DNA of 64,000 nucleotides from Pseudomonas fluorescens (lineage in GTDB: Bacteria > Pseudomonadota > Gammaproteobacteria > Pseudomonadales > Pseudomonadaceae), in the NCBI RefSeq assembly GCF_001648775.1, contig NZ_LVEJ01000037.1, positions 1-64,000 on the forward strand, in the 5' to 3' direction. The position numbers were made by a program, and so were the translations under genes. How positions within the stretch are numbered: the first letter of the stretch is position 1; every line of letters starts with the position of its first letter. Of this stretch, positions 1 to 64,000 are shown in pieces. The notes under the pieces were generated by a model. The model was not told the origin of the DNA and searched no databases. It saw only the letters and a list, made by a program, of their open reading frames with translations.

Positions 1-14
1 GCCCCCTTGGGGGC
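1..14. terminator. Possible terminator remnant at window edge
   Basis: The first 14 bases form a perfect palindrome (GCCCCC TT GGGGGC with its symmetric partner). It probably belongs to a hairpin of a gene outside the window. No T-run is visible, so the call is weak. The rest of the first 92 bases shows no gene. Confidence 0.25.
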
Positions 15-92
15 GGTCCGAGGTTTCGGGTGGGCTGGGGTGAGGGGGATGGGTCTAACTGACACACCGCAACACATTCGCATCAACTCGAG

Positions 93-1115
93 TCAGGCTT
101 CCTCCCGCGCCCGCCGCACCTGCACCAACAACGCCGGCGCAAAATGCAGCAACACCATCCGACTCAAATGATGAGTAAGGATAAACACCACATTCAACCC
201 ACCACCAAACGCGACAATCGCAATCGTCTCGATCGCCCCCGGCATATACGCCAGCCACAGCGACAGCGGATCACTGCCCAACCACCGCGCCGCGACTTCG
301 GCAAATACTGCGGCGACCACGATCATCAAACCAACCGAGACTAACGCCGTGCGGCCATGACGCCCCAGTTCCGCGACGCCAAGGCCCTGAAACCTTGAGC
401 CGATTCGTACACCGAGAATCAGCGCCGCCAGATTCAAACTCCAGTCCGGCATGTGAAAGCCATGCAGCCATCCCGACTTCACAAACACCGCCGTAATGAT
501 GATCGCCGTGAGCATGAACGGCGCCGGGACGCCGATCACCAGCAGCAAGCGACCGAGCAGCACGCTCAACGCGATCACCGAAAGCGCGGTCAACGCCATG
601 CCTGTGGTCAGTGGATCACCATCGGCAACCGCCACCGCAGCGGCTTGACCGGGAATCAAGAAACTCACCAACACCGTGATGAGCAGTAAACGCATCAGGT
701 GCACGATGATGACCTTGCTCGACGCCTTTTCCGACTCGAGTAAATCGAACACCGCCGCCAGTGCGCCGGGATAAACCGCCAACAGTGCATCGGTGCGATT
801 CCAGCCTGCGCCGCGCGTCAGCCACCATCCGGCGAACGCGATTTGCACCGTCAGGCAAATCAGCAACACGCCGAGGCTCGGCAACATTGTCGAGGCCGTC
901 TCGCTGTCCCACGCTTCGAACATCAGCCCGGTGGCGATGCCCAGCGTGACCTGGATGTAGCCCAGCCCATAGGGGGTTGCCGGGGCGATGCCGGTTTTGC
1001 TGGCGAACAAAGCGGTGACCACAATCGACCCCAACAGCAAGCCATGGGGCACGCCTTGGAACTGCAAGAGTGCGCCGAAACCGGCGGCAATCAACAAACA
1101 CAGAATGGATTTCAT
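93..1115 (-). CDS. AbrB-family integral membrane protein (putative ammonia monooxygenase-like)
   Basis: A hydrophobic protein of about 340 residues with roughly ten predicted membrane segments in two similar halves, as in the AbrB/YdbK-type membrane family once annotated as putative ammonia monooxygenase. The family is thought to be transporter-like, but no substrate is established. I start it at the ATG at 1115 (MKSILCLLIAAG), which begins the first hydrophobic segment, not at an in-frame ATG 16 codons upstream that lies in the unrelated leader. A REPIN lies just upstream (1171-1260), so it seems to be a single-gene transcript. The function is family-level only. Confidence 0.8.
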   Translation of the reverse strand: MKSILCLLIAAGFGALLQFQGVPHGLLLGSIVVTALFASKTGIAPATPYGLGYIQVTLGIATGLMFEAWDSETASTMLPSLGVLLICLTVQIAFAGWWLTRGAGWNRTDALLAVYPGALAAVFDLLESEKASSKVIIVHLMRLLLITVLVSFLIPGQAAAVAVADGDPLTTGMALTALSVIALSVLLGRLLLVIGVPAPFMLTAIIITAVFVKSGWLHGFHMPDWSLNLAALILGVRIGSRFQGLGVAELGRHGRTALVSVGLMIVVAAVFAEVAARWLGSDPLSLWLAYMPGAIETIAIVAFGGGLNVVFILTHHLSRMVLLHFAPALLVQVRRAREEA

Positions 1116-1170
1116 AGTCGCCTTCCTGGCTAAAAAACTGACCCAACATCGTCGAATAATCACTTGTCAC

Positions 1171-1260
1171 TGTGGGAGCGAGCCTGCTCGCGATAGCGTC
1201 GTACCAGTCGCAGATATGTAACTGACCTGACGCCTTCGCGAGCAGGCTCGCTCCCACAAG
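1171..1260. repeat. REPIN (head-in pair)
   Basis: Two inverted copies of the GTGGGAGCGAGCCTGCTCGCGA palindrome separated by about 40 bases, lying between the HD-hydrolase gene and the AbrB-family gene. Copies are of the CCTGC subtype. The first copy has a base change (GCGATAGC). Confidence 0.9.
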
Positions 1261-1273
1261 GAGGTCGTTTCTA

Positions 1274-1696
1274 TTACATACGCAGCCGGCCAATCGCCCG
1301 GCGATACTTCTCGATCCGTTCCAGATCCTCCCAACTCGGCGAGGCAATCCGCGACAAGTCACTGTTCTCTTCCAGATCCGCCAACTTCACCACCCGACCG
1401 ATCGGGTTCTGTGCGGCGCGGTCGACGAAATCCTCGTAGGACTCGCCGGGTACTTTGGTGACCGATTCAATCGCCGTCAGCACTTCTTCGCTGAAACCTT
1501 CCGTGCGCAGGTCATCAAGGCTGACGCCGCAATCCTCGACCACATCGTGCAGCACAGCAACGATACGTTGTTCCAGCGTGCTCATGCGCAACATGACTTT
1601 CAGCGGATGCAGAATGTACGGCGCACCGCCCTTGTCGACCTGCCCGGCGTGGGCCGTGGCGGCGATGGCGATAGCGCGTTCGAGGGTCTGGGTCAT
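1274..1696 (-). CDS. HD-domain phosphohydrolase (SpoT/MESH1-like small hydrolase)
   Basis: A 140-residue protein with the HD metal-binding pattern of small (p)ppGpp-hydrolase-like proteins: His16 in AHAGQVDKGG, His30-Pro31 in YILHPLKV, His50-Asp51 with Glu54-Asp55 in LHDVVED, and a late Asp in VKLADLEEN. It lacks a synthetase domain, TGS and ACT domains, so it resembles the stand-alone hydrolases rather than RelA/SpoT. It is likely cytosolic and Mn-dependent by family. It ends close to a REPIN and is followed upstream by a Nudix-like fragment in the same direction, 15 bases away, so the two may be co-transcribed. The actual substrate is not shown by sequence. Confidence 0.82.
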   Translation of the reverse strand: MTQTLERAIAIAATAHAGQVDKGGAPYILHPLKVMLRMSTLEQRIVAVLHDVVEDCGVSLDDLRTEGFSEEVLTAIESVTKVPGESYEDFVDRAAQNPIGRVVKLADLEENSDLSRIASPSWEDLERIEKYRRAIGRLRM

Positions 1697-1711
1697 GGGA
1701 GTCTCCGTGGG

Positions 1712-2101
1712 TTAAACGCCGTAGCGGCCGCCGACGTGGATATTGCGCTTGAGCCAGTTGCCGATCGCCTTCAGGCGACTGACCGGCTTCGCTGGCCCGC
1801 AATGACGCTGAAGAATCAGCGACACCAATGCGGCCTGATCGGCTTGCGGATGGGCATCGATCAACTCGGCAACCCACGCACAATCGGCCTTTTTCAGATG
1901 CTCACGCCACTCGCCGGGCCAGGCGTCCAGTTCATCCAGCGCCAACCAGCGGGCACCGCCATGTTCCATGTGCCCGCCGGCCATCGACTGCTCGAAACAG
2001 AAAGGCGTGTCTGGCTTTGCAGGGTCAATGTGAAACAGGTAGATGTCGTGGAACGGATGCTGTGAGGGGAGCGCATTGTTGCGGCTGCCTATTTCGATCA
2101 T
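1712..2101 (-). pseudogene. Nudix hydrolase C-terminal half (probable truncated gene)
   Basis: This 129-residue frame starts MIEIGSRNNALPSQHPFHD and continues with IYLFHID, GGHMEHGGARWLALDEL and a helical tail, which matches the part of a Nudix domain that follows the Nudix box. The box itself (GX5EX7REUXEEXGU) is absent: upstream in the same frame the sequence is only antisense to the next gene. Spacing from a possible AAGGA to the ATG is about 14 bases, longer than usual. It is therefore either a remnant whose 5' end was lost or a box-less family member. A working hydrolase is unlikely. Confidence 0.55.
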
Positions 2102-2267
2102 GGGCAATATTCCAATCCTTGGGCGCTGAATGTTTCCGATTGTTTCGCAGTGTACGCGACTGGAGCAAATCAAAAACCCGATGGAACCTCCCTCCTCCGC
2201 ACAATCTCGAAACTGTATCAGCGCCAAATCATCGATAAGACACGGCGCCCTTGAAGAGGAAACCCCG

Positions 2268-2699
2268 ATGAACATTCGCTTCCTGCTTCTGCTCGCCACC
2301 TTCGCCATCATCCCCACCTGCGTCATGGCCGAAGGCTGCGACGTCCAGACCCAATCCTCCAGCGCCTCGGTGCCAGCGGTGGAAACCCACAGTTGCTATG
2401 AATACGAAGGCATGCCGGTCAACTCAATCGACTGGTCGTGCAGCAACGAAAGCAAAGACATGCTGAGCAGCACGAAAACCAAGGTTGAACATTGTGCTGA
2501 CCATTATCAGGCCTCGTGCATCGCCACGATCACCCAGGAATCCCTGGCCAACCCGCACTCCACCAGCAAGGACAAAAACGCCAAAGCGATGAACATCCCC
2601 GACAACGCGCAAGTGACCACGTATTACTACGACGTGGAGCATTTGGCTCAGGCGCGGATTGATTGTGAGAATGGTGGCGGGCATTGGAAAACGAAGTAA
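2268..2699 (+). CDS. Secreted hypothetical protein, cysteine-containing
   Basis: A 143-residue protein with a clear signal peptide (MNIRFLLLLATFAIIPTCVMA) and a mature part with at least six cysteines, suggesting disulfides in the periplasm. The ATG at 2268 is preceded by GAAGAGGAAACC, a good ribosome binding site; the longer frame from 2130 lacks one and would put the signal peptide internally. It is followed by a strong terminator at 2731-2762. I do not recognise a family. Confidence 0.7.
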   Translation: MNIRFLLLLATFAIIPTCVMAEGCDVQTQSSSASVPAVETHSCYEYEGMPVNSIDWSCSNESKDMLSSTKTKVEHCADHYQASCIATITQESLANPHSTSKDKNAKAMNIPDNAQVTTYYYDVEHLAQARIDCENGGGHWKTK

Positions 2700-2730
2700 C
2701 GGCTGATATTCATGCTAGCCACACGCAAAG

Positions 2731-2762
2731 AAAAGCCCGGTTCAAAAAGACCGGGCTTTTTA
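2731..2762 (+). terminator. Rho-independent terminator
   Basis: AAAAGCCCGGT and its complement ACCGGGCTTTT enclose a short A-rich loop. Both strands end in T-runs, so it can serve both the secreted protein at 2268-2699 and the convergent gene at 2777-3061. Confidence 0.88.
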
Positions 2763-2776
2763 ATACGCGACACTCA

Positions 2777-3061
2777 TCAACCGCCGCCGCTCCCGCCACT
2801 GCTGCTACCGGTTGATTGTCCGGCGCCACTGGGTTTGGTAGCAGAAGGCACCGGTCCGTTATCCGTCTTGCCGCCATCCCCACCTTTAGGCAGCGAATCG
2901 GCATCGGGATCGGCATTGGTGGCTGGGGATGCCGGCTCACGAGTCTGGCTGGTGCCGTCGTTTGCCGTTGGGGTGGACGTCTCGCCGGCCGCGATCGCGT
3001 ACAGCGAACTGCCGGACAGGAGCGCCGCGAGGGTTAACACCGCGATTTTATGGTTCAGCAT
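2777..3061 (-). CDS. Small secreted Gly/Ser-rich low-complexity protein
   Basis: About 94 residues: a signal peptide (MLNHKIAVLTLAALLSGSSLYAIAAG) then a Thr/Pro/Asp/Gly-rich segment ending in a Gly/Ser run. There are no cysteines or recognisable domains. AAAGGAAGAGCC precedes the ATG at 3061 with good spacing, which decides the start against a longer frame from 3220. Proteins of this kind are common, poorly conserved exported proteins in Pseudomonas; no function can be read from the sequence. Confidence 0.62.
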   Translation of the reverse strand: MLNHKIAVLTLAALLSGSSLYAIAAGETSTPTANDGTSQTREPASPATNADPDADSLPKGGDGGKTDNGPVPSATKPSGAGQSTGSSSGGSGGG

Positions 3062-3235
3062 GGTGGCTCTTCCTTTGCGTGGTGAGTTACAGCATTGGAA
3101 GAAGGTGTACGACGAAGGTGCGGTGCGTCGGACGAGTGGTCGATTGCAGGGTGAATAAACTCCACTCAATACCGGTTTCATGTTCAGTGATGACGAACCG
3201 CTGGAGTACCGCTTCATCATTAGAAAACGGCGCGA

Positions 3236-3658
3236 TTAATGGGCGATCGCTTGGCACTGGGCGCGTAAGTCGTTGTCCTGAATGACACCACAGGAACCTG
3301 AACTCTGTTTGGCAAGACAAAAAGCACGCTGATCACTGTCAGATATAGAACAACCGGAACCGCTGGTCTCCGCCAAGCAGGCGCTACGCAAGTTAGAATC
3401 ACTGATCCCCCCGCAACCAGCGCCTTGTTGCCGGGCCATACAGTAACTGCGTTGGTCACTGTTTGTGATTGAGCCACAACTGTCGCCGCCAATTTCAGCA
3501 TCGCAGATACTTCGCAGCTCGGAATTATTGATCCCTCCACAGTTACTGGCGCCTTGCCTGGCGAGGCAAAAAGCGCGCTGATCACTATCGCTGATGCTGG
3601 AGCAATCAGCGTATGCGTAGCTGCTCAGCATCAAAAGCATCGCAAGAATCAGTTTCAT
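3236..3658 (-). CDS. Exported six-repeat cysteine protein (C-x11-C-x8 repeats)
   Basis: A 140-residue protein with a signal peptide (residues 1-18) followed by six tandem 21-residue units. Cysteines fall at 19, 31, 40, 52, 61, 73, 82, 94, 103, 114, 123 and 135, so each unit is C-x11-C-x8; only unit 5 is one residue shorter. Units alternate: 1, 3 and 5 carry SDQRAFCLA-type cores, whereas 2, 4 and 6 carry an LRSxC-type core, giving three 42-residue super-repeats. Twelve cysteines would allow two disulfides per unit pair in the periplasm or outside the cell. The Asp/Asn-rich turns (SISDSDQR) might bind metal, which is speculation. No family recognised. Confidence 0.72.
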   Translation of the reverse strand: MKLILAMLLMLSSYAYADCSSISDSDQRAFCLARQGASNCGGINNSELRSICDAEIGGDSCGSITNSDQRSYCMARQQGAGCGGISDSNLRSACLAETSGSGCSISDSDQRAFCLAKQSSGSCGVIQDNDLRAQCQAIAH

Positions 3659-4060
3659 CTCTCACTCCCTCGGGCTTGCCGGGAAACAGCCTGGCACTGG
3701 TTGATCCGTTCACAATGAGCGTCGCGACACGCCATCAAATTGACATCGTTTTTGGTGAAAGTTCCAACCCCGGGAATGGCGAACGCGCAAAGTCGCGAAA
3801 TCGCCCACACTAAGGAAAGCTACTCAAGGAAACGCCATGGAAACGCTTATCGACCTCCAAAGCTGGCACTTCCTGACCAATTGAAGAGTGCAACCTATGA
3901 CGATCAAAACACCGCTCCACCACTACGCCTACATGTCCCACCCCGCCACCGACCATCCCGCCCTTCCAACACTCGGAGCTTCCAACTAGAATAGAATGAT
4001 GGCACTCTGGCACCCCAAATACTAACCATCTAAATTTTCAAGAAACAACAAGGAAAGAAA
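3659..4060. other. Gene-free stretch with two short ORF remnants
   Basis: About 400 bases with no full gene. Two tiny frames with plausible starts are visible: a 15-codon one at 3837-3884, preceded by AAGGAAACGCC, and a 30-codon one at 3897-3989. They look like 5' ends of genes cut short, at the left border of the AT-rich island. No hairpin or promoter was convincing. Confidence 0.45.
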
Positions 4061-4600
4061 ATGGACTGGAAGTTTTTTGCAACCACTGCAATAGCGTTAA
4101 CTGCAATCTGGATTTCGTGGCGCGCCCGACAAGAGGTACAACGCGCGTCTAAAGCCACATTCGAACTACAAAGCCGCTTGGAACACTACGAGCACTTTCC
4201 AATTATTAATATCTCTGTAATCCCGGACGGTAACAAAGTCAAAATAGTAATTAAAAACACCAGCCCAAAAAACTCAGCATCCTCATACAAAATAAGATTA
4301 ATATTAAGAATAACCGCAGGAAACGCCACCTTCAGCATATCAAAAGAAAATTATGTTCATCATGGCAGCTTTTTGGGTCCAAATACTACTGAGAATATTT
4401 CACCTGACGAAATAAACGATTGCATCGCCCACGCAATTGGACCATTAAAAAAATACCCTAGCGATCAAAACCACTTCGTACTTCGCGCGTATGCCGAATG
4501 CATCCCGCCACATTCGAAATCAAATCCAATTTTCGAAGAAGGAGTCGGCTTCTTCACATACGAGGAGGATCAACTAAAACTGACACCAGAGCCCACATAG
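4061..4600 (+). CDS. Hypothetical single-pass membrane protein, AT-rich
   Basis: A 179-residue protein with one N-terminal membrane segment (about residues 5-20, FATTAIALTAIWISW), a short charged helical stretch (ARQEVQRASKATFELQSRL) and then a soluble domain of about 120 residues rich in predicted strands. The N-in or N-out topology cannot be told. A strong AAGGAAAG sits seven bases before the ATG. Codon use is AT-rich, unlike the surrounding genes, which suggests recent acquisition. It is followed 44 bases later by a second membrane gene of the same composition, so the two are probably one transcript. No family was recognised. Confidence 0.68.
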   Translation: MDWKFFATTAIALTAIWISWRARQEVQRASKATFELQSRLEHYEHFPIINISVIPDGNKVKIVIKNTSPKNSASSYKIRLILRITAGNATFSISKENYVHHGSFLGPNTTENISPDEINDCIAHAIGPLKKYPSDQNHFVLRAYAECIPPHSKSNPIFEEGVGFFTYEEDQLKLTPEPT

Positions 4601-4644
4601 AAACAAATTTGATTACCCACAAATAGAAGACAAACCATCCACAC

Positions 4645-5652
4645 GTGAATCTCAACCTAAAAGAATTTGAAATGCCTCGCAAGACAATATCGTTAGCACT
4701 TAAATTTTTTACACTAGATCCCAACACAGGATTAGAGAATCAAATATTATTTTGGCTGGCTATCGGCATTCCTGCCTTGATAGCGATTTTACTTGGGATC
4801 CCAGTCTGGCTCCCCTATGCATTTAGCTTTACACCGGAGGGCTATTCGAAATTCCTAGAAATCAGCAAACTTCCAATTGGCATCCTCTCCCTTTCGATTC
4901 CATTGGGTGTGCTGATTGGAAAACTTCATGGAGCAAAACAAACTGCAGCACAAATTCAAAACACAAAAATTCAGATCCAAAGTACAGACAAAGACAACAA
5001 AACCAAGCTGTACATCTCTCACTTTGAACACTTTTGTAAAAATATAGACTTCATAGAAAGCTCATTAAAAATCAGATATTCGAACATCTTGTCCAACCCC
5101 TCAGCCCCGATAATAAACAAACCAAGTCTTTATCGAATTTGCTATCCAAGCAACTCTATCCACCTCGGGGTAACGCCTATGAGCGAGGAGTTCAAATCGC
5201 TAATAAAATGCCGACTAAAACAACTCGACGATGCACTCAAGGATCTAGTTTTCCTGCCAAAAAATGACGACACGAAAGCCTCCGTCGAAGCGTTGAGAAA
5301 GGTAGAAATTACATTATTTCTTGTTCAGGACGACGCAGCAAACTGCCTTGACAAGTTGAATTCAATTTTCATAAAGAGCTCAACCATTGAGGAAACACTA
5401 AAAGACAGCTTTTATTACGGAGTCAACAAAGAAGCAGGCGACTATAAAAAACAAGCAAGCTTTCTAGCTCAACTAATAGAGGGCATCGAGTCGATAGAAA
5501 CATTAAACCCAAAAGACAGAGTAGCGAATGATTTTTTTATGGGCTGGCGCACTCACCACCCTTACTTCAGACCCCAAAATGATAAAATTGAAAAAAGAAT
5601 AGGTGAAATACTTCCTCACACACAGCCAAAGAAGGTAGGTACTCACCTTTAA
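4645..5652 (+). CDS. Two-transmembrane protein resembling retron-type membrane effectors
   Basis: A 335-residue protein with two membrane segments near the N-terminus (about residues 34-60 and 77-93) directly followed by KLHGAKQTAAQIQNTKIQ and, further on, YISHFEHF, then a long helical cytosolic part. Two membrane helices, then an H-x3-QT-x2-QI-x2-T motif and a Y-x2-H-x3-F motif, are what I remember of the two-TM effectors tied to Ec48-type retrons and related stand-alone proteins. No reverse transcriptase or msr/msd-like RNA is evident here. The frame opens with GTG at 4645; an ATG at 4672 (MPRKTISLAL) is an alternative start. AT-rich codon use matches the upstream gene. An effector role is inference. 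Confidence 0.6.
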   Translation: MNLNLKEFEMPRKTISLALKFFTLDPNTGLENQILFWLAIGIPALIAILLGIPVWLPYAFSFTPEGYSKFLEISKLPIGILSLSIPLGVLIGKLHGAKQTAAQIQNTKIQIQSTDKDNKTKLYISHFEHFCKNIDFIESSLKIRYSNILSNPSAPIINKPSLYRICYPSNSIHLGVTPMSEEFKSLIKCRLKQLDDALKDLVFLPKNDDTKASVEALRKVEITLFLVQDDAANCLDKLNSIFIKSSTIEETLKDSFYYGVNKEAGDYKKQASFLAQLIEGIESIETLNPKDRVANDFFMGWRTHHPYFRPQNDKIEKRIGEILPHTQPKKVGTHL

Positions 5653-5709
5653 TTGAAATACGCCACGAACCACACTATCAAACTTAAAATTCTGACTATC
5701 AAAACACAG

Positions 5710-5745
5710 GCGACAGAAACTCCCCGTTTAAATATTTTCTGTCGC
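5710..5745. terminator. 10-bp perfect inverted repeat after the AT-rich genes
   Basis: GCGACAGAAA at 5710-5719 and TTTCTGTCGC at 5736-5745 are exact complements around a 16-base A/T-rich spacer. It lies between the end of the two-gene AT-rich unit and the convergent puuR-like gene. It could act as a terminator despite lacking a T-run after the stem, or mark the island border. Confidence 0.4.
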
Positions 5746-5817
5746 TGCCCCGCCCTCCACGCATGAATAAAAACAGACAAAGCCCGCTTACCCTGCCATT
5801 AGATAGATTTTCCGCAC

Positions 5818-6366
5818 TCAAAAATTCGCCGGCGTATTCGCACTAATAATCTCAGCCTCATCCGCCCCGATATTCCGAAACTTATGCGGCAATGTCGTCG
5901 GAAAATAATACCCATCCCCCGCATTCAACACACTCACCGCCCCATCCACGGTCAACTCAACCGTGCCCCGCGTCACCAACCCACACTCCTCGCCCTCAGC
6001 ATGCACAATCGGCTCTTCCCCGGAACTCGCGCCCGGGGCGTATTGCTCACGCAGCAAGCGCATCTGGCGGCTGGGTACGGAGGCGCCGATCAGTAGCAGG
6101 CGCAGGCCGTGGCGGCCGAGGTCGGGTTGTTCGTTGGCGCGGAAGACGTATTGGTGTTCGCGCGGCGGTTGGTCGAAGGTGAAGAAGTCGGCCAGGGACA
6201 TCGGTATGCCTTCGAGCAGCTTTTTCAGTGAACTGACGGAAGGACTGACGCGATTCTGTTCGATCAGGGAGATGGTGGCATTGGTCACGCCGCTACGTCG
6301 GGCCAGCTCGCGCTGGGAGAGTTTGTAGCTTTCGCGTACTAGTTTGAGTCGAGAACCCGTATCCAT
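5818..6366 (-). CDS. puuR: XRE-cupin transcriptional regulator, PuuR/PauR type
   Basis: 182 residues with an N-terminal helix-turn-helix of the XRE class (about residues 8-60, with LSQRELARRSGVTNATIS) and a C-terminal cupin (about residues 105-175, HAEGEECGLVTRGTVEL and AGDGYYFPTTLPHKF). This architecture is that of PuuR in E. coli and PauR in P. aeruginosa, repressors of polyamine catabolism released by putrescine. The start at 6366 (MDTGSRLKLV) puts the DNA-binding domain at the N-terminus; a longer frame to 6555 adds unrelated residues. It lies next to the puuB/puuC genes it would control, separated by a REPIN-rich gap. Confidence 0.85.
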   Translation of the reverse strand: MDTGSRLKLVRESYKLSQRELARRSGVTNATISLIEQNRVSPSVSSLKKLLEGIPMSLADFFTFDQPPREHQYVFRANEQPDLGRHGLRLLLIGASVPSRQMRLLREQYAPGASSGEEPIVHAEGEECGLVTRGTVELTVDGAVSVLNAGDGYYFPTTLPHKFRNIGADEAEIISANTPANF

Positions 6367-6556
6367 GACAGCCTTATGTGAGTAGTACTTAAGGGTAATG
6401 GGGGTGGGTGGCGGGTGCCGCGCGAGGCGCGGATCACGTTGCTCCCGTGTCCCGGAACCGTGAAAGGCGGCTATTAAATCACGTTTGCTGGTGTTGCTCA
6501 GCAGGTTCGATGGACGGTGCGGCAAAAGTCCTTCTGGCCTTGGTAATACAGTCATT

Positions 6557-6645
6557 GTGGGAGCGAGCTTGCTCGCGAAAGCGGTGTGTCAGACGACATG
6601 GAAGTTGGCTGATATGGCCTCTTCGCGAGCAAGCTCGCTCCCACA
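6557..6645. repeat. REPIN (head-in pair, CTTGC subtype)
   Basis: Two inverted copies of GTGGGAGCGAGCTTGCTCGC about 40 bases apart, in the roughly 500-base gap between puuR and puuB. The rest of the gap holds a degenerate single copy and a terminator; no gene is visible. Confidence 0.9.
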
Positions 6646-6764
6646 ATTGGATCTCTTTTGTGTCAGTTGGCTTGGTGGCAGATGTCAGACTGTCATCGCT
6701 GGCAAGCCAGACTCCCACAGGGTTGTGGTGTTTCTGTGGGAGGGATGGTGGCTGGGCTGGCCTC

Positions 6765-6789
6765 ATCGCGAGCAGGCTCACTCCTACAA
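6765..6789. repeat. Lone degenerate REP half
   Basis: TCGCGAGCAGGCTCACTCCTAC differs from the REP palindrome at two or three positions. A weakly related GTGGGAGGGATGG about 30 bases upstream may be its decayed partner, so this looks like an old, eroding REPIN. Confidence 0.6.
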
Positions 6790-6830
6790 TTTGATCTTTG
6801 GTGTGTCATTGGGATTGGTGGTGTGTGATG

Positions 6831-6863
6831 AAAAAAACCGGCGGGGTCTTGGGCCGCCGCCGG
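6831..6863 (-). terminator. Rho-independent terminator of the puuB transcript
   Basis: Read on the minus strand, CCGGCGG pairs with CCGCCGG and is followed by seven T residues, ten bases after the puuB stop codon. Confidence 0.85.
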
Positions 6864-6872
6864 GGAGGTAAC

Positions 6873-8156
6873 TTAGAGGCCGAAGCGGTCGCGCAGCGAG
6901 TAGTAGACGGCGCCGAGGGCGGTCAGTGGCGCGGAGAAGGTGCGACCGCCGATCATCGGCATGTGCGGCAACGAGGCGAACGCATCGAAACGCTCAGCGT
7001 CGCCGCGGATCATTTCCGAGATCAGTTTGCCGGCGAGGTGCGAGCAGGTGACGCCGTGGCCGCTGTAGCCTTGCATGTAGTAGGCGTTTTTCTCGATGCG
7101 GCCGAATTGCGGCATGCGGGACATGGTCAGCAGGAAGTTGCCGGTCCAGCGGTAGTCGATCTTGACGTCTTTGAGCTGCGGGAAGGTCTTGAGGATCTTC
7201 GGGCGGATCAGCTGTTCGATGTCGTCCGGTTCACGCGCGCCGTAGACCACACCGCCGCCGTAGAGCAGTCGGTTATCGGCGGTCAGGCGGTAGTAATCCA
7301 GCAGGTAGTTGCAGTCTTCGACGCAGTAGTTGTTGGTGATCAGGCTGCGCGCCTGTTTCTCGGTCAACGGTTCGGTGACGACGATCTGCGAGCCGCACGG
7401 CATGCTTTTCGCGGTCACGCGGTTATCCAGACCTTGTGGCAGGTAGGCGTTGCCGGCGATCAGCAGATACTTGGCGCGGACCTGGCCTTTGGCGGTACGC
7501 ACAATGTTCGGCTCGCCGTATTTGATTTCCACGGCAGCGGATTGCTCGTAGATCTTGCCGCCCAAACGCACGATGGCTGCGGCTTCACCGAGCGCCAGGT
7601 TCAGCGGGTGAACGTGGCCGCCCTGCATGTCGAGCAGGCCACCGACGTAAGCGTCGGAGCCGACTTCACGACGAATCTCAGCCGCGTCGAGCATCTTCAG
7701 GTTGTTGTTGCCGTAACGCTCCCAGCCGCGCTTCTGCTCGGCCAGACCGTTAAGTTGTTTTTTGTTCATCGCTGCGAAAATGCCGCCCGGGCGGTAGTCG
7801 CACTTGATGTCGTATTCCTTGATGCGCGAACGGATGATGTCGGCGCCTTCGAAGATCATGCTGCCGAGAATTTCTGCAGTCTTGTCGCCGTAGCGCTCTT
7901 CGATCACGTCGACGTCGCGGCTGTAGGAGTTGACCAGTTGACCGCCGTTGCGACCGCTGGCACCGTAGCCGACTTTCGCCGCTTCCAGCACCGTCACTTT
8001 GTAGCCGGCTTCGGTCAGGAACAGCGCCGAAGACAGGCCGGTGTAACCGGCGCCGATAATGCAGACGTCGCACTCTACCGATTCTTCCAGAACCGGAAAG
8101 TCGATGACTTCATTGCGAGTGGCGGCGTAGTAGCTGTTTACGTGTTGCTGTTTCAT
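6873..8156 (-). CDS. puuB: FAD-dependent gamma-glutamylputrescine oxidoreductase
   Basis: 427 residues of the DAO/GlyOx flavoprotein family, with the Rossmann FAD motif GAGYTG at residues 35-40, SGRNGGQ after it (typical of PuuB/PauB proteins), and a C-terminal YSGHGVT motif. It would oxidise gamma-glutamylputrescine to the aldehyde, releasing ammonia and peroxide. The start at 8156 (MKQQHVNSYY) has GGAGAA eight bases upstream; an in-frame ATG 12 codons earlier has no such site. It follows the aldehyde dehydrogenase gene by 49 bases on the same strand, so the product of one enzyme is the substrate of the other within one transcript. P. aeruginosa has several PauB paralogues, so the exact polyamine is uncertain. 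Confidence 0.88.
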   Translation of the reverse strand: MKQQHVNSYYAATRNEVIDFPVLEESVECDVCIIGAGYTGLSSALFLTEAGYKVTVLEAAKVGYGASGRNGGQLVNSYSRDVDVIEERYGDKTAEILGSMIFEGADIIRSRIKEYDIKCDYRPGGIFAAMNKKQLNGLAEQKRGWERYGNNNLKMLDAAEIRREVGSDAYVGGLLDMQGGHVHPLNLALGEAAAIVRLGGKIYEQSAAVEIKYGEPNIVRTAKGQVRAKYLLIAGNAYLPQGLDNRVTAKSMPCGSQIVVTEPLTEKQARSLITNNYCVEDCNYLLDYYRLTADNRLLYGGGVVYGAREPDDIEQLIRPKILKTFPQLKDVKIDYRWTGNFLLTMSRMPQFGRIEKNAYYMQGYSGHGVTCSHLAGKLISEMIRGDAERFDAFASLPHMPMIGGRTFSAPLTALGAVYYSLRDRFGL

Positions 8157-8205
8157 ACGTTTCTCCGAGGGCCGCCAATAAAAGGCGACCACCGCTGTAA
8201 TAGAG

Positions 8206-9696
8206 TCAGAGCTTGATCCAGGTCGCTTTCAGCTCGGTGTACTTGTCGAAGGCGTGCAGCGATTTGTCGCGACCGTTGCCCGATTGTTTGAAACCACCGA
8301 ACGGTGCGGTCATGTCGCCGCCGTCGTACTGGTTGACCCAGACGCTGCCGGCGCGCAGGCCACGGGCGAAGGTGTGCGCCTTGCTGAGGTTGCTGGTCCA
8401 CACGCCGGCGGCGAGGCCGAAGATGCTGTCGTTGGCGATCTGTAGCGCTTCTTCAGCGGTGTCGAAGGTGATCAGCGACAGCACCGGGCCAAAAATTTCT
8501 TCCTGAGCGATGGTCATCGCGTTGGTCACGCCGTCGAACAGCGCCGGTTGCACATAGAGGCCACCGGTTTCTTCGAGGGTGCGTTGGCCGCCAGCGATCA
8601 GTTCGGCGCCCTGCTCGCGACCGATGCTGATGTAGCGCAGCACGTTATCGAGTTGACGCTGATCGACCACGGCACCGACGGTGGTCGCCGGATCCAGTGA
8701 ATGACCCGGTTTCCACGCTTGCAGCGCTTCCACCAGCAGCGGAATGAACTGCTCGCGGATCGAGCGTTCGACCAGCAAGCGAGAACCGGCGGTGCACACT
8801 TCGCCCTGGTTGAAGGCAATGGCGCCGGCCGCTGCTTGTGCTGCCGCGCGCAAGTCCGGTGCGTCGGCAAACACCACGTTCGGGCTCTTGCCCCCTGCTT
8901 CGAGCCAGACGCGTTTCATGTTGCTTTGGCCGGCATAGATCATCAGCTGCTTGGCAATCGCCGTGGAGCCGGTGAAGGCCAGCACGTCGACGTCCATGTG
9001 CAACGCCAGCGCCTTGCCGACGGTGTGGCCGAAGCCTGGCAGGACGTTGAACACGCCTTTCGGAATGCCGGCATCCAGCGCCAACTGCGCGATGCGGATT
9101 GCGGTCAGCGGCGACTTTTCCGAAGGCTTGAGAATGAACGAATTGCCCGCCGCCAGCGCTGGAGCGAACTTCCAGCTGGCCATGATCAACGGGAAGTTCC
9201 ACGGCACGATGGCCGCGACCACGCCGGATGGCTCGCGGGTGACGAGGCCGAGTTGATCGTGCGGGGTGGCGGCGACTTCGTCGTAGATCTTATCGATAGC
9301 TTCGGCGCTCCAGCGGATCGCGTTGGCGGTCGCCGGGATGTCGATGCTCATCGAATCGCTGATCGGTTTACCCATGTCGAGGGTTTCCAGCAGCGCCAGT
9401 TCTTCCTGGTGCTGCAGGATCAGATCGGCGAAGCGGATCAGGATGCGCTTGCGCTCGGCCGGGGCTTTTTTCGCCCAGATGCCGGATTCAAAAGACTGGC
9501 GTGCGACTTCGACGGCGAGGTTGGCGTCGGCTTCATCGGTGCTGGCCACGGAGGCGAGGAAACGGCCGTCAACGGGGCTCAGGCATTCGAAGGTGTCGCC
9601 ACTGATGGCCGGGCGGTATTCACCGTTGATGAACGCGCGGGCTTCGATGGTCAGGGACTGGAAGCGTTGTTCCCAGTCGTTGCGGGTCGTTGTCAT
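8206..9696 (-). CDS. puuC: Aldehyde dehydrogenase for gamma-glutamyl-aminobutyraldehyde (PuuC/KauB type)
   Basis: A 496-residue NAD(P)-dependent aldehyde dehydrogenase with all catalytic elements: Asn167 in PWNFP, the FTGST loop at 241-245, Glu266 in LEAGGKSP and Cys301 in GEVCTAG. Length and sequence are those of PuuC in enterics and KauB/PauC in P. aeruginosa, which oxidise gamma-glutamyl-aminobutyraldehyde and 4-guanidinobutyraldehyde. It precedes puuB in the transcript and is separated from the gamma-glutamylputrescine synthetase gene by a MITE-like element. The symbol could equally be kauB or pauC; sequence alone does not separate these. Confidence 0.88.
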   Translation of the reverse strand: MTTTRNDWEQRFQSLTIEARAFINGEYRPAISGDTFECLSPVDGRFLASVASTDEADANLAVEVARQSFESGIWAKKAPAERKRILIRFADLILQHQEELALLETLDMGKPISDSMSIDIPATANAIRWSAEAIDKIYDEVAATPHDQLGLVTREPSGVVAAIVPWNFPLIMASWKFAPALAAGNSFILKPSEKSPLTAIRIAQLALDAGIPKGVFNVLPGFGHTVGKALALHMDVDVLAFTGSTAIAKQLMIYAGQSNMKRVWLEAGGKSPNVVFADAPDLRAAAQAAAGAIAFNQGEVCTAGSRLLVERSIREQFIPLLVEALQAWKPGHSLDPATTVGAVVDQRQLDNVLRYISIGREQGAELIAGGQRTLEETGGLYVQPALFDGVTNAMTIAQEEIFGPVLSLITFDTAEEALQIANDSIFGLAAGVWTSNLSKAHTFARGLRAGSVWVNQYDGGDMTAPFGGFKQSGNGRDKSLHAFDKYTELKATWIKL

Positions 9697-9759
9697 TGTT
9701 GTGGCTCGACAAGGGGGGATTGGGGGTGTCGGGTTGCTGTGTCTGATTTGGGATGGCTG

Positions 9760-9936
9760 CCCTCACCCTAGCCCTCTCCCGGAGGTAGAGGGGACCGATT
9801 GGGGGATGCTCAAAATCGCCGCCGACCTGAAAAATCTTTGCCGAATCCATAATCGACTGGATCGTTCAGGTCGCCGAATATCTCAAGACAACCCGGTCAG
9901 TCCCCTCTCCCTCCGGGAGAGGGTTAGGGTGAGGGG
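9760..9936. repeat. MITE-like element, single copy
   Basis: About 177 bases bounded by inverted arms: CCCTCACCCTAGCCCTCTCC at the left, and its near-perfect complement ending GGGTTAGGGTGAGGG at the right. The arms match over about 34 bases with two mismatches. Each arm can itself fold (CCCTCTCCC/GGGAGAGGG). The core carries GAATCCATAATCGAC, shared with elements at 27613-28178 and 41286-41539. It sits between puuA and puuC and contains no ORF. Confidence 0.8.
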
Positions 9937-9964
9937 CTCTTCAGCTTTTGAGGGCCTCAGCCAA

Positions 9965-11341
9965 TCACACCGTATGCAGATACCAGTTGTACTCAAGGTC
10001 AGAGATCGAATTTTCGAACTCGGCCAGCTCGCTTTCCTTGCACGCGACAAACACGTCGATGTACATCGGGTCGATATAGCGGGCCATGACTTCGCTGTCG
10101 TCCAGCTCGCGCAGTGCATCGCGCAGGTTGTTCGGCAGGCTTTGCTCGTTCTGCTCGTAGCTGTTGCCTTCCACCGGAGCACCCGGTTCGATCTGATTGG
10201 TCAGGCCGTGGTGAATACCGGCCAGCACCGAAGCCATCAGCAAGTACGGGTTGGCGTCGGCACCGGCGACACGGTGCTCGATGCGCACGGCGTCCGGCGA
10301 ACCGGTCGGTACGCGCACGGCCACGGTGCGGTTGTCGATGCCCCAGCTCGGCGAGTTCGGTACGTAGAACTGCGCGCCGAAGCGGCGGTACGAGTTGACG
10401 TTCGGGCACAGAAACGCCATTTGCGCAGGCAGGGTCTCCAGCACACCGCCGATCGCGTGACGCAGTGCGGCGTTCTGCTCGGGATCCTCGCTGGCGAAGA
10501 TGTTGTTGCCTTCTTTGTCCAGGATCGAAATGTGTACGTGCAAACCGTTGCCCGCCTGGCCCGGATACGGCTTGGCCATGAAGGTGGTGTCCATTTCGTG
10601 GTCGTAGGCGATGTTCTTCACCAGACGCTTGAGCAGGACCGCGTAGTCGCACGCCTTGATCGGGTCGGAGACGTGATGCAGGTTGACTTCGAACTGCGCC
10701 GGGGCGCTTTCCTTGACGATCGCGTCAGCCGGGATGCCCTGCTCTTTCGCGCCTTCGAGGATGTCTTGCAGGCAGTCGACGTATTCGTCGAGATCGTCGA
10801 TCAGGTACACCTGAGTCGACACCGGACGCTTGCCGGACACCGGCGAACGTGGCGACTGCGGACGACCATTCACGTTGTCCTGGTCGATCAGATAGAACTC
10901 GAGTTCGAATGCCGCGCAGATAGTCAGACCGAGGTCATCGAATTTGCGCACGACGTTGGCCAGCACTTCACGCGGGTCAGCGAAGAACGGCTGGCCTTCG
11001 ATCTCGTGCATGGTCATCAAGAGTTGTGCGGTTGGGCGCTTCTGCCACGGCTCGATGCTCAGGGTGCCGGGGATCGGGTAGCAGATGCGGTCAGCGTCGC
11101 CGATGTCCAGACCCAGGCCGGTGCTTTCCACCGTGGAGCCATTGATGTCGAGCGCGAAAAGCGAGGCCGGCAAGTTAATGCCTTTCTCGTAAACCTTATG
11201 AAGACTGGTGCGTTCGATGCGCTTGCCGCGCACCACACCGTTCATATCCGCAATCAGAAGGTCGACGTACAAAACCTCAGGATATTTCTTAAGGAATGCG
11301 TTTGCTTCGTTGAGTTGAACGGTACGCAGAGGGACCGACAT
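9965..11341 (-). CDS. puuA: Glutamine-synthetase family gamma-glutamylputrescine synthetase
   Basis: 458 residues of the glutamine synthetase family, shorter than GlnA and without its adenylylation loop. It keeps the catalytic-domain patterns (AAFELEFYLID, GLHVHISILD, RIEHRVAGADANPYL). Members in this genomic setting (PuuA, SpuI/PauA) ligate glutamate to putrescine using ATP, the first step of the gamma-glutamyl pathway. It is divergent from the puuD gene across a 282-base control region and followed by the aldehyde dehydrogenase gene. The start at 11341 (MSVPLRTVQL) fits the family. Substrate choice among polyamines is inferred from context. Confidence 0.87.
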   Translation of the reverse strand: MSVPLRTVQLNEANAFLKKYPEVLYVDLLIADMNGVVRGKRIERTSLHKVYEKGINLPASLFALDINGSTVESTGLGLDIGDADRICYPIPGTLSIEPWQKRPTAQLLMTMHEIEGQPFFADPREVLANVVRKFDDLGLTICAAFELEFYLIDQDNVNGRPQSPRSPVSGKRPVSTQVYLIDDLDEYVDCLQDILEGAKEQGIPADAIVKESAPAQFEVNLHHVSDPIKACDYAVLLKRLVKNIAYDHEMDTTFMAKPYPGQAGNGLHVHISILDKEGNNIFASEDPEQNAALRHAIGGVLETLPAQMAFLCPNVNSYRRFGAQFYVPNSPSWGIDNRTVAVRVPTGSPDAVRIEHRVAGADANPYLLMASVLAGIHHGLTNQIEPGAPVEGNSYEQNEQSLPNNLRDALRELDDSEVMARYIDPMYIDVFVACKESELAEFENSISDLEYNWYLHTV

Positions 11342-11623
11342 GATGCACCTATTTAGCTGTTAATTATTATGTTCACTGCTGTTTCGCCGAGCCAGTCAAC
11401 CCGAACGGCAAAGTGAAGTCAATAGCGAACAGATGACCGCTCAGGGTTTATTTTTCGGGCTTTTTTTAACACTTGCGTGCCAATACAGGCACCAGAGCCC
11501 CGCGAATCATGAAGATATGATGAACGGCGTTTAGAATTTTTTACATGGCAGTTGTTAATTAAAATCAACGAGGCTAAGCTCCGGAAAAGCTCGTTCAAGT
11601 GTCAAACTTCGAGGTGAATAAAA

Positions 11624-12385
11624 ATGGCATTCAAGCCATTGATCGGCGTTACTGCGTGCGTCAAACAGATTGGCCTGCACCCCTATCACATCAGCGGCGA
11701 CAAGTACTTACGTGCTGTCAGTGTTGGCGCTGAAGGGTTGCCAGTGGTCATTCCTTCCCTTGGCAAGCTGACCGAAATCGAAGACCTGCTCGGTCAACTC
11801 GACGGACTGCTGCTGACCGGCTCGCCTTCCAACGTGGAACCTTTCCACTATCAAGGCCCGGCCAGCGCCCCCGGCACGGATCACGATCCGGCGCGGGATG
11901 CCACCACCCTTCCTTTATTGCGTGCAGCCATCGCGGCGGGCGTTCCGGTGCTCGGCATTTGCCGTGGCTTCCAGGAAATGAACGTGGCGTTCGGCGGCAG
12001 CCTGCATCAGAAGGTGCACGAGCTGCCCGGCATGCTCGATCACCGCGAAGCCGACAGCCCGGACGTGGCCGTGCAATACGCACCGGCCCACGCCGTGACG
12101 GTATTGAGCGGTGGCGTGTTCGAGGCGCTGGAGTTGCCCGGCGAGTTCCAGGTCAACTCGATTCACAGCCAGGGCATTGATCGTCTCGCCCCCGGCCTGC
12201 GTGCCGAAGCGGTGGCGCCGGACGGTCTGATCGAGGCGGTCTCGGTCGAACACAGCCCGACCTTCGCCCTCGGCGTGCAATGGCACCCGGAATGGCAAGT
12301 GCTCGACAACCCGAACTACCTGAAGATTTTCCAGGCATTCGGCGAGGCTTGCCGGCAACGGGCGGCGCGGCGCAACCAGCGCTGA
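11624..12385 (+). CDS. puuD: Class I glutamine amidotransferase, gamma-glutamyl-GABA hydrolase
   Basis: 253 residues of the peptidase C26 family. The catalytic triad is visible: Cys113 in LGICRGFQ, and His221 and Glu223 in GVQWHPEW. PuuD/SpuA-type enzymes release glutamate and GABA from gamma-glutamyl-GABA, completing the pathway started by the divergent puuA. The ATG at 11624 follows CGAGGTGAATAAAA. It is followed by a 366-base gap that holds a hairpin, a REPIN and then the polyamine ABC importer on the same strand. Confidence 0.9.
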   Translation: MAFKPLIGVTACVKQIGLHPYHISGDKYLRAVSVGAEGLPVVIPSLGKLTEIEDLLGQLDGLLLTGSPSNVEPFHYQGPASAPGTDHDPARDATTLPLLRAAIAAGVPVLGICRGFQEMNVAFGGSLHQKVHELPGMLDHREADSPDVAVQYAPAHAVTVLSGGVFEALELPGEFQVNSIHSQGIDRLAPGLRAEAVAPDGLIEAVSVEHSPTFALGVQWHPEWQVLDNPNYLKIFQAFGEACRQRAARRNQR

Positions 12386-12419
12386 CTCAACCCAAGAATA
12401 CGTAACGATTTACTGCCCC

Positions 12420-12486
12420 CACGAACGTCGGGTGTGCCTTTGCACATCCGTCATTCGTGAACAGCAACACCCGTAATAACAACAAG
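12420..12486 (+). promoter_or_regulatory. Long stem-loop followed by an A-rich Crc/Hfq-type motif
   Basis: CACGAA (12420-12425) pairs with TTCGTG (12454-12459), and CGGGTGTGC with GCACATCCG, leaving a 3x3 internal loop and a CTTT tip; one G-U pair is needed. AATAACAACAAG follows at 12475-12486. There is no T-run, so a simple terminator is unlikely. It lies 35 bases after puuD and about 265 before potG. The remaining gap, apart from the REPIN, shows nothing else. Confidence 0.45.
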
Positions 12487-12565
12487 TACGACCCAGGCAG
12501 CCAGGACGGCGGCGCCGACCAAGCCGGATGGCAGGAGCAAGACCGTCGGATCAATGCAAAACCCT

Positions 12566-12655
12566 GTGGGAGCGAGCTTGCTCGCGAAAGCGGTGTGTCA
12601 GGTAACAACGATGTCGGCTGACACGACGTCTTCGCGAGCAAGCTCGCTCCCACAG
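12566..12655. repeat. REPIN (head-in pair, CTTGC subtype)
   Basis: Inverted pair of GTGGGAGCGAGCTTGCTCGC with a spacer of about 40 bases, in the puuD-potG gap. A long open frame runs through it into potG, but the start at 12752 is preferred. Confidence 0.9.
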
Positions 12656-12751
12656 GGGGATGTGATCCAACCGGGAATGCACCTGCAGGCTTGCAATCCA
12701 CTTAAGCCCGGCCACATTGGCCAGGCGACTGAAACCTGTTGGGAGTTTCAC

Positions 12752-13894
12752 ATGGCAAACGCCTCCAGCACTTACAGGAAGGCACTTGAAGGTCATCAGC
12801 AACCGAAAAAGGTTCTGGTGAAAGTCGACCGTGTCACCAAGAAGTTCGACGAAACCGTGGCCGTGGACGATGTGTCCCTGGAGATCCATCAGGGTGAAAT
12901 CTTCGCCCTGCTCGGCGGCTCCGGTTCGGGCAAATCGACCCTGCTGCGCATGCTCGCCGGTTTCGAGCGTCCGACCGAAGGGCGGATTCTGCTCGACGGC
13001 GTGGACATCACCGACATGCCGCCGTACGAGCGGCCGATCAACATGATGTTCCAGTCCTACGCGCTGTTCCCACACATGACCGTCGCGCAGAACATCGCCT
13101 TCGGCCTCAAGCAAGACCGTTTGCCCGCCAGCGAAATCGACGCCCGTGTCGATGAAATGCTGCGTCTGGTGCACATGACCCAATACGCCAAACGCCGCCC
13201 GCACCAGTTGTCTGGCGGTCAGCGTCAGCGCGTCGCCCTCGCCCGCTCGCTGGCCAAGCGTCCGAAGCTGTTGCTGCTCGACGAACCGATGGGCGCGCTG
13301 GATAAAAAGCTGCGTTCGCAGATGCAACTGGAGCTGGTGCAGATCATCGAACGCGTCGGTGTGACCTGCGTGATGGTGACCCACGACCAGGAAGAAGCCA
13401 TGACCATGGCTGAGCGCATCGCGATCATGCACCTGGGCTGGATCGCGCAGATCGGCAGCCCGGTCGACATCTATGAAGCGCCGGTCAGCCGCATGGTCTG
13501 CGAATTCATCGGCAACGTGAACGCCTTCGACGGCACCGTGGTGGAAGACCTTGAAGGTCACGCGATCATCCACAGCCCGGACCTGGAACAGAAGATTTAC
13601 GTCGGTCACGGCGTCAGCACCTCGGTGCAGGACAAGTCGGTCACCTACGCGATCCGTCCGGAAAAAATGCTCGTCAGCACGACCAAGCCGGAGTTCCGCT
13701 ACAACTGGTCCGAAGGCAAGGTGCATGACATCGCCTATCTCGGCGGTCACTCGGTGTTCTACGTCGAATTGCCCGGCGGCAAAATCGTCCAGTCGTTCAT
13801 GGCCAACGCCGAACGCCGTGGCGCACGTCCGACCTGGGACGACAAAGTCTACGTGTGGTGGGAAGACGACAGCGGCGTGGTACTGCGCTCATGA
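12752..13894 (+). CDS. potG: Polyamine ABC transporter ATP-binding protein
   Basis: 380 residues with a full ABC ATPase: Walker A GGSGSGKST at 55-63, signature LSGGQ at 153-157, Walker B LLLLDE at 173-178, and a C-terminal TOBE-type domain (about 290-380). Length and sequence match PotG/SpuF, which power putrescine or spermidine uptake. I start it at MANASSTYRK with GGGAG seven bases upstream; the frame open from 12554 would translate a REPIN. It overlaps the first permease gene by four bases (ATGA), so the proteins are translationally coupled. Confidence 0.92.
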   Translation: MANASSTYRKALEGHQQPKKVLVKVDRVTKKFDETVAVDDVSLEIHQGEIFALLGGSGSGKSTLLRMLAGFERPTEGRILLDGVDITDMPPYERPINMMFQSYALFPHMTVAQNIAFGLKQDRLPASEIDARVDEMLRLVHMTQYAKRRPHQLSGGQRQRVALARSLAKRPKLLLLDEPMGALDKKLRSQMQLELVQIIERVGVTCVMVTHDQEEAMTMAERIAIMHLGWIAQIGSPVDIYEAPVSRMVCEFIGNVNAFDGTVVEDLEGHAIIHSPDLEQKIYVGHGVSTSVQDKSVTYAIRPEKMLVSTTKPEFRYNWSEGKVHDIAYLGGHSVFYVELPGGKIVQSFMANAERRGARPTWDDKVYVWWEDDSGVVLRS

Positions 13895-14805
13895 AAACCT
13901 TCAATCAGCAATTCCTGCGCTTGGTGCCCAGCGGGCGAAAACTGGTCATTGGCATCCCGTTCATCTGGCTGTTCCTGTTCTTCATGCTGCCGTTCTTTCT
14001 GGTGATGAAGATCAGCTTCTCGGAAGCCGCGCTGTCGATCCCGCCGTACTCGGAGATCTACACCTACGCCGAACAGAAATTCCAGCTGATGCTGAACATC
14101 GGCAACTACACCATGCTCGGCGAAGACGAGCTGTACCTGTCGGCCTACCTCGGTTCGCTGAAAGTCGCGGCGCTGAGCACGATGATGTGTCTGCTGATCG
14201 GTTTCCCGATGGCCTACGCAATCACCAAGACCGGCAAGGAAACGCAAAACGTCCTGCTGCTGTTGATCATGATGCCGACCTGGACCGCGATCCTGATCCG
14301 CGTTTACGCGTGGATGGGCATCCTCAGCAACAACGGTCTGCTCAACGCGTTTCTGATGTGGACGGGGCTCACCGATCACCCGATCGAGATCCTCAACACC
14401 AACACTGCGGTGTATATCGGTGTGGTTTACGCGTATTTGCCGTTCATGGTGTTGCCGCTGTACGCCAACCTCGTCAAGCACGATGGCAGCCTGCTGGAAG
14501 CCGCGCAGGATCTGGGTTCGAGCAACTTCAACAACTTCTGGAAAATCACCGTGCCGCTGGCCAAGAACGGGATTATTGCCGGCTGCATGCTGGTGTTCAT
14601 TCCGGTGGTCGGTGAGTTCGTGATTCCGGAACTCTTGGGTGGCCCGGAGACGCTTATGATCGGTCGCGTGCTGTGGCAAGAGTTCTTCAATAACCGCGAT
14701 TGGCCGGTGGCGTCTGCGCTGGCGGTGGTGATGCTGTTGATCCTGATTGTGCCGATTCTGCTGTTCAACCGCAGCCAGGCCAAAGAGATGGAGGCACGGG
14801 GATGA
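13891..14805 (+). CDS. potH: Polyamine ABC transporter permease 1
   Basis: 304 residues with about six membrane segments and the binding-protein-dependent permease loop near EAAQDLGSSNFNNFWKI, the EAA motif that docks on the ATPase. It matches PotH/SpuG. It starts within the stop of potG (ATGA) and overlaps potI by four bases. It acts in the inner membrane as a heterodimer with the next gene product. Confidence 0.92.
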   Translation: MKTFNQQFLRLVPSGRKLVIGIPFIWLFLFFMLPFFLVMKISFSEAALSIPPYSEIYTYAEQKFQLMLNIGNYTMLGEDELYLSAYLGSLKVAALSTMMCLLIGFPMAYAITKTGKETQNVLLLLIMMPTWTAILIRVYAWMGILSNNGLLNAFLMWTGLTDHPIEILNTNTAVYIGVVYAYLPFMVLPLYANLVKHDGSLLEAAQDLGSSNFNNFWKITVPLAKNGIIAGCMLVFIPVVGEFVIPELLGGPETLMIGRVLWQEFFNNRDWPVASALAVVMLLILIVPILLFNRSQAKEMEARG

Positions 14806-15677
14806 AACGCTTCGGTTTTTCCAAATTCATGCTGATCTTCGGTCTGATGTTCATTTATCTGCCGATGCTGATTCTGGTGATCTACTCGTTCAACGCCTCC
14901 AAACTGGTGACGGTGTGGGGCGGTTGGTCGGTGAAGTGGTACGTCGGCCTGCTCGACAACACGCAACTGATGGGCTCGGTGGTGCGCTCGCTGGAAATCG
15001 CCTGCTACACCGCGATTGCTGCAGTGGCGTTGGGCACCCTCGCCGCTTTCGTGCTGACGCGCGTCACGCGCTTCAAGGGACGCACGCTGTTTGGTGGTCT
15101 GGTCACCGCGCCGTTGGTGATGCCTGAGGTGATCACCGGTCTGTCGCTGTTGCTGCTGTTTGTGGCGATGGCGCAGTTGATCGGCTGGCCGCAGGAGCGT
15201 GGCATCGTCACGATCTGGATCGCCCACACCACGTTTTGTGCCGCCTATGTGGCGGTGGTAGTCTCCGCCCGCCTGCGTGAACTGGACCTGTCGATCGAAG
15301 AAGCGGCGATGGATCTGGGGGCGAAGCCGTTCAAGGTGTTTTTCCTGATCACCATTCCAATGATCGCGCCGTCGCTGGCGGCGGGCGGGATGATGTCATT
15401 CGCCCTGTCGCTGGATGACCTGGTGCTGGCCAGCTTCGTCTCCGGGCCGGGCTCGACCACGTTGCCGATGGAAGTGTTCTCGGCGGTGCGGCTGGGCGTG
15501 AAGCCTGAGATCAACGCGGTGGCGAGCCTGATTCTGCTGGCGGTTTCCTTGGTGACCTTCCTGGTCTGGTACTTCGGCCGCAAGGCAGAAGCCAACCGCA
15601 AAAAAGCGATTCAGGAAGCGATGGATCAGACGGCGAATGAGTCGTGGCAACCTCAGCAATCCGCAGCCACTGCTTAA
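14802..15677 (+). CDS. potI: Polyamine ABC transporter permease 2
   Basis: 291 residues, six predicted membrane segments, and an EAA loop (EEAAMDLGAKPFKVFFLI). It matches PotI/SpuH, the second inner-membrane subunit. The start (MKRFGFSKFM) lies four bases inside the stop of potH after GGAGGCACGGGG, which includes the binding site. A solo arm of the MITE-like repeat separates it from the binding-protein gene. Confidence 0.92.
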   Translation: MKRFGFSKFMLIFGLMFIYLPMLILVIYSFNASKLVTVWGGWSVKWYVGLLDNTQLMGSVVRSLEIACYTAIAAVALGTLAAFVLTRVTRFKGRTLFGGLVTAPLVMPEVITGLSLLLLFVAMAQLIGWPQERGIVTIWIAHTTFCAAYVAVVVSARLRELDLSIEEAAMDLGAKPFKVFFLITIPMIAPSLAAGGMMSFALSLDDLVLASFVSGPGSTTLPMEVFSAVRLGVKPEINAVASLILLAVSLVTFLVWYFGRKAEANRKKAIQEAMDQTANESWQPQQSAATA

Positions 15678-15684
15678 CCTATAT

Positions 15685-15716
15685 CCCTAACCCTCTCCCT
15701 CGGGAGAGGCTTAGGG
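15685..15716. repeat. Solo arm of the MITE-like repeat (hairpin)
   Basis: CCCTAACCCTCTCCC and GGGAGAGGCTTAGGG flank a TC tip and form a long imperfect hairpin like one arm of the elements at 9760, 27613 and 41286. The core is absent. In this position it may stabilise the upstream mRNA or lower read-through into potF. Confidence 0.65.
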
Positions 15717-15756
15717 GGCTTTGCGTAACGTGAATAAAAAGAATGGAGTTGTACCG

Positions 15757-16854
15757 ATGAAAATGTTTGGCAGGACTCTGCTGACACTGTCCTTAATGGG
15801 CGCAATGGTCATGGGCGCCCAGGCCAACGACAAGGTGCTGCGCGTTTACAACTGGTCCGATTACATCGCGCCGGACACCGTCAAGAAGTTCGAAGACGAG
15901 ACCGGCATCCGCGTGACCTATGACGTCTTCGACAGCAACGAGACCCTAGAGGCGCGCTTGCTGGCGGGCAAATCCGGTTACGACCTGGTCGTGCCGTCGA
16001 ACAGTTTCCTGGCCAAGCAGATCAAGGCTGGCGTCTATCAGACGCTGGACAAATCGAAGCTGCCGAACTGGAAGAATCTCAACCCGGTGCTGCTGAAAAA
16101 CGCCGCCGCCAGTGATCCGGACAACGCCCACGCGTTCCCGTATATGTGGGGCTCGATCGGCATCGGTTTCAACCCGGCCAAGGTCAAGGAAGTGCTCGGC
16201 GCCAACGCCCCGACCAATTCCTGGGACTTGCTGTTCAAACCGGAGAACGCGGAAAAACTGAAAGCCTGCGGCATCAGTTTCCTCGACTCGCCGACCGAAA
16301 TGATCCCGGCCGCCCTGCACTACCTGGGCTACCCGGTGAACGACAAGGACACCGCGCACATCAAGGAAGCCGAGGCGCTGTTCATGAAGATCCGCCCGAA
16401 CGTGGCGTACTTCCATTCCTCGAAATACATCTCGGATCTGGCCAATGGCAACATCTGCGTGGCGGTCGGTTACTCCGGTGACGTGCTGCAGGCCAAGGCC
16501 CGCGCGGTGGAATCGGGCAACAACGTGGTGATCGATTACAGCATTCCCAAGGAAGGCGCCGGCAGCTTCTACGACATGGTCGCCATCCCGCGCGATGCGG
16601 CGAACGTCGAGAACGCTTACCTGTTCATGGACTTTCTGATGCGTCCGGACATCATTGCCGAGATCACCAACAGCAACGGCTACAGCAACGCCAACGCGGC
16701 GGCGACGCCACTGGTGGATGAAGCGATCCGCAACGACCCGGGCTCGTACCCGTCGCAAGCGGTGATGGCGACGTTGTATGCGGTGCCGGATCAACCGATT
16801 GCCACACAGCGGATCATGACCCGTGGCTGGACCCGGGTGAAACTCGGTAAATAA
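15757..16854 (+). CDS. potF: Periplasmic polyamine-binding protein
   Basis: 365 residues with a signal peptide ([23 protein letters not shown]) and a mature part starting [22 protein letters not shown], the hallmark opening of PotF/SpuD/SpuE. It captures putrescine or spermidine in the periplasm and delivers it to PotGHI. GGAG eight bases before the ATG at 15757 selects this start over one 12 codons upstream. It is the last gene of the importer unit; in P. aeruginosa the binding proteins instead precede the ATPase gene. Specificity (putrescine or spermidine) cannot be settled here. Confidence 0.92.
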
Positions 16855-16874
16855 AAACACTGATGATCAACAAT

Positions 16875-16964
16875 GTGGGAGCGAGCCTGCTCGCGAAAGC
16901 GGTAGGACAGGCGACGAAAATATTGGATGCGCCGACGCCTTCGCGAGCAGGCTCGCCCCCACAG
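16875..16964. repeat. REPIN (head-in pair, CCTGC subtype)
   Basis: Inverted pair of GTGGGAGCGAGCCTGCTCGCGAA beginning 20 bases after the potF stop. The right copy has one change (CTCGCCCCCAC). Confidence 0.9.
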
Positions 16965-17070
16965 TAAAGCAATGCAGTGCTGAAAATTTCCCGTTCACGC
17001 AGCGCCTTACCACCGCTGCACCCTGCTATGAACGGCCTCACCTGGCTTCCTCAGTTCAGGTGAATTCTCA

Positions 17071-17093
17071 GGCGCCCTCGGGCGCCTTTTTTT
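17071..17093 (+). terminator. Rho-independent terminator
   Basis: GGCGCC-CTC-GGGCGCC followed by seven T residues. It is oriented to stop transcripts coming from potF and lies just before the convergent thpR stop. Confidence 0.85.
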
Positions 17094-17099
17094 GTGCCC

Positions 17100-17621
17100 T
17101 CACAGCAGCGGCCAATCCTGCAGAACCCGATAGCGCCCCTTGTGCGATTCGAACAGGGCAAAGCGTTCGGCGCGCAGGAAGAACTCCGGCGCCGTGGCCG
17201 ATTCCGGTTCCGGCGCGCGGTAATCGCGAGCCAACGTCAGATGCGGACGAAACTCGCGGGTTTTCTCTTCAAAGCCAAAGGGCAACATCGCCTGTTCCAA
17301 TGCGTAGACCAGCCGCAGCAACGCTTGTGGCGCCTGCTCCGGTGCCAGCGACAACACCCCGGCGCGATGCCAGACCTGCAAGCGATCCAGCGAAATCTTC
17401 AACGTCTCACCCGGCGTGCGCACTTGCCCGGCGGCCTCGCAGACTTCGTTGATCTGCGCCAATGGCACGGCACCGAGAAACAACAGCGTCAGATGAAAAT
17501 TGTCCGTCGGTACGGGTTTACCGGTTCGCAACCCCAATTCCCCGCGCCACTGAGCAATCGCCTTGCGTTGCGCCGGCGGGCAATCGAGGGCGAAAAACAG
17601 TCTCTTCGCTTCATCGCTCAT
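17100..17621 (-). CDS. thpR: RNA 2',3'-cyclic phosphodiesterase (LigT family)
   Basis: 173 residues of the 2H phosphoesterase family. The two signature HxTx motifs are present as HLTL (about residues 43-46 in NFHLTLLFLG and 126-129 in RPHLTLARD). The opening RLFFALDCP is also typical. ThpR opens 2',3'-cyclic phosphates on RNA; the biological substrate in bacteria is unclear. It is monocistronic, with a terminator-like hairpin for the opposite strand right after its stop. Confidence 0.9.
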   Translation of the reverse strand: MSDEAKRLFFALDCPPAQRKAIAQWRGELGLRTGKPVPTDNFHLTLLFLGAVPLAQINEVCEAAGQVRTPGETLKISLDRLQVWHRAGVLSLAPEQAPQALLRLVYALEQAMLPFGFEEKTREFRPHLTLARDYRAPEPESATAPEFFLRAERFALFESHKGRYRVLQDWPLL

Positions 17622-17728
17622 GGCCCTGCTCCCTTGTTCATCGTGGTCGTGCGGATTCTACACAGCCTGATCTGACGACTCGTGACAGGAAGCTATAGTT
17701 CAAGGATTGCCATCAATCGGAGGCCGCC

Positions 17729-17923
17729 ATGCGCGCGATCCTCAGCAAAGAGCCGTGGTGGGCCCGGCCACCGCATCCCGGGCAGGATGAAAACGAGCTG
17801 GAATGGGGCTGGCTGGTGCATTACAGCGAAGGTGAGCCGCGCTTCGAATTTGTCCTTGAACGCCCCACGGATGAACAAATCCGCAACCGCAAAGGCTGCC
17901 GCATCACTCCTTCAGCCGACTGA
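17729..17923 (+). CDS. Small conserved-looking hypothetical protein
   Basis: 64 residues, acidic and tryptophan-rich (KEPWWARPPHPGQ, ELEWGWLVHYSEG), no signal peptide or membrane segment. The ATG at 17729 is preceded by ATCGGAGGCCGCC, a strong ribosome binding site, which supports a real gene. It is flanked by thpR (divergent) and a REPIN. No function can be assigned. Confidence 0.6.
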   Translation: MRAILSKEPWWARPPHPGQDENELEWGWLVHYSEGEPRFEFVLERPTDEQIRNRKGCRITPSAD

Positions 17924-17947
17924 ACACTGCCAGTAAACACTAACCCT

Positions 17948-18036
17948 GTGGGAGCGAGCCTGCTCGCGAATGCGGAGTATCAGTGACCTTTTTGTCGACT
18001 GACACACCGCATTCGCGAGCAGGCTCGCTCCCACAG
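17948..18036. repeat. REPIN (head-in pair, CCTGC subtype)
   Basis: Inverted pair of GTGGGAGCGAGCCTGCTCGCGAA, with the spacer ends themselves complementary (TGCGG...CCGCA next to the palindromes). Confidence 0.9.
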
Positions 18037-18081
18037 GGTTTTGTGGTGAAGCATGAATCTTGCCCATTCCAAAATCGGGTT

Positions 18082-18435
18082 TCAGGACTCAAGAATATTT
18101 TTAAAGCCGCCAAAGATCATGCGCTGACCATCAAACCCCATCGGGTTGACGTCCGGTTGCATGCGCGGATCCTCCATCATTTTTGCCATGCCGGCATCAC
18201 GGGTGGCTTTATCCGGCCAGATCAGCCAGCCGGAGGACACCGTCTCGCCTTCCTTGAGTTTTACCGCCATGGGGAACGATGTGACCTTGCCGTCCGGCAC
18301 GTCATCACCCCAGCACTGAACCACGTCCTGAGCACCGTATTCCTTGAACAATTTGGCGGCGATTTCACAGTGCTTTTTGTACTGCTCACGATTGGCAGTC
18401 GGCACCGGCGCCACAAAAATATCGATGTAAGCCAT
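18082..18435 (-). CDS. DUF1428 family protein (YbaA-like)
   Basis: 117 residues with the DUF1428 pattern: an opening MAYIDIFVAPVPTANREQY, VVQCWGDDVPDGK in the middle and a C-terminal RMIFGGFKNIL. These are small dimeric alpha-beta-barrel-type cytosolic proteins of unknown role. The start at 18435 has AAGGAGAG upstream. It begins two bases after the stop of the upstream lipoprotein gene, so the two form an operon. Confidence 0.85.
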   Translation of the reverse strand: MAYIDIFVAPVPTANREQYKKHCEIAAKLFKEYGAQDVVQCWGDDVPDGKVTSFPMAVKLKEGETVSSGWLIWPDKATRDAGMAKMMEDPRMQPDVNPMGFDGQRMIFGGFKNILES

Positions 18436-18437
18436 GA

Positions 18438-19538
18438 TCACTCTCCTTGCACGTTGGGTTCGATCTGCTGATTGGTCGATTGCGGCGGATGCCATTCGAC
18501 AGGGTTCACGCCCAAACCGACCGGCGGCTCATCGCCCCCACCCAGATTGCGCTCGACCTGCCCCGCCATGTGCAACGTGCCGGCCATTACGCCAGTCGTC
18601 GGGTTCTGCACCAGTTTCAGCCAGGCTTTGTCGAAGGTGCTGCCCAGACTGCTGCGGATCAGCGCTTCGCTGTCAGGCCGGTCATTGGCCTGGATGATCG
18701 CGCGAATGCCGGCCACACCGACCGAAATCAGTCCGCCAGCCAGTTTCCCGGCCGCGGCAGCGACCGCACTGGCGGCACCGCGCGGGGCCATTTCCGCTTC
18801 CATCCGCTGGCTGGCACGCTTGGCCACCGGCGCCATGCCGGCATCGGTCGAGGCGATCCCCTTTGAGCCGCCCTCGGTATGGACCTTGTCGATCAGCGCG
18901 GCGTAGGCCGGCAGCGTGTTCAGCGGCTCGGTACTGATGACCTGATACAACGAAGCATCTCGTGCCGGTGGCGGGCCGAGGGCAATGGCCGGAATCTTCT
19001 GCAAACGGCCATTGAGCTGCGCAACCGGCACGCCATGGCGCTGGGCGATGAGCGGCATCTGCTGCGCCATCAACTGCGCATAGAACGCCGTCGCCTGGCC
19101 GAGAATCGCATCCGGGTCGATCTCCACGGCCACCGGCGCCAGCACTCTTTCCTGATATTGCTCAAGCAGATACGCCGCCAACCGCTTGGCCGAGGCGTCC
19201 TGTTCACCGCCGGCATTGATCGTGTACCAACTGACTTTCATCGACAGCCATTCCTGGGTCCAGTAGCTGCTGAACCACGGGATGAAATTTTCTTCAGTTT
19301 GCTGATAGACGCGAGTACGCCAATGTTCCATTGAACCCCGGGCAAAGACTTTGACTTGCTCAGTGGCTTGTTGCGAAGCGCTGACGATTTCCCGGTCGAT
19401 TTGCTGCCAGGTCGCAGGCGACACCACAACGGCCTGCGGCACTGACACCGGCGCCCGCACCGAGGTGGCGCAGCCGGCCAGCAAAAGCAGTGCGGCGACG
19501 AGCAGCGCACACGGGTTCACGGTAGCGGTTTCCTTCAA
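18438..19538 (-). CDS. Hypothetical lipoprotein
   Basis: 366 residues starting with a lipoprotein signal (ALLLLAGCATS, lipobox Cys near residue 23). The mature protein is mostly helical with a Gly/Ala-rich segment around residues 255-280 (GAASAVAAAAGKLAGG) that may be an amphipathic or membrane-associating helix. It would sit on the inner or outer membrane; position +2 is Ala, favouring the outer membrane. It is co-transcribed with the DUF1428 gene. No known domain recognised. Confidence 0.72.
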   Translation of the reverse strand: MKETATVNPCALLVAALLLLAGCATSVRAPVSVPQAVVVSPATWQQIDREIVSASQQATEQVKVFARGSMEHWRTRVYQQTEENFIPWFSSYWTQEWLSMKVSWYTINAGGEQDASAKRLAAYLLEQYQERVLAPVAVEIDPDAILGQATAFYAQLMAQQMPLIAQRHGVPVAQLNGRLQKIPAIALGPPPARDASLYQVISTEPLNTLPAYAALIDKVHTEGGSKGIASTDAGMAPVAKRASQRMEAEMAPRGAASAVAAAAGKLAGGLISVGVAGIRAIIQANDRPDSEALIRSSLGSTFDKAWLKLVQNPTTGVMAGTLHMAGQVERNLGGGDEPPVGLGVNPVEWHPPQSTNQQIEPNVQGE

Positions 19539-19603
19539 ATGTGTGGGAGGCAGATTTGAGTATAGGTGTGAGTATCGGGCCGTTTGTCCGGTTGTGGCTG
19601 GAC

Positions 19604-19680
19604 TGGCGCCTTCGCGAGCAGGCTCGCTCCCACAGGGGTATGCATTTCAAAGTGGGAGCGAGCCTGCTCGCGAAGGCGCC
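19604..19680. repeat. REP pair in tail-in orientation
   Basis: Here the palindromes are in the reverse arrangement (CGCCTTCGCGAGCAGGCTCGC ... then its complement), only about 18 bases apart, so the unit folds as one long hairpin. Confidence 0.9.
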
Positions 19681-19807
19681 ATCAGCAACACCCCAAAAAC
19701 CCCAACCATCAATGCCATCGATATTCACCATCGCGACGATTGCCTTCCGCCCACCGCCCATCAAAGGCACGATTAAGCCATCCGAGACACAACGAGGAGT
19801 TCACATC

Positions 19808-20083
19808 ATGATTCACACCCACGTCACACTCTCCGTGAGTTTCCCGGTGTTCGGCAGCAACTATTACGACCAGCACGTCGTGTCGCACAAAGCGCAGGCA
19901 CTGGTGTTCAACGAAGCTTTCGAAGATTTGCTGATGCCCGCCGCCACCAACCATTTCAGCAATGAGGTGGTCGGCATCAACGATCAGTTCCGTTTTCTGA
20001 GCGACATTCTCGCCACCCATTTGCTGGACATCGAGGCCACTGTGCCTTCGCGATCCAGCGTCCGGGCGAGCGCTCGTTTTTAA
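19808..20083 (+). CDS. Hypothetical protein, 91 residues
   Basis: A small protein starting MIHTHVTLSVSFPVFG with no signal or membrane segment. The ATG at 19808 has GAGGAG seven bases upstream. A longer open frame from 19541 passes through the REP pair and is rejected. A terminator follows directly. No family was recognised. Confidence 0.6.
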   Translation: MIHTHVTLSVSFPVFGSNYYDQHVVSHKAQALVFNEAFEDLLMPAATNHFSNEVVGINDQFRFLSDILATHLLDIEATVPSRSSVRASARF

Positions 20084-20096
20084 TTGCAACACGCAC

Positions 20097-20136
20097 AAAA
20101 AAGCCCACTGGCCATTTCGGCGCAGTGGGCTTTTTC
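20097..20136 (+). terminator. Bidirectional Rho-independent terminator
   Basis: AAAAAAGCCCACTG and CAGTGGGCTTTTT form an 11-base-pair hairpin with A- and T-runs, serving the 91-residue protein gene and the convergent lipoprotein gene at 20155. Confidence 0.88.
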
Positions 20137-20154
20137 ACATCAGGGTTGCGCCGT

Positions 20155-21219
20155 TCAGCGCTTCCAGCACTCGGCATAACGCGAGCAGACGTTGTACTGC
20201 GCATCCATTTTGGCCATGCGGTCGAGATGGCGTATGACGGATTCGGCCATGACTTCCTTGGACGACTGGAAGTAGTACATGATCATGTCGGTTTCCATGT
20301 CGGTCGGCGCCGCGTTGCCACGCTTGCCGGAAGTACCGTCGACGGCAGACCATTGCTTCAAGCGCTTGTCGTCGATACTGCGCAGACGCTTGCGATATTC
20401 GTCGCTGGAACGGGTGATCGCCTCGTCGGCAATCGCCGAACTCTCATTGTTGAATTCGGCCAGATTCTGACGGTACAGCGCCCAGTAATCGTCTGGCAGT
20501 TCAAAGCCCATTTTCGCCTTGCGTTCGCTGATCAGGGCATCGAGCTTTTGCGGCGTAAACGTCGTCGAGACCGGCTTCTTCGCGTCGGACTTCATCACCA
20601 CGAAGAGGCTGCCATTGACGATGCGGTCGATCATGACCATACGTTCCGGCGTATCCGGCAGCAGCACTGGTGGCTTGGGAAAGATCGGGTTGCGCCCGGC
20701 ACAGGCCGCCAGGCCCTCACGTTTCATCAGGATCGGCGTGCGCACGTCCTTGCCATCGATGCGCTGCACACGCTGCATCAGCGTCGAACACTGGCGACCC
20801 TTGAGGTCGAAGGTCAGCTCGTATTCTGTATCGCGCTGAGGTTTGAAGCTGAAACCCGACCCGCACACGGCATAACCGGTCTGGGTGTTGACCTTCAGGT
20901 ACATTTCCTTGTCGGGCGGCAGTTTGATTTCCAGGTAGCTCTTGGCCTTTTCCGGGGGCGCCACACTCATGCCGACCCGGCGCGTGCTGTCGACGATGAA
21001 CAGGTTGTTGAGCAAGCCGGTGGTCTGGCCATCGCAATGCTCTGCATCGTAGTAATCCACCGAAGCGTTATCGGTGCTGGCGACAAAGCGCAGCTTGGCG
21101 GCATCAGGTGCGGCCGAATCCTGATAGGTGCCCATCTGGGTACATCCCGACGCCAGGAGGCCCGACAGAACGGCACCGATAACAACGGGTGAGCGACGCA
21201 ACAGCAAAGCCACAGACAT
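20155..21219 (-). CDS. Hypothetical lipoprotein, cysteine-containing
   Basis: 354 residues with a lipoprotein signal (AVLSGLLASGC). The start at 21219 (MSVALLLRRS) has AAGGA five bases upstream, better than the ATG two codons earlier. The mature protein has an N-terminal strand-rich region (to about residue 190, with a CGSGFSF segment) and a helical C-terminal half ending in CSRYAECWKR. I do not recognise a domain. It is monocistronic, ending at a shared terminator. Confidence 0.7.
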   Translation of the reverse strand: MSVALLLRRSPVVIGAVLSGLLASGCTQMGTYQDSAAPDAAKLRFVASTDNASVDYYDAEHCDGQTTGLLNNLFIVDSTRRVGMSVAPPEKAKSYLEIKLPPDKEMYLKVNTQTGYAVCGSGFSFKPQRDTEYELTFDLKGRQCSTLMQRVQRIDGKDVRTPILMKREGLAACAGRNPIFPKPPVLLPDTPERMVMIDRIVNGSLFVVMKSDAKKPVSTTFTPQKLDALISERKAKMGFELPDDYWALYRQNLAEFNNESSAIADEAITRSSDEYRKRLRSIDDKRLKQWSAVDGTSGKRGNAAPTDMETDMIMYYFQSSKEVMAESVIRHLDRMAKMDAQYNVCSRYAECWKR

Positions 21220-21334
21220 GATCATCCTTGGGGAGAAGGGGCAAAAAAACGGCGATGCTACTGAATTGCCATCATTGCGTCCACTCCCCCCGCGTCTGTG
21301 CGACTGTTCTGCTGATCGGGCACGCAGAACTCAG

Positions 21335-21538
21335 TCAATCGTCATCGCGATCACGGTAATAGCGACGGCCATCGCGGCGGTCGTCGCGGTCATCCCAGCG
21401 CCGGTCATGGTCGTAATTACGGCCATGGTCGCGGTCGTAATGACGGCCATGGCGGTGGTCATCATCAAAATCCGCGACACAGCCACCGAGCATTACGGCG
21501 GCGGTCACGGTCAGCAGCATCGTTGTAGCGCGCTTCAT
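21335..21538 (-). CDS. Small Asp/Arg/His-rich lipoprotein
   Basis: 67 residues: a lipoprotein signal (TVTAAVMLGGCVADF) and a mature part of about 47 residues made almost only of Asp, Arg, His and Tyr (DHRHGRHYDRDHGRNYDHD). Highly charged and disordered; metal or polyanion binding is possible but unproven. Tandem GAC/CGC-type codons make the DNA itself repetitive. Confidence 0.6.
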   Translation of the reverse strand: MKRATTMLLTVTAAVMLGGCVADFDDDHRHGRHYDRDHGRNYDHDRRWDDRDDRRDGRRYYRDRDDD

Positions 21539-21757
21539 TCAACACTTCCCTAAAACCAAGGTCTTGACGACGGAATCGGCAACGCTGCCCACGCCTTCAG
21601 GACGCAGTGCGCGCAGCCGCAGATACGACCGGGCAAACGCGGGTTGATTCAGTGGCCACTATCGACCGTTGGTCGCCCCGCCCGCCCCGCCTGAGCAGCG
21701 GCGAAATGCCACCTATACTCCTTGCAACCAAGCCCCACGCAATGGATCTGCGCCCTC

Positions 21758-21769
21758 AATAACAACAAG
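21758..21769 (+). promoter_or_regulatory. Crc/Hfq-type AAnAAnAA motif before lldP
   Basis: AATAACAACAAG lies directly upstream of the AGAGGTGG ribosome binding site of the lactate permease gene. In Pseudomonas, Hfq with Crc binds such A-rich motifs near starts of catabolic genes to block translation when preferred carbon sources are present. Confidence 0.5.
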
Positions 21770-21781
21770 CAGAGGTGGACC

Positions 21782-23536
21782 ATGGTCTGGCAGCAAATCT
21801 ATGACCCGTTCGGCAACCCGGTGCTCTCCACGCTCATGGCCGCCGTGCCGGTGGTGGTGATGCTCGCGGCGCTGGCGTTCTTCCACGTCAAGGCGCATCT
21901 GGCGGCGTTGCTGGCGCTGGCTTCCGCCCTGCTCATATCGATCTTTGCCTTCGGCATGCCGGCGAGCATGGCCGGTTCCGCCGCGTTGTTCGGTGCGGCG
22001 AATGGCTTGCTGCCGATCGGCTGGATCGTCCTGAACATCATCTTTCTGCATCGCCTGACCACTGAGAACGGCTCGTTCAAAGTGTTGCAGGATTCCCTCG
22101 CGCGGATCACCGATGACCGCCGTTTGCAGTTGCTGCTGATCGCGTTCTGCTTCGGTGCGTTTTTCGAGGGCGCCGCCGGGTTCGGCACGCCAGTGGCAGT
22201 GACCGGGGCGATTCTGATCGGCCTCGGTTTCTCGCCGCTGGCAGCCTCGGGTCTGGCGCTGATCGCCAACACCGCGCCGGTGGCATTCGGCGCGTTGGGC
22301 ACACCGATCATTACCCTGGCGAAAGTCACCGGACTGGATGAGATGGAACTGTCGATGATGGTCGGTCGGCAGTTGCCGTTCTTCTCGGTGCTGGTGCCCT
22401 TCTGGCTGATCTGGGCGTTCGCCGGCTGGCGCAAGATGCTGGAGATCTGGCCAGCGATTCTGGTGGCCGGGGTGAGTTTCGCCGTGCCGCAGTTTCTGGT
22501 GTCGAACTACCACGGGCCGATGCTGGTGGACGTGATTGCCGCGCTGATTTCCATGGCTTGTCTGACGTTGTTTTTGAAGGTGTGGAAACCGGCGACCATT
22601 CACACCTCGGCAGCGCTGTCGGGGCGCGTCGACAACTCTAAAGTCGAGGAAGAAAAAGTCACCGCCAGCGCCGCGTTCAGTGATCAGGCGCGTCCGGCGG
22701 TAATGCGCGCGTGGATGCCGTGGATCATCCTCACGGTGTTCGTATTTGCCTGGGGCACTCAAGGCTTCAAGAACATCTTCGATGTGCGCCCGGCGATCGA
22801 TCCGGTTACGCACTCGGCCAAACTCGACCCCACGGGCAAACCGCTGAATGAAGCCAATCCGATTTTCGCCCCGGCCGTGACCTTCACCACCCTGCACCTG
22901 CACATTGAAAAAGTGCCGCCGGTGGTGGCCGCGCCGAAAGCCGAGGAAGCGGTGTACAAATTCACCTGGTTCACCGCCACCGGCAGCGGGATTCTGCTGG
23001 CGGCGATCGTCGGTGGTTTGCTGATGGGCTATTCGATTCCGCAACTGATCAAGCAATACCTGCGCACGTTGTGGGTGGTGCGGTTTTCGCTGATCACCAT
23101 TGCGGCGATGTTGGCGCTGGGGTTTCTCACGCGCTATTCGGGACTCGATGCGACGATGGGTCTGGCGTTTGCGGCGACGGGGATTTTCTACCCGATGTTC
23201 GGCACGTTGCTCGGTTGGCTGGGTGTCGCGTTGACCGGTTCCGATACCGCGTCGAACGTGCTGTTTGGCGGCTTGCAACGGGTCACCTCGGAACAACTCG
23301 GGATCAGTCCGGTACTGATGGCGGCGGCGAACAGTTCCGGCGGGGTGATGGGCAAAATGGTCGATGCGCAATCGATCGTCGTCGCCTCCACCGCGACTCG
23401 CTGGTATGGGCATGAGGGCGAGATTCTGCGCTACGTGTTCTTCCACTCGATCGTGCTGGCGATCCTGGTCGGCGGGCTGGTGACGTTGCAGGCGTATGTG
23501 GCGCCGTTTACACATATGGTGGTTGGCTCACATTAG
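21782..23536 (+). CDS. lldP: L-lactate/glycolate permease family transporter
   Basis: 584 residues with about 12-14 membrane segments and family motifs (GCFGAFFEGAAGFGTPVA-type stretch near residue 130, GSDTASNVLFGGLQ near 515). LldP/GlcA proteins import L- or D-lactate and glycolate with protons. It is about 30 residues longer than the enteric form, due to a polar loop around residues 325-395 (VRPAIDPVTHSAK...VVAAPKAEE). The start at 21782 has AGAGGTGG upstream. No lactate dehydrogenase gene is adjacent in the window, so the substrate (lactate or glycolate) is open. Confidence 0.88.
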   Translation: MVWQQIYDPFGNPVLSTLMAAVPVVVMLAALAFFHVKAHLAALLALASALLISIFAFGMPASMAGSAALFGAANGLLPIGWIVLNIIFLHRLTTENGSFKVLQDSLARITDDRRLQLLLIAFCFGAFFEGAAGFGTPVAVTGAILIGLGFSPLAASGLALIANTAPVAFGALGTPIITLAKVTGLDEMELSMMVGRQLPFFSVLVPFWLIWAFAGWRKMLEIWPAILVAGVSFAVPQFLVSNYHGPMLVDVIAALISMACLTLFLKVWKPATIHTSAALSGRVDNSKVEEEKVTASAAFSDQARPAVMRAWMPWIILTVFVFAWGTQGFKNIFDVRPAIDPVTHSAKLDPTGKPLNEANPIFAPAVTFTTLHLHIEKVPPVVAAPKAEEAVYKFTWFTATGSGILLAAIVGGLLMGYSIPQLIKQYLRTLWVVRFSLITIAAMLALGFLTRYSGLDATMGLAFAATGIFYPMFGTLLGWLGVALTGSDTASNVLFGGLQRVTSEQLGISPVLMAAANSSGGVMGKMVDAQSIVVASTATRWYGHEGEILRYVFFHSIVLAILVGGLVTLQAYVAPFTHMVVGSH

Positions 23537-23557
23537 CCAGGCAGAATCCATTCCAGT

Positions 23558-23646
23558 GTGGGAGCGAGCCTGCTCGCGAAGGCGTCCGGTCTGCCAGTGA
23601 AGATATTGGCTGTGCCGGCCTCTTCGCGAGCAAGCTCGCTCCCACA
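23558..23646. repeat. REPIN (head-in pair, mixed subtype)
   Basis: The left copy has AGCCTGCTCGCG and the right copy CGCGAGCAAGCTCG, so the two palindromes belong to different subtypes. It lies 22 bases after lldP. Confidence 0.9.
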
Positions 23647-23825
23647 AGGCTGTGTGTGGTCCAGAAGATTAATGAGCCACACGCATAACTCTATAGCGCA
23701 AATCCGACAAAACCTTTTCCTCTCTCTGGCAGTCACTCCTTAACGAGACCGGCGATGACGCTGGCTGCCCGCTTGGGCCATCCATGACCCTGCTGCCCCG
23801 ATGAAGAGAGAAAAGGAATCGAACC

Positions 23826-24449
23826 ATGACGATTTCCCGACGCAGATTTCTGATCCTCGGCGCCGTCACCGCGACGGCGTTCGCGATGCCGCCGTTTATC
23901 AGCCTCAAGGCCTACGCCGCCAATCTGGAGAAACCGGCCATGAGTAAAGTGACCATCAACGTCAACGGCAAGCCGCGTGAACTGGACGTCGACACCCGCA
24001 CTACCCTGCTTGATGCCTTGCGCGAACACCTGCACCTGACCGGCAGTAAAAAAGGCTGTGACCACGGCCAGTGCGGCGCCTGCACGGTGATTGCCGATGG
24101 CCGGCGGATCAATTCGTGCCTGACCCTCGCGGTGATGCACGAAGGCAGTGAGATCACCACCATCGAAGGCCTCGGCATGCCCGACAATCTGCACCCGATG
24201 CAGGCCGCGTTCATCAAGCACGACGGTTATCAATGCGGTTATTGCACGCCAGGGCAGATCTGCTCGGCGGTGGCGGTGCTCAAGGAAATCCGCGACGGCA
24301 TTCCCAGCCATGCCAGCGCCAGCCTGACCGAACCGCCACAACTGATCGCCCGTGAGTTTCAGGAGCGCATGAGCGGCAACATCTGCCGCTGCGGTGCCTA
24401 TTCGAACATCATCGAAGCGATTACTGAAGTCGCGGAGGTGCCGGCATGA
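23826..24449 (+). CDS. paoA: Periplasmic aldehyde oxidoreductase, [2Fe-2S] subunit
   Basis: 207 residues with a twin-arginine signal ([17 protein letters not shown]) followed by a plant-type ferredoxin domain (Cys78, Cys83, Cys86, Cys98) and an alpha-helical [2Fe-2S] domain (Cys137, Cys140, Cys187, Cys189). This matches PaoA (YagT), the electron-transfer subunit of the periplasmic aldehyde oxidase, exported with its partners by the Tat system. It overlaps paoB by four bases. A REPIN separates it from lldP. Confidence 0.92.
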
Positions 24450-25402
24450 GACCGTTCAATTACAGCCGCGCCGACTCCCCCGCCGCTGCCGCCGCACAAG
24501 CCGCGCAATTTGAAGGCGCGCGGTTCATCGCCGGCGGTACCAACCTGCTCGACCTGATGAAACTCGACATCGAAACCCCGCCACAACTGATCGATGTCAA
24601 CCACCTCGGGCTGGATCAGATCGAAGCCACGGCCGAAGGCGGATTGCGCATCGGCGCGCTGGTGCGCAACACCGATCTGGCTGCCGATGCGCGCATCCGC
24701 AAAGACTACGCCCTGCTCTCCCGTGCCCTGCTCGCTGGGGCTTCCGGGCAGTTGCGCAACATGGCGAGCACCGCCGGCAACCTGCTGCAACGCACGCGCT
24801 GCCCGTACTTCTACGACACCAATCAGGCCTGCAACAAACGCCAACCCGGCAGTGGTTGCGCGGCAATTGGCGGGGTCAGTCGGCAGTTGGGCATCATCGG
24901 CGTCAGCGACGCGTGCATCGCCACGCACCCGAGCGACATGGCCATCGCCATGCGTGCCCTCGATGCGCAGATTGAAACGGTGAAACCCGACGGCAGCACC
25001 CGCAGCATCGCCATGGTCGATTTTCATCAATTACCGGGCACCACACCGAACATCGAAACCAACCTAACGCCCGGCGAGTTCATCACCTCGGTGACACTGC
25101 CCGCGCCGGTTGGCGGCACCCACATTTATCACAAGGTGCGCGATCGCTCCTCCTATGCGTTCGCGCTGGTGTCGGTCGGTCTGATCCTGCAACAGGACGG
25201 CAGCGGCCGCGTTGCCGTCGGCGGTATCGCACCGAAACCGTGGCGGGTCGAAGCCGCCGAAGCGCTGCTACCGAAAGGCGCCAAAGCCGTCAGCGAACGT
25301 CTGCTCGAGGGTGCCACGCCGACCCACGACAACCAATTCAAACTGACCCTCGTCGAGCGCACGCTCGGTGCAGTGTTGGCGCAAGCGAGGGAACCCGCAT
25401 GA
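24446..25402 (+). CDS. paoB: Periplasmic aldehyde oxidoreductase, FAD subunit
   Basis: 318 residues of the xanthine-dehydrogenase FAD-binding class: [13 protein letters not shown] near residues 28-40 for FAD. Cys119, Cys129, Cys138 and Cys157 lie in the RTRCPYFYD to GVSDACIAT stretch, matching the extra [4Fe-4S] cluster of E. coli PaoB. It has no signal of its own and would be carried out with PaoA. It overlaps paoA and paoC by four bases each. Confidence 0.92.
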
Positions 25403-27597
25403 AATTCGACACGCCCGCCACCACCAACCCGATCGACCAGCTGAAGGTCATCGGCCACCCCACCGAACGCATCGAAGGCCCGCTGAAAACCAGCGGTCAG
25501 GCGCCGTACGCCTATGAACAGCATGAGGCGGTGGCCCATCAGGCTTACGGTGTCATGGTCGGTTCGGCCATCGCCAAGGGGCGGATCAATAACATCGATC
25601 TTGAGGCCGCCAAAGCTGCGCCCGGCGTGCTCGCCATCGTCACCGCCGCCAACGCCGGCAAACTCGGCAAGGGCAAATACAACGCCGCGCATTTGTTGGC
25701 CGGGCCCGAGATTCAGCACTATCACCAGGCTGTCGCACTGGTGGTGGCCGAGACGTTCGAACAGGCGCGCGCCGCCGCGCAATTGGTCAAGGTCGACTAT
25801 ATCGCGGCCAAGGGCGAGTTCGACCTGGCCAGCGTGCGCGACAAAGGCGTCGAGCCGAAAGAGGAATTGCCCGATGTCACTCACGGCGATTTCGCCAAAG
25901 CGTTCGCCGCAGCGCCAGTGCAGTTCGACCAGACCTACACCACGCCGGATCAGTCCCACGCGATGATGGAACCGCACGCGACACTGGCGGCGTGGAAAGG
26001 CGATCAACTAACGCTGTGGACCTCCAATCAGATGATCGCCTGGAGCGTTGGCGACATCGCCACGACGCTCGGTCTGCCCAAGGAAAAAGTCCGGCTGATC
26101 TCGCCGTACATCGGTGGCGGCTTCGGCGGCAAACTGTTCGTGCGCGCCGATGCGATCCTCGCCGCACTCGGTGCGCGCATGGCCGGCAGACCGGTAAAAG
26201 TCGCCCTCGCCCGTCCGCAGATCGCCAACAACACCACCCATCGTCCGGCGACGATTCAGCGCATTCGCATGGGCGCGACGGCGGATGGCAAACTCACGGC
26301 GATTGCCCACGAAGGCTGGTCGGGCAACCTCGCTGAAGGCAAGGTCGAAGTCGCGGCACAGCCGAGCCAGTTGTTGTACGCGGCGGAAAATCGGCAGGTC
26401 AGCATGCGTTTGTCTCCGCTGGATCTGCCCGAAGGCAACGCCATGCGCGCGCCCGGCGAAACCCCGGGATTGATGGTGCTGGAAATTGCCATGGACGAGA
26501 TGGCCGAACAGCTCAAGCTTGATCCGATCCAGTTCCGCATCCTCAATGACACCCAGGTCGACCCGGTGAAAACCGAGCGGCCGTTCTCGCAGCGGCGCTT
26601 GATCGAATGCCTGCAAACCGGCGCCGACAAGTTCGGCTGGAGTCAGCGCAATGCCCAACCGGGCTCACGGCGCGAAGGCCGCTGGCTGATCGGCATGGGC
26701 GTGGCCGCGGCGATTCGCAACAACTTGCTGGTGAAGTCTGGCGCGCGGGTACGGTTGGAGCGCGATGGCAAGGTCACGGTGGAAACCGACATGACCGATA
26801 TCGGCACTGGCAGTTACACGATTATCGCGCAGACAGCGGCCGAGATGATGGGCGTTGGCTTGAAGGATGTGACTGTGCATCTGGGTGATTCGAACTTTCC
26901 GGTGTCGGCAGGCTCCGGCGGGCAATTTGGTGCCAACTGCTCGACTGCCGGGGTGTATGCCGCGTGCATGAAGTTGCGTGAGGCGGTGGCGGGCAAACTG
27001 GGCATGGCGGCGGATCAGGCAGAGTTTGTCGACGGTCAGGTGCGGGTCGGCGACAAGCACGTGCCGTTGCGCAATGCCGCGCAAAACGGCGTGGTGGAGG
27101 CTGAGGACAGCATCGAGTTTGGCGACCTTGCCAAGCAGTATCAGCAGTCGACGTTTGGTGCGCACTTCGTCGAGGTGGCGGTGGATGCCGCGACCGGTGA
27201 AGTGCGGGTGCGCCGCATGTTGGCGGTGTGCGCGGCCGGGCGCATTCTCAACCCGCAAGCGGCGCGTAGTCAGGTGATCGGCGCGATGACCATGGGCGTC
27301 GGTGCGGCGCTGATGGAAGAGTTGGCGGTGGACAAGACGCTGGGGTTTTTCGTCAACCATGATTTGGCGGGGTATGAAGTGCCGGTGCATGCCGACATTC
27401 CACATCAGGAGGTGATTTTCCTTGATGAGACTGATCCGGTTTCTTCGCCGATGAAGGCCAAGGGGGTCGGGGAATTGGGCATTTGCGGGGTCAGTGCGGC
27501 GGTGGCGAATGCGATTTACAACGCCACGGGGGCGAGGGTGCGGGAGTATCCGATTACGCTGGACAAGATATTGTCGTCGTTGCCGGAGATGATCTGA
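25399..27597 (+). CDS. paoC: Periplasmic aldehyde oxidoreductase, molybdopterin subunit
   Basis: 732 residues of the xanthine oxidase large-subunit family, with the molybdenum-cofactor loop GGGFGGKLF (near residue 238), [11 protein letters not shown] (near 350) and the catalytic Glu in [10 protein letters not shown] near the C-terminus (about residue 692). It oxidises aldehydes to acids. It starts in the paoB stop (ATGA at 25399), not at the upstream ATG at 25240. The XdhC-like chaperone gene paoD, usually next to paoC, is not in this window. The transcript ends at a repeat array. Confidence 0.92.
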
Positions 27598-27612
27598 AGG
27601 CCCCTGAAAAGC

Positions 27613-28178
27613 CCCTCACCCTAACCCTCTCCCAGAGGGAGAGGGGACCGATCCGGGGATATTGGAGAACTTCACCGACGTGAACGCTCAGCTGTGAATC
27701 CATAATCGACTCGGTTTCTCAGGTCGATATATGACGCCAGACACCTCGGTCAGCTCCCTCTCCCTCCGGGAGAGGGCTGGGGTGAGGGAAATTGGATAGT
27801 CTCACCGACCCGAAGGATCGGCTGTAAATCCATAATCGACTCAGTTTCTCAGGTCGATGTATGACGCAAGACACCTCGGTCAGCTCCCTCTCCCTCCGGG
27901 AGAGGGCTGGGGTGAGGGAAATTGGATAGTCTCACCGACCTGAAGGATCGGCTGTGAATCCATAATCGACTCGGTCTCTCAGGTCGATGTATGACGCCAG
28001 ACACCTCGGTCAGCTCCCTCTCCCTCCGGGAGAGGGCTGGGGTGAGGAAAATTGGATAGTCTCACCGACCTGAAGGATCGGCTGTGAATCCATAATCGAC
28101 TCGGTCTCTCACGTCGATGTATGACGCAAGACACCTCGGTCAGCTCCCTCTCCCTCCGGGAGAGGGCTGGGGTGAGGG
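27613..28178. repeat. MITE-like element expanded to four 130-bp tandem copies
   Basis: One left arm (CCCTCACCCTAACCCTCTCC) is followed by four tandem units of exactly 130 bases; the motif CATAATCGAC begins at 27701, 27831, 27961 and 28091. Each unit carries AATCCATAATCGACTC, GACACCTCGGTCAG and a right arm with CCCTCTCCC/GGGAGAGGG. Units 2-4 are nearly identical, suggesting recent amplification. No ORF is convincing. It fills the gap between paoC and the convergent cupin gene. Confidence 0.9.
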
Positions 28179-28185
28179 AAGAGGC

Positions 28186-29653
<1,468 letters not shown>

Positions 29654-29701
29654 GCGTCGTCGAAGTCGGTGATCCTGCATGCGATCCGCTTGCGAGAACA
29701 A

Positions 29702-30646
29702 TCAGCCCACCAACGCAATCAACTGATGCCGCTGCGCATCCGTCAGCATCGGCCCAAACCCGGCCTTGGCGTTGTCGGCCATGTAGCGCGGATTGCCCGT
29801 GCCGGGGATCACGCACGTCACCGCCGAATGTGAGAGCAGAAACTTCAACGCCAGTTGCGGCCAACTGTTGACCTGCACATCCGACACCCAGCCTGGTAAC
29901 GGTTTGCCTTTGAGTCGCGCGAGCAAACCGCCGCCGCCAAATGGCCGATTACAGATCACCGCCACCCCACGTTCACGGCACAGCGGCAGCAGGCGTTTTT
30001 CCACGCCACGGTCATCGAGGGCGTAATTGATTTGCAGAAAATCCAGTTGTTCGGCCCTCAGCACCGCTTCGACTTCCTCGTAGGCCGAGGGCGTGTAATG
30101 GGTGATGCCGATGTAGCGGATGCGCCCCTGCGCTTTCCATTCACGCAGGGTCGGCAGATGGGTTTGCCAATCGAGCAGGTTGTGGATCTGCATCAGGTCG
30201 ATACGTTCGGTACGCAGCAGACTGAATGACTGCTCCATCTGCGCGATGCCCTCTTCGCGCCCGCGCGTCCACACCTTGGTCGCCAGGAATGCTGGCGAGC
30301 GCGGTTCGTGGATCGACAGCAATTCACCGGTGGTTTCCTCTGCCCGGCCATACATCGGTGAACTGTCGATCAACGTGCCGCCCTTGCTGAACAGCTCATC
30401 CAGCACCGCCGGCAATTGTCGATAGGCCGGATCACCCGGGGCGACGTCGAAACCGCGATAAGTACCGAGACCCACGATGGGCAGCGATTCGGAGCTGGAC
30501 GGGATGGCGCGGGTCTGCATGGCGTGGCCTCCGGTGGTCGCGGGTGTCGTGGCAGTGGCCAACGCCCGCTCAAAGGTGAAGACCGCCGAAACCCCGGCAG
30601 CCAGCGTGAGCAATCGGCGACGGGAGTAACCCTCAGTGTGGCTCAT
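29702..30646 (-). CDS. Aldo/keto reductase with Tat signal
   Basis: 314 residues with a twin-arginine leader (YSRRRLLTLAAGVSAVFTF) and an AKR barrel: IVGLGTYRGFD, LIDSSPMYGRAEE (Asp, Tyr), ATKVWTRG (Lys) and IHN for the usual His. The start at 30646 (MSHTEGYSRRR) begins the leader. Export suggests that it acts on periplasmic carbonyls, although NADPH dependence outside the cytosol is unusual for the family; some exported AKRs are known in Pseudomonas. Neighbours suggest a redox-stress unit with the cupin and LysR genes. Confidence 0.84.
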   Translation of the reverse strand: MSHTEGYSRRRLLTLAAGVSAVFTFERALATATTPATTGGHAMQTRAIPSSSESLPIVGLGTYRGFDVAPGDPAYRQLPAVLDELFSKGGTLIDSSPMYGRAEETTGELLSIHEPRSPAFLATKVWTRGREEGIAQMEQSFSLLRTERIDLMQIHNLLDWQTHLPTLREWKAQGRIRYIGITHYTPSAYEEVEAVLRAEQLDFLQINYALDDRGVEKRLLPLCRERGVAVICNRPFGGGGLLARLKGKPLPGWVSDVQVNSWPQLALKFLLSHSAVTCVIPGTGNPRYMADNAKAGFGPMLTDAQRHQLIALVG

Positions 30647-30758
30647 GCTGGTTCCCCTGCTGCGTGGATCTGTTGCATGTTGTGTGTGCGAGCGGCCCGG
30701 TGGCAGGGCTGGACTACACTGCGACAGCCAACTTTCACACACCGTTAAAAGTAGCCGA

Positions 30759-31529
30759 ATGTCCCGAACCCTGATGTCACTCGTCGCATTGATCGTTGCC
30801 GTGTACTTGGTGCTGTGCGCGGCGCTGTTCTTTTTTCAGCGCTCGCTGATCTATTTTCCGCAGCCCAATGCCGTCACAAGCCCCGACTCACAACTGACCT
30901 TGTCGATGCCGGACGCGCAGATTTCGGTGCTCACCCGTGAACGTGTCGGGCCACGGGCGCTGATCTATTTCGGCGGCAATGCCGAGGACGTGTCGCGCAA
31001 TCTGCCGGAGTTTGCCGAAGCGTTTGCCGGTTATGCCGTGTACCTGCTCAACTACCGCGGTTTCGGTGGCAGCGGCGGTTCGCCGTCCGAAGTGGCGATT
31101 GCCGAGGATGCGCTGGCGCTGTTCGATCAGGTGTACGCCAGCCATCCGCAGGTAGCCGTGATCGGCCGCAGTCTTGGATCCGGCGTGGCCGTGCGTCTGG
31201 CCAGTCAGCGGCCGGTGCAACAGCTGATTCTGGTAACGCCTTACAACAGCCTCGAAGAAATCGCGGCGCGGCAATATCCGTGGGTGCCGGTGCAGTGGTT
31301 GCTCAAGGACCGTTTCGAATCCGGCAAGTACGCTGCACATATCCGCGTGCCGACGTTGTTGCTCGCGGCGAGTAACGACGAGGTGATCCCCCGCGCCAGC
31401 ACCCAGCGTTTGCTGGAGAATTTCCCGCAAGGCGTGGCAACGCTCAAAGTGGTGCCGGATTCGGGGCATAACTCGATTTCCGACCGTGCGCAGTATCTGC
31501 AATGGATGGGGGATGTGTTGAATCGGTGA
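30759..31529 (+). CDS. Membrane-anchored alpha/beta hydrolase (BEM46-like)
   Basis: 256 residues: one N-terminal membrane segment (about residues 4-22) followed by FFQRSLIYFPQP, which is typical of this family, then the nucleophile Ser in VIGRSLGSG, Asp in AASNDEVIP and His in PDSGHNSIS. The active site would face the periplasm or cytosol depending on topology. The substrate is unknown. The ATG at 30759 lies 112 bases from the divergent AKR gene. Confidence 0.85.
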   Translation: MSRTLMSLVALIVAVYLVLCAALFFFQRSLIYFPQPNAVTSPDSQLTLSMPDAQISVLTRERVGPRALIYFGGNAEDVSRNLPEFAEAFAGYAVYLLNYRGFGGSGGSPSEVAIAEDALALFDQVYASHPQVAVIGRSLGSGVAVRLASQRPVQQLILVTPYNSLEEIAARQYPWVPVQWLLKDRFESGKYAAHIRVPTLLLAASNDEVIPRASTQRLLENFPQGVATLKVVPDSGHNSISDRAQYLQWMGDVLNR

Positions 31530-31613
31530 ACCAAGTCCCGATTCCTCAGTCCTACCCGCGCCGCGTTCTGCGGTTCACTCCTTTGCGCTGTCCTCTTCAG
31601 AGCTGCCCGTCTC

Positions 31614-32480
31614 ATGCGCCACGCCGTTCGTTCGTCTCGCTTGGTTTCGTTGTGCCTGCTGATCCTTTCACCCTCGTTCGCGGCAACCGCCCATGCCGGT
31701 GCGGAGCGACAATTGGTGGCTGCCATCAACGACTATCGCGCCCATCCGCAACGCTGCGATCGGCGCCCGACGCAACGGCTGGCGCCGTTGGCGTTGAAGT
31801 CGAATCTGGCCTTGCCGATCGGTTATCGCTACGCCGGTGGCATGCGAGAAGCACTGAAATCGTCCGGGTATTCCGCCGTCGCGGTGCGCAGTATTCGCGT
31901 GGTTGGCGCCGAGGATGCCGAAGAGGCCTTCGACCTGCTGCAAAACGACCACTGCGCCGCGCTGCTGGATGCGAGCTACGCCGACATCGGCGTCAGCCGG
32001 TCGCGCAATGAATGGCAAGTGGTGTTGGCGCAACCGGTGCTCGACAGCCGCATTGGCGATAACCGCAGCGTCGGCAAGGCCCTGCTCGCCGAGGTCAATG
32101 CCGCACGTGCGCGACCACGGATGTGCGGACGTCAGCGATTCGCCGCCGCCCGGCCATTGAGCTGGAACGCCGCATTGGGCGCCGCTGCCCAAGGGCACAG
32201 CAAAGCCATGGCTTACGGCAACTATTTCGCCCATCAGGATCCGGACGGTGACCTGCCCGCCGATCGCGCCCGTGCAGCGGGCTATCGTGGCCGGCAAATC
32301 GGCGAAAACATCGCTGCCGGGCAGAGTTCACCGGGCAAGGCCATGGCCGGATGGCTGGCCAGCCCCGGACATTGCGCCAACCTCATGAACCCGATGTTTA
32401 CCCAGGTCGGCGCCGGGTTTGCCAGTGAGGCGCGCAGTGCTGAAGGGGTTTACTGGACGATGGTGTTTGGTGCGCAGTGA
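31614..32480 (+). CDS. Secreted CAP/SCP-domain protein with a degenerate N-terminal copy
   Basis: 288 residues with a signal peptide (to about residue 28). The C-terminal domain (153-288) is a full CAP fold with His195, His207, Glu231 and His253 (QGHSKAM, FAHQDPDG, IGENIA, SPGHCANLM). The N-terminal part repeats its start: LVAAINDYRAHPQRCDRR at 34-51 parallels LLAEVNAARARPRMCGRQ at 157-174, but lacks the central active-site portion. This looks like an internal duplication. Bacterial CAP proteins are exported, roles are mostly unknown. The last 31 bases overlap the convergent DHH gene. Confidence 0.82.
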   Translation: MRHAVRSSRLVSLCLLILSPSFAATAHAGAERQLVAAINDYRAHPQRCDRRPTQRLAPLALKSNLALPIGYRYAGGMREALKSSGYSAVAVRSIRVVGAEDAEEAFDLLQNDHCAALLDASYADIGVSRSRNEWQVVLAQPVLDSRIGDNRSVGKALLAEVNAARARPRMCGRQRFAAARPLSWNAALGAAAQGHSKAMAYGNYFAHQDPDGDLPADRARAAGYRGRQIGENIAAGQSSPGKAMAGWLASPGHCANLMNPMFTQVGAGFASEARSAEGVYWTMVFGAQ

Positions 32481-33391
32481 CTGGCCGCGTCCAGTGCCAA
32501 TTTCAACAGTTCCTTGCGCAGCATTGACGGCGCGCGAACGGCCAGCCCGGCCTGCCAGTCGAGTGGCAACAAGCGATTGAGCTTATGCTGGCTGACCTCG
32601 GCTGGCGCCAGAAAGCAGCTTTTGCGGTCGCGGATACTGATCACATTGAGCAGCCAGTCGTCGCCCTGCTCGGCCATCCAGCGTTTGATCATCGGCCGGT
32701 GGTTTTGCAGCAGAGCGTCAGCATCCCACACGGTCATTTGTGCGAAGAAGCCCGGCAGGTTGCTGTCGGGCTTCATTCGTTTCGAGTCGGCCGCCAACGC
32801 AGCGGCCAGGTCCGATTCGATGCTGGCCTGGCATTCGAGAAAATACTGCCGGGGCCATTCTGCCGGCAGTTTTGCCCGTGAAGCGAGGTCGGCGTAGGCC
32901 TTGATGTCGGCAGGAGTGGTCATCTGTCCGGTGAAGTTCAGCGTATTGTCGAGAATCGCGGTGGCCAGCAATGCCGCACTGTGCGAGCTGATGGCGGATA
33001 GCAAACCTGCGCCTTCCCAGCGCTGAAAGATTTGGGTTGCCGCAGCGCCGATCGGACGAATATCGGCGCCAGTCCCAAGCTTCTGCGCCCAGTAATGCTC
33101 ATACCCCGGATGATGATCGATGACTTCTACCACCCGTTCGAGCACCACCAACGGGTCGAAATGGTGATAGTCCGAGACATCGACCAACACGAATTCATCG
33201 TCGGATCTCGGCACGTACTCGTGAAAAGCTGAAGCCCAGCCAAGCACGCTTGGTGAAACGCTGGCATTGGCTGGCGCGCTGCTGACGGCGCGGGCGGCAA
33301 TGCCTTGCCGATTGAGCAGTTCGGCGTAGGCGATGCAACAGGCGTAGGCGTCGATGTCCAGATAGGACGCGCCGGAAGTGATGATTTTCAT
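32450..33391 (-). CDS. DHH-family phosphoesterase
   Basis: 313 residues with the DHH superfamily metal site: Asp12 and Asp14 (SYLDIDAYA), Asp71 (VLVDVSDYHH) and Asp92-His93-His94 (VIDHHPGYEH). The C-terminal half differs from classic DHHA1, so it may belong to the DHHA2-like pyrophosphatase group or a nucleotide phosphodiesterase. It is cytosolic by lack of a signal. No strong ribosome binding site is visible before the ATG at 33391 or the one six codons earlier. It ends inside the 3' end of the convergent CAP gene. Confidence 0.8.
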   Translation of the reverse strand: MKIITSGASYLDIDAYACCIAYAELLNRQGIAARAVSSAPANASVSPSVLGWASAFHEYVPRSDDEFVLVDVSDYHHFDPLVVLERVVEVIDHHPGYEHYWAQKLGTGADIRPIGAAATQIFQRWEGAGLLSAISSHSAALLATAILDNTLNFTGQMTTPADIKAYADLASRAKLPAEWPRQYFLECQASIESDLAAALAADSKRMKPDSNLPGFFAQMTVWDADALLQNHRPMIKRWMAEQGDDWLLNVISIRDRKSCFLAPAEVSQHKLNRLLPLDWQAGLAVRAPSMLRKELLKLALDAASHCAPNTIVQ

Positions 33392-33434
33392 GGGCCGGCA
33401 ACATCGCACAGGTTTATGACGTTTGGGTGACAGG

Positions 33435-33479
33435 AAAAGATCGCAGCCTGCGGTAGCGCCTGCAGCGCTGCGATCTTTT
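33435..33479. terminator. Bidirectional hairpin terminator
   Basis: AAAAGATCGCAGC and GCTGCGATCTTTT are exact 13-base complements around a 19-base loop, ending four bases before the hydantoinase-pathway amidohydrolase stop. The GATCGCAGC core recurs in the terminator at 52985-53020. Confidence 0.8.
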
Positions 33480-33483
33480 GCAT

Positions 33484-34767
33484 TTATGCGGCGGCTTTAC
33501 CGGCCGCGACCATCGCCGAAGCGGCCAGCATCGCCCGCAACAACACCGCGCAGCCGGCCGCCAGATCATCCGGCGCGGCGTTCTCGATTTCGTTGTGGCT
33601 GATGCCGCCTTCGCACGGCACGAAGATCATCCCGGCCGGGCCGAGTTCGGCGAGGAAAATCGCGTCATGCCCGGCGCCGCTGACGATGTCCATATTCGAC
33701 AAGCCCAGCCCCTTCGCTGCGCCGCGCACCGCTTCCACGCAACCTTTTTCGAAGTACAGCGGCGGGAAGTCGGCGGTCGGGGTCAGCTCGTAAGTCAGGC
33801 CATGTTCTTCGCAGGTGGCGTCGATGACTTGCTTCACCTCGGCGATCATCGAGTCAAGGCGCGCCGGTTCCAGATGACGGAAGTCGAGGGTCATGCGCAC
33901 TTCGCCGGGAATGACGTTGCGCGAGCCGGGATAGGCTTGCAGGCAGCCGACCGTACCGCAGGCATGCGGCTGGTGGCCGAGGGCGGCGCGGTTGACGGCG
34001 CCGACAATCACCGAGGCGCCGACCAGCGCGTCTTTACGCAGGTGCATCGGCGTCGGGCCGGCGTGAGCTTCGACGCCGCGCAGCTTGAGGTCAAACCACT
34101 TCTGCCCCAGCGCCCCCAGCACCACGCCGATGGTTTTCTGTTCGTCTTCGAGGATCGGACCTTGTTCGATGTGCGCCTCGAAATAAGCGCCAACCTTATG
34201 CCCGCTGACCTTGCGCGCGCCGGCGTAGCCGATGGCGTTGAGCGCTTCACCGACGGTGACGCCGTCGGCATCGACTTTGGCCAGGGTTTCTTCGAGGGTG
34301 AATTTCTCCGCGAACACGCCGGAACCCATCATGCACGGGGCGAAGCGCGAGCCCTCTTCGTTGGTCCAGACCACCACTTCCAGCGGCGCTTCGGTTTCCA
34401 CTTTGAGGTCGTTGAGGGTTCGCAGGACTTCGACGCCGGCAAGCACGCCAAAGCAGCCGTCGAACTTGCCGCCAGTGGGTTGGGTGTCGATGTGGCTGCC
34501 GGTCATCACCGGTGGCAGATTCGGATTGCGCCCGGGGCGACGGGCGAAGATGTTGCCGACAGCATCGACGGTGACGCTGCACCCGGCGTCCTTGCACCAC
34601 TGCACGAAGAGGTCGCGGGCCTGGCGGTCGAGGTCGGTCAGGGCCAGGCGACAGACCCCGCCCTTGACCGTCGCGCCGAGCTTGGCCAGCTCCATGAGCG
34701 ACGCCCACAAGCGGTCGCGGTTGATGTGCTGATGGGTCGATTGCAGAACGTCTACGGCTGCGTTCAT
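33484..34767 (-). CDS. hyuC: N-carbamoyl amino acid / beta-ureidopropionase-type amidohydrolase
   Basis: 427 residues of the M20 Zn-peptidase-like hydrolases: MTGSHIDTQPTGGKFDG (metal His and Asp), VWTNEEGSRF (Glu pair), EAHIEQGPIL and SGAGHDAIF. This subfamily hydrolyses N-carbamoyl-beta-alanine or N-carbamoyl-L-amino acids, releasing carbon dioxide and ammonia: the last step of reductive pyrimidine or hydantoin degradation. GAGGAG precedes the ATG. It follows the NCS1 permease gene in the same direction, with a REP pair between them, and is divergent from the dihydropyrimidinase gene block. L-amino acid versus beta-alanine specificity is unresolved. Confidence 0.86.
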   Translation of the reverse strand: MNAAVDVLQSTHQHINRDRLWASLMELAKLGATVKGGVCRLALTDLDRQARDLFVQWCKDAGCSVTVDAVGNIFARRPGRNPNLPPVMTGSHIDTQPTGGKFDGCFGVLAGVEVLRTLNDLKVETEAPLEVVVWTNEEGSRFAPCMMGSGVFAEKFTLEETLAKVDADGVTVGEALNAIGYAGARKVSGHKVGAYFEAHIEQGPILEDEQKTIGVVLGALGQKWFDLKLRGVEAHAGPTPMHLRKDALVGASVIVGAVNRAALGHQPHACGTVGCLQAYPGSRNVIPGEVRMTLDFRHLEPARLDSMIAEVKQVIDATCEEHGLTYELTPTADFPPLYFEKGCVEAVRGAAKGLGLSNMDIVSGAGHDAIFLAELGPAGMIFVPCEGGISHNEIENAAPDDLAAGCAVLLRAMLAASAMVAAGKAAA

Positions 34768-34826
34768 GGGGATCTCCTCAGGCTGCTTTTCTTATGAGTT
34801 TCTTCAGATACATCTCTGCCGCAAGT

Positions 34827-34906
34827 GAGGCCGTCTTCGCGAGCAAGCTCGCTCCCACATTTGGAATGCGTACCCCTGTGGGAGCGAGCTTGCTCGCGAA
34901 GAGGCC
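34827..34906. repeat. REP pair in tail-in orientation (CTTGC subtype)
   Basis: Two palindromes in the inverted arrangement, about 22 bases apart, between hyuC and the permease gene. It resembles those at 19604, 38471 and 63178. Confidence 0.9.
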
Positions 34907-34911
34907 TGCAT

Positions 34912-36396
34912 TCACACCGCAGATTTCGCTACTGACGGACTAGCACGCATCACGCACAACCCGTAATAAATAATCCCGCCCAGCGCCGAGCCGGTGAACC
35001 AGCCATAGCTGTAAAACCAGCTAAACGCATCGCTACCCAGCGACAACAAGGTCAGCACCACCGGCACCCCAAAGGCGAGAAACCCGGCCCGGTTCCACGC
35101 CGGATAGACGTCATCGCGGTACAACCCGGCCAGGTCCAGTTGCTGTTTCTTGATCAGGAAATAGTCCACCACCATGATCCCGGCTATCGGCCCGAGCAGG
35201 CTCGAATAGCCCAGCAGCCAATTCGAATACACGGTTTCCAGGCTGACATCGGAAACGATCAGACCGAGCTTTTTCAGCAGTTCATGGCCCATCAGCGCCA
35301 GCCCGACAAACCCGGTCAACAACACCGCTTTGGTGCGGTTGATGACCTTGGGCGCGATGTTCTGGAAGTCGTTGGTCGGCGAGACAATGTTTGCTGCGGT
35401 GTTGGTCGACAGCGTGGCGATGATGATCAATGCCATCGCCACCGCGACCCACACCGGGCTCTGGATATGGCCGATCAGGCTGACCGGATCAGAGACGGTA
35501 ACGCCGACCAGTTTCACCGACGCGGCGGTCATGATCACGCCCAGCGAGGCGAACAAAAACATCGTCAGCGGCAGCCCGAAAATCTGCCCGAGGATCTGAT
35601 CTTTCTGGCTCTTGGCGTAACGGCTGAAGTCAGGAATGTTCAGCGACAACGTGGCCCAGAAACCGACCATCGCCGTCAGCCCGGCGGCGAAGTAACTGAC
35701 CACGCTGGCGCCTTCCGGACGTTTCGGCGGGATCGCCAGCAGTTCGGTCATCGACACGTTGGGCATCGCCCACACCAGCAGACCGATGCCGACCGCCACC
35801 AATAGCGGCGCCGACAAGGTTTCCAGCCACTTGATCGATTCGGCGCCACGGATCACCACCCACAGGTTCAGCGCCCAGAAGATCATGAAACCGATCACTT
35901 CTCCCGTACCGCCGAGGGATTTCCAGCCATCGAAAATCGAGCCGAGGAACAGGTGAATCGCCAGGCCGCCAAACATCGTCTGGATACCGAACCAGCCACA
36001 CGCGACCAATGCGCGAATCAGACACGGCACGTTGGAGCCGAGAATGCCGAACGAGGAACGCAGCAACACCGGAAACGGAATGCCGTACTTGGTGCCGGGA
36101 AAGGCATTCAGCGTGAGAGGAATCAACACAATGATGTTGGCGAACAGAATCGCCAGCAGCGCTTCGCCAACCGTCAAGCCAAAGTACGCGGTGAGTACGC
36201 CGCCGAGGGTATAGGTCGGCACGCAAATCGACATGCCGACCCACAGCGCGGTGATGTGCCATTTGTTCCAGGTGCGTTCGCGCACCTTGGTCGGTGCCAT
36301 GTCGTGGTTGTAACGGGGACTGTCGAGGACGTCGCTGCCGGCTTCAAGCTCGTACAAGCCGTCGCGCTCGGTCACTTGCGATCTGATCTGTTGCAT
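34912..36396 (-). CDS. NCS1-family nucleobase/hydantoin permease
   Basis: 494 residues with about 12 membrane segments and NCS1 patterns: RTWNKWHITALWVGMSIC near residues 35-55, PFPVLLRSSFGILGSN and SIWFGIQTMFGG-type helices. These carry uracil, allantoin, cytosine or hydantoins into the cell with Na+ or H+. The ATG at 36396 has GTGGAG upstream; an open frame to 36495 is not needed. Its place beside hyuC and dihydropyrimidinase suggests a pyrimidine or hydantoin substrate. Confidence 0.88.
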   Translation of the reverse strand: MQQIRSQVTERDGLYELEAGSDVLDSPRYNHDMAPTKVRERTWNKWHITALWVGMSICVPTYTLGGVLTAYFGLTVGEALLAILFANIIVLIPLTLNAFPGTKYGIPFPVLLRSSFGILGSNVPCLIRALVACGWFGIQTMFGGLAIHLFLGSIFDGWKSLGGTGEVIGFMIFWALNLWVVIRGAESIKWLETLSAPLLVAVGIGLLVWAMPNVSMTELLAIPPKRPEGASVVSYFAAGLTAMVGFWATLSLNIPDFSRYAKSQKDQILGQIFGLPLTMFLFASLGVIMTAASVKLVGVTVSDPVSLIGHIQSPVWVAVAMALIIIATLSTNTAANIVSPTNDFQNIAPKVINRTKAVLLTGFVGLALMGHELLKKLGLIVSDVSLETVYSNWLLGYSSLLGPIAGIMVVDYFLIKKQQLDLAGLYRDDVYPAWNRAGFLAFGVPVVLTLLSLGSDAFSWFYSYGWFTGSALGGIIYYGLCVMRASPSVAKSAV

Positions 36397-36797
36397 GGCC
36401 GCTCCACTGTTCTTCTGATTATTTTTTTGCTCATCAGGCGGCTTGCACACGAGGGTGCGAGCCGGACGATGGCCGGAGGAACTGACAACTTTCATGCACC
36501 GGCCATGGTGTCAGCGGCGGCATCAATAAACGTGCCGGGTGAACCGCTTACGCATCGGGCCGTGGTTCAAACGTATTGCAACTTTCTGATATTCATCAGT
36601 TTTAATTATTTACCTGATGAGTTCGCGGAAACTTGTCTGGGTGCTCAGGCTGAACACTTGGCAAGTTGTCCGAACAGACAGGACTCAATCTGGTGCACTG
36701 CACTTTTTTTCATCGTGAGCGAGCAGCCGCAGCTCAACTTCAAGCGGCTGATTTCACATACAAAATCTTGCTCATATTTCCATCCTGTCAAGTGCGT

Positions 36798-36825
36798 CAA
36801 AATGGTGAACGGCCTCACCATTTTG
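36798..36825. promoter_or_regulatory. Perfect 11-bp inverted repeat, operator candidate
   Basis: CAAAATGGTGA and TCACCATTTTG flank ACGGCC. The 28-base site is symmetrical and has no T-run immediately after it, so an operator is more likely than a terminator. The cognate regulator might be the TetR protein at 41547-42167. Confidence 0.5.
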
Positions 36826-36923
36826 GTGATTTTGATATTTTTTCGTTATTTTTCATAGCGTTAAAACAGTCATAAGCTTATAAAAAATATTCTTGATCTA
36901 TTGCAAATCTGCGACTAGCTTCT

Positions 36924-36947
36924 ATTCCTGACAGCGCTGACAGGAAT
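36924..36947. promoter_or_regulatory. 24-bp near-perfect palindrome before hydA
   Basis: ATTCCTGACAGCGCTGACAGGAAT is symmetric at all but two positions (the two A residues at the flanks of CAGCGCTG). It lies 76 bases upstream of the dihydropyrimidinase start and could be an operator. Confidence 0.45.
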
Positions 36948-36984
36948 ACACCCTGCAATGCTGTACATCAAATAAAACATCTAG

Positions 36985-38463
<1,479 letters not shown>

Positions 38464-38470
38464 AATCCAG

Positions 38471-38552
38471 GCCTTCGGCCTTCGCGAGCAAGCTCGCTCC
38501 CACAGGGGAATGCATTCCAAATGTGGGAGCGAGCTTGCTCGCGAAGAGGCCA
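38471..38552. repeat. REP pair in tail-in orientation (CTTGC subtype)
   Basis: Inverted pair about 25 bases apart, directly after the hydA stop and before preT. An open frame runs through it into preT, but translation starts after it. Confidence 0.9.
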
Positions 38553-38620
38553 TCCCGAACGCCACAAAAACCACTGCCCATCAGAGGCAGAGAACCTCAA
38601 TAACCGTGAGGCACAACACC

Positions 38621-39988
38621 GTGATCGAGACCCTGAACCATCTCCCCCACCCGCACGAAAGCGCGGCCGCCCTCGCCGGGCATTTCACCGATCTGGCGCC
38701 GCCGCTCAATGATCGCCAAGCGCATCTGGAAGCCTCGCGCTGCCTGTATTGCTACGACGCGCCGTGCGTGAATGCGTGCCCGAGCGAGATCGACATTCCC
38801 TCGTTCATCCGCAACATCCACCAGGACAACGTCACCGGCGCCGCGACGAAAATTCTCTCGGCAAACATCCTCGGCGGCAGTTGCGCGCGGGTCTGTCCGA
38901 CCGAAATTCTCTGCCAGCAAGCCTGCGTGCGCAACAACGCCCACGAATGCGCGCCGGTGTTGATCGGCCTGCTGCAACGCTACGCCGTCGACAACGCACA
39001 CTTCACCGAACACCCGTTCCAGCGCGCCGCCGCTACCGGCAAACGCATTGCCGTGGTCGGTGCCGGGCCGGCCGGTTTGTCCTGCGCGCATCGCAGTGCC
39101 ATGCACGGGCATGACGTGGTGATTTTCGAAGCGCGGGAAAAGGCTGGCGGCCTCAACGAATACGGAATCGCCAAGTACAAACTGGTCGATGATTACGCGC
39201 AGAAGGAACTGGATTTCCTCCTGCAAATCGGCGGCATCGAGATTCGTCATGGGCAAAAGCTCGGCGAGAATCTGACCCTCAGCGAACTGCATCAACAATT
39301 CGACGCCGTGTTCCTCGGCCTCGGACTCAACGCCAGCAAGCAACTCGGCCTGCCCCACGAAGATGCCCCGGGCCTGCTCGCCGCCACCGATTACATTCGC
39401 GAACTGCGCCAAGCCGATGACCTCACACAACTACCGCTGGCCGAACGCTGCATCGTCCTCGGCGCCGGCAACACGGCTATCGACATGGCCGTGCAAATGG
39501 CTCGCCTCGGCGCTCGCGACGTGAATCTGGTGTATCGCCGTGGCGCGGCGGACATGGGCGCCACTGGCCACGAACAAGACATCGCCAAAGCCAATCAGGT
39601 GCGCCTCCTGACCTGGGCGCAGCCGCAAGAAGTGCTGCTCGACGATCAGGGCCACGTGCGCGGCATGCGTTTCGCCCGCACCGATCTGGTCGACGGTCGC
39701 CTGCAAACCACCGGCGAAACCTTCGAGCTGGCCGCCGATGCGATCTTCAAAGCCATCGGCCAGGCCTTCGACGGCAGCGCCCTCGCCGACCCGTTGGCCC
39801 GTGAACTCAAGCGTCAGGGCGAGCGCATTCAGGTCGACGAAAACCTGCGCACCAGCATCCCCGGCGTGTATGCCGGCGGCGACTGCACCAGCCTCGATCA
39901 GGACCTCACCGTGCAAGCCGTGCAGCACGGCAAACGCGCCGCCGAGGCAATCAACGCTCAACTGATGCTTAACGTGGAGGCTGCGTAA
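38621..39988 (+). CDS. preT: Dihydropyrimidine dehydrogenase subunit, NAD(P)-binding flavoprotein
   Basis: 455 residues. N-terminal Fe-S domain with Cys41, Cys44, Cys49, Cys53 and a second set Cys88, Cys92, Cys98, Cys102; then FAD motif GAGPAG at 147-152 and NAD(P) motif GAGNTAID (near 283). It matches PreT, which passes electrons from NAD(P)H to PreA to reduce uracil and thymine. I use the GTG at 38621 with GTGAGG upstream; the frame to 38510 would translate a REP pair. The stop is followed immediately by the preA ATG. Confidence 0.9.
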   Translation: MIETLNHLPHPHESAAALAGHFTDLAPPLNDRQAHLEASRCLYCYDAPCVNACPSEIDIPSFIRNIHQDNVTGAATKILSANILGGSCARVCPTEILCQQACVRNNAHECAPVLIGLLQRYAVDNAHFTEHPFQRAAATGKRIAVVGAGPAGLSCAHRSAMHGHDVVIFEAREKAGGLNEYGIAKYKLVDDYAQKELDFLLQIGGIEIRHGQKLGENLTLSELHQQFDAVFLGLGLNASKQLGLPHEDAPGLLAATDYIRELRQADDLTQLPLAERCIVLGAGNTAIDMAVQMARLGARDVNLVYRRGAADMGATGHEQDIAKANQVRLLTWAQPQEVLLDDQGHVRGMRFARTDLVDGRLQTTGETFELAADAIFKAIGQAFDGSALADPLARELKRQGERIQVDENLRTSIPGVYAGGDCTSLDQDLTVQAVQHGKRAAEAINAQLMLNVEAA

Positions 39989-41263
39989 ATGGCCGATCTG
40001 TCGATTGTCTTCGCTGGCATCAAAGCGCCGAATCCGTTCTGGCTGGCCTCCGCGCCACCGACCGACAAAGCCTACAACGTCGTCCGTGCCTTTGAAGCGG
40101 GCTGGGGTGGCGTGGTCTGGAAAACCCTCGGTGAGGACCCGGCAGCGGTCAACGTGTCGTCGCGCTACTCAGCGCATTACGGCAACAACCGTGAAGTGCT
40201 GGGCATCAACAACATTGAGCTGATCACCGACCGTTCGTTGGAGATCAACCTGCGTGAAATCACTCAGGTGAAGAAGGACTGGCCCGATCGCGCGCTGATC
40301 GTTTCGCTGATGGTGCCGTGCGTCGAGGAGTCGTGGAAACACATTCTGCCGCTGGTCGAAGCGACCGGTGCTGACGGCATCGAGCTGAATTTCGGTTGCC
40401 CACACGGCATGCCCGAACGTGGCATGGGCGCGGCGGTCGGTCAGGTGCCGGAGTACGTCGAGCAGGTCACGCGCTGGTGCAAGACTTATTGCTCGCTGCC
40501 GGTGATCGTCAAACTGACGCCGAACATCACCGACATCCGCGTCGCCGCCCGCGCGGCCCATCGCGGTGGTGCCGATGCGGTGTCGCTGATCAATACGATC
40601 AACTCGATCACCAGCGTCGACTTGGAGCACATGGTCGCCCTGCCCACCGTCGGCAGCAAAAGCACCCATGGCGGCTATTGCGGCTCGGCGGTGAAGCCGA
40701 TTGCGCTGAACATGGTTGCGGAAATTGCCCGCGATCCGCAGACCCAGGGCCTGCCGATCTGTGGAATTGGCGGCATTGGCAGTTGGCGCGATGCGGCGGA
40801 ATTCATGGCGTTGGGCAGCGGCGCGGTGCAGGTGTGCACGGCGGCGATGCTGCATGGTTTCCGCATTGTCGAGGAGATGAAGGATGGATTGTCGCGGTGG
40901 ATGGACAGTCAGGGCTACGCCAACATTGCCGAGTTTGCAGGGCGTGCGGTGGGCAATACCACGGACTGGAAGTACCTCGATATCAACTATCAGGTGATCG
41001 CGAAGATTGATCAGGACGCGTGCATTGGTTGCGGGCGTTGTCACATTGCTTGCGAGGACACTTCACATCAGGCGATTGGCAGCCTGAAGCTGGCGGACGG
41101 CACGCATAAATATGAAGTGATTGATGAGGAGTGTGTGGGTTGTAATTTGTGTCAGATCACTTGTCCGGTGGCGGATTGCATCGAGATGGTGCCGATGGAG
41201 ACTGGGAAGCCGTTTCTGGACTGGAATCATGATCCGAGGAATCCGTATCACGTTGCGGTCTGA
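39989..41263 (+). CDS. preA: Dihydropyrimidine dehydrogenase catalytic subunit
   Basis: 424 residues: a DHOD-like TIM barrel (FMN binding, NFGCPHGMPERGMGAAVGQ with the active-site Cys near residue 134) and a C-terminal ferredoxin-like domain with two [4Fe-4S] motifs (CIGCGRCHIAC and CVGCNLCQITC). It reduces uracil or thymine to the dihydro form with electrons from PreT. No gap follows preT, so the two are translationally coupled. A MITE-like element follows downstream. Confidence 0.93.
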   Translation: MADLSIVFAGIKAPNPFWLASAPPTDKAYNVVRAFEAGWGGVVWKTLGEDPAAVNVSSRYSAHYGNNREVLGINNIELITDRSLEINLREITQVKKDWPDRALIVSLMVPCVEESWKHILPLVEATGADGIELNFGCPHGMPERGMGAAVGQVPEYVEQVTRWCKTYCSLPVIVKLTPNITDIRVAARAAHRGGADAVSLINTINSITSVDLEHMVALPTVGSKSTHGGYCGSAVKPIALNMVAEIARDPQTQGLPICGIGGIGSWRDAAEFMALGSGAVQVCTAAMLHGFRIVEEMKDGLSRWMDSQGYANIAEFAGRAVGNTTDWKYLDINYQVIAKIDQDACIGCGRCHIACEDTSHQAIGSLKLADGTHKYEVIDEECVGCNLCQITCPVADCIEMVPMETGKPFLDWNHDPRNPYHVAV

Positions 41264-41285
41264 ATGGGGGGCTGATCCTGAAAGG

Positions 41286-41539
41286 CCCTCACCCTAACCC
41301 TCTCCCAAAGGGAGAGGGGACTGATTGGGGGATGCTGCAGAAATCCACCGACGTGAACGATTTGCTTTGAATCCATAATCGAAACAGCCACAGGCTCGGA
41401 CGGCCTTGAATCCATAATCGATGCTTGAACTGGCAAGCACGGCCTTGAATCCATAATCGACTGGTTTTTTCAGGTCGATGTAACCCGAGAGAAACCTCGG
41501 TCGGCCCCCTCTCCCTCCGGGAGAGAGCTGGGGTGAGGG
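41286..41539. repeat. MITE-like element with tripled internal motif
   Basis: Bounded by CCCTCACCCTAACCCTCTCC and a right arm ending GAGCTGGGGTGAGGG. Length is 254 bases, longer than the 177-base copy at 9760, because TTGAATCCATAATCGA occurs three times (41367, 41406 and 41448) instead of once. The second and third copies share CGGCC before the motif. It lies between preA and the convergent TetR gene. Confidence 0.85.
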
Positions 41540-41546
41540 TCGGCTT

Positions 41547-42167
41547 TCAGGGCTCCAACCCAATCCCACGCAAGATCACACTCGTCACCGTCTGCACCGC
41601 CCGCTCAAACTGCATGTCCGACAACGGCTGATGTTCATTCAGAATATTCACCTGATGATCAAAGTCGGCGTAATGCTGCGTCGACGCCCAGATCATGTAC
41701 AGCAGACTCGACGGTTCCACCGGCAGAATCCGCTTGTCCTCGACCCACTGGCGAATCTTCGCTTCCTTCATTTTCGCCCAGTCATACAGGCTGACATCCA
41801 GCGCCTCGCCCAAGGTCGGCGCGCCGTGGATGATCTCATTGGCCCAGACTTTCGAGCCATACGGCCGGCTGCGTGAATGGTTCATCTTGGCGCGGATGTA
41901 ACTGCTGAGCACCACGCGCGGGTCGTCGAACATCTCGAAGCACAGCGCGTCCTGTTTCCACACTTCCAGCAAGTCGAAGAGCACCGCGCTGTAGAGCTCG
42001 CTCTTGGTGCTGAAGTAATAATGCAGGTTGGAACGCGGCAATTGCACTTCAGCCGCGATGTCGGCCATGGCGGTACCGCCGAAGCCTTTTTCGGCGAAGA
42101 CTTTTTCCGCCGCGAGGAGAATTTTCTCGACGTTACTGCGACGAATCTCGATCTTGTGATTGCCCAT
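41547..42167 (-). CDS. TetR-family regulator, RutR-like
   Basis: 206 residues with an N-terminal helix-turn-helix (about 10-55, KILLAAEKVFAEKGFGGTAMADIAAEV) and a C-terminal domain with the signature WASTQHYADF typical of the RutR-type pyrimidine regulators. The ATG at 42167 is chosen because an upstream in-frame region is not TetR-like. Its position right after hydA-preT-preA suggests that it controls them, possibly through the sites at 36798-36947. It is convergent with preA. Confidence 0.86.
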   Translation of the reverse strand: MGNHKIEIRRSNVEKILLAAEKVFAEKGFGGTAMADIAAEVQLPRSNLHYYFSTKSELYSAVLFDLLEVWKQDALCFEMFDDPRVVLSSYIRAKMNHSRSRPYGSKVWANEIIHGAPTLGEALDVSLYDWAKMKEAKIRQWVEDKRILPVEPSSLLYMIWASTQHYADFDHQVNILNEHQPLSDMQFERAVQTVTSVILRGIGLEP

Positions 42168-42306
42168 GAGGGCTCCCTGACAACAGCGTTGCCCAAGACT
42201 AGCATCCGCTCTGCTCCGCGGGCGACCGCTGCAAACAAAACTTCGTACTGGCGCGAGCGGATGGCTAAACTGACGATTCTTTGATCCTGCCCCAGAGGTA
42301 TCCGCG

Positions 42307-42669
42307 ATGCTGTTCAAGAACGTCCTGACCACCACTGCCCTGCTCGCTTCGCTGTTCGCCGCATCCTCGGTATTCGCCCACGCTCACCTGAAAAGCCAGA
42401 CCCCGGCCGCCGACAGCACCGTCGCCGCCCCGGCCGATTTGCGCCTGACCTTTTCCGAAGGTGTCGAGGCCAGTTTCACCAAAGTCACCGTGACCAAGGA
42501 TGGTGCGCCGGTCGCAGTCAAAGCGCTGACCACTGAAAACGACAAGAAAACCCTGATCGTCACCCCTGCTGCTCCGCTAACTGCCGGCGAGTACAAAGTC
42601 GAATGGCACGCGGTGTCGGTCGACACGCACAAAAGCGAAGGCGCCTATCAGTTCAAGGTGGGCCAGTAA
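42307..42669 (+). CDS. copC: CopC-domain periplasmic copper-binding protein
   Basis: 120 residues with a signal peptide to residue 24 (cleaved before HAHLKS). The mature N-terminal His, then a beta-barrel domain and HKSEGAYQF near the end match CopC/YobA; the first His and a later His-rich turn bind Cu(II). It is followed three bases later by copD. It serves copper handling in the periplasm. Confidence 0.92.
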   Translation: MLFKNVLTTTALLASLFAASSVFAHAHLKSQTPAADSTVAAPADLRLTFSEGVEASFTKVTVTKDGAPVAVKALTTENDKKTLIVTPAAPLTAGEYKVEWHAVSVDTHKSEGAYQFKVGQ

Positions 42670-42672
42670 TTC

Positions 42673-43530
42673 ATGAGTGAAGCGCTGGTGCTGTGCCGCT
42701 TTGTGCATTTCATCGTGGTGTTGATGCTGTTCGGGGCCTGGCTGTTCAGGCCGTTGCTGCTCAAGGATGAAGCGCTGCAAGTGGACCGGCACCTGGCGCG
42801 ACTGGCGCGTTGGCTGACCGCTGTGGCGCTGGCCAGCGGCATTGCCTGGGCGCTGTTGATTACCGCGAGCATGGCCGGTTCGACTGCCGCGGCGTTTGAT
42901 CCCGATACGATCGCACTGGTGCTGGGCGGTACGTTTTTCGGTCAGGTCTGGCGCTGGCATCTGCTGATCAACGCCTTGTTGTTGGCGTTACTGTTCACGC
43001 CCTGGCGATCGAGCATGCCGTTGCGACTGGGCTTGAGTGGCCTGCTGCTGGCGACGCTGGCACCGGTCGGGCATGGCGCGATGCTGGATGGTCTGAGCGG
43101 GCAATTGCTGATTCTCAACCAGATCGTTCACCTGACCTGTGTCGCCGCGTGGCTTGGCGGGCTGTTGTTACTGGTGCTGATTCTGCGTCAGCCGACGGAG
43201 CCGATGCGTGAAGTGTTGCGGCGTTTCAGCGGAGTCGGTTATGCGCTGGTCGCGGGGTTGCTGATTACCGGTTTGATCAACGTCCGCGTGCTGACCGGCC
43301 AGTGGTGGCCGACGCCGTTGTTCAGCGGGTTTGCCTTGATTCTGTTGATCAAGGCAATGCTGGTGTTGGCCATGCTCGGATTGGCCCTGTTCAATCGCTT
43401 GCGGATTGATGATTGCGAACAACGGATGGGGACGCTCAGGCGCAGTGTGATGCTGGAGTGGTTGCTCGGCATTGGCGCCGTCGCCGCCGTTTCGCTGCTG
43501 GGCACCCTGCCGCCGATGATCGCTGGATAA
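42673..43530 (+). CDS. copD: CopD-domain copper transport membrane protein
   Basis: 285 residues with about eight membrane helices, starting MSEALVLCRFVHFIVVLML, the family opening. CopD family proteins are thought to move copper across the inner membrane with CopC. The gene starts three bases after copC. It is followed by a REPIN. Confidence 0.9.
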   Translation: MSEALVLCRFVHFIVVLMLFGAWLFRPLLLKDEALQVDRHLARLARWLTAVALASGIAWALLITASMAGSTAAAFDPDTIALVLGGTFFGQVWRWHLLINALLLALLFTPWRSSMPLRLGLSGLLLATLAPVGHGAMLDGLSGQLLILNQIVHLTCVAAWLGGLLLLVLILRQPTEPMREVLRRFSGVGYALVAGLLITGLINVRVLTGQWWPTPLFSGFALILLIKAMLVLAMLGLALFNRLRIDDCEQRMGTLRRSVMLEWLLGIGAVAAVSLLGTLPPMIAG

Positions 43531-43543
43531 ACACAGTTCAAAT

Positions 43544-43631
43544 GTGGGAGCGAGCTTGCTCGCGAAAGCGCTGTGTCAGATAAAGAAATGTCACTGATAC
43601 ATCCCTTTCGCGAGCAAGCTCGCTCCCACAG
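43544..43631. repeat. REPIN (head-in pair, CTTGC subtype)
   Basis: Inverted pair of GTGGGAGCGAGCTTGCTCGC after copD. Its right end is immediately before the convergent efflux gene stop. Confidence 0.9.
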
Positions 43632-43644
43632 GGCTATGTGTGGA

Positions 43645-44787
43645 TCAGTGGGGTTGGGTGTCGCCGGCGGCGGTGTCGATACTGACCACCACCGACATCC
43701 CCGGCCGCAACCGTTCCTCTTCCTGTTGATCCGCATCAATGGTGATCCGCACCGGCACCCGCTGAGCGATTTTCACAAAGTTGCCGGTCGCATTATCCGC
43801 CTGCAACAGCGCAAATTCAGACCCCGTGCCCGGCGAAATATGCTGCACATGCCCGGTGAATTTGCGGTGGTTCAACGCATCGACGGTGAAGCGCACCGGT
43901 TGCCCGACACGCACGTTGTCCATCTGCGTTTCCTTCATGTTGGCGATCACCCATTTCTGGTTCGGCACCAGCGCCATCAACTGCGCACCGGAGTTGACGT
44001 AAGCGCCGAGACGCACGCCGATCTGCCCGAGCTGACCGTCACGCGGGGCGACGATGCGCGTGTTCGACAGATCAATCCGCGCCAGTTGCACCGCCGCTTC
44101 GGCGCTGGCCACTGCCGCTTCCAGCGAGCCGCGATTGACGATCACTGTTTGCAGATCCTGCCGGGCGATTTCCAGATTGGCCTTGGCCTGCGCGACCGCT
44201 GCAACGCTTTGCGCATTGGCTGCCAGCGCCACGTCCATCTCACGTTTCGACACCGAGCCGTCACGCACCAGTTCTTGATTACGGCGCAGATCGGCCTCGC
44301 TTTTACGCAACTGCGCTTCGCTGTCAGCCTGCACGGCCTGACGCAATTTGATCGTCGCTTCGGCGCTGTTGCGTTGCTGCACCACGTTGGCCAAGGCAGC
44401 CTTTTGCACCGCCAGTTGCGCCAGCGATTGGTCGAGGCGCTGCTGATAGATCCGGTCGTCCAGGCGCACCAATAAATCCCCGGCCTTCACATACTGGAAA
44501 TCCTGCACCGGCACTTCATAGACATACCCGGCGAGTTGCGGACCGATGATCGTCACCTGCCCACGGATCAAAGCGTTTTCGGTGGTTTCGACCGCACTGC
44601 TGAACGGCGGCAGTTGCCACGCGTACAAGACGATCAACACGCCAACGATGGCAATCGCGGCAAAGCCCAGCGAGGAAATAATCCGCACCCGCAGCGAGCG
44701 CGGTTCGGTGTTCGGTGATGACGGCGGCGCCACACCTTCAGGCGTGGCGGCAATGGCATTGGTGGTCGTGGTGGTCGGTTCGGTCAT
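43645..44787 (-). CDS. HlyD-family membrane fusion protein (EmrA-like)
   Basis: 380 residues: one N-terminal membrane helix (about 38-60), a biotinyl-lipoyl domain (VTIIGPQLAGYVYEVPVQDFQ), a long coiled coil (about 140-230, VRAVQADSEAQLRKSEAD-type) and a beta-barrel C-terminus ending in IDTAAGDTQPH. The ATG at 44787 follows from the family; the frame to 44856 is an extension. It overlaps the MFS partner gene by four bases. Together they make an EmrAB-type drug or fatty-acid efflux unit; an outer-membrane partner is not in the window. Confidence 0.88.
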   Translation of the reverse strand: MTEPTTTTTNAIAATPEGVAPPSSPNTEPRSLRVRIISSLGFAAIAIVGVLIVLYAWQLPPFSSAVETTENALIRGQVTIIGPQLAGYVYEVPVQDFQYVKAGDLLVRLDDRIYQQRLDQSLAQLAVQKAALANVVQQRNSAEATIKLRQAVQADSEAQLRKSEADLRRNQELVRDGSVSKREMDVALAANAQSVAAVAQAKANLEIARQDLQTVIVNRGSLEAAVASAEAAVQLARIDLSNTRIVAPRDGQLGQIGVRLGAYVNSGAQLMALVPNQKWVIANMKETQMDNVRVGQPVRFTVDALNHRKFTGHVQHISPGTGSEFALLQADNATGNFVKIAQRVPVRITIDADQQEEERLRPGMSVVVSIDTAAGDTQPH

Positions 44788-46439
44788 GAAGAAGTGGCAC
44801 CGCTCGAAGGTGTGGATGGCGCAGGGGCGACGGCTTTGGTGGTGCTCATCAGCCACAGCGCACGAATGGACAGCCAGATCATGGTCAGCACCGCAATCAC
44901 GGCGATCAACATGAACACATCGTTGTAGGCCAGCACGTTGGCCTCTCGGGTGGCGGCGTTGGACAGGCTGCGAATCCCCGCAAGGTTGCGCAGACTCGGG
45001 TCGGCCAACAGCGAACCGTACGCCGAGCCGCCGCTCTGCACGCGCGCGGCCACCAATGGGTCAGACAGCGTCAGGTGCTCGACGATTTGACTGGAATGAA
45101 ATTTTTCCCGAACGATCTGGAAGGTGCCCAGAAGTGCCGCGCCCAGCAGGCCGCCGAGGTTATTGCAGATCCCGAACAACACGGAAAAACTCACCAGATT
45201 GCGCGGATTGGTCAGCACGTTACGGGTGCCGAGGACCATGGTCGGGCCGAGAAAAAAGGTACTGCCGAACGCTAGCAGAAACTGGCTGAAATACAGGTTT
45301 TGCGGGCGGGTCAGGTTATTCGAAAAACTGTCCATCACCGACCCGGTGGCCATCAGACCCAGCGAGATGATCAACGGCATCAGCAGGTGTTTGGGGTTGA
45401 TCGTCAGTGCACTGGTCAACAGCCCTGCGACACTGCCGATCAGCATCACCACGTACAGGCTGTGCAACTGCTCATAGCCCATGTTCAGGTTCTGCATGAA
45501 ACCGACCGCACCGGTGGACTGCTCCGAGGTGACCATGCGAATCAGGGTCACCGCCAGCGCCAGGCGGATCATCACGCCGCTGCCAAGCCAGCGGGTCATC
45601 AGCATCGGATTACTGCGGTTATGTTCGATGGCCAGGCCAGCGAGGATCAGCGCAATCGACGACGCCAAAGCGACGCCGATCCAGTCCGCCTCCAGCCACC
45701 AGTCGATCCGCCCCAGCGACAACACCGCACACAACAACGCCACGCCGGTCGCAAGAATGGCAAAGGTCAGGAAGTCGAGTTTTTCAAAGGTTTTGAAGCG
45801 GTCACCGGGCGGCAACTTGAGCATCAATACGCAGCCCAGCGACAGCAGCGCCATGCCCAATTCGAACAGGTACAAGCCGCGCCATTCGGCGATTTGCAGC
45901 AAGTCCTCGGAGAATAATCGCGCCAACGGCAAGGCCAGTTGCGAAGTGCCGAGGCCGAGCACCAGCGCCTTCATCCGCCACTTCGCCGGGAACGCCTGGA
46001 CCATGTAATACAAACCCAGAGAACTCAGCGCCGCGCCGACCATGCCGTGCGCCGCACGCACCGCCACCGCCGAATTCAGGTCATTGACAAACAAATGGCC
46101 GAAAGTCACCAGCGCATACAGCACCAGAAACACCTCGGTGAACGCGCGCAAACCGAACTGCTGGCGAAACTTCACCAGCAGCAGGTTCATCGACACGTTG
46201 GTCATCACGTATGCCGCCGGCAACCAAGCCATTTCCGCTGTGGTCGCGCCGAGCGCACCTTGCAGATAAGGCAGGTTGGCGACCACCAGCGAGTTGCCCA
46301 AGCCACCGGTCACCGCCACCAGCACGCCGACCAGCGCATAGGCCAGGCGCTTGTGGGTGGAGTGCAACGGCGTCGAGGGGGAACCGGGCAGACTGGGCTT
46401 TTCGTGGGGCTGCCAGTTGCGCGGGGCGTATTGATCCAT
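44784..46439 (-). CDS. MFS efflux transporter, DHA2 (EmrB-like)
   Basis: 551 residues with 14 predicted membrane segments, the length and topology of DHA2 drug/proton antiporters such as EmrB. Motif D-like stretch GALGATTAEMAWLPAAYV in the first helices. The first gene of the pair; its stop overlaps the next start (ATGA type, four bases). No TetR or MarR regulator is adjacent on this side. Confidence 0.88.
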   Translation of the reverse strand: MDQYAPRNWQPHEKPSLPGSPSTPLHSTHKRLAYALVGVLVAVTGGLGNSLVVANLPYLQGALGATTAEMAWLPAAYVMTNVSMNLLLVKFRQQFGLRAFTEVFLVLYALVTFGHLFVNDLNSAVAVRAAHGMVGAALSSLGLYYMVQAFPAKWRMKALVLGLGTSQLALPLARLFSEDLLQIAEWRGLYLFELGMALLSLGCVLMLKLPPGDRFKTFEKLDFLTFAILATGVALLCAVLSLGRIDWWLEADWIGVALASSIALILAGLAIEHNRSNPMLMTRWLGSGVMIRLALAVTLIRMVTSEQSTGAVGFMQNLNMGYEQLHSLYVVMLIGSVAGLLTSALTINPKHLLMPLIISLGLMATGSVMDSFSNNLTRPQNLYFSQFLLAFGSTFFLGPTMVLGTRNVLTNPRNLVSFSVLFGICNNLGGLLGAALLGTFQIVREKFHSSQIVEHLTLSDPLVAARVQSGGSAYGSLLADPSLRNLAGIRSLSNAATREANVLAYNDVFMLIAVIAVLTMIWLSIRALWLMSTTKAVAPAPSTPSSGATSS

Positions 46440-46505
46440 TGCAAGGCCTTGTGCGGAAGGTGGGTGAAGTTTGCCGCAAATTCGTTGCTAAAACACTTTT
46501 CCCAT

Positions 46506-46594
46506 GTGGGAGCGAGCCTGCTCGCGAATGCGGTGTTTCAGTCGACAACATCGTCGGATGAACGTCCGCATTCGCGAGCAGGCTCGCTCCCACA
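46506..46594. repeat. REPIN (head-in pair, CCTGC subtype)
   Basis: Inverted pair of GTGGGAGCGAGCCTGCTCGCGAA between the efflux gene and the OprD-type porin. Confidence 0.9.
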
Positions 46595-46675
46595 GGGTTC
46601 TGTGTGATGGTCGGGGGTCATCGTATAACTTGTTGTTGACATTCCCGGAAAACGTAGGAAATATCCGCACCCATG

Positions 46676-46696
46676 TTGTACGACGACGTATGACAA
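46676..46696. promoter_or_regulatory. Operator-like site before the OprD-type porin
   Basis: TTGTACGACGACGTATGACAA: a 21-base site matching 15 of 21 bases with the reverse complement of 48258-48278 before udh. TTGT/ACAA ends are symmetric. It lies 36 bases upstream of the porin start. A GntR/FadR-type uronate regulator is a plausible binder; such a regulator is not in the window. Confidence 0.45.
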
Positions 46697-46713
46697 ATAA
46701 TAAAAACAACAAA
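46695..46713 (+). promoter_or_regulatory. A-rich Crc/Hfq-type motif before the OprD-type porin
   Basis: AAATAATAAAAACAACAAA, made of repeated AAn triplets, lies directly before the GGGAG binding site. It overlaps the end of the operator-like site. Confidence 0.4.
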
Positions 46714-46732
46714 TGAAACAGGGAGCGTCACA

Positions 46733-48028
46733 GTGAGCACACTCGCCCGCAATTCCGTCCGCCCTTCACGCTTTTCCACACTTCGCCCGCATTCCACGTT
46801 AAGCCTGATCGGCTGCAGCAGCCTCGCCCTCGCCATGCCGATGAGCGCCGAGGCCGAAGGTTTTCTCGAAGACAGCAAAGCCACGCTGAACCTGCGCAAC
46901 GCCTACTTCAACCGCAACTTCGTCAACCCGGCCAACGCGCAAGGCAAGGCCGAAGAGTGGACGCAGAACTTCATCCTCGACGCCAAATCCGGCTTCACCC
47001 AAGGCACCGTTGGTTTCGGTCTCGATGTGCTGGGGATGTATTCGCAAAAGCTCGATGGCGGCAAAGGCACCGGCGGCACGCAACTGTTGCCGATCCACGA
47101 TGACGGACGCCCGGCGGACAACTTCGGCCGCCTCGGCGTGGCGCTGAAAGCCAAGGTGTCGAAGACAGAATTGAAGGTCGGCGAGTGGATGCCGGTGCTG
47201 CCGATCCTGCGCTCCGACGATGGCCGCTCCCTGCCGCAGACCTTTCGCGGCGGCCAGATCACCTCCACCGAGATCAACGGCCTGACCGTCTACGGCGGCC
47301 AGTTCCGCGGCAACAGCCCGCGCAACGATGCGAGCATGGAAGACATGTCAATGAACGGTCGCGGCGCGTTCACTTCCGATCGCTTCAACTTCGGCGGCGG
47401 CGAATACACCTTCAACGACAAGCGCACCCTGGTCGGCGTGTGGTACGCCGAACTCAGCGACATCTACCAGCAGCAGTATTTCAACCTCAGCCACAGCCAG
47501 CCGCTGGGCGACTGGACGCTGGGCGCCAACCTCGGTTTCTTCACTGGCAAGGAAGATGGCAGCGCCCAGGCCGGCGACCTCGACAACAAAACCGCGTTCG
47601 CCCTGCTTTCCGCCAAGTACGGTGGCAACACCTTTTACCTCGGCCTGCAAAAACTCAGCGGCGACGATGCCTGGATGCGGGTCAACGGCACCAGCGGCGG
47701 CACCTTGGCCAACGACAGTTACAACGCCAGTTATGACAACGCCCAAGAGCGCTCCTGGCAGGTGCGCCACGACTACAACTTCGTCGCCCTCGGCATCCCC
47801 GGCCTGACCCTGATGAACCGCTACATCAGTGGCGATAACGTGCACACCGGGACGATCACTGATGGCAAGGAATGGGGTCGCGAGTCGGAGCTGGCCTACA
47901 CCGTGCAGAGTGGGCCACTGAAAAATCTCAACGTGAAATGGCGTAACGCGACGATTCGCCGGGACTTCAGCACCAACGAGTTTGACGAGAACCGGATTTT
48001 TATCAGTTATCCGATTTCGTTGTTGTAA
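46733..48028 (+). CDS. OprD-family outer-membrane porin
   Basis: 431 residues starting at a GTG with GGGAG upstream. N-terminal signal to about residue 34, then a beta-barrel with the OprD opening (EGFLEDSKATLNLRNAYFNRNF), which is diagnostic, and a C-terminal aromatic end (RIFISYPISLL, Leu rather than Phe). Subfamily substrates are acidic carbohydrates and amino acids; proximity to udh and the TRAP genes suggests uronate or aldarate uptake. It is a separate transcript with its own operator-like site. Confidence 0.9.
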   Translation: MSTLARNSVRPSRFSTLRPHSTLSLIGCSSLALAMPMSAEAEGFLEDSKATLNLRNAYFNRNFVNPANAQGKAEEWTQNFILDAKSGFTQGTVGFGLDVLGMYSQKLDGGKGTGGTQLLPIHDDGRPADNFGRLGVALKAKVSKTELKVGEWMPVLPILRSDDGRSLPQTFRGGQITSTEINGLTVYGGQFRGNSPRNDASMEDMSMNGRGAFTSDRFNFGGGEYTFNDKRTLVGVWYAELSDIYQQQYFNLSHSQPLGDWTLGANLGFFTGKEDGSAQAGDLDNKTAFALLSAKYGGNTFYLGLQKLSGDDAWMRVNGTSGGTLANDSYNASYDNAQERSWQVRHDYNFVALGIPGLTLMNRYISGDNVHTGTITDGKEWGRESELAYTVQSGPLKNLNVKWRNATIRRDFSTNEFDENRIFISYPISLL

Positions 48029-48053
48029 AGCCAGTCGTAACACCGATTTCCCT

Positions 48054-48142
48054 GTGGGAGCGAGCTTGCTCGCGAATGCGTTGGGTCAGTCAATTCATCT
48101 TTCAATGACACTCCGCTTTCGCGAGCAAGCTCGCTCCCACAG
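48054..48142. repeat. REPIN (head-in pair, CTTGC subtype)
   Basis: Inverted pair of GTGGGAGCGAGCTTGCTCGC starting 26 bases after the porin stop, between porin and udh. Confidence 0.9.
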
Positions 48143-48257
48143 GGGAGTTGCATTGCCAAAAAAGCAATTGTGGTGGTTGAAGACTGGAATGGCCCTTCCG
48201 TCATTTACACCAAAAGTCGCGTTGACAAGTTCCGGAAACCCTACCGATACTTCAGCG

Positions 48258-48278
48258 AAGTCATACGACAACCTACAA
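48258..48278. promoter_or_regulatory. Operator-like site before udh
   Basis: AAGTCATACGACAACCTACAA; its reverse complement reads TTGTAGGTTGTCGTATGACTT and shares TTGTA and CGTATGAC at the same spacing with 46676-46696. It lies 31 bases before the udh ATG. Confidence 0.45.
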
Positions 48279-48285
48279 CAACCCT

Positions 48286-48295
48286 AATAACAACG
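48286..48295 (+). promoter_or_regulatory. Crc/Hfq-type motif before udh
   Basis: AATAACAACG immediately upstream of the GTAAGGG binding site, 14 bases before the udh ATG. Confidence 0.45.
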
Positions 48296-48309
48296 TGTAA
48301 GGGATTGCC

Positions 48310-49134
48310 ATGACGTCTACCTCCACTCCCCGTGCTCCGTTCAACCGCCTGCTGCTGACCGGCGCTGCCGGTGGTTTGGGCAAAGTTCTGCGCGAACGCC
48401 TGCGCCCGTACGCCAATGTCCTGCGTCTGTCGGACATCGCCGCCCTCACCCCAGCCATTGATGACCGCGAAGAAATCGTCGTCTGCGACCTCGCCGACAA
48501 ACACGCCGTGCACCAACTGGTCGAAGGCGTCGACGCGATCCTGCATTTTGGCGGTGTCTCCGTCGAACGGCCGTTCGAAGAGATTCTCGGCGCCAACATC
48601 TGCGGCGTCTTCCACATCTATGAAGCCGCGCGTCGGCATGGCGTGAAGCGGGTGATCTTCGCCAGCTCCAATCATGTCATCGGCTTCTACAAACAGGACG
48701 AACACCTCGACGCCAGCACTACGCGCCGCCCCGATGGCTACTACGGTTTGTCCAAGTCCTACGGCGAAGACATGGCCAGTTTCTACTTCGATCGCTACGG
48801 CATCGAGACCGTCAGCATCCGCATCGGCTCCTCGTTCCCCGAGCCGCAAAACCGCCGAATGATGCACACCTGGCTGAGCTTCGACGACCTCACGCAATTG
48901 CTCGAACGCGCGCTGTACACACCCAACGTCGGCCACACCGTGGTCTACGGCATGTCCGCCAACAAGGACGTCTGGTGGGACAACCGCTTCGCCAGCCACC
49001 TCGGCTTTGAGGCGAAGGACAGCTCCGAAGTGTTCCGCGAAAAGGTCGAAGCGCAGCCAATGCCGGCCGCCGATGACCCGGCGCGGATCTATCAGGGCGG
49101 CGCGTTTGTCGCGGCCGGACCGTTCGGCGACTGA
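48310..49134 (+). CDS. udh: Uronate dehydrogenase
   Basis: 274 residues of the extended SDR family: TGAAGGLG at 17-24 for NAD, Tyr145 and Lys149 in YYGLSKSYGED, and the typical length of Udh (275 in P. syringae). It oxidises D-glucuronate or galacturonate to the 1,5- or 1,4-aldarolactone with NAD. The following lactonase-type and TRAP genes support this. GTAAGGG precedes the ATG. First gene of the uronate transcript. Confidence 0.9.
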   Translation: MTSTSTPRAPFNRLLLTGAAGGLGKVLRERLRPYANVLRLSDIAALTPAIDDREEIVVCDLADKHAVHQLVEGVDAILHFGGVSVERPFEEILGANICGVFHIYEAARRHGVKRVIFASSNHVIGFYKQDEHLDASTTRRPDGYYGLSKSYGEDMASFYFDRYGIETVSIRIGSSFPEPQNRRMMHTWLSFDDLTQLLERALYTPNVGHTVVYGMSANKDVWWDNRFASHLGFEAKDSSEVFREKVEAQPMPAADDPARIYQGGAFVAAGPFGD

Positions 49135-49164
49135 ACACTCTGAGAACGACACAAGGGATTGAGT

Positions 49165-50058
49165 ATGCAAGCCGAATTGATCGTCGATGCCCGCAACGCC
49201 GTGGGCGAAAGCCCGGTCTGGGTGGCAGAGGAAAACGCGCTGTACTGGGTGGATATTCCCAACGGCGGGCTGCAACGCTGGAGCGCCGAGACCGGCCATG
49301 TGCATGCCTGGAAAACCCCTGAGATGCTCGCCTGCATCGCCCGCCACAGCCGTGACGGCTGGGTCGCAGGGATGGAAAGCGGCTTCTTTCATTTGCATCC
49401 GCACAGTGACGGCAGCCTCGACAACCAACTGCTCGCCAGCGTCGAGCACGGCCGCGAAGACATGCGCCTCAACGATGGTCGTTGCGACCGACAGGGCCGC
49501 TTCTGGGCCGGCAGCATGGTCCTGAACATGGGCCTGAATGCGCCCGAAGGGCGGCTCTATCGCTACGGTGCCGGACAGTCTGGCGTGGTCGACGCGCAAC
49601 TCGACGGTTTCATCGTGCCCAACGGCCTCGGCTTCAGCCCCGACGGCAAAACGATGTACCTGTCCGACTCGCATCCCGACGTGCAATTGATCTGGGCGTT
49701 CGATTACGACACCGAGACCGGCACACCGTCGAACCGCCGCGTTTTCGTCGACATGAACCACTTCCCCGGTCGCCCCGATGGCGCAGCCGTGGACGCCGAG
49801 GGTTGCTACTGGATCTGCGCCAACGACGCCGGCCTCATTCACCGCTTTGCACCGGACGGCCGACTCGATTTTTCGCTCGAGGTCCCGGTGAAAAAACCGA
49901 CCATGTGCGCCTTCGGCGGTAGCCGCATGGACACCCTTTTCGTGACCTCGATTCGTCCCGGCGATGACCACGACTCGCAATCCCTGGCCGGCGGCGTGTT
50001 CGCCCTGAACCTCAACGTCAAAGGCCAGCCGGAGCCGCTGTTCAACGATTCCCTGTAA
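49165..50058 (+). CDS. SMP-30/gluconolactonase-family protein, likely aldarolactonase
   Basis: 297 residues of the SMP-30 six-bladed propeller family, with GESPVW near the start (metal-binding Glu), DGRCDRQGRFWAGSM near 110 and PNGLGFSPDGKTMYLSDS near 150 (Asn and Asp ligands). It follows udh by about 30 bases and probably opens the aldarolactone that Udh produces. The ATG at 49165 has AAGGG seven bases upstream; a TTG two codons earlier is less likely. Paralogues act on gluconolactone or L-arabinolactone, so specificity rests on context. Confidence 0.87.
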   Translation: MQAELIVDARNAVGESPVWVAEENALYWVDIPNGGLQRWSAETGHVHAWKTPEMLACIARHSRDGWVAGMESGFFHLHPHSDGSLDNQLLASVEHGREDMRLNDGRCDRQGRFWAGSMVLNMGLNAPEGRLYRYGAGQSGVVDAQLDGFIVPNGLGFSPDGKTMYLSDSHPDVQLIWAFDYDTETGTPSNRRVFVDMNHFPGRPDGAAVDAEGCYWICANDAGLIHRFAPDGRLDFSLEVPVKKPTMCAFGGSRMDTLFVTSIRPGDDHDSQSLAGGVFALNLNVKGQPEPLFNDSL

Positions 50059-50093
50059 TACCCGCTTGTGCTGCACCGCTGCGCCTTGAACAC

Positions 50094-50105
50094 AACAATA
50101 ACAAG
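50094..50105 (+). promoter_or_regulatory. Crc/Hfq-type motif before the TRAP binding-protein gene
   Basis: AACAATAACAAG, just upstream of CTGGAGAC and 16 bases before the ATG at 50122. Confidence 0.45.
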
Positions 50106-50121
50106 ACTGGAGACACCCCCA

Positions 50122-51093
50122 ATGGACTTCAAACGCACCTTGCTGGCCGCTGCACTTCCGCTGATGTTTACCTTCACTGGCGCCGCTCAGGCACTGCAAC
50201 TCAAATTCGCTGACATTCACCCCGCCGGTTATCCAACCGTGGTGGCCGAAGAAAACATGGGCAAGACGCTGACCAAGGAGACCAACGGCGAACTGACCTT
50301 CCAATACTTCCCCGGCGGTGTGCTGGGCTCCGAAAAAGAAGTCATCGAGCAGATGCAAGTCGGCGCCGTACAGCTGTCTCGCGTCAGCCTGGGTATCGTC
50401 GGCCCGGTGGTCCCGGACGTGAACGTGTTCAACATGCCGTTCATCTTCCGCGACCATCAACACATGCGTAACGTCATCGACGGCGCAGTGGGCGACGAAA
50501 TTCTCGACAAAATCACCAATTCCGAATTCGGTCTGGTGGCCCTGGCCTGGATGGACGGCGGCACGCGCAACGTCTACACCAAGAAACCGGTGCGCAAGCT
50601 CGAAGACCTCAAGGGCATGAAAATCCGCGTGCAAGGCAACCCGATGTTCATCGACATGATGAACGCCATGGGCGGCAACGGTATCGCCATGGACACCGGC
50701 GAGATCTTCAGCGCCCTGCAGACCGGCGTGATCGACGGCGCGGAAAACAACCCGCCGACCCTGCTCGAACACAACCACTTCCAGAACGCGAAGTACTACA
50801 GCCTGACCGGCCACCTGATCCTGCCAGAGCCGATCGTGATGTCGAAAATCACCTGGGAAAAACTGACGCCGGATCAACAGGCGCTGGTCAAGACAGCCGC
50901 CAAGGCTGCCCAGGCCGAAGAGCGCGTGCTGTGGGACAAGAAGTCCGCTGCCAGTGAAGAAAAACTCAAGGCCGCCGGCGTCGAGTTCATCGAGGTCGAC
51001 AAGAAACCCTTCTACGACGCCACCGCACCGGTGCGGGAAAAGTACGGCGCGAAGTATGCCGACCTGATCAAGAAAATCGAAGCCGTTCAGTAA
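50122..51093 (+). CDS. TRAP transporter periplasmic binding protein (DctP family)
   Basis: 323 residues with a signal peptide (MDFKRTLLAAALPLMFTFTGAAQA) and a DctP-type ligand-binding fold (LKFADIHPAGYPTVVAEE, FQYFPGGVLGSEKEVIEQMQ-like region, and the conserved Arg near IRVQGNPMF). Length is standard. Uronate or hexuronate is the likely ligand from context. The ATG at 50122 follows CTGGAGAC; a frame to 50068 is not needed. Confidence 0.9.
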   Translation: MDFKRTLLAAALPLMFTFTGAAQALQLKFADIHPAGYPTVVAEENMGKTLTKETNGELTFQYFPGGVLGSEKEVIEQMQVGAVQLSRVSLGIVGPVVPDVNVFNMPFIFRDHQHMRNVIDGAVGDEILDKITNSEFGLVALAWMDGGTRNVYTKKPVRKLEDLKGMKIRVQGNPMFIDMMNAMGGNGIAMDTGEIFSALQTGVIDGAENNPPTLLEHNHFQNAKYYSLTGHLILPEPIVMSKITWEKLTPDQQALVKTAAKAAQAEERVLWDKKSAASEEKLKAAGVEFIEVDKKPFYDATAPVREKYGAKYADLIKKIEAVQ

Positions 51094-51169
51094 CGCCTCC
51101 CGCTCCGTCCTCATGAACTAGGCCCGGTGCGCCCGATGACTGCGGCGCGCCCGGTTACGGTGGAACCCG

Positions 51170-51697
51170 ATGAAGAATCTACTGCTGCGTATCAACGACA
51201 AGATCTACATGACGTGCATCTGGGTCGCCGGCCTTTCCGTCTTGGCGATTTCCCTGATGATTCCCTGGGGCGTGTTCGCCCGCTATGTCCTGGGCACCGG
51301 TTCGAGCTGGCCCGAGCCCACGGCGATCCTGCTGATGATGGTGTTTACCTTCATCGGCGCCGCCGCCAGTTACCGCGCCGGCGCGCACATGGCCGTGGCC
51401 ATGCTCACCGATCGCATGCCTCCACAACTGAGATCTGCAGCGGCGATATTTTCACAACTGCTCATGGCGGCGATCTGCATCTTCATGACGATCTGGGGCG
51501 CCAAGCTGTGCATGTCCACCTGGAACCAGTTCATGGCAGCCCTTCCCGATCTGCGCGTTGGCGTGACTTACTTGCCGATTCCCGTGGGCGGCTTGCTGAC
51601 GCTGGTTTTCGTGCTGGAAAAACTCTTGCTCGGTGACCAGAGCAAACGGCGCGTCGTGCAGTTCGACCTGGTTGAAGAAAGTGAAGGTGCCGCTTAA
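51170..51697 (+). CDS. TRAP transporter small membrane subunit (DctQ family)
   Basis: 175 residues with four predicted membrane helices. It carries the DctQ hallmark of a Trp-Pro-Glu pattern (SSWPEPTAILLMM) in helix two. It follows dctP by 76 bases and ends exactly at the dctM start (TAATG overlap). It scaffolds the large subunit in the inner membrane. Confidence 0.88.
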   Translation: MKNLLLRINDKIYMTCIWVAGLSVLAISLMIPWGVFARYVLGTGSSWPEPTAILLMMVFTFIGAAASYRAGAHMAVAMLTDRMPPQLRSAAAIFSQLLMAAICIFMTIWGAKLCMSTWNQFMAALPDLRVGVTYLPIPVGGLLTLVFVLEKLLLGDQSKRRVVQFDLVEESEGAA

Positions 51698-52977
51698 TGG
51701 ACGCTCTGATTCTGCTGGGCAGTTTTATCGTATTGATCCTGATCGGCATGCCGGTCGCCTACGCGCTGGGCGCCGCCGCGCTGATCGGTGCATGGTGGAT
51801 CGACATTCCGTTCCAGGCGGTGATGATTCAGGTCGCGTCGGGGGTGAACAAATTCTCGCTGCTGGCCATTCCATTCTTCGTGCTGGCCGGTGCGATCATG
51901 GCCGAAGGCGGCATGTCGCGTCGATTGGTGGCGTGTGCCGGGGTGCTGGTGGGATTTGTGCGCGGTGGCCTGTCACTGGTCAACATTGTCGCCTCGACCT
52001 TCTTCGGTGCGATCTCCGGTTCGTCGGTGGCCGACACCGCGTCGGTGGGTTCGGTGCTGATTCCGGAAATGGAGCGCAAGGGCTATCCACGGGACTTCTC
52101 CACCGCCGTGACTGTCAGCGGTTCGGTGCAAGCCCTGCTGACCCCGCCCAGCCATAACTCGGTGCTTTACTCCCTGGCCGCCGGTGGCACGGTTTCGATT
52201 GCCTCACTGTTCATGGCGGGCATCGTGCCGGGCTTGCTGATGAGCGCCTGTCTGATGGTGCTGTGTCTGATTTTCGCGAGAAAACGCAACTATCCAAAGG
52301 GTGAAGTGATCCCGATGCGCCAGGCGTTGAAAATCGTCGGCGAAGCCCTCTGGGGCCTGATGGCGATGGTGATCATCCTCGGCGGCATCCTGTCCGGCAT
52401 CTTCACCGCTACCGAATCGGCGGCCATCGCCGTGCTGTGGTCGTTTTTCGTCACCATGTTCATCTACCGCGACTACAAGTGGCGCGAACTGCCGAAACTG
52501 ATGCACCGCACCGTGCGGACGATTTCGATCGTGATGATCCTGATCGGCTTCGCTGCGAGCTTCGGCTACATCATGACCCTGATGCAGATCCCGGCGAAGA
52601 TCACCACGCTGTTCCTGACCCTGTCGGACAACCGCTACGTGATCCTGATGTGCATCAACGTCATGCTGCTGTTGCTCGGCACGGTGATGGACATGGCGCC
52701 GCTGATCCTGATCCTCACGCCGATCCTGATGCCGGTGATTCTCGGCATCGGCGTCGATCCGGTGCAGTTCGGCATGATCATGCTGGTCAACCTGGGGATC
52801 GGACTGATAACGCCGCCGGTGGGTGCGGTGCTGTTTGTCGGTTCGGCGGTGGGCAAGGTCAGTATCGAAAGCACCGTGAAAGCGCTGCTGCCGTTCTATG
52901 CCGTGCTGTTTCTGGTGTTGATGTTGGTGACTTACGTGCCGGCACTTTCGCTGTGGTTGCCGCATCTGGTGTTGTAA
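51697..52977 (+). CDS. TRAP transporter large membrane subunit (DctM family)
   Basis: 426 residues with about 12 membrane segments and DctM patterns such as FSLLAIPFFVLAGAIM, SGSSVADTASVGSVLIP and a TPPVGAVLFVG stretch near residue 370. It makes the Na+-coupled channel. Its ATG shares one base with the stop of the small subunit. A terminator hairpin follows. Confidence 0.92.
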   Translation: MDALILLGSFIVLILIGMPVAYALGAAALIGAWWIDIPFQAVMIQVASGVNKFSLLAIPFFVLAGAIMAEGGMSRRLVACAGVLVGFVRGGLSLVNIVASTFFGAISGSSVADTASVGSVLIPEMERKGYPRDFSTAVTVSGSVQALLTPPSHNSVLYSLAAGGTVSIASLFMAGIVPGLLMSACLMVLCLIFARKRNYPKGEVIPMRQALKIVGEALWGLMAMVIILGGILSGIFTATESAAIAVLWSFFVTMFIYRDYKWRELPKLMHRTVRTISIVMILIGFAASFGYIMTLMQIPAKITTLFLTLSDNRYVILMCINVMLLLLGTVMDMAPLILILTPILMPVILGIGVDPVQFGMIMLVNLGIGLITPPVGAVLFVGSAVGKVSIESTVKALLPFYAVLFLVLMLVTYVPALSLWLPHLVL

Positions 52978-52984
52978 GCCGATA

Positions 52985-53020
52985 GAAAGATCGCAGCCCT
53001 TGATGGGCTGCGATTTCTTT
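52985..53020. terminator. Hairpin terminator after the TRAP operon
   Basis: GAAAGATCGCAGCCC and GGGCTGCGATTTCTTT form a 12- to 15-base-pair stem with a TTGAT loop and T-rich ends. It lies seven bases after the last TRAP gene and shares GATCGCAGC with the hairpin at 33435. Confidence 0.85.
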
Positions 53021-53026
53021 TGAACC

Positions 53027-53827
53027 TCACGCCCGCAACAACATATACCCCGCCACTACCAGACAGACACTGGCAAACCCCACCTGCAACGTCCGCGCCG
53101 GCACCCGTGCGCACAGTTTGCGGCCGATGATCATGCCGACGATGCTGGCGACGATAAACGCCGCGCCTTGCGCATCAATTCGCACACCCGCGTGAAACGA
53201 CCCAACCACGCCAATCGCCGAAATCAGACTGATCACCATCAACGACGTGGCGACGATGCCGCGCATCTGCACATCGGTCAGTTGCTTGAACGCTGGCACA
53301 ATCAAGAAGCCGCCACCGACGCCGAGCAATCCGGACACCACGCCGGTAATTGCGCCTAACGCAGCCAACGTCGCGGTGCATTTGGCGGTCCAGTCGAAGC
53401 GCCCGGTTTGTTCATTGAGCATGCAATTCTTCTGGCCCCAACTGGCGTGACCGTGATCGCTCGGCCCTTCCTGCTGACGCTCGCGGCGCAGCATGCGCCA
53501 GGCGACCATGACCATCAGCAGACTGAACAGAATCATCAGGATTTTCTCCGGCAACTGATGCGCGAAGTAGATCCCCAACGGCGAAAACACTGCGCCCAAC
53601 GCCGCAATCAACAGCGCCGCACGATAGCGCACCAGACCATGGCGCAAACCATCGATAGCACCGACCGCCGCCGCACTGCCGACCGCAAACAACGCCACCG
53701 GCGCCGCTTGGGTCATCGTCCAGCCAAGGCCGAGCACCAGCGCCGGCACCGCGAGAATGCCGCCGCCGGCCCCGGTCAAGCCGAGCACCAACCCCATCAC
53801 CACGCCAAACAGACTTGCCAGCAACAT
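53027..53827 (-). CDS. TSUP (TauE/SafE) family sulfite/thiosulfate exporter
   Basis: 266 residues with about eight membrane segments and the glycine-rich repeats of TSUP proteins (LGLTGAGGGILAVPALVLG near residue 15, GLLGVGGGFLIVPAF near 175). It lies right after the SQR-like flavoprotein gene on the same strand (9 bases apart), the arrangement of sulfide-response operons. It probably exports sulfite or thiosulfate. Confidence 0.88.
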   Translation of the reverse strand: MLLASLFGVVMGLVLGLTGAGGGILAVPALVLGLGWTMTQAAPVALFAVGSAAAVGAIDGLRHGLVRYRAALLIAALGAVFSPLGIYFAHQLPEKILMILFSLLMVMVAWRMLRRERQQEGPSDHGHASWGQKNCMLNEQTGRFDWTAKCTATLAALGAITGVVSGLLGVGGGFLIVPAFKQLTDVQMRGIVATSLMVISLISAIGVVGSFHAGVRIDAQGAAFIVASIVGMIIGRKLCARVPARTLQVGFASVCLVVAGYMLLRA

Positions 53828-53836
53828 AGGGTTTTC

Positions 53837-55081
53837 TCAGTCGACCTTGGACAGGCTTGTCAGCCACTCGCGACCCTTGAGCATGCCGTTCCAGTAGAAC
53901 CACGGCAGCAGCGTCGCCTTGAGAAACCACGCCGAACGCCGCGCCACGGTCGGGTCCAGCGGGAAAGTCGGCAGCAACTTGCCGGCGTAACCGAACTCGG
54001 CGAGGATCACCTTGCCCTTCGCAACCGTCAGCGGGCAGGAACCGTAGCCGTCGTACTTCAGCGGCAGCGGTTGTTGCTTGCGCAGGGCCAGCAGGTTTTC
54101 CGCGACCACCACGACTTGCTTGCGCACCGCCGCAGCGGTTTTCGCATTGCTGGTGCCGCAGATATCACCCAGTGCAAACACCTCGGGATAACGCGGGTGC
54201 TGCAGGCTGTGCGGATTGACTTCACACCAGCCGGCCGCGTCGGCCAGCGGACTTTGCGCGATGAAATCCGGCGAAACCTGCGGCGGCACGACGTGCAACA
54301 GATCGAAGGTTTTCGCTTCGCGGCTGACGTTGCCGACGGCGTCCTTGACCTCGAACCAGGCGGTTTTCGCCGGGCCGTCAACCTTGACCAGATTCGAGTT
54401 GAACGCCAGTTGCGCGTTGTACTTTTCGATGTACTTCATCAAGGGCGGCACGAACGTCGCCACACCAAACAGCGCAGCGCCAGCCAGATTGAATTCGACA
54501 TGGATGTTGTTCAGCGCAGCGGTTTTGCGCCAGTGATCGCAAGACAGATACAACGCCTTTTGCGGGGCGCCGGCGCATTTGATCGGCATCGCCGGTTGGG
54601 TGAAAAGTGCTTTGCCGCCGCGCAGTTTCTGCACCTGATCCCAGGTGTATTGCGCGTGCTGATAGCTGTAGTTGGAGGTGACGCCGTGCTGGCCGAGGCT
54701 TTCCGACAAGCCTTCGATCTTCTCCCAGGCCAGGCGCAGGCCGGGGCAGACGATCAGGTTTTGATAGCTGACTGTGCGTTGATCGTCGAGGGTGAGTTGG
54801 CGTTTGTCAGGGTCGATTGCGGTGACCGCCGCTTGCAGCCAGTTTGCTTGCTTGGGCATGACCTTGTTCATCGGCCGGGCCGTGTCTTTCGCGTCGTAGG
54901 CGCCACCGCCGACCAGCGTCCACGCCGGTTGGTAGTAATGCTGGGCGCTGGGTTCGATAACCGTGACGTTAAGACTCGGGTCACGCTTGAGCAGGCTGGC
55001 GACAAAACCGATACCGGCCGTACCGCCGCCGATGACCACGATGTCCGCACTGATGGATGGGCCCCAGTGTTGATCGTTCAT
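53837..55081 (-). CDS. Sulfide:quinone oxidoreductase-like flavoprotein
   Basis: 414 residues of the FAD-dependent SQR/FCC group: IGGGTAGIGF at 17-26, HYYQPAWTLVGGG at 48-60 (SQR-type), and two Cys at 169 (PIKCAGAPQK) and 349 (YGSCPL), which carry the sulfur bridge. Type II/SQRDL-like enzymes oxidise sulfide to persulfide and reduce quinone. Start at 55081 (MNDQHWGPSI) follows from the leader; an upstream frame adds 7 residues. It lies downstream of bigR on the same strand, with a REPIN between. Confidence 0.88.
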   Translation of the reverse strand: MNDQHWGPSISADIVVIGGGTAGIGFVASLLKRDPSLNVTVIEPSAQHYYQPAWTLVGGGAYDAKDTARPMNKVMPKQANWLQAAVTAIDPDKRQLTLDDQRTVSYQNLIVCPGLRLAWEKIEGLSESLGQHGVTSNYSYQHAQYTWDQVQKLRGGKALFTQPAMPIKCAGAPQKALYLSCDHWRKTAALNNIHVEFNLAGAALFGVATFVPPLMKYIEKYNAQLAFNSNLVKVDGPAKTAWFEVKDAVGNVSREAKTFDLLHVVPPQVSPDFIAQSPLADAAGWCEVNPHSLQHPRYPEVFALGDICGTSNAKTAAAVRKQVVVVAENLLALRKQQPLPLKYDGYGSCPLTVAKGKVILAEFGYAGKLLPTFPLDPTVARRSAWFLKATLLPWFYWNGMLKGREWLTSLSKVD

Positions 55082-55137
55082 TGCTTGTTCCTTTTGCTGC
55101 ACGCAAGGATTGTTCTAGCCAACACATCAATCTCAAT

Positions 55138-55226
55138 GTGGGAGCGAGCCTGCTCGCGAAGGCGGCGTGTCAGTCGATGCAATTATTGCCTGACCTAACG
55201 CTTTCGCGAGCAGGCTCGCTCCCACA
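55138..55226. repeat. REPIN (head-in pair, CCTGC subtype)
   Basis: Inverted pair of GTGGGAGCGAGCCTGCTCGCGAA between bigR and the SQR-like gene, so it lies inside the likely sulfide-response transcript. Confidence 0.9.
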
Positions 55227-55250
55227 TTGAACCAGTGCCATGGCTGGCAT

Positions 55251-55592
55251 TTATTGATGGCCCAGACTTTTCAGCACCGCTCCGCAATACAATCCGGACA
55301 GGGTCTTCATCACCTGAATGACCTCCGGACTGGCGAGGCCGTAGAAAATGTACTTGCCTTCACGACGTGTCGCGACCAGCCCTTCATCACGCAGGATGCC
55401 CAGTTGCTGGGACAGCGTCGGTTGGCGCACACCGGTCATCTTTTCCAGTTCGCCAACGTTACGTTCGCCCTGGGTCAGTTGGCACAGGATCAACAGGCGA
55501 TCCTCATTGGCCATGGCCTTGAGCAACGCGCAGGCCTTGGAGGCCGAGGCGCGCAGTTGGGCGACTTCACATTCAGTCAGACTGGATTGCAT
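55251..55592 (-). CDS. bigR: ArsR-family persulfide-sensing repressor, BigR-like
   Basis: 113 residues of an ArsR winged helix. Two Cys at 37 (RLLILCQLTQGE) and 103 (GLYCGAV) fit the pair of BigR/SqrR (Cys42 and Cys108 in characterised proteins), which form a polysulfide bridge on oxidation and release DNA. GVRQPTLSQQLGIL is the recognition helix. Start at the ATG 55592 with GAAGG upstream, preferred to the GTG six bases before. It is divergent from the persulfide dioxygenase gene. Confidence 0.88.
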   Translation of the reverse strand: MQSSLTECEVAQLRASASKACALLKAMANEDRLLILCQLTQGERNVGELEKMTGVRQPTLSQQLGILRDEGLVATRREGKYIFYGLASPEVIQVMKTLSGLYCGAVLKSLGHQ

Positions 55593-55625
55593 TTGCACGA
55601 TGCCTTCAAGGTCACTTAAGCTGCG

Positions 55626-55651
55626 AACATTATGTTTTTAGATAAAGTGTT
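55626..55651. promoter_or_regulatory. AT-rich imperfect palindrome between bigR and blh, BigR operator candidate
   Basis: AACATTATG and TAAAGTGTT flank an A/T-rich centre in the 91-base gap. Sites of this type bind BigR in related bacteria; the present match is by character, not by sequence comparison. Confidence 0.4.
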
Positions 55652-55683
55652 GCAACCCATTTTCCTTGTTCAGGTTGGTGTCC

Positions 55684-56547
55684 ATGCCCGCGCAGATTGA
55701 ATCGTTCCTCGACCCCGCCTCCTCGACCTACAGCTACGTGGTCTATGAAGCCTGCGGCGGACACTGCGCAATCGTCGACCCGGTGCTCGATTACGACGGC
55801 GCCGCCGGCCGCACCGGCACCGCCCAGGCCGACAAAATCATCGCGTTCGTCCGCGCGCATAATCTGCAAGTGCAATGGCTGCTGGAAACCCACGCCCACG
55901 CCGATCACCTGTCCGCCGCGCCGTACCTGCGTCGGGAACTGGGCGGCAAAATCGCCATTGGCGAGTCGATCAGCAAAGTGCAGCACGTGTTCAAGGCGCT
56001 GTTCAATCTGGAGCCGGAGTTCTGCGTCGATGGCTCGCAGTTCGATCATCTGTTCGCGCCGAACGAGTCCTTCCGCATCGGCAATCTCAAGGCCACCGCC
56101 CTGCACGTGCCCGGGCACACGCCGGCGGACATGGCTTATTTGATCGACAGCGAGCAGATTCTGGTCGGCGACACGCTGTTCATGCCCGATGTCGGCACCG
56201 CGCGCTGCGACTTTCCCGGCGGCAATGCCAATCAGCTGTTCGCGTCCATCCACAAACTGCTGGCCTTCCCGGCCAGCGTGAAGCTTTACGTTTGCCACGA
56301 TTACCCGCCAGAGGGCCGCGAATCGCAGTGCCAGACCACTGTCGGTGAGCAGCGCAAAAGCAATATTCACGTGCATGACGGCATTGATGAAGCGGCTTTC
56401 GTCGAGATGCGCACGAAGCGTGACGCCGGGTTGGGCATGCCGACGCTGTTGCTGCCAGCGATTCAGGTGAATGTGCGGGCGGGAAATTTGCCGCCGGCGG
56501 AAGGCAATGGCGTCGTGTATCTGAAGATCCCGCTCGATTCTCTATAG
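55684..56547 (+). CDS. blh: MBL-fold persulfide dioxygenase (Blh/ETHE1-like)
   Basis: 287 residues of the metallo-beta-lactamase fold with His70, His72, Asp74 and His75 (ETHAHADHLS), HVPGHTPADM (His near 147), Asp in VGDTLF and His in KLYVCHDYP. This matches Blh of the bigR operon, which oxidises glutathione persulfide to sulfite. The start at 55684 is divergent from bigR across 91 bases. It acts with the SQR-like protein and TSUP exporter. Confidence 0.9.
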   Translation: MPAQIESFLDPASSTYSYVVYEACGGHCAIVDPVLDYDGAAGRTGTAQADKIIAFVRAHNLQVQWLLETHAHADHLSAAPYLRRELGGKIAIGESISKVQHVFKALFNLEPEFCVDGSQFDHLFAPNESFRIGNLKATALHVPGHTPADMAYLIDSEQILVGDTLFMPDVGTARCDFPGGNANQLFASIHKLLAFPASVKLYVCHDYPPEGRESQCQTTVGEQRKSNIHVHDGIDEAAFVEMRTKRDAGLGMPTLLLPAIQVNVRAGNLPPAEGNGVVYLKIPLDSL

Positions 56548-56671
56548 GAAAAATCGCTGACCCGATTGCCCGTTTATTTTTCCTACGAACCCTGGCGATA
56601 GCGATGAACTGGTGAAAATCCTCTCAGCGATCAGACTCCATTGGGCAAACATTCAATGGAGTTTTCGCAAT

Positions 56672-57529
56672 ATGGATATTCGTCGTAATCACCGTGACAT
56701 GACACCGCAACAGAAGTCCGCGTTTATCGAGGCCATCCTGACCCTGAAAAACAACGTCGACAGCGTGCTGCGACCCGGACAACAAAGCCGCTACGATGAT
56801 TTTGTGCAGATCCACAAAAATTCGATGGGCCGGGGCAATCCGCTGACACCCAATCCGCACTTGAGCCCGCTGTTCTATCCGTGGCACCGAGTCCTGATCC
56901 GCCAATTCGAACTGGCCCTGCAAGCCGCGGCCAATGACCCGACCATCACCCTGCCCTACTGGAACTGGCAACTGACCGGCGCAGACAACCCCTTCACCTC
57001 GGATTTCATGGGGTCGAACGGTGACAACCTGCAAGACCAGCGCGTTACCAGCGGCCCGTTTTCCAGAGAGCAGTCCCAATTCGACGTCAGGGTCTGGGAC
57101 GAAGACATCGGCAACACCGGCATTCGCCGGGATCTTGGGGCAAACGGCACACTGCCCAGCGCACTGGACGTGATCTCGGCCCTGAACAGAACGCCTTACT
57201 GGATGGCCGAAAGCGGCTGGGAGAACGTCTCGGAACTCCAATTGCACAACCCGGTGCATGCATGGATTGGCGGCAGCATGGCGCAAGCCTCCTCACCCAA
57301 CGACCCGATATTCTTCCTGCACCACTGCCACCTCGACTTGCTCTGGGAGCGTTGGAAGCACCAGCATCCTGGCACGCCGGGCTTCACCAACGAGGCCGGT
57401 TCGGCAGACATGAATGACACCGTACTGATCTTCCATCCCAACAATGAACCGGCGCCCTTCTTAAAAAACTTTACCGTCCAACAAACGCTGTTCACCGAAG
57501 AGCTGGATTACCGGTATGACTACATCTGA
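56672..57529 (+). CDS. Tyrosinase-family copper oxidase
   Basis: 285 residues of the common central domain of tyrosinase. CuA ligands His48, His63 and His72 and CuB ligands His192, His196 and His218 keep the typical spacings (FVQIHKN, PWHRVLIRQFE, LHNPVHAWIG, PIFFLHHCHLDLLWERW). It would oxidise phenols to quinones (melanin-type chemistry). I use the ATG at 56672 (GGAGTTTT upstream, MDIRRNHRDM) rather than a GTG at 56612. No signal peptide or caddie protein is seen; copper loading is unexplained. It stands alone between blh and bkdR. Confidence 0.87.
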   Translation: MDIRRNHRDMTPQQKSAFIEAILTLKNNVDSVLRPGQQSRYDDFVQIHKNSMGRGNPLTPNPHLSPLFYPWHRVLIRQFELALQAAANDPTITLPYWNWQLTGADNPFTSDFMGSNGDNLQDQRVTSGPFSREQSQFDVRVWDEDIGNTGIRRDLGANGTLPSALDVISALNRTPYWMAESGWENVSELQLHNPVHAWIGGSMAQASSPNDPIFFLHHCHLDLLWERWKHQHPGTPGFTNEAGSADMNDTVLIFHPNNEPAPFLKNFTVQQTLFTEELDYRYDYI

Positions 57530-57532
57530 GCC

Positions 57533-58021
57533 TCAACTGCCCAGCGTCAGACCGTTCGCCGGTAATGGCAACGCGGTTTTGTAGCGCACCTGCTTGAGCG
57601 CAAAACTGGAGCGGATATTCGCCACACCGGGAACCTTCGTGAGGAAATCCATCATGAAACGTTCCAGCGACTGAATCGTCGGCACCAGGACCCGGATCAG
57701 ATAATCCGGGTCTCCGGCCATCAGGTAGCACTCCATCACTTCGGGGCGATCGGAAATCGCCTCCTCGAAATGTTGCAGTGCCTCCTCCACCTGCTTCTCA
57801 AGGCTCACGTGAATGAACACGTTCACGTGCAGCCCCAACAGGTCGGCATCGAGCAGTGTCACCTGCTCGCGAATCAGGCCTAATTCTTCCATCGCCTTGA
57901 CCCGGTTGAAGCACGGCGTCGGCGACAGATTCACCGAGCGTGCCAGGTCGGCGTTGGTGATGCGCGCGTTCTCTTGAAGGCTGTTGAGAATGCCGATGTC
58001 GGTACGGTCCAGTTTGCGCAT
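57533..58021 (-). CDS. bkdR: Lrp/AsnC-type activator of the bkd operon
   Basis: 162 residues: an AsnC-type helix-turn-helix (about 5-60, [31 protein letters not shown]) and a RAM domain (about 70-145). It is divergent from bkdA1 as in P. putida, where BkdR, an Lrp homologue, activates the operon with branched-chain amino acids. It is convergent with the tyrosinase gene, only three bases apart. Confidence 0.93.
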
Positions 58022-58050
58022 GAGACAAAACCACCTGTTTTTTATGTTTA

Positions 58051-58158
58051 TGCAGAATTTCTATCTGCAAATCGTCTCCAGCGCAACGAAACAGAGATAA
58101 ATATTCTTCTTGCCCGGGCCTATGATTGTTGTAGGACAAGATTTCTTCTACCGAAGAA
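58051..58158. promoter_or_regulatory. bkdR-bkdA1 control region with two short inverted repeats
   Basis: TGCAGA-N7-TCTGCA at 58051-58069 and TTCTTC-TACC-GAAGAA at 58143-58158 lie in the 185-base divergent gap. Either could be part of the multi-site region that Lrp-type BkdR binds. No T-run follows, so they are not terminators. Confidence 0.4.
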
Positions 58159-58161
58159 TGA

Positions 58162-59442
<1,281 letters not shown>

Positions 59443-59443
59443 C

Positions 59444-60502
59444 ATGAACGATCACAACAACAATATTCAGTTGGAAACCGCCATGACCACGACCACCATG
59501 ACCATGATCCAGGCCCTGCGCTCGGCCATGGATGTGATGCTTGAGCGTGATGACAATGTCGTGGTGTTCGGTCAGGACGTCGGCTACTTCGGCGGCGTGT
59601 TCCGTTGCACCGAAGGTTTGCAGACCAAGTACGGCACCTCGCGGGTATTCGACGCACCGATCTCGGAAAGCGGCATTGTCGGCGTGGCCGTCGGCATGGG
59701 CGCTTACGGCTTGCGTCCGGTCGCCGAAATTCAGTTCGCCGACTACGTCTACCCTGCCTCCGACCAGATCATTTCCGAAGCGGCGCGCCTGCGTTATCGC
59801 TCGGCCGGCGAGTTCACCGCACCGATGACCCTGCGCATGCCTTGCGGCGGCGGCATTTACGGTGGCCAGACGCACAGCCAGAGCATCGAGGCGATGTTCA
59901 CCCAAGTGTGCGGCTTGCGCACGGTCATGCCATCCAACCCGTATGACGCCAAAGGCCTGCTGATCGCCTCCATCGAAAACGATGACCCGGTGATCTTCCT
60001 TGAGCCAAAACGCCTGTACAACGGCCCGTTCGACGGCCACCACGATCGCCCGGTAACCCCGTGGTCGAAACACCCGCAAGCGCAAGTGCCGGACGGTTAC
60101 TACACCGTGCCGCTGGACGTTGCTGCGATCACCCGTCCGGGCAAGGACGTGACCGTGCTGACTTACGGCACCACCGTGTATGTCTCGCAAGTCGCTGCCG
60201 AAGAATCCGGTGTTGACGCCGAAGTCATCGACCTGCGCAGTCTGTGGCCGCTGGACCTGGAAACCATCGTCAAGTCGGTGAAGAAAACCGGCCGCTGCGT
60301 GGTGGTTCACGAAGCCACCCGCACCTGCGGTTTCGGCGCCGAACTGGTGTCGCTGGTGCAAGAGCATTGCTTCCATCACCTGGAAGCGCCGATCGAACGC
60401 GTCACCGGTTGGGACACCCCCTACCCGCACGCGCAAGAGTGGGCGTATTTCCCTGGGCCGTCCCGAGTGGGCGCGGCGCTGAAACGGGTCATGGAGGTCT
60501 GA
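59444..60502 (+). CDS. bkdA2: Branched-chain alpha-keto acid dehydrogenase E1 beta
   Basis: 352 residues, the transketolase-like beta subunit, starting MNDHNNNIQLETAMTTTTMT, close to the P. putida BkdA2 start. GQDVGYFGGVFR and RSAGEFTAPMTLRMP follow. The first codons (AACAACAATA at 59456-59465) form an A-rich Crc/Hfq-type motif. It is joined to bkdA1 (1 base) and to bkdB (start directly after the stop). Confidence 0.95.
   Translation: MNDHNNNIQLETAMTTTTMTMIQALRSAMDVMLERDDNVVVFGQDVGYFGGVFRCTEGLQTKYGTSRVFDAPISESGIVGVAVGMGAYGLRPVAEIQFADYVYPASDQIISEAARLRYRSAGEFTAPMTLRMPCGGGIYGGQTHSQSIEAMFTQVCGLRTVMPSNPYDAKGLLIASIENDDPVIFLEPKRLYNGPFDGHHDRPVTPWSKHPQAQVPDGYYTVPLDVAAITRPGKDVTVLTYGTTVYVSQVAAEESGVDAEVIDLRSLWPLDLETIVKSVKKTGRCVVVHEATRTCGFGAELVSLVQEHCFHHLEAPIERVTGWDTPYPHAQEWAYFPGPSRVGAALKRVMEV
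59456..59465 (+). promoter_or_regulatory. Crc/Hfq-type motif in the first codons of bkdA2
   Basis: AACAACAATA, spanning codons 5-8 of bkdA2 (three Asn codons). bkd genes are known targets of Crc catabolite repression in P. putida; this site is a candidate, at a position within the coding start. Confidence 0.4.
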
Positions 60503-61774
60503 ATGGGCACGCACGTTATCAAGATGCCGGACATCGGCGAAGGCATCGCAGAAGTAGAACTGTCGCAGTGGCACGTCAAGGTGGGCGATCTGGTGGTTGA
60601 AGATCAGGTGCTGGCGGACGTGATGACCGACAAGGCGATGGTCGATATTCCATCGCCAGTGCACGGCAAGGTGATTGCCCTCGGCGGTCAGCCGGGTGAA
60701 GTGATGGCGGTTGGCAGTGTGCTGATCAGCATTGAGGTTGAAGGTGCCGGTAACTTGAAAGAGTCTGCCGCACCCGCGCCGGTCAAAGAAGCGCCTGCGG
60801 CGCCGAAAGTTGAAGCAGTTGTTGAAAGTAAACCTGCTCCAGCCGCCCAGCGTCCGGCTGCCGTTTGCCAAGGCCCGATGGCTGCTCGCGAAGCAGACGA
60901 ACGCCCGCTCGCTTCGCCAGCCGTGCGCAAACATGCGCTGGATCTGGGCATTCAATTGCGTCTGGTGCGCGGTTCCGGCCCGGCCGGTCGAGTGTTGCAC
61001 GAAGACCTTGAAGCCTATCTGGCGCAAGGTCAGTCGAACGCCTCGGCGCCGGCGGCTGCCGCTTACGCCCAACGTAACGACGAAGAACAGATTCAAGTGA
61101 TCGGCATGCGCCGCAAGATCGCCCAGCGTATGCAGGACGCCACTCAGCGTGCTGCACATTTCAGCTACGTCGAAGAAATCGACGTCACCGCGATTGAAGA
61201 GCTGCGTGCGCACCTGAATGAAAAACACGGGGCCAGCCGTGGTAAGTTGACCTTGCTGCCGTTCCTCGTCCGCGCCTTGGTCGTCGCCCTGCGCGACTTC
61301 CCGCAGATGAACGCTCGTTACGACGACGAAGCTCAGGTCATCACTCGCCTTGGCGCGGTGCATGTCGGCGTTGCTACGCAAAGCGATGTTGGCCTGATGG
61401 TGCCCGTGGTGCGGCACGCCGAGGCGCGCAGCCTGTGGGACAGCGCCACGGAAATCTCGCGCTTGGCCAACGCCGCGCGCAATGGCAAGGCCAGCCGCGA
61501 TGAGCTGTCCGGTTCGACCATCACCCTGACCAGCCTCGGTGCACTGGGCGGCATCGTCAGCACGCCGGTGCTGAACCTGCCGGAAGTGGCCATCGTCGGC
61601 GTCAACAAAATCGTCGAACGGCCAATGGTCGTCAAAGGCCAGGTGGTGATCCGCAAGATGATGAACCTCTCCAGCTCGTTCGATCACCGTGTGGTCGACG
61701 GCATGGATGCGGCACTCTTCATCCAGGCCATTCGCGGCCTGATCGAACAACCTGCCACTTTGTTTGTGGAGTAA
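60503..61774 (+). CDS. bkdB: Branched-chain alpha-keto acid dehydrogenase E2 (lipoamide acyltransferase)
   Basis: 423 residues: one lipoyl domain with Lys44 ([11 protein letters not shown]), an Ala/Pro-rich linker, a peripheral subunit-binding domain (about 133-170, [17 protein letters not shown]) and the acyltransferase domain with DHRVVDG near residue 395 (catalytic His and Asp). It transfers the branched acyl group to CoA and forms the core of the complex. It starts immediately after bkdA2. Confidence 0.95.
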
Positions 61775-61781
61775 GGCGCGC

Positions 61782-63155
61782 ATGCAATCTCTGAACACTA
61801 CGCTGCTGATCATCGGCGGCGGCCCAGGCGGTTATGTGACGGCGATCCGCGCCGGGCAATTGGGCATTTCGACGATTCTGGTCGAAGGCCAATCGCTGGG
61901 CGGCACCTGCCTGAACATCGGCTGCATCCCGTCGAAAGCGCTGATCCATGTGGCTGAGCAGTTCCACCAGACCCGGCATCACAATCAGCATTCGGCGCTG
62001 GGCATCAGCGTTTCCGCGCCGACCCTCGACATCACTAAAAGTGTCGAGTGGAAGGACGGCATCGTTGATCGCCTGACCACTGGCGTGGCTGCGCTGCTGA
62101 AGAAGAACAAGGTTCAGGTCATCAACGGCTGGGCCAAAGTCATCGACGGCAAAACTGTCGACGTCGGCGACACGCGCATCCAGTGCGAGCACTTGGTGCT
62201 GGCCACCGGTTCGACCAGCGTCAACCTGCCGATCCTGCCGATTGGCGGGCCGATCATCTCCTCCACCGAGGCGCTGGCGCCGACATCCGTGCCGAAACGT
62301 CTGGTCGTGGTCGGCGGTGGTTACATCGGTCTGGAGCTGGGTATCGCTTATCGCAAGCTCGGTGCCGACGTCAGCGTGGTCGAGGCACAGGATCGCATTC
62401 TGCCGGCCTACGACGCTGAACTGACGCAACCGGTGCATGACGCGTTGAAGCAACTCGGCGTGAAGCTGTATCTGAAGCACAGCGTGCTGGGTTTCGACGG
62501 CACCCTGCAGGTGCGCGATCCCGAGGGCGAAACCTTGAACCTGGAAACCGATCAGGTACTGGTCGCCGTCGGTCGCAAGCCGAATACCCAAGGCTGGAAC
62601 CTCGAAGCGCTGAATCTGGACATGAACGGCTCGGCGATCAAGATCGACAGCCGCTGCCAGACCAGCATGCGCAACGTTTATGCGATTGGCGATTTGAGCG
62701 GCGAGCCGATGCTCGCTCACCGCGCCATGGCGCAGGGCGAAATGGTTGCCGAGTTGATCAGCGGCAAAACCCGCGAATTCAACCCGACGGCCATTGCTGC
62801 CGTGTGCTTCACCGACCCGGAACTGGTGGTGGTCGGCAAAACCCCGGACGAAGCCAAGGCTGCGGGGCTGGACTGCATCGTCTCCAGCTTCCCGTTCGCC
62901 GCCAATGGCCGGGCGATGACGCTGGAGTCGAAAAGCGGCTTCGTGCGCGTAGTCGCTCGTCGGGATAACCATGTGATTGTCGGTTGGCAAGCCGTGGGCG
63001 TGGGTGTTTCAGAGTTGTCGACGGCGTTTGCGCAAAGCCTGGAAATGGGCGCGCGGCTGGAAGACATCGGCGGCACCATTCATGCGCATCCGACTTTGGG
63101 TGAAGCGGTGCAGGAAGCGGCGTTGCGTGCTTTGGGGCATGCGTTGCATATGTGA
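61782..63155 (+). CDS. lpdV: Lipoamide dehydrogenase of the bkd complex (LPD-Val)
   Basis: 457 residues: FAD motif GGGPGGY at 12-18, redox pair Cys43-Cys48 in [14 protein letters not shown] motif GGGYIGLE (near 180), and the C-terminal HAHPTLGEA dimer motif with the His-Glu pair. It re-oxidises the E2 dihydrolipoyl group. It starts seven bases after bkdB. The start at 61782 ([11 protein letters not shown]) is preferred to an in-frame ATG 6 codons earlier inside bkdB. LpdV is specific to this complex in Pseudomonas. Confidence 0.95.
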
Positions 63156-63177
63156 TGTGCGGTGGCAGTGATGGCCC

Positions 63178-63246
63178 CTTCGCGAGCAAGCTCGCTCCCA
63201 CAGAGGGAATGCATTTCAAATGTGGGAGCGAGCTTGCTCGCGAATT
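63178..63246. repeat. REP pair in tail-in orientation (CTTGC subtype)
   Basis: Two inverted palindromes about 25 bases apart right after lpdV, before ilvE, closing the bkd transcript. Confidence 0.9.
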
Positions 63247-63388
63247 CTCAGGGGCAACGCGATTTATCTGTCTGTCACCCGATAGTCCGGGCTGCGAAAC
63301 CGCTCAAGAATGAAGTATTGTTGTGCCCATCCAAAAAACGTCAGAAGCCTTGAACCGTTTCGGCGGTTGTTCAGTGATAGAGGGTGTC

Positions 63389-64000
63389 ATGGGTAACGAA
63401 AGCATCAATTGGGACAAGCTGGGTTTTGACTACATCAAGACCGACAAACGCTATCTGTCGTACTTTCGCGATGGCGAGTGGGACAAAGGCACCCTGACCG
63501 AAGATAACGTGCTGCACATCAGCGAAGGCTCGACTGCCCTTCACTATGGCCAGCAGTGCTTCGAAGGCATGAAGGCCTATCGTTGCAAGGACGGCTCGAT
63601 CAACCTGTTCCGCCCGGACCAGAACGCCCTGCGTATGCAACGCAGCTGCGCGCGTCTGCTGATGCCGACGGTCGACACCGAGCAGTTCATCGAAGCCTGT
63701 AAAGAAGTGGTGCGTGCCAACGAGCGCTTCATCCCGCCGTACGGCACCGGCGGCGCGCTGTACCTGCGCCCGTTCGTGATCGGCGTGGGTGACAACATCG
63801 GCGTGCGCACCGCACCTGAGTTCATCTTCTCGATCTTCTGCATCCCGGTCGGCGCCTACTTCAAGGGTGGCCTGACCCCGCACAACTTCCAGATCTCCAG
63901 CTACGACCGCGCGGCCCCACAAGGCACCGGCGCGGCCAAGGTCGGTGGCAACTACGCGGCCAGCCTGATGCCGGGCTCGAAAGCCAAGAAAGCCAACTTC
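63389..64000 (+). CDS. ilvE: Branched-chain amino acid aminotransferase, 5' part (cut by window edge)
   Basis: 204 codons from an ATG preceded by ATAGAGGGTGTC, running off the right edge without a stop. The sequence opens MGNESINWDKLGFDYIKTDK and contains LHYGQQCFEGMKAYR, LYLRPFVIGVGDN and GTGAAKVGGNYAASL, the last placing the PLP-binding Lys region of class IV aminotransferases. This matches the roughly 340-residue IlvE form of Pseudomonas. It supplies keto acids to the bkd complex in catabolism and makes Val, Leu and Ile in biosynthesis. The C-terminal half lies outside. Confidence 0.92.
   Translation, partial: MGNESINWDKLGFDYIKTDKRYLSYFRDGEWDKGTLTEDNVLHISEGSTALHYGQQCFEGMKAYRCKDGSINLFRPDQNALRMQRSCARLLMPTVDTEQFIEACKEVVRANERFIPPYGTGGALYLRPFVIGVGDNIGVRTAPEFIFSIFCIPVGAYFKGGLTPHNFQISSYDRAAPQGTGAAKVGGNYAASLMPGSKAKKANF

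Follow-up and report, generated by a model that had tools for sequence, protein, structure and literature searches.

Tandem duplication within a dispersed hairpin element of Pseudomonas fluorescens and the variable copy number of a 130-bp array between two convergent genes

A hairpin-forming element of Pseudomonas fluorescens was found to carry a four-unit tandem array with a period of 130 bp, and internal tandem duplication was shown to be frequent in the family to which the element belongs; the array is thus no isolated accident. It lies at positions 27613-28178 of the window, a 64,000-nucleotide stretch of contig NZ_LVEJ01000037.1, and was confirmed as a real structure, with chance ruled out. 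Within the parts of the literature compared, the element, the type of its arms, and tandem repeats inside a bacterial MITE (BrickBuilt, PMC4596501) are already known. What is apparently new, in that we did not find it in the open-licence literature, is recurrent duplication across the centre in more than half of the copies examined, together with turnover from species to species at one site.

The array and its setting

TRF reported one array at 27672-28180 with a period of 130, 3.9 copies, 95% matches, and a score of 920. All of its parts lie on the forward strand. Unit 1, placed by TRF and register alignment, occupies 27659-27788 and belongs to a first, complete element copy of 176 bp (27613-27788) consisting of the left arm, the core, and the right arm. 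It is followed by units 2 (27789-27918), 3 (27919-28048), and 4 (28049-28178), each of which consists of the core and the right arm without the left arm. The single left arm of the array (27613-27645, 33 nt) holds a 21-bp palindrome, CCCTCTCCC...GGGAGAGGG. One right arm ends each of the four units (27756-27788, 27886-27918, 28016-28048, and 28146-28178); the third has a final base unlike that of the other right arms, and the fourth forms the end of the array.

The sequence AATCCATAATCGAC was unbroken in all four units. The 15-base core motif within the units was GAATCCATAATCGAC in units 1, 3, and 4 (27696-27710, 27956-27970, and 28086-28100) and AAATCCATAATCGAC, with one mismatch, in unit 2 (27826-27840); in the whole window, eight matches with up to three mismatches were observed against 1.44 expected. 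Units 2 to 4 differed pairwise at 3, 5, and 6 of 130 positions. Unit 1 differed from them at 12, 13, and 14 positions, 9 or 10 of which fell within its first 32 bases. These observations bear out a preliminary description, made from the sequence without database searches, in which four nearly identical 130-bp units were said to share the core motif, to have one left arm but a right arm in each unit, and to differ at only a handful of positions among units 2 to 4.

Folded as single-stranded DNA, unit 1 together with the left arm gave -46.9 kcal/mol versus -27.6 kcal/mol (sd 3.2) for shuffled sequences (z -6.0), and the middle of unit 1 was predicted to be branched or irregular. The junction of the founding duplication, GAGGGAAATTGG (27784-27795), joins the end of the right arm to the inner core. 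By eye, one breakpoint lies at the end of the right arm or no more than 3 nt beyond, the other falls near position 47 of the element, and the homology at the junction amounts to about 1 nt; the breakpoints were placed at 64/187 by consensus alignment and at about 47/177 by eye.

The element is intergenic at the array, as it is at the orthologous sites read. The array lies tail-to-tail between a gene for a molybdopterin dehydrogenase large subunit (25240-27597, forward strand; MoCoBD_1, MoCoBD_2, and Ald_Xan_dh_C) and a gene for a small cupin protein (28186-28665, reverse strand), both with their 3' ends towards it. No host function beyond this position between two gene ends is needed for the data. 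Five Rfam matches (MIR1858, antizyme element, and whalefall-1) were all below the gathering scores and were rejected as chance matches on G/C-rich hairpins.

The element family and known systems

The genome searched comprises 6.55 Mb in 64 contigs. A pattern of the left-arm type had 209 exact matches, which include some right ends and left arms repeated inside arrays, against none for the reversed control. The core motif, with up to two mismatches, had 151 matches against two for the reversed control. The family is dispersed over many contigs, and two families of copies, A and B, were distinguished. Solo copies of family A are 174-176 bp long with arms of about 33 nt, the same size as the first copy of the array. 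One lies elsewhere in the window (9760-9935, forward strand), and a further family A copy, found between convergent ORF ends (41286-41539, forward strand), has the core three times at a period of 39 bp, not 130. The family A consensus, built from 15 aligned 176-bp copies, has a G+C content of 59.09% and was predicted to fold end to end at -53 kcal/mol (DNA parameters) with GAATCCATAATCGAC at the tip; no other stretch of the core is conserved as strongly as this motif, which about equals the arms in conservation. Solo copies of family B (147-161 bp) have arms and a left half similar to those of family A and a different centre, and in both family B consensus folds the arms were predicted to be paired and the middle branched. 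The placement of the motif at a hairpin tip hence rests on the family A consensus, since neither family B nor unit 1 is predicted to have a regular, unbranched middle. The arms, about 33 nt each, are predicted to pair with each other, and each may also form a hairpin by itself.

The exact core motif was present in 17 of 149 Pseudomonas genomes examined, the present one included, in 1 to 94 copies and mostly in many, and was absent from the other 132. The arm sequences of the family presumably differ from the SBW25 REPs. Locus L022 (G000 C16:273800-274250) appeared by eye to be chimeric: a family B left half and centre lead into a centre and right half of family A, with the switch in mid-element. 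An arm with its loop enlarged by ACGTCGGACCGCCC or its reverse complement was observed at L012, L013, and L024 of the same genome and at L136, an orthologous site; this variant is common to several loci.

One of the closest known systems is R6 of P. fluorescens Pf0-1. R6 is given as 177 bp with inverted repeats of 34 bp, 59.09% G+C, and 50 copies (Silby et al. 2009, PMC2718517, Table 3), and nine copies of 120 bp are given as 'R6-partial' in the same paper. Family A agrees with R6 in its solo size, its arm length, the G+C content of its consensus, its dispersed distribution, and its occurrence in the P. fluorescens group. The case for an R6-type element is accordingly strong but not proven, the match being by size, inverted-repeat length, and G+C and not by consensus sequence. 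The part of that paper describing R6 mentions neither internal tandem duplications nor copy-number variation at a site.

By eye, the arms also show the pattern of the triplex motif TM, CCCTCTCCC-loop-GGGAGAGGG-loop-GGGGTGAGGG or GGGTGAGGG, as a sequence pattern. The right arm, CCCTCTCCCTCCGGGAGAGGGCTGGGGTGAGGG, fits type B, and the reverse complement of the left arm fits type A (Holder et al. 2015, PMC4666352, Table 1). That study treats single motifs and inverted pairs, and its account of them includes no motif-armed elements that amplify their own core. The same CCCTCTCCC-GGGAGAGGG palindrome occurs in Enterobacter sp. 638 in about 100 copies, often at gene 3' ends; the passage concerned has these palindromes single, double, or triple, with no 176-bp element carrying a core (PMC2869309). 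BrickBuilt of Porphyromonas gingivalis is likewise an intergenic, multicopy MITE with an internal tandem repeat (1 to 22.8 repeats), but as described it has a single 23-nt unit throughout (Klein et al. 2015, PMC4596501), whereas the units of the present family are of many kinds and surround the centre. Tetris of Drosophila virilis is a foldback element in which tandem repeats inside the element give rise to growing arrays; it differs, according to the portion compared, in being eukaryotic and in having its repeats in the terminal inverted repeats, from which they grow to kilobase satellites (Dias et al. 2014, PMC4079207). Sequence words of both cores gave no match in open-licence literature, and the portions of that literature on MITEs with tandem repeats or on P. 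fluorescens repeats held no report of the behaviour described here.

The preliminary description had called the element MITE-like. This holds in part: the element is short, multicopy, and bounded by terminal inverted repeats, it is hairpin-forming, and it grows by core and right arm. Solo-size arm pairs, 36 in number from 35 sources and including at least seven within arrays, were not flanked by direct repeats of 3-8 bp more often than shuffled sequences were; duplications of 2 bp would fall outside the range of this test. Among the exact arms listed, none were paired at 1-6 kb, a spacing at which a gene could lie between them. The genome has one match to a Y1-transposase or RAYT-like gene (PF01797; C33:83937-84242, L199), and no arm or core motif of the family was found within its 3.3-kb locus. 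No support for transposition itself was therefore obtained, as neither an excess of target duplications of at least 3 bp nor, among the arms listed, a transposase with these ends was found, and the RAYT was rejected as the mobiliser. REPINs also consist of paired inverted repeats, form hairpins, and occur in tandem clusters in a P. fluorescens genome, and in the text concerned their clusters adjoin RAYT genes, in contrast to the sole RAYT-like gene here (Bertels and Rainey 2011, PMC3116915). By eye, the PF01797 gene is flanked by GCGAGCAGGCTCGCTCCCACA repeats, which form a separate palindromic family.

Internal duplications and their position in the element

Elements were paired on contigs C1-C14 by their exact arms alone, without use of the core; the pairing took up the 100 places listed of the 209 of left-arm type and, of the 158 other-arm places, those 73 of the 100 listed that lie on C1-C14, and arms without a partner were not counted. 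Solo-sized elements (147-161 or 174-176 bp) made up 28 of the 64 obtained, and the other 36 were 202-702 bp long, with none between 176 and 202 bp. All 34 of the long elements for which sequences were fetched repeat internally: 29 had internal direct repeats in BLAST, and the remaining five (L011, L027, L032, L037, and L059) had two to three core copies each. The periods (25, 36, 42, 45, 52, 54, 64, 102-103, 110-115, and 130-135 bp) and the breakpoints varied by locus. The solo elements with the same arms that the preliminary description had proposed to look for were thus found elsewhere in the genome, and they were also found at the orthologous site in relatives.

The duplication junctions were then mapped by alignment to the consensus with backward jumps allowed, which gives approximate positions, and were compared with intervals of equal lengths placed at random. 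In family A, 32 of 37 junctions spanned the centre (positions 85-97) against 17.7 expected, and none of 200,000 simulations was as high; among units of 80 bp or less, 19 of 23 did so against 4.0 expected. These counts are biased because most of the loci were found through the motif. The subset chosen via the arms is free of this bias, and in it 8 of 9 junctions spanned the centre against 2.2 expected (P = 5e-6). The same was observed in family B, where all loci were arm-chosen: 20 of 22 junctions against 14.8 expected (P = 0.0009), and 7 of 9 for short units against 2.4 expected (P = 0.0015). The centre was missed by 5 of 37 junctions in family A and 2 of 22 in family B. Breakpoints symmetric about the stem were considered and rejected; start and end correlated at -0.33 in family A (P = 0.035), whereas family B gave +0.47, opposite in sign to the prediction.

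The count leaves out L012, L013, and L024 as arm variants and one near-repeat each in L026 and L070, and covers the first element only of L087 and the solo element only of L080. The map does not include loci lacking a recognised right arm (L018, L020, L047, L049, L050, L051, L053, L062, L066, L071, L075, L085, and L088) or left arm (L054); among these unmapped loci, L051, L088, L018, and L020 were expanded by eye. Units of 36 bp with nearly identical breakpoints were observed at three loci, L009 (five core copies), L055, and L214 (G019), which suggests a preferred pair of breakpoints around the centre.

Most mapped junctions had 0-2 bases of homology, as measured on the consensus. We lean towards a model in which slippage or breakage provoked by the hairpin seeds the duplication and homologous exchange then changes the copy number. 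During replication, the predicted extrusion would turn the element into a long hairpin that places the central motif at its tip or close to it. A stall at the hairpin or a break at its tip would occasionally lead copying to resume upstream, nearly or wholly without homology, and so leave a tandem duplication around the centre of the element. Once two direct copies were present, unequal exchange or slippage between nearly identical units could expand or collapse the array, and the locus would behave like a minisatellite. A review describes cruciform extrusion from the centre of palindromes and palindrome-linked breakage, citing palindrome breakage by SbcCD in E. coli (PMC7999016), and Holder et al. 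report raised variability around arms of this kind in E. coli (PMC4666352). Our confidence in the hairpin model is lowered by the predicted folds of family B and unit 1, neither of which is one clean hairpin throughout its middle. The broader statement that the hairpin centre is a hotspot at which replication or repair creates direct tandem duplications nearly free of homology, affecting over half of the elements paired by arms and listed for one genome, is offered only tentatively.

A purely homologous origin, by exchange or slippage between the palindromes of the left and right arm, should also be considered. These 21-bp palindromes are 86% alike and in direct orientation to each other. At L002, L005, L041, and L081, moreover, the breakpoints lie in or beside arm palindromes with nine bases of homology on the consensus, and at L002 and L005, where the periods are about 131 bp, both palindromes are involved. 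Many units also contain an arm palindrome, and the arms rather than the tip could therefore be the cause of the duplications. Against this, the window junction as placed by eye lies outside the palindromes, the homology at it and at most mapped junctions is as slight as noted above, and units of 25-54 bp contain no arm, which excludes homology between arms as the only origin. We consider a purely homologous origin rather unlikely, although arm-palindrome homology can still be the origin of the class of about 131 bp. The preliminary description had attributed the amplification to slippage or unequal exchange using the right arms. This was not borne out for the founding step, the junction of which shows no arm-to-arm exchange; the arms or units can explain the later steps.

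Alternatively, an enzyme such as a transposase or a nuclease might cut the loop GAATCCATAATCGAC, or its family B counterpart, and repair might then make the duplications. The conservation of the motif, its position inside most mapped duplications, and its presence, mostly in many copies, in the 17 genomes of the genus are what such cutting would lead one to expect. Family B weakens this explanation, having another sequence at the centre across which it duplicates in the same manner. Furthermore, the sole Y1-transposase match lacks the arms and the motif in its 3.3-kb locus, and no gene-holding arm pair of 1-6 kb was seen among the listed arms. We regard an enzyme acting on the loop as improbable.

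If the broader statement on the hairpin centre as a hotspot is true, long-armed hairpin elements would be a general route to the birth of minisatellites in bacteria. The 209 exact left-arm-type matches, with 36 of 64 paired elements expanded, constitute many natural replicates of the birth of a tandem duplication, for which sister species show the solo and other states. They allow a direct test of whether hairpin or triplex DNA is linked to local instability. The family may also supply variable-number loci to tell strains of the P. fluorescens group apart.

The orthologous site and copy number in relatives

A search with the cupin gene gave a match in 18 of 57 genomes, five of which had both neighbour genes together nearby. 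G019, with a cupin gene 94% identical, had a single element at the site, G033 had a degenerate one, and G034, G011, and G016 had no element between the same neighbour genes. That expansions arise in place is most evident at such a site, where the copy of a sister species is single. From named relatives (best 80 of 186), 35 Pseudomonas loci were obtained, of which 32 were readable; a neighbour gene was unreadable at L122, L139, and L146. The element was found at 14 of the 32 loci and a degenerate one at a further locus. The other 17 had no recognisable element, three of them (L129, L134, and L148) showing short arm-like palindromes. A different palindromic repeat of the GTAGGAGCTGCCGCAGGCTGCGATC type was seen between the same genes at L120, L127, L147, L149, L150, L167, L181, and others, as if the site accepted hairpin repeats in general.

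These counts bear on a further alternative, namely that copy number is under selection, for example for stronger transcript-end hairpins between the convergent genes. The array site is tail-to-tail, a tail-repeat-tail bias of repeat families is reported for these genomes (Silby et al. 2009, PMC2718517), and the CCCTCTCCC-GGGAGAGGG palindromes are presumed to act as terminators in the Enterobacter sp. 638 genome paper (PMC2869309). However, several relatives are single-copy at the site and 17 of the 32 readable loci are element-less, and a scan of 27400-28400 showed no intrinsic terminator with a T run and no promoter. Selection on copy number thus appears quite improbable.

In a tree of the flanking genes (34 rows), the window fell within a nine-member clade with support of 99/99, all nine members of which have the element; its flanking genes are at most 90% identical to those of any other row. 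The clade has one to four core motifs at the site in several architectures. The window has four, and the sister pairs are L128 with four against L141 with one, L123 with three against L142 with one, L124 with three against G019 with one (pair support 93/88), and L136 and L140 with two each in different architectures. The unit number thus varies at one site between species, as in a VNTR. The same four-copy array fixed in relatives, which the preliminary description had named as evidence against a recent expansion, was not seen; outside the clade, L119 has six core copies with a period of 132 bp and another junction, apparently an independent expansion at the same site.

The junction GAGGGAAATTGG was found at the site in five of the nine clade members, namely the window, L123, L124, L128, and L140. 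Furthermore, when the left part of units 3 and 4 in the window is compared over 52 positions, it departs from unit 3 of L128 at one position and from window unit 1 at nine. Because of this shared junction and the likeness to L128, the founding duplication is probably older than these five species, and most simply the sisters with one copy have contracted. Alternatively, the locus may have passed from one species to another, or the duplication may have originated more than once at one breakpoint. The earlier claim of a recent expansion therefore holds for copy number, which ranges from one to four and with it the sister pairs differ, but not for the founding junction common to five species. Import of units 2 to 4 from another genomic copy was rejected, the best near-full matches being 83-84% identical (40 of 203 candidates scored); the divergence of unit 1 is better explained by an old duplication shared with L128, in view of the likeness just described.

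Other loci were compared with G019 in 18 fetched regions, with five locus pairs counted as orthologous: L007/L200, L086/L213, and L087/L214 by both flanks, and L019/L212 and L020/L216 by the one flank available. The one-sided matches L037/L202 and L011/L210 were dropped. Between the window genome and G019, motif number differed at four of seven element pairs (4 vs 1 at the window array, 2 vs 3, 2 vs 3, and 1 vs 4) and agreed at two (2 vs 2 with different spacing, and 1 vs 1); a fifth differing pair had at least 2 vs 4, the copy of the window genome lying at a contig end.

All copy numbers were taken from assemblies. Arrays of the family were observed at or near contig ends at L051 (C2:653400-654690), L052 (C3:1-800), L020 (C16:1-450), and C22:5-226, where copy numbers may be lower bounds because the contigs end or begin there; such repeats may explain the ends of some contigs. 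With an assembly in 64 contigs, some ending at or near arrays (the end of C2 and the starts of C3, C16, and C22), the four copies might themselves have come from mis-assembly of short reads. We judge this very improbable, as base changes distinguish the units, expanded copies of the family are also present in G019, a genome in one contig, and the junction recurs at the orthologous site in four further assemblies.

Finally, a duplication of an inner 51 bp of the core was observed at the site in six species (L123, L124, L126, L128, L136, and L137). L126 and L137 lie outside the nine-species clade, and this duplication would accordingly be older than the clade, exchanged between species, or repeated at one breakpoint.
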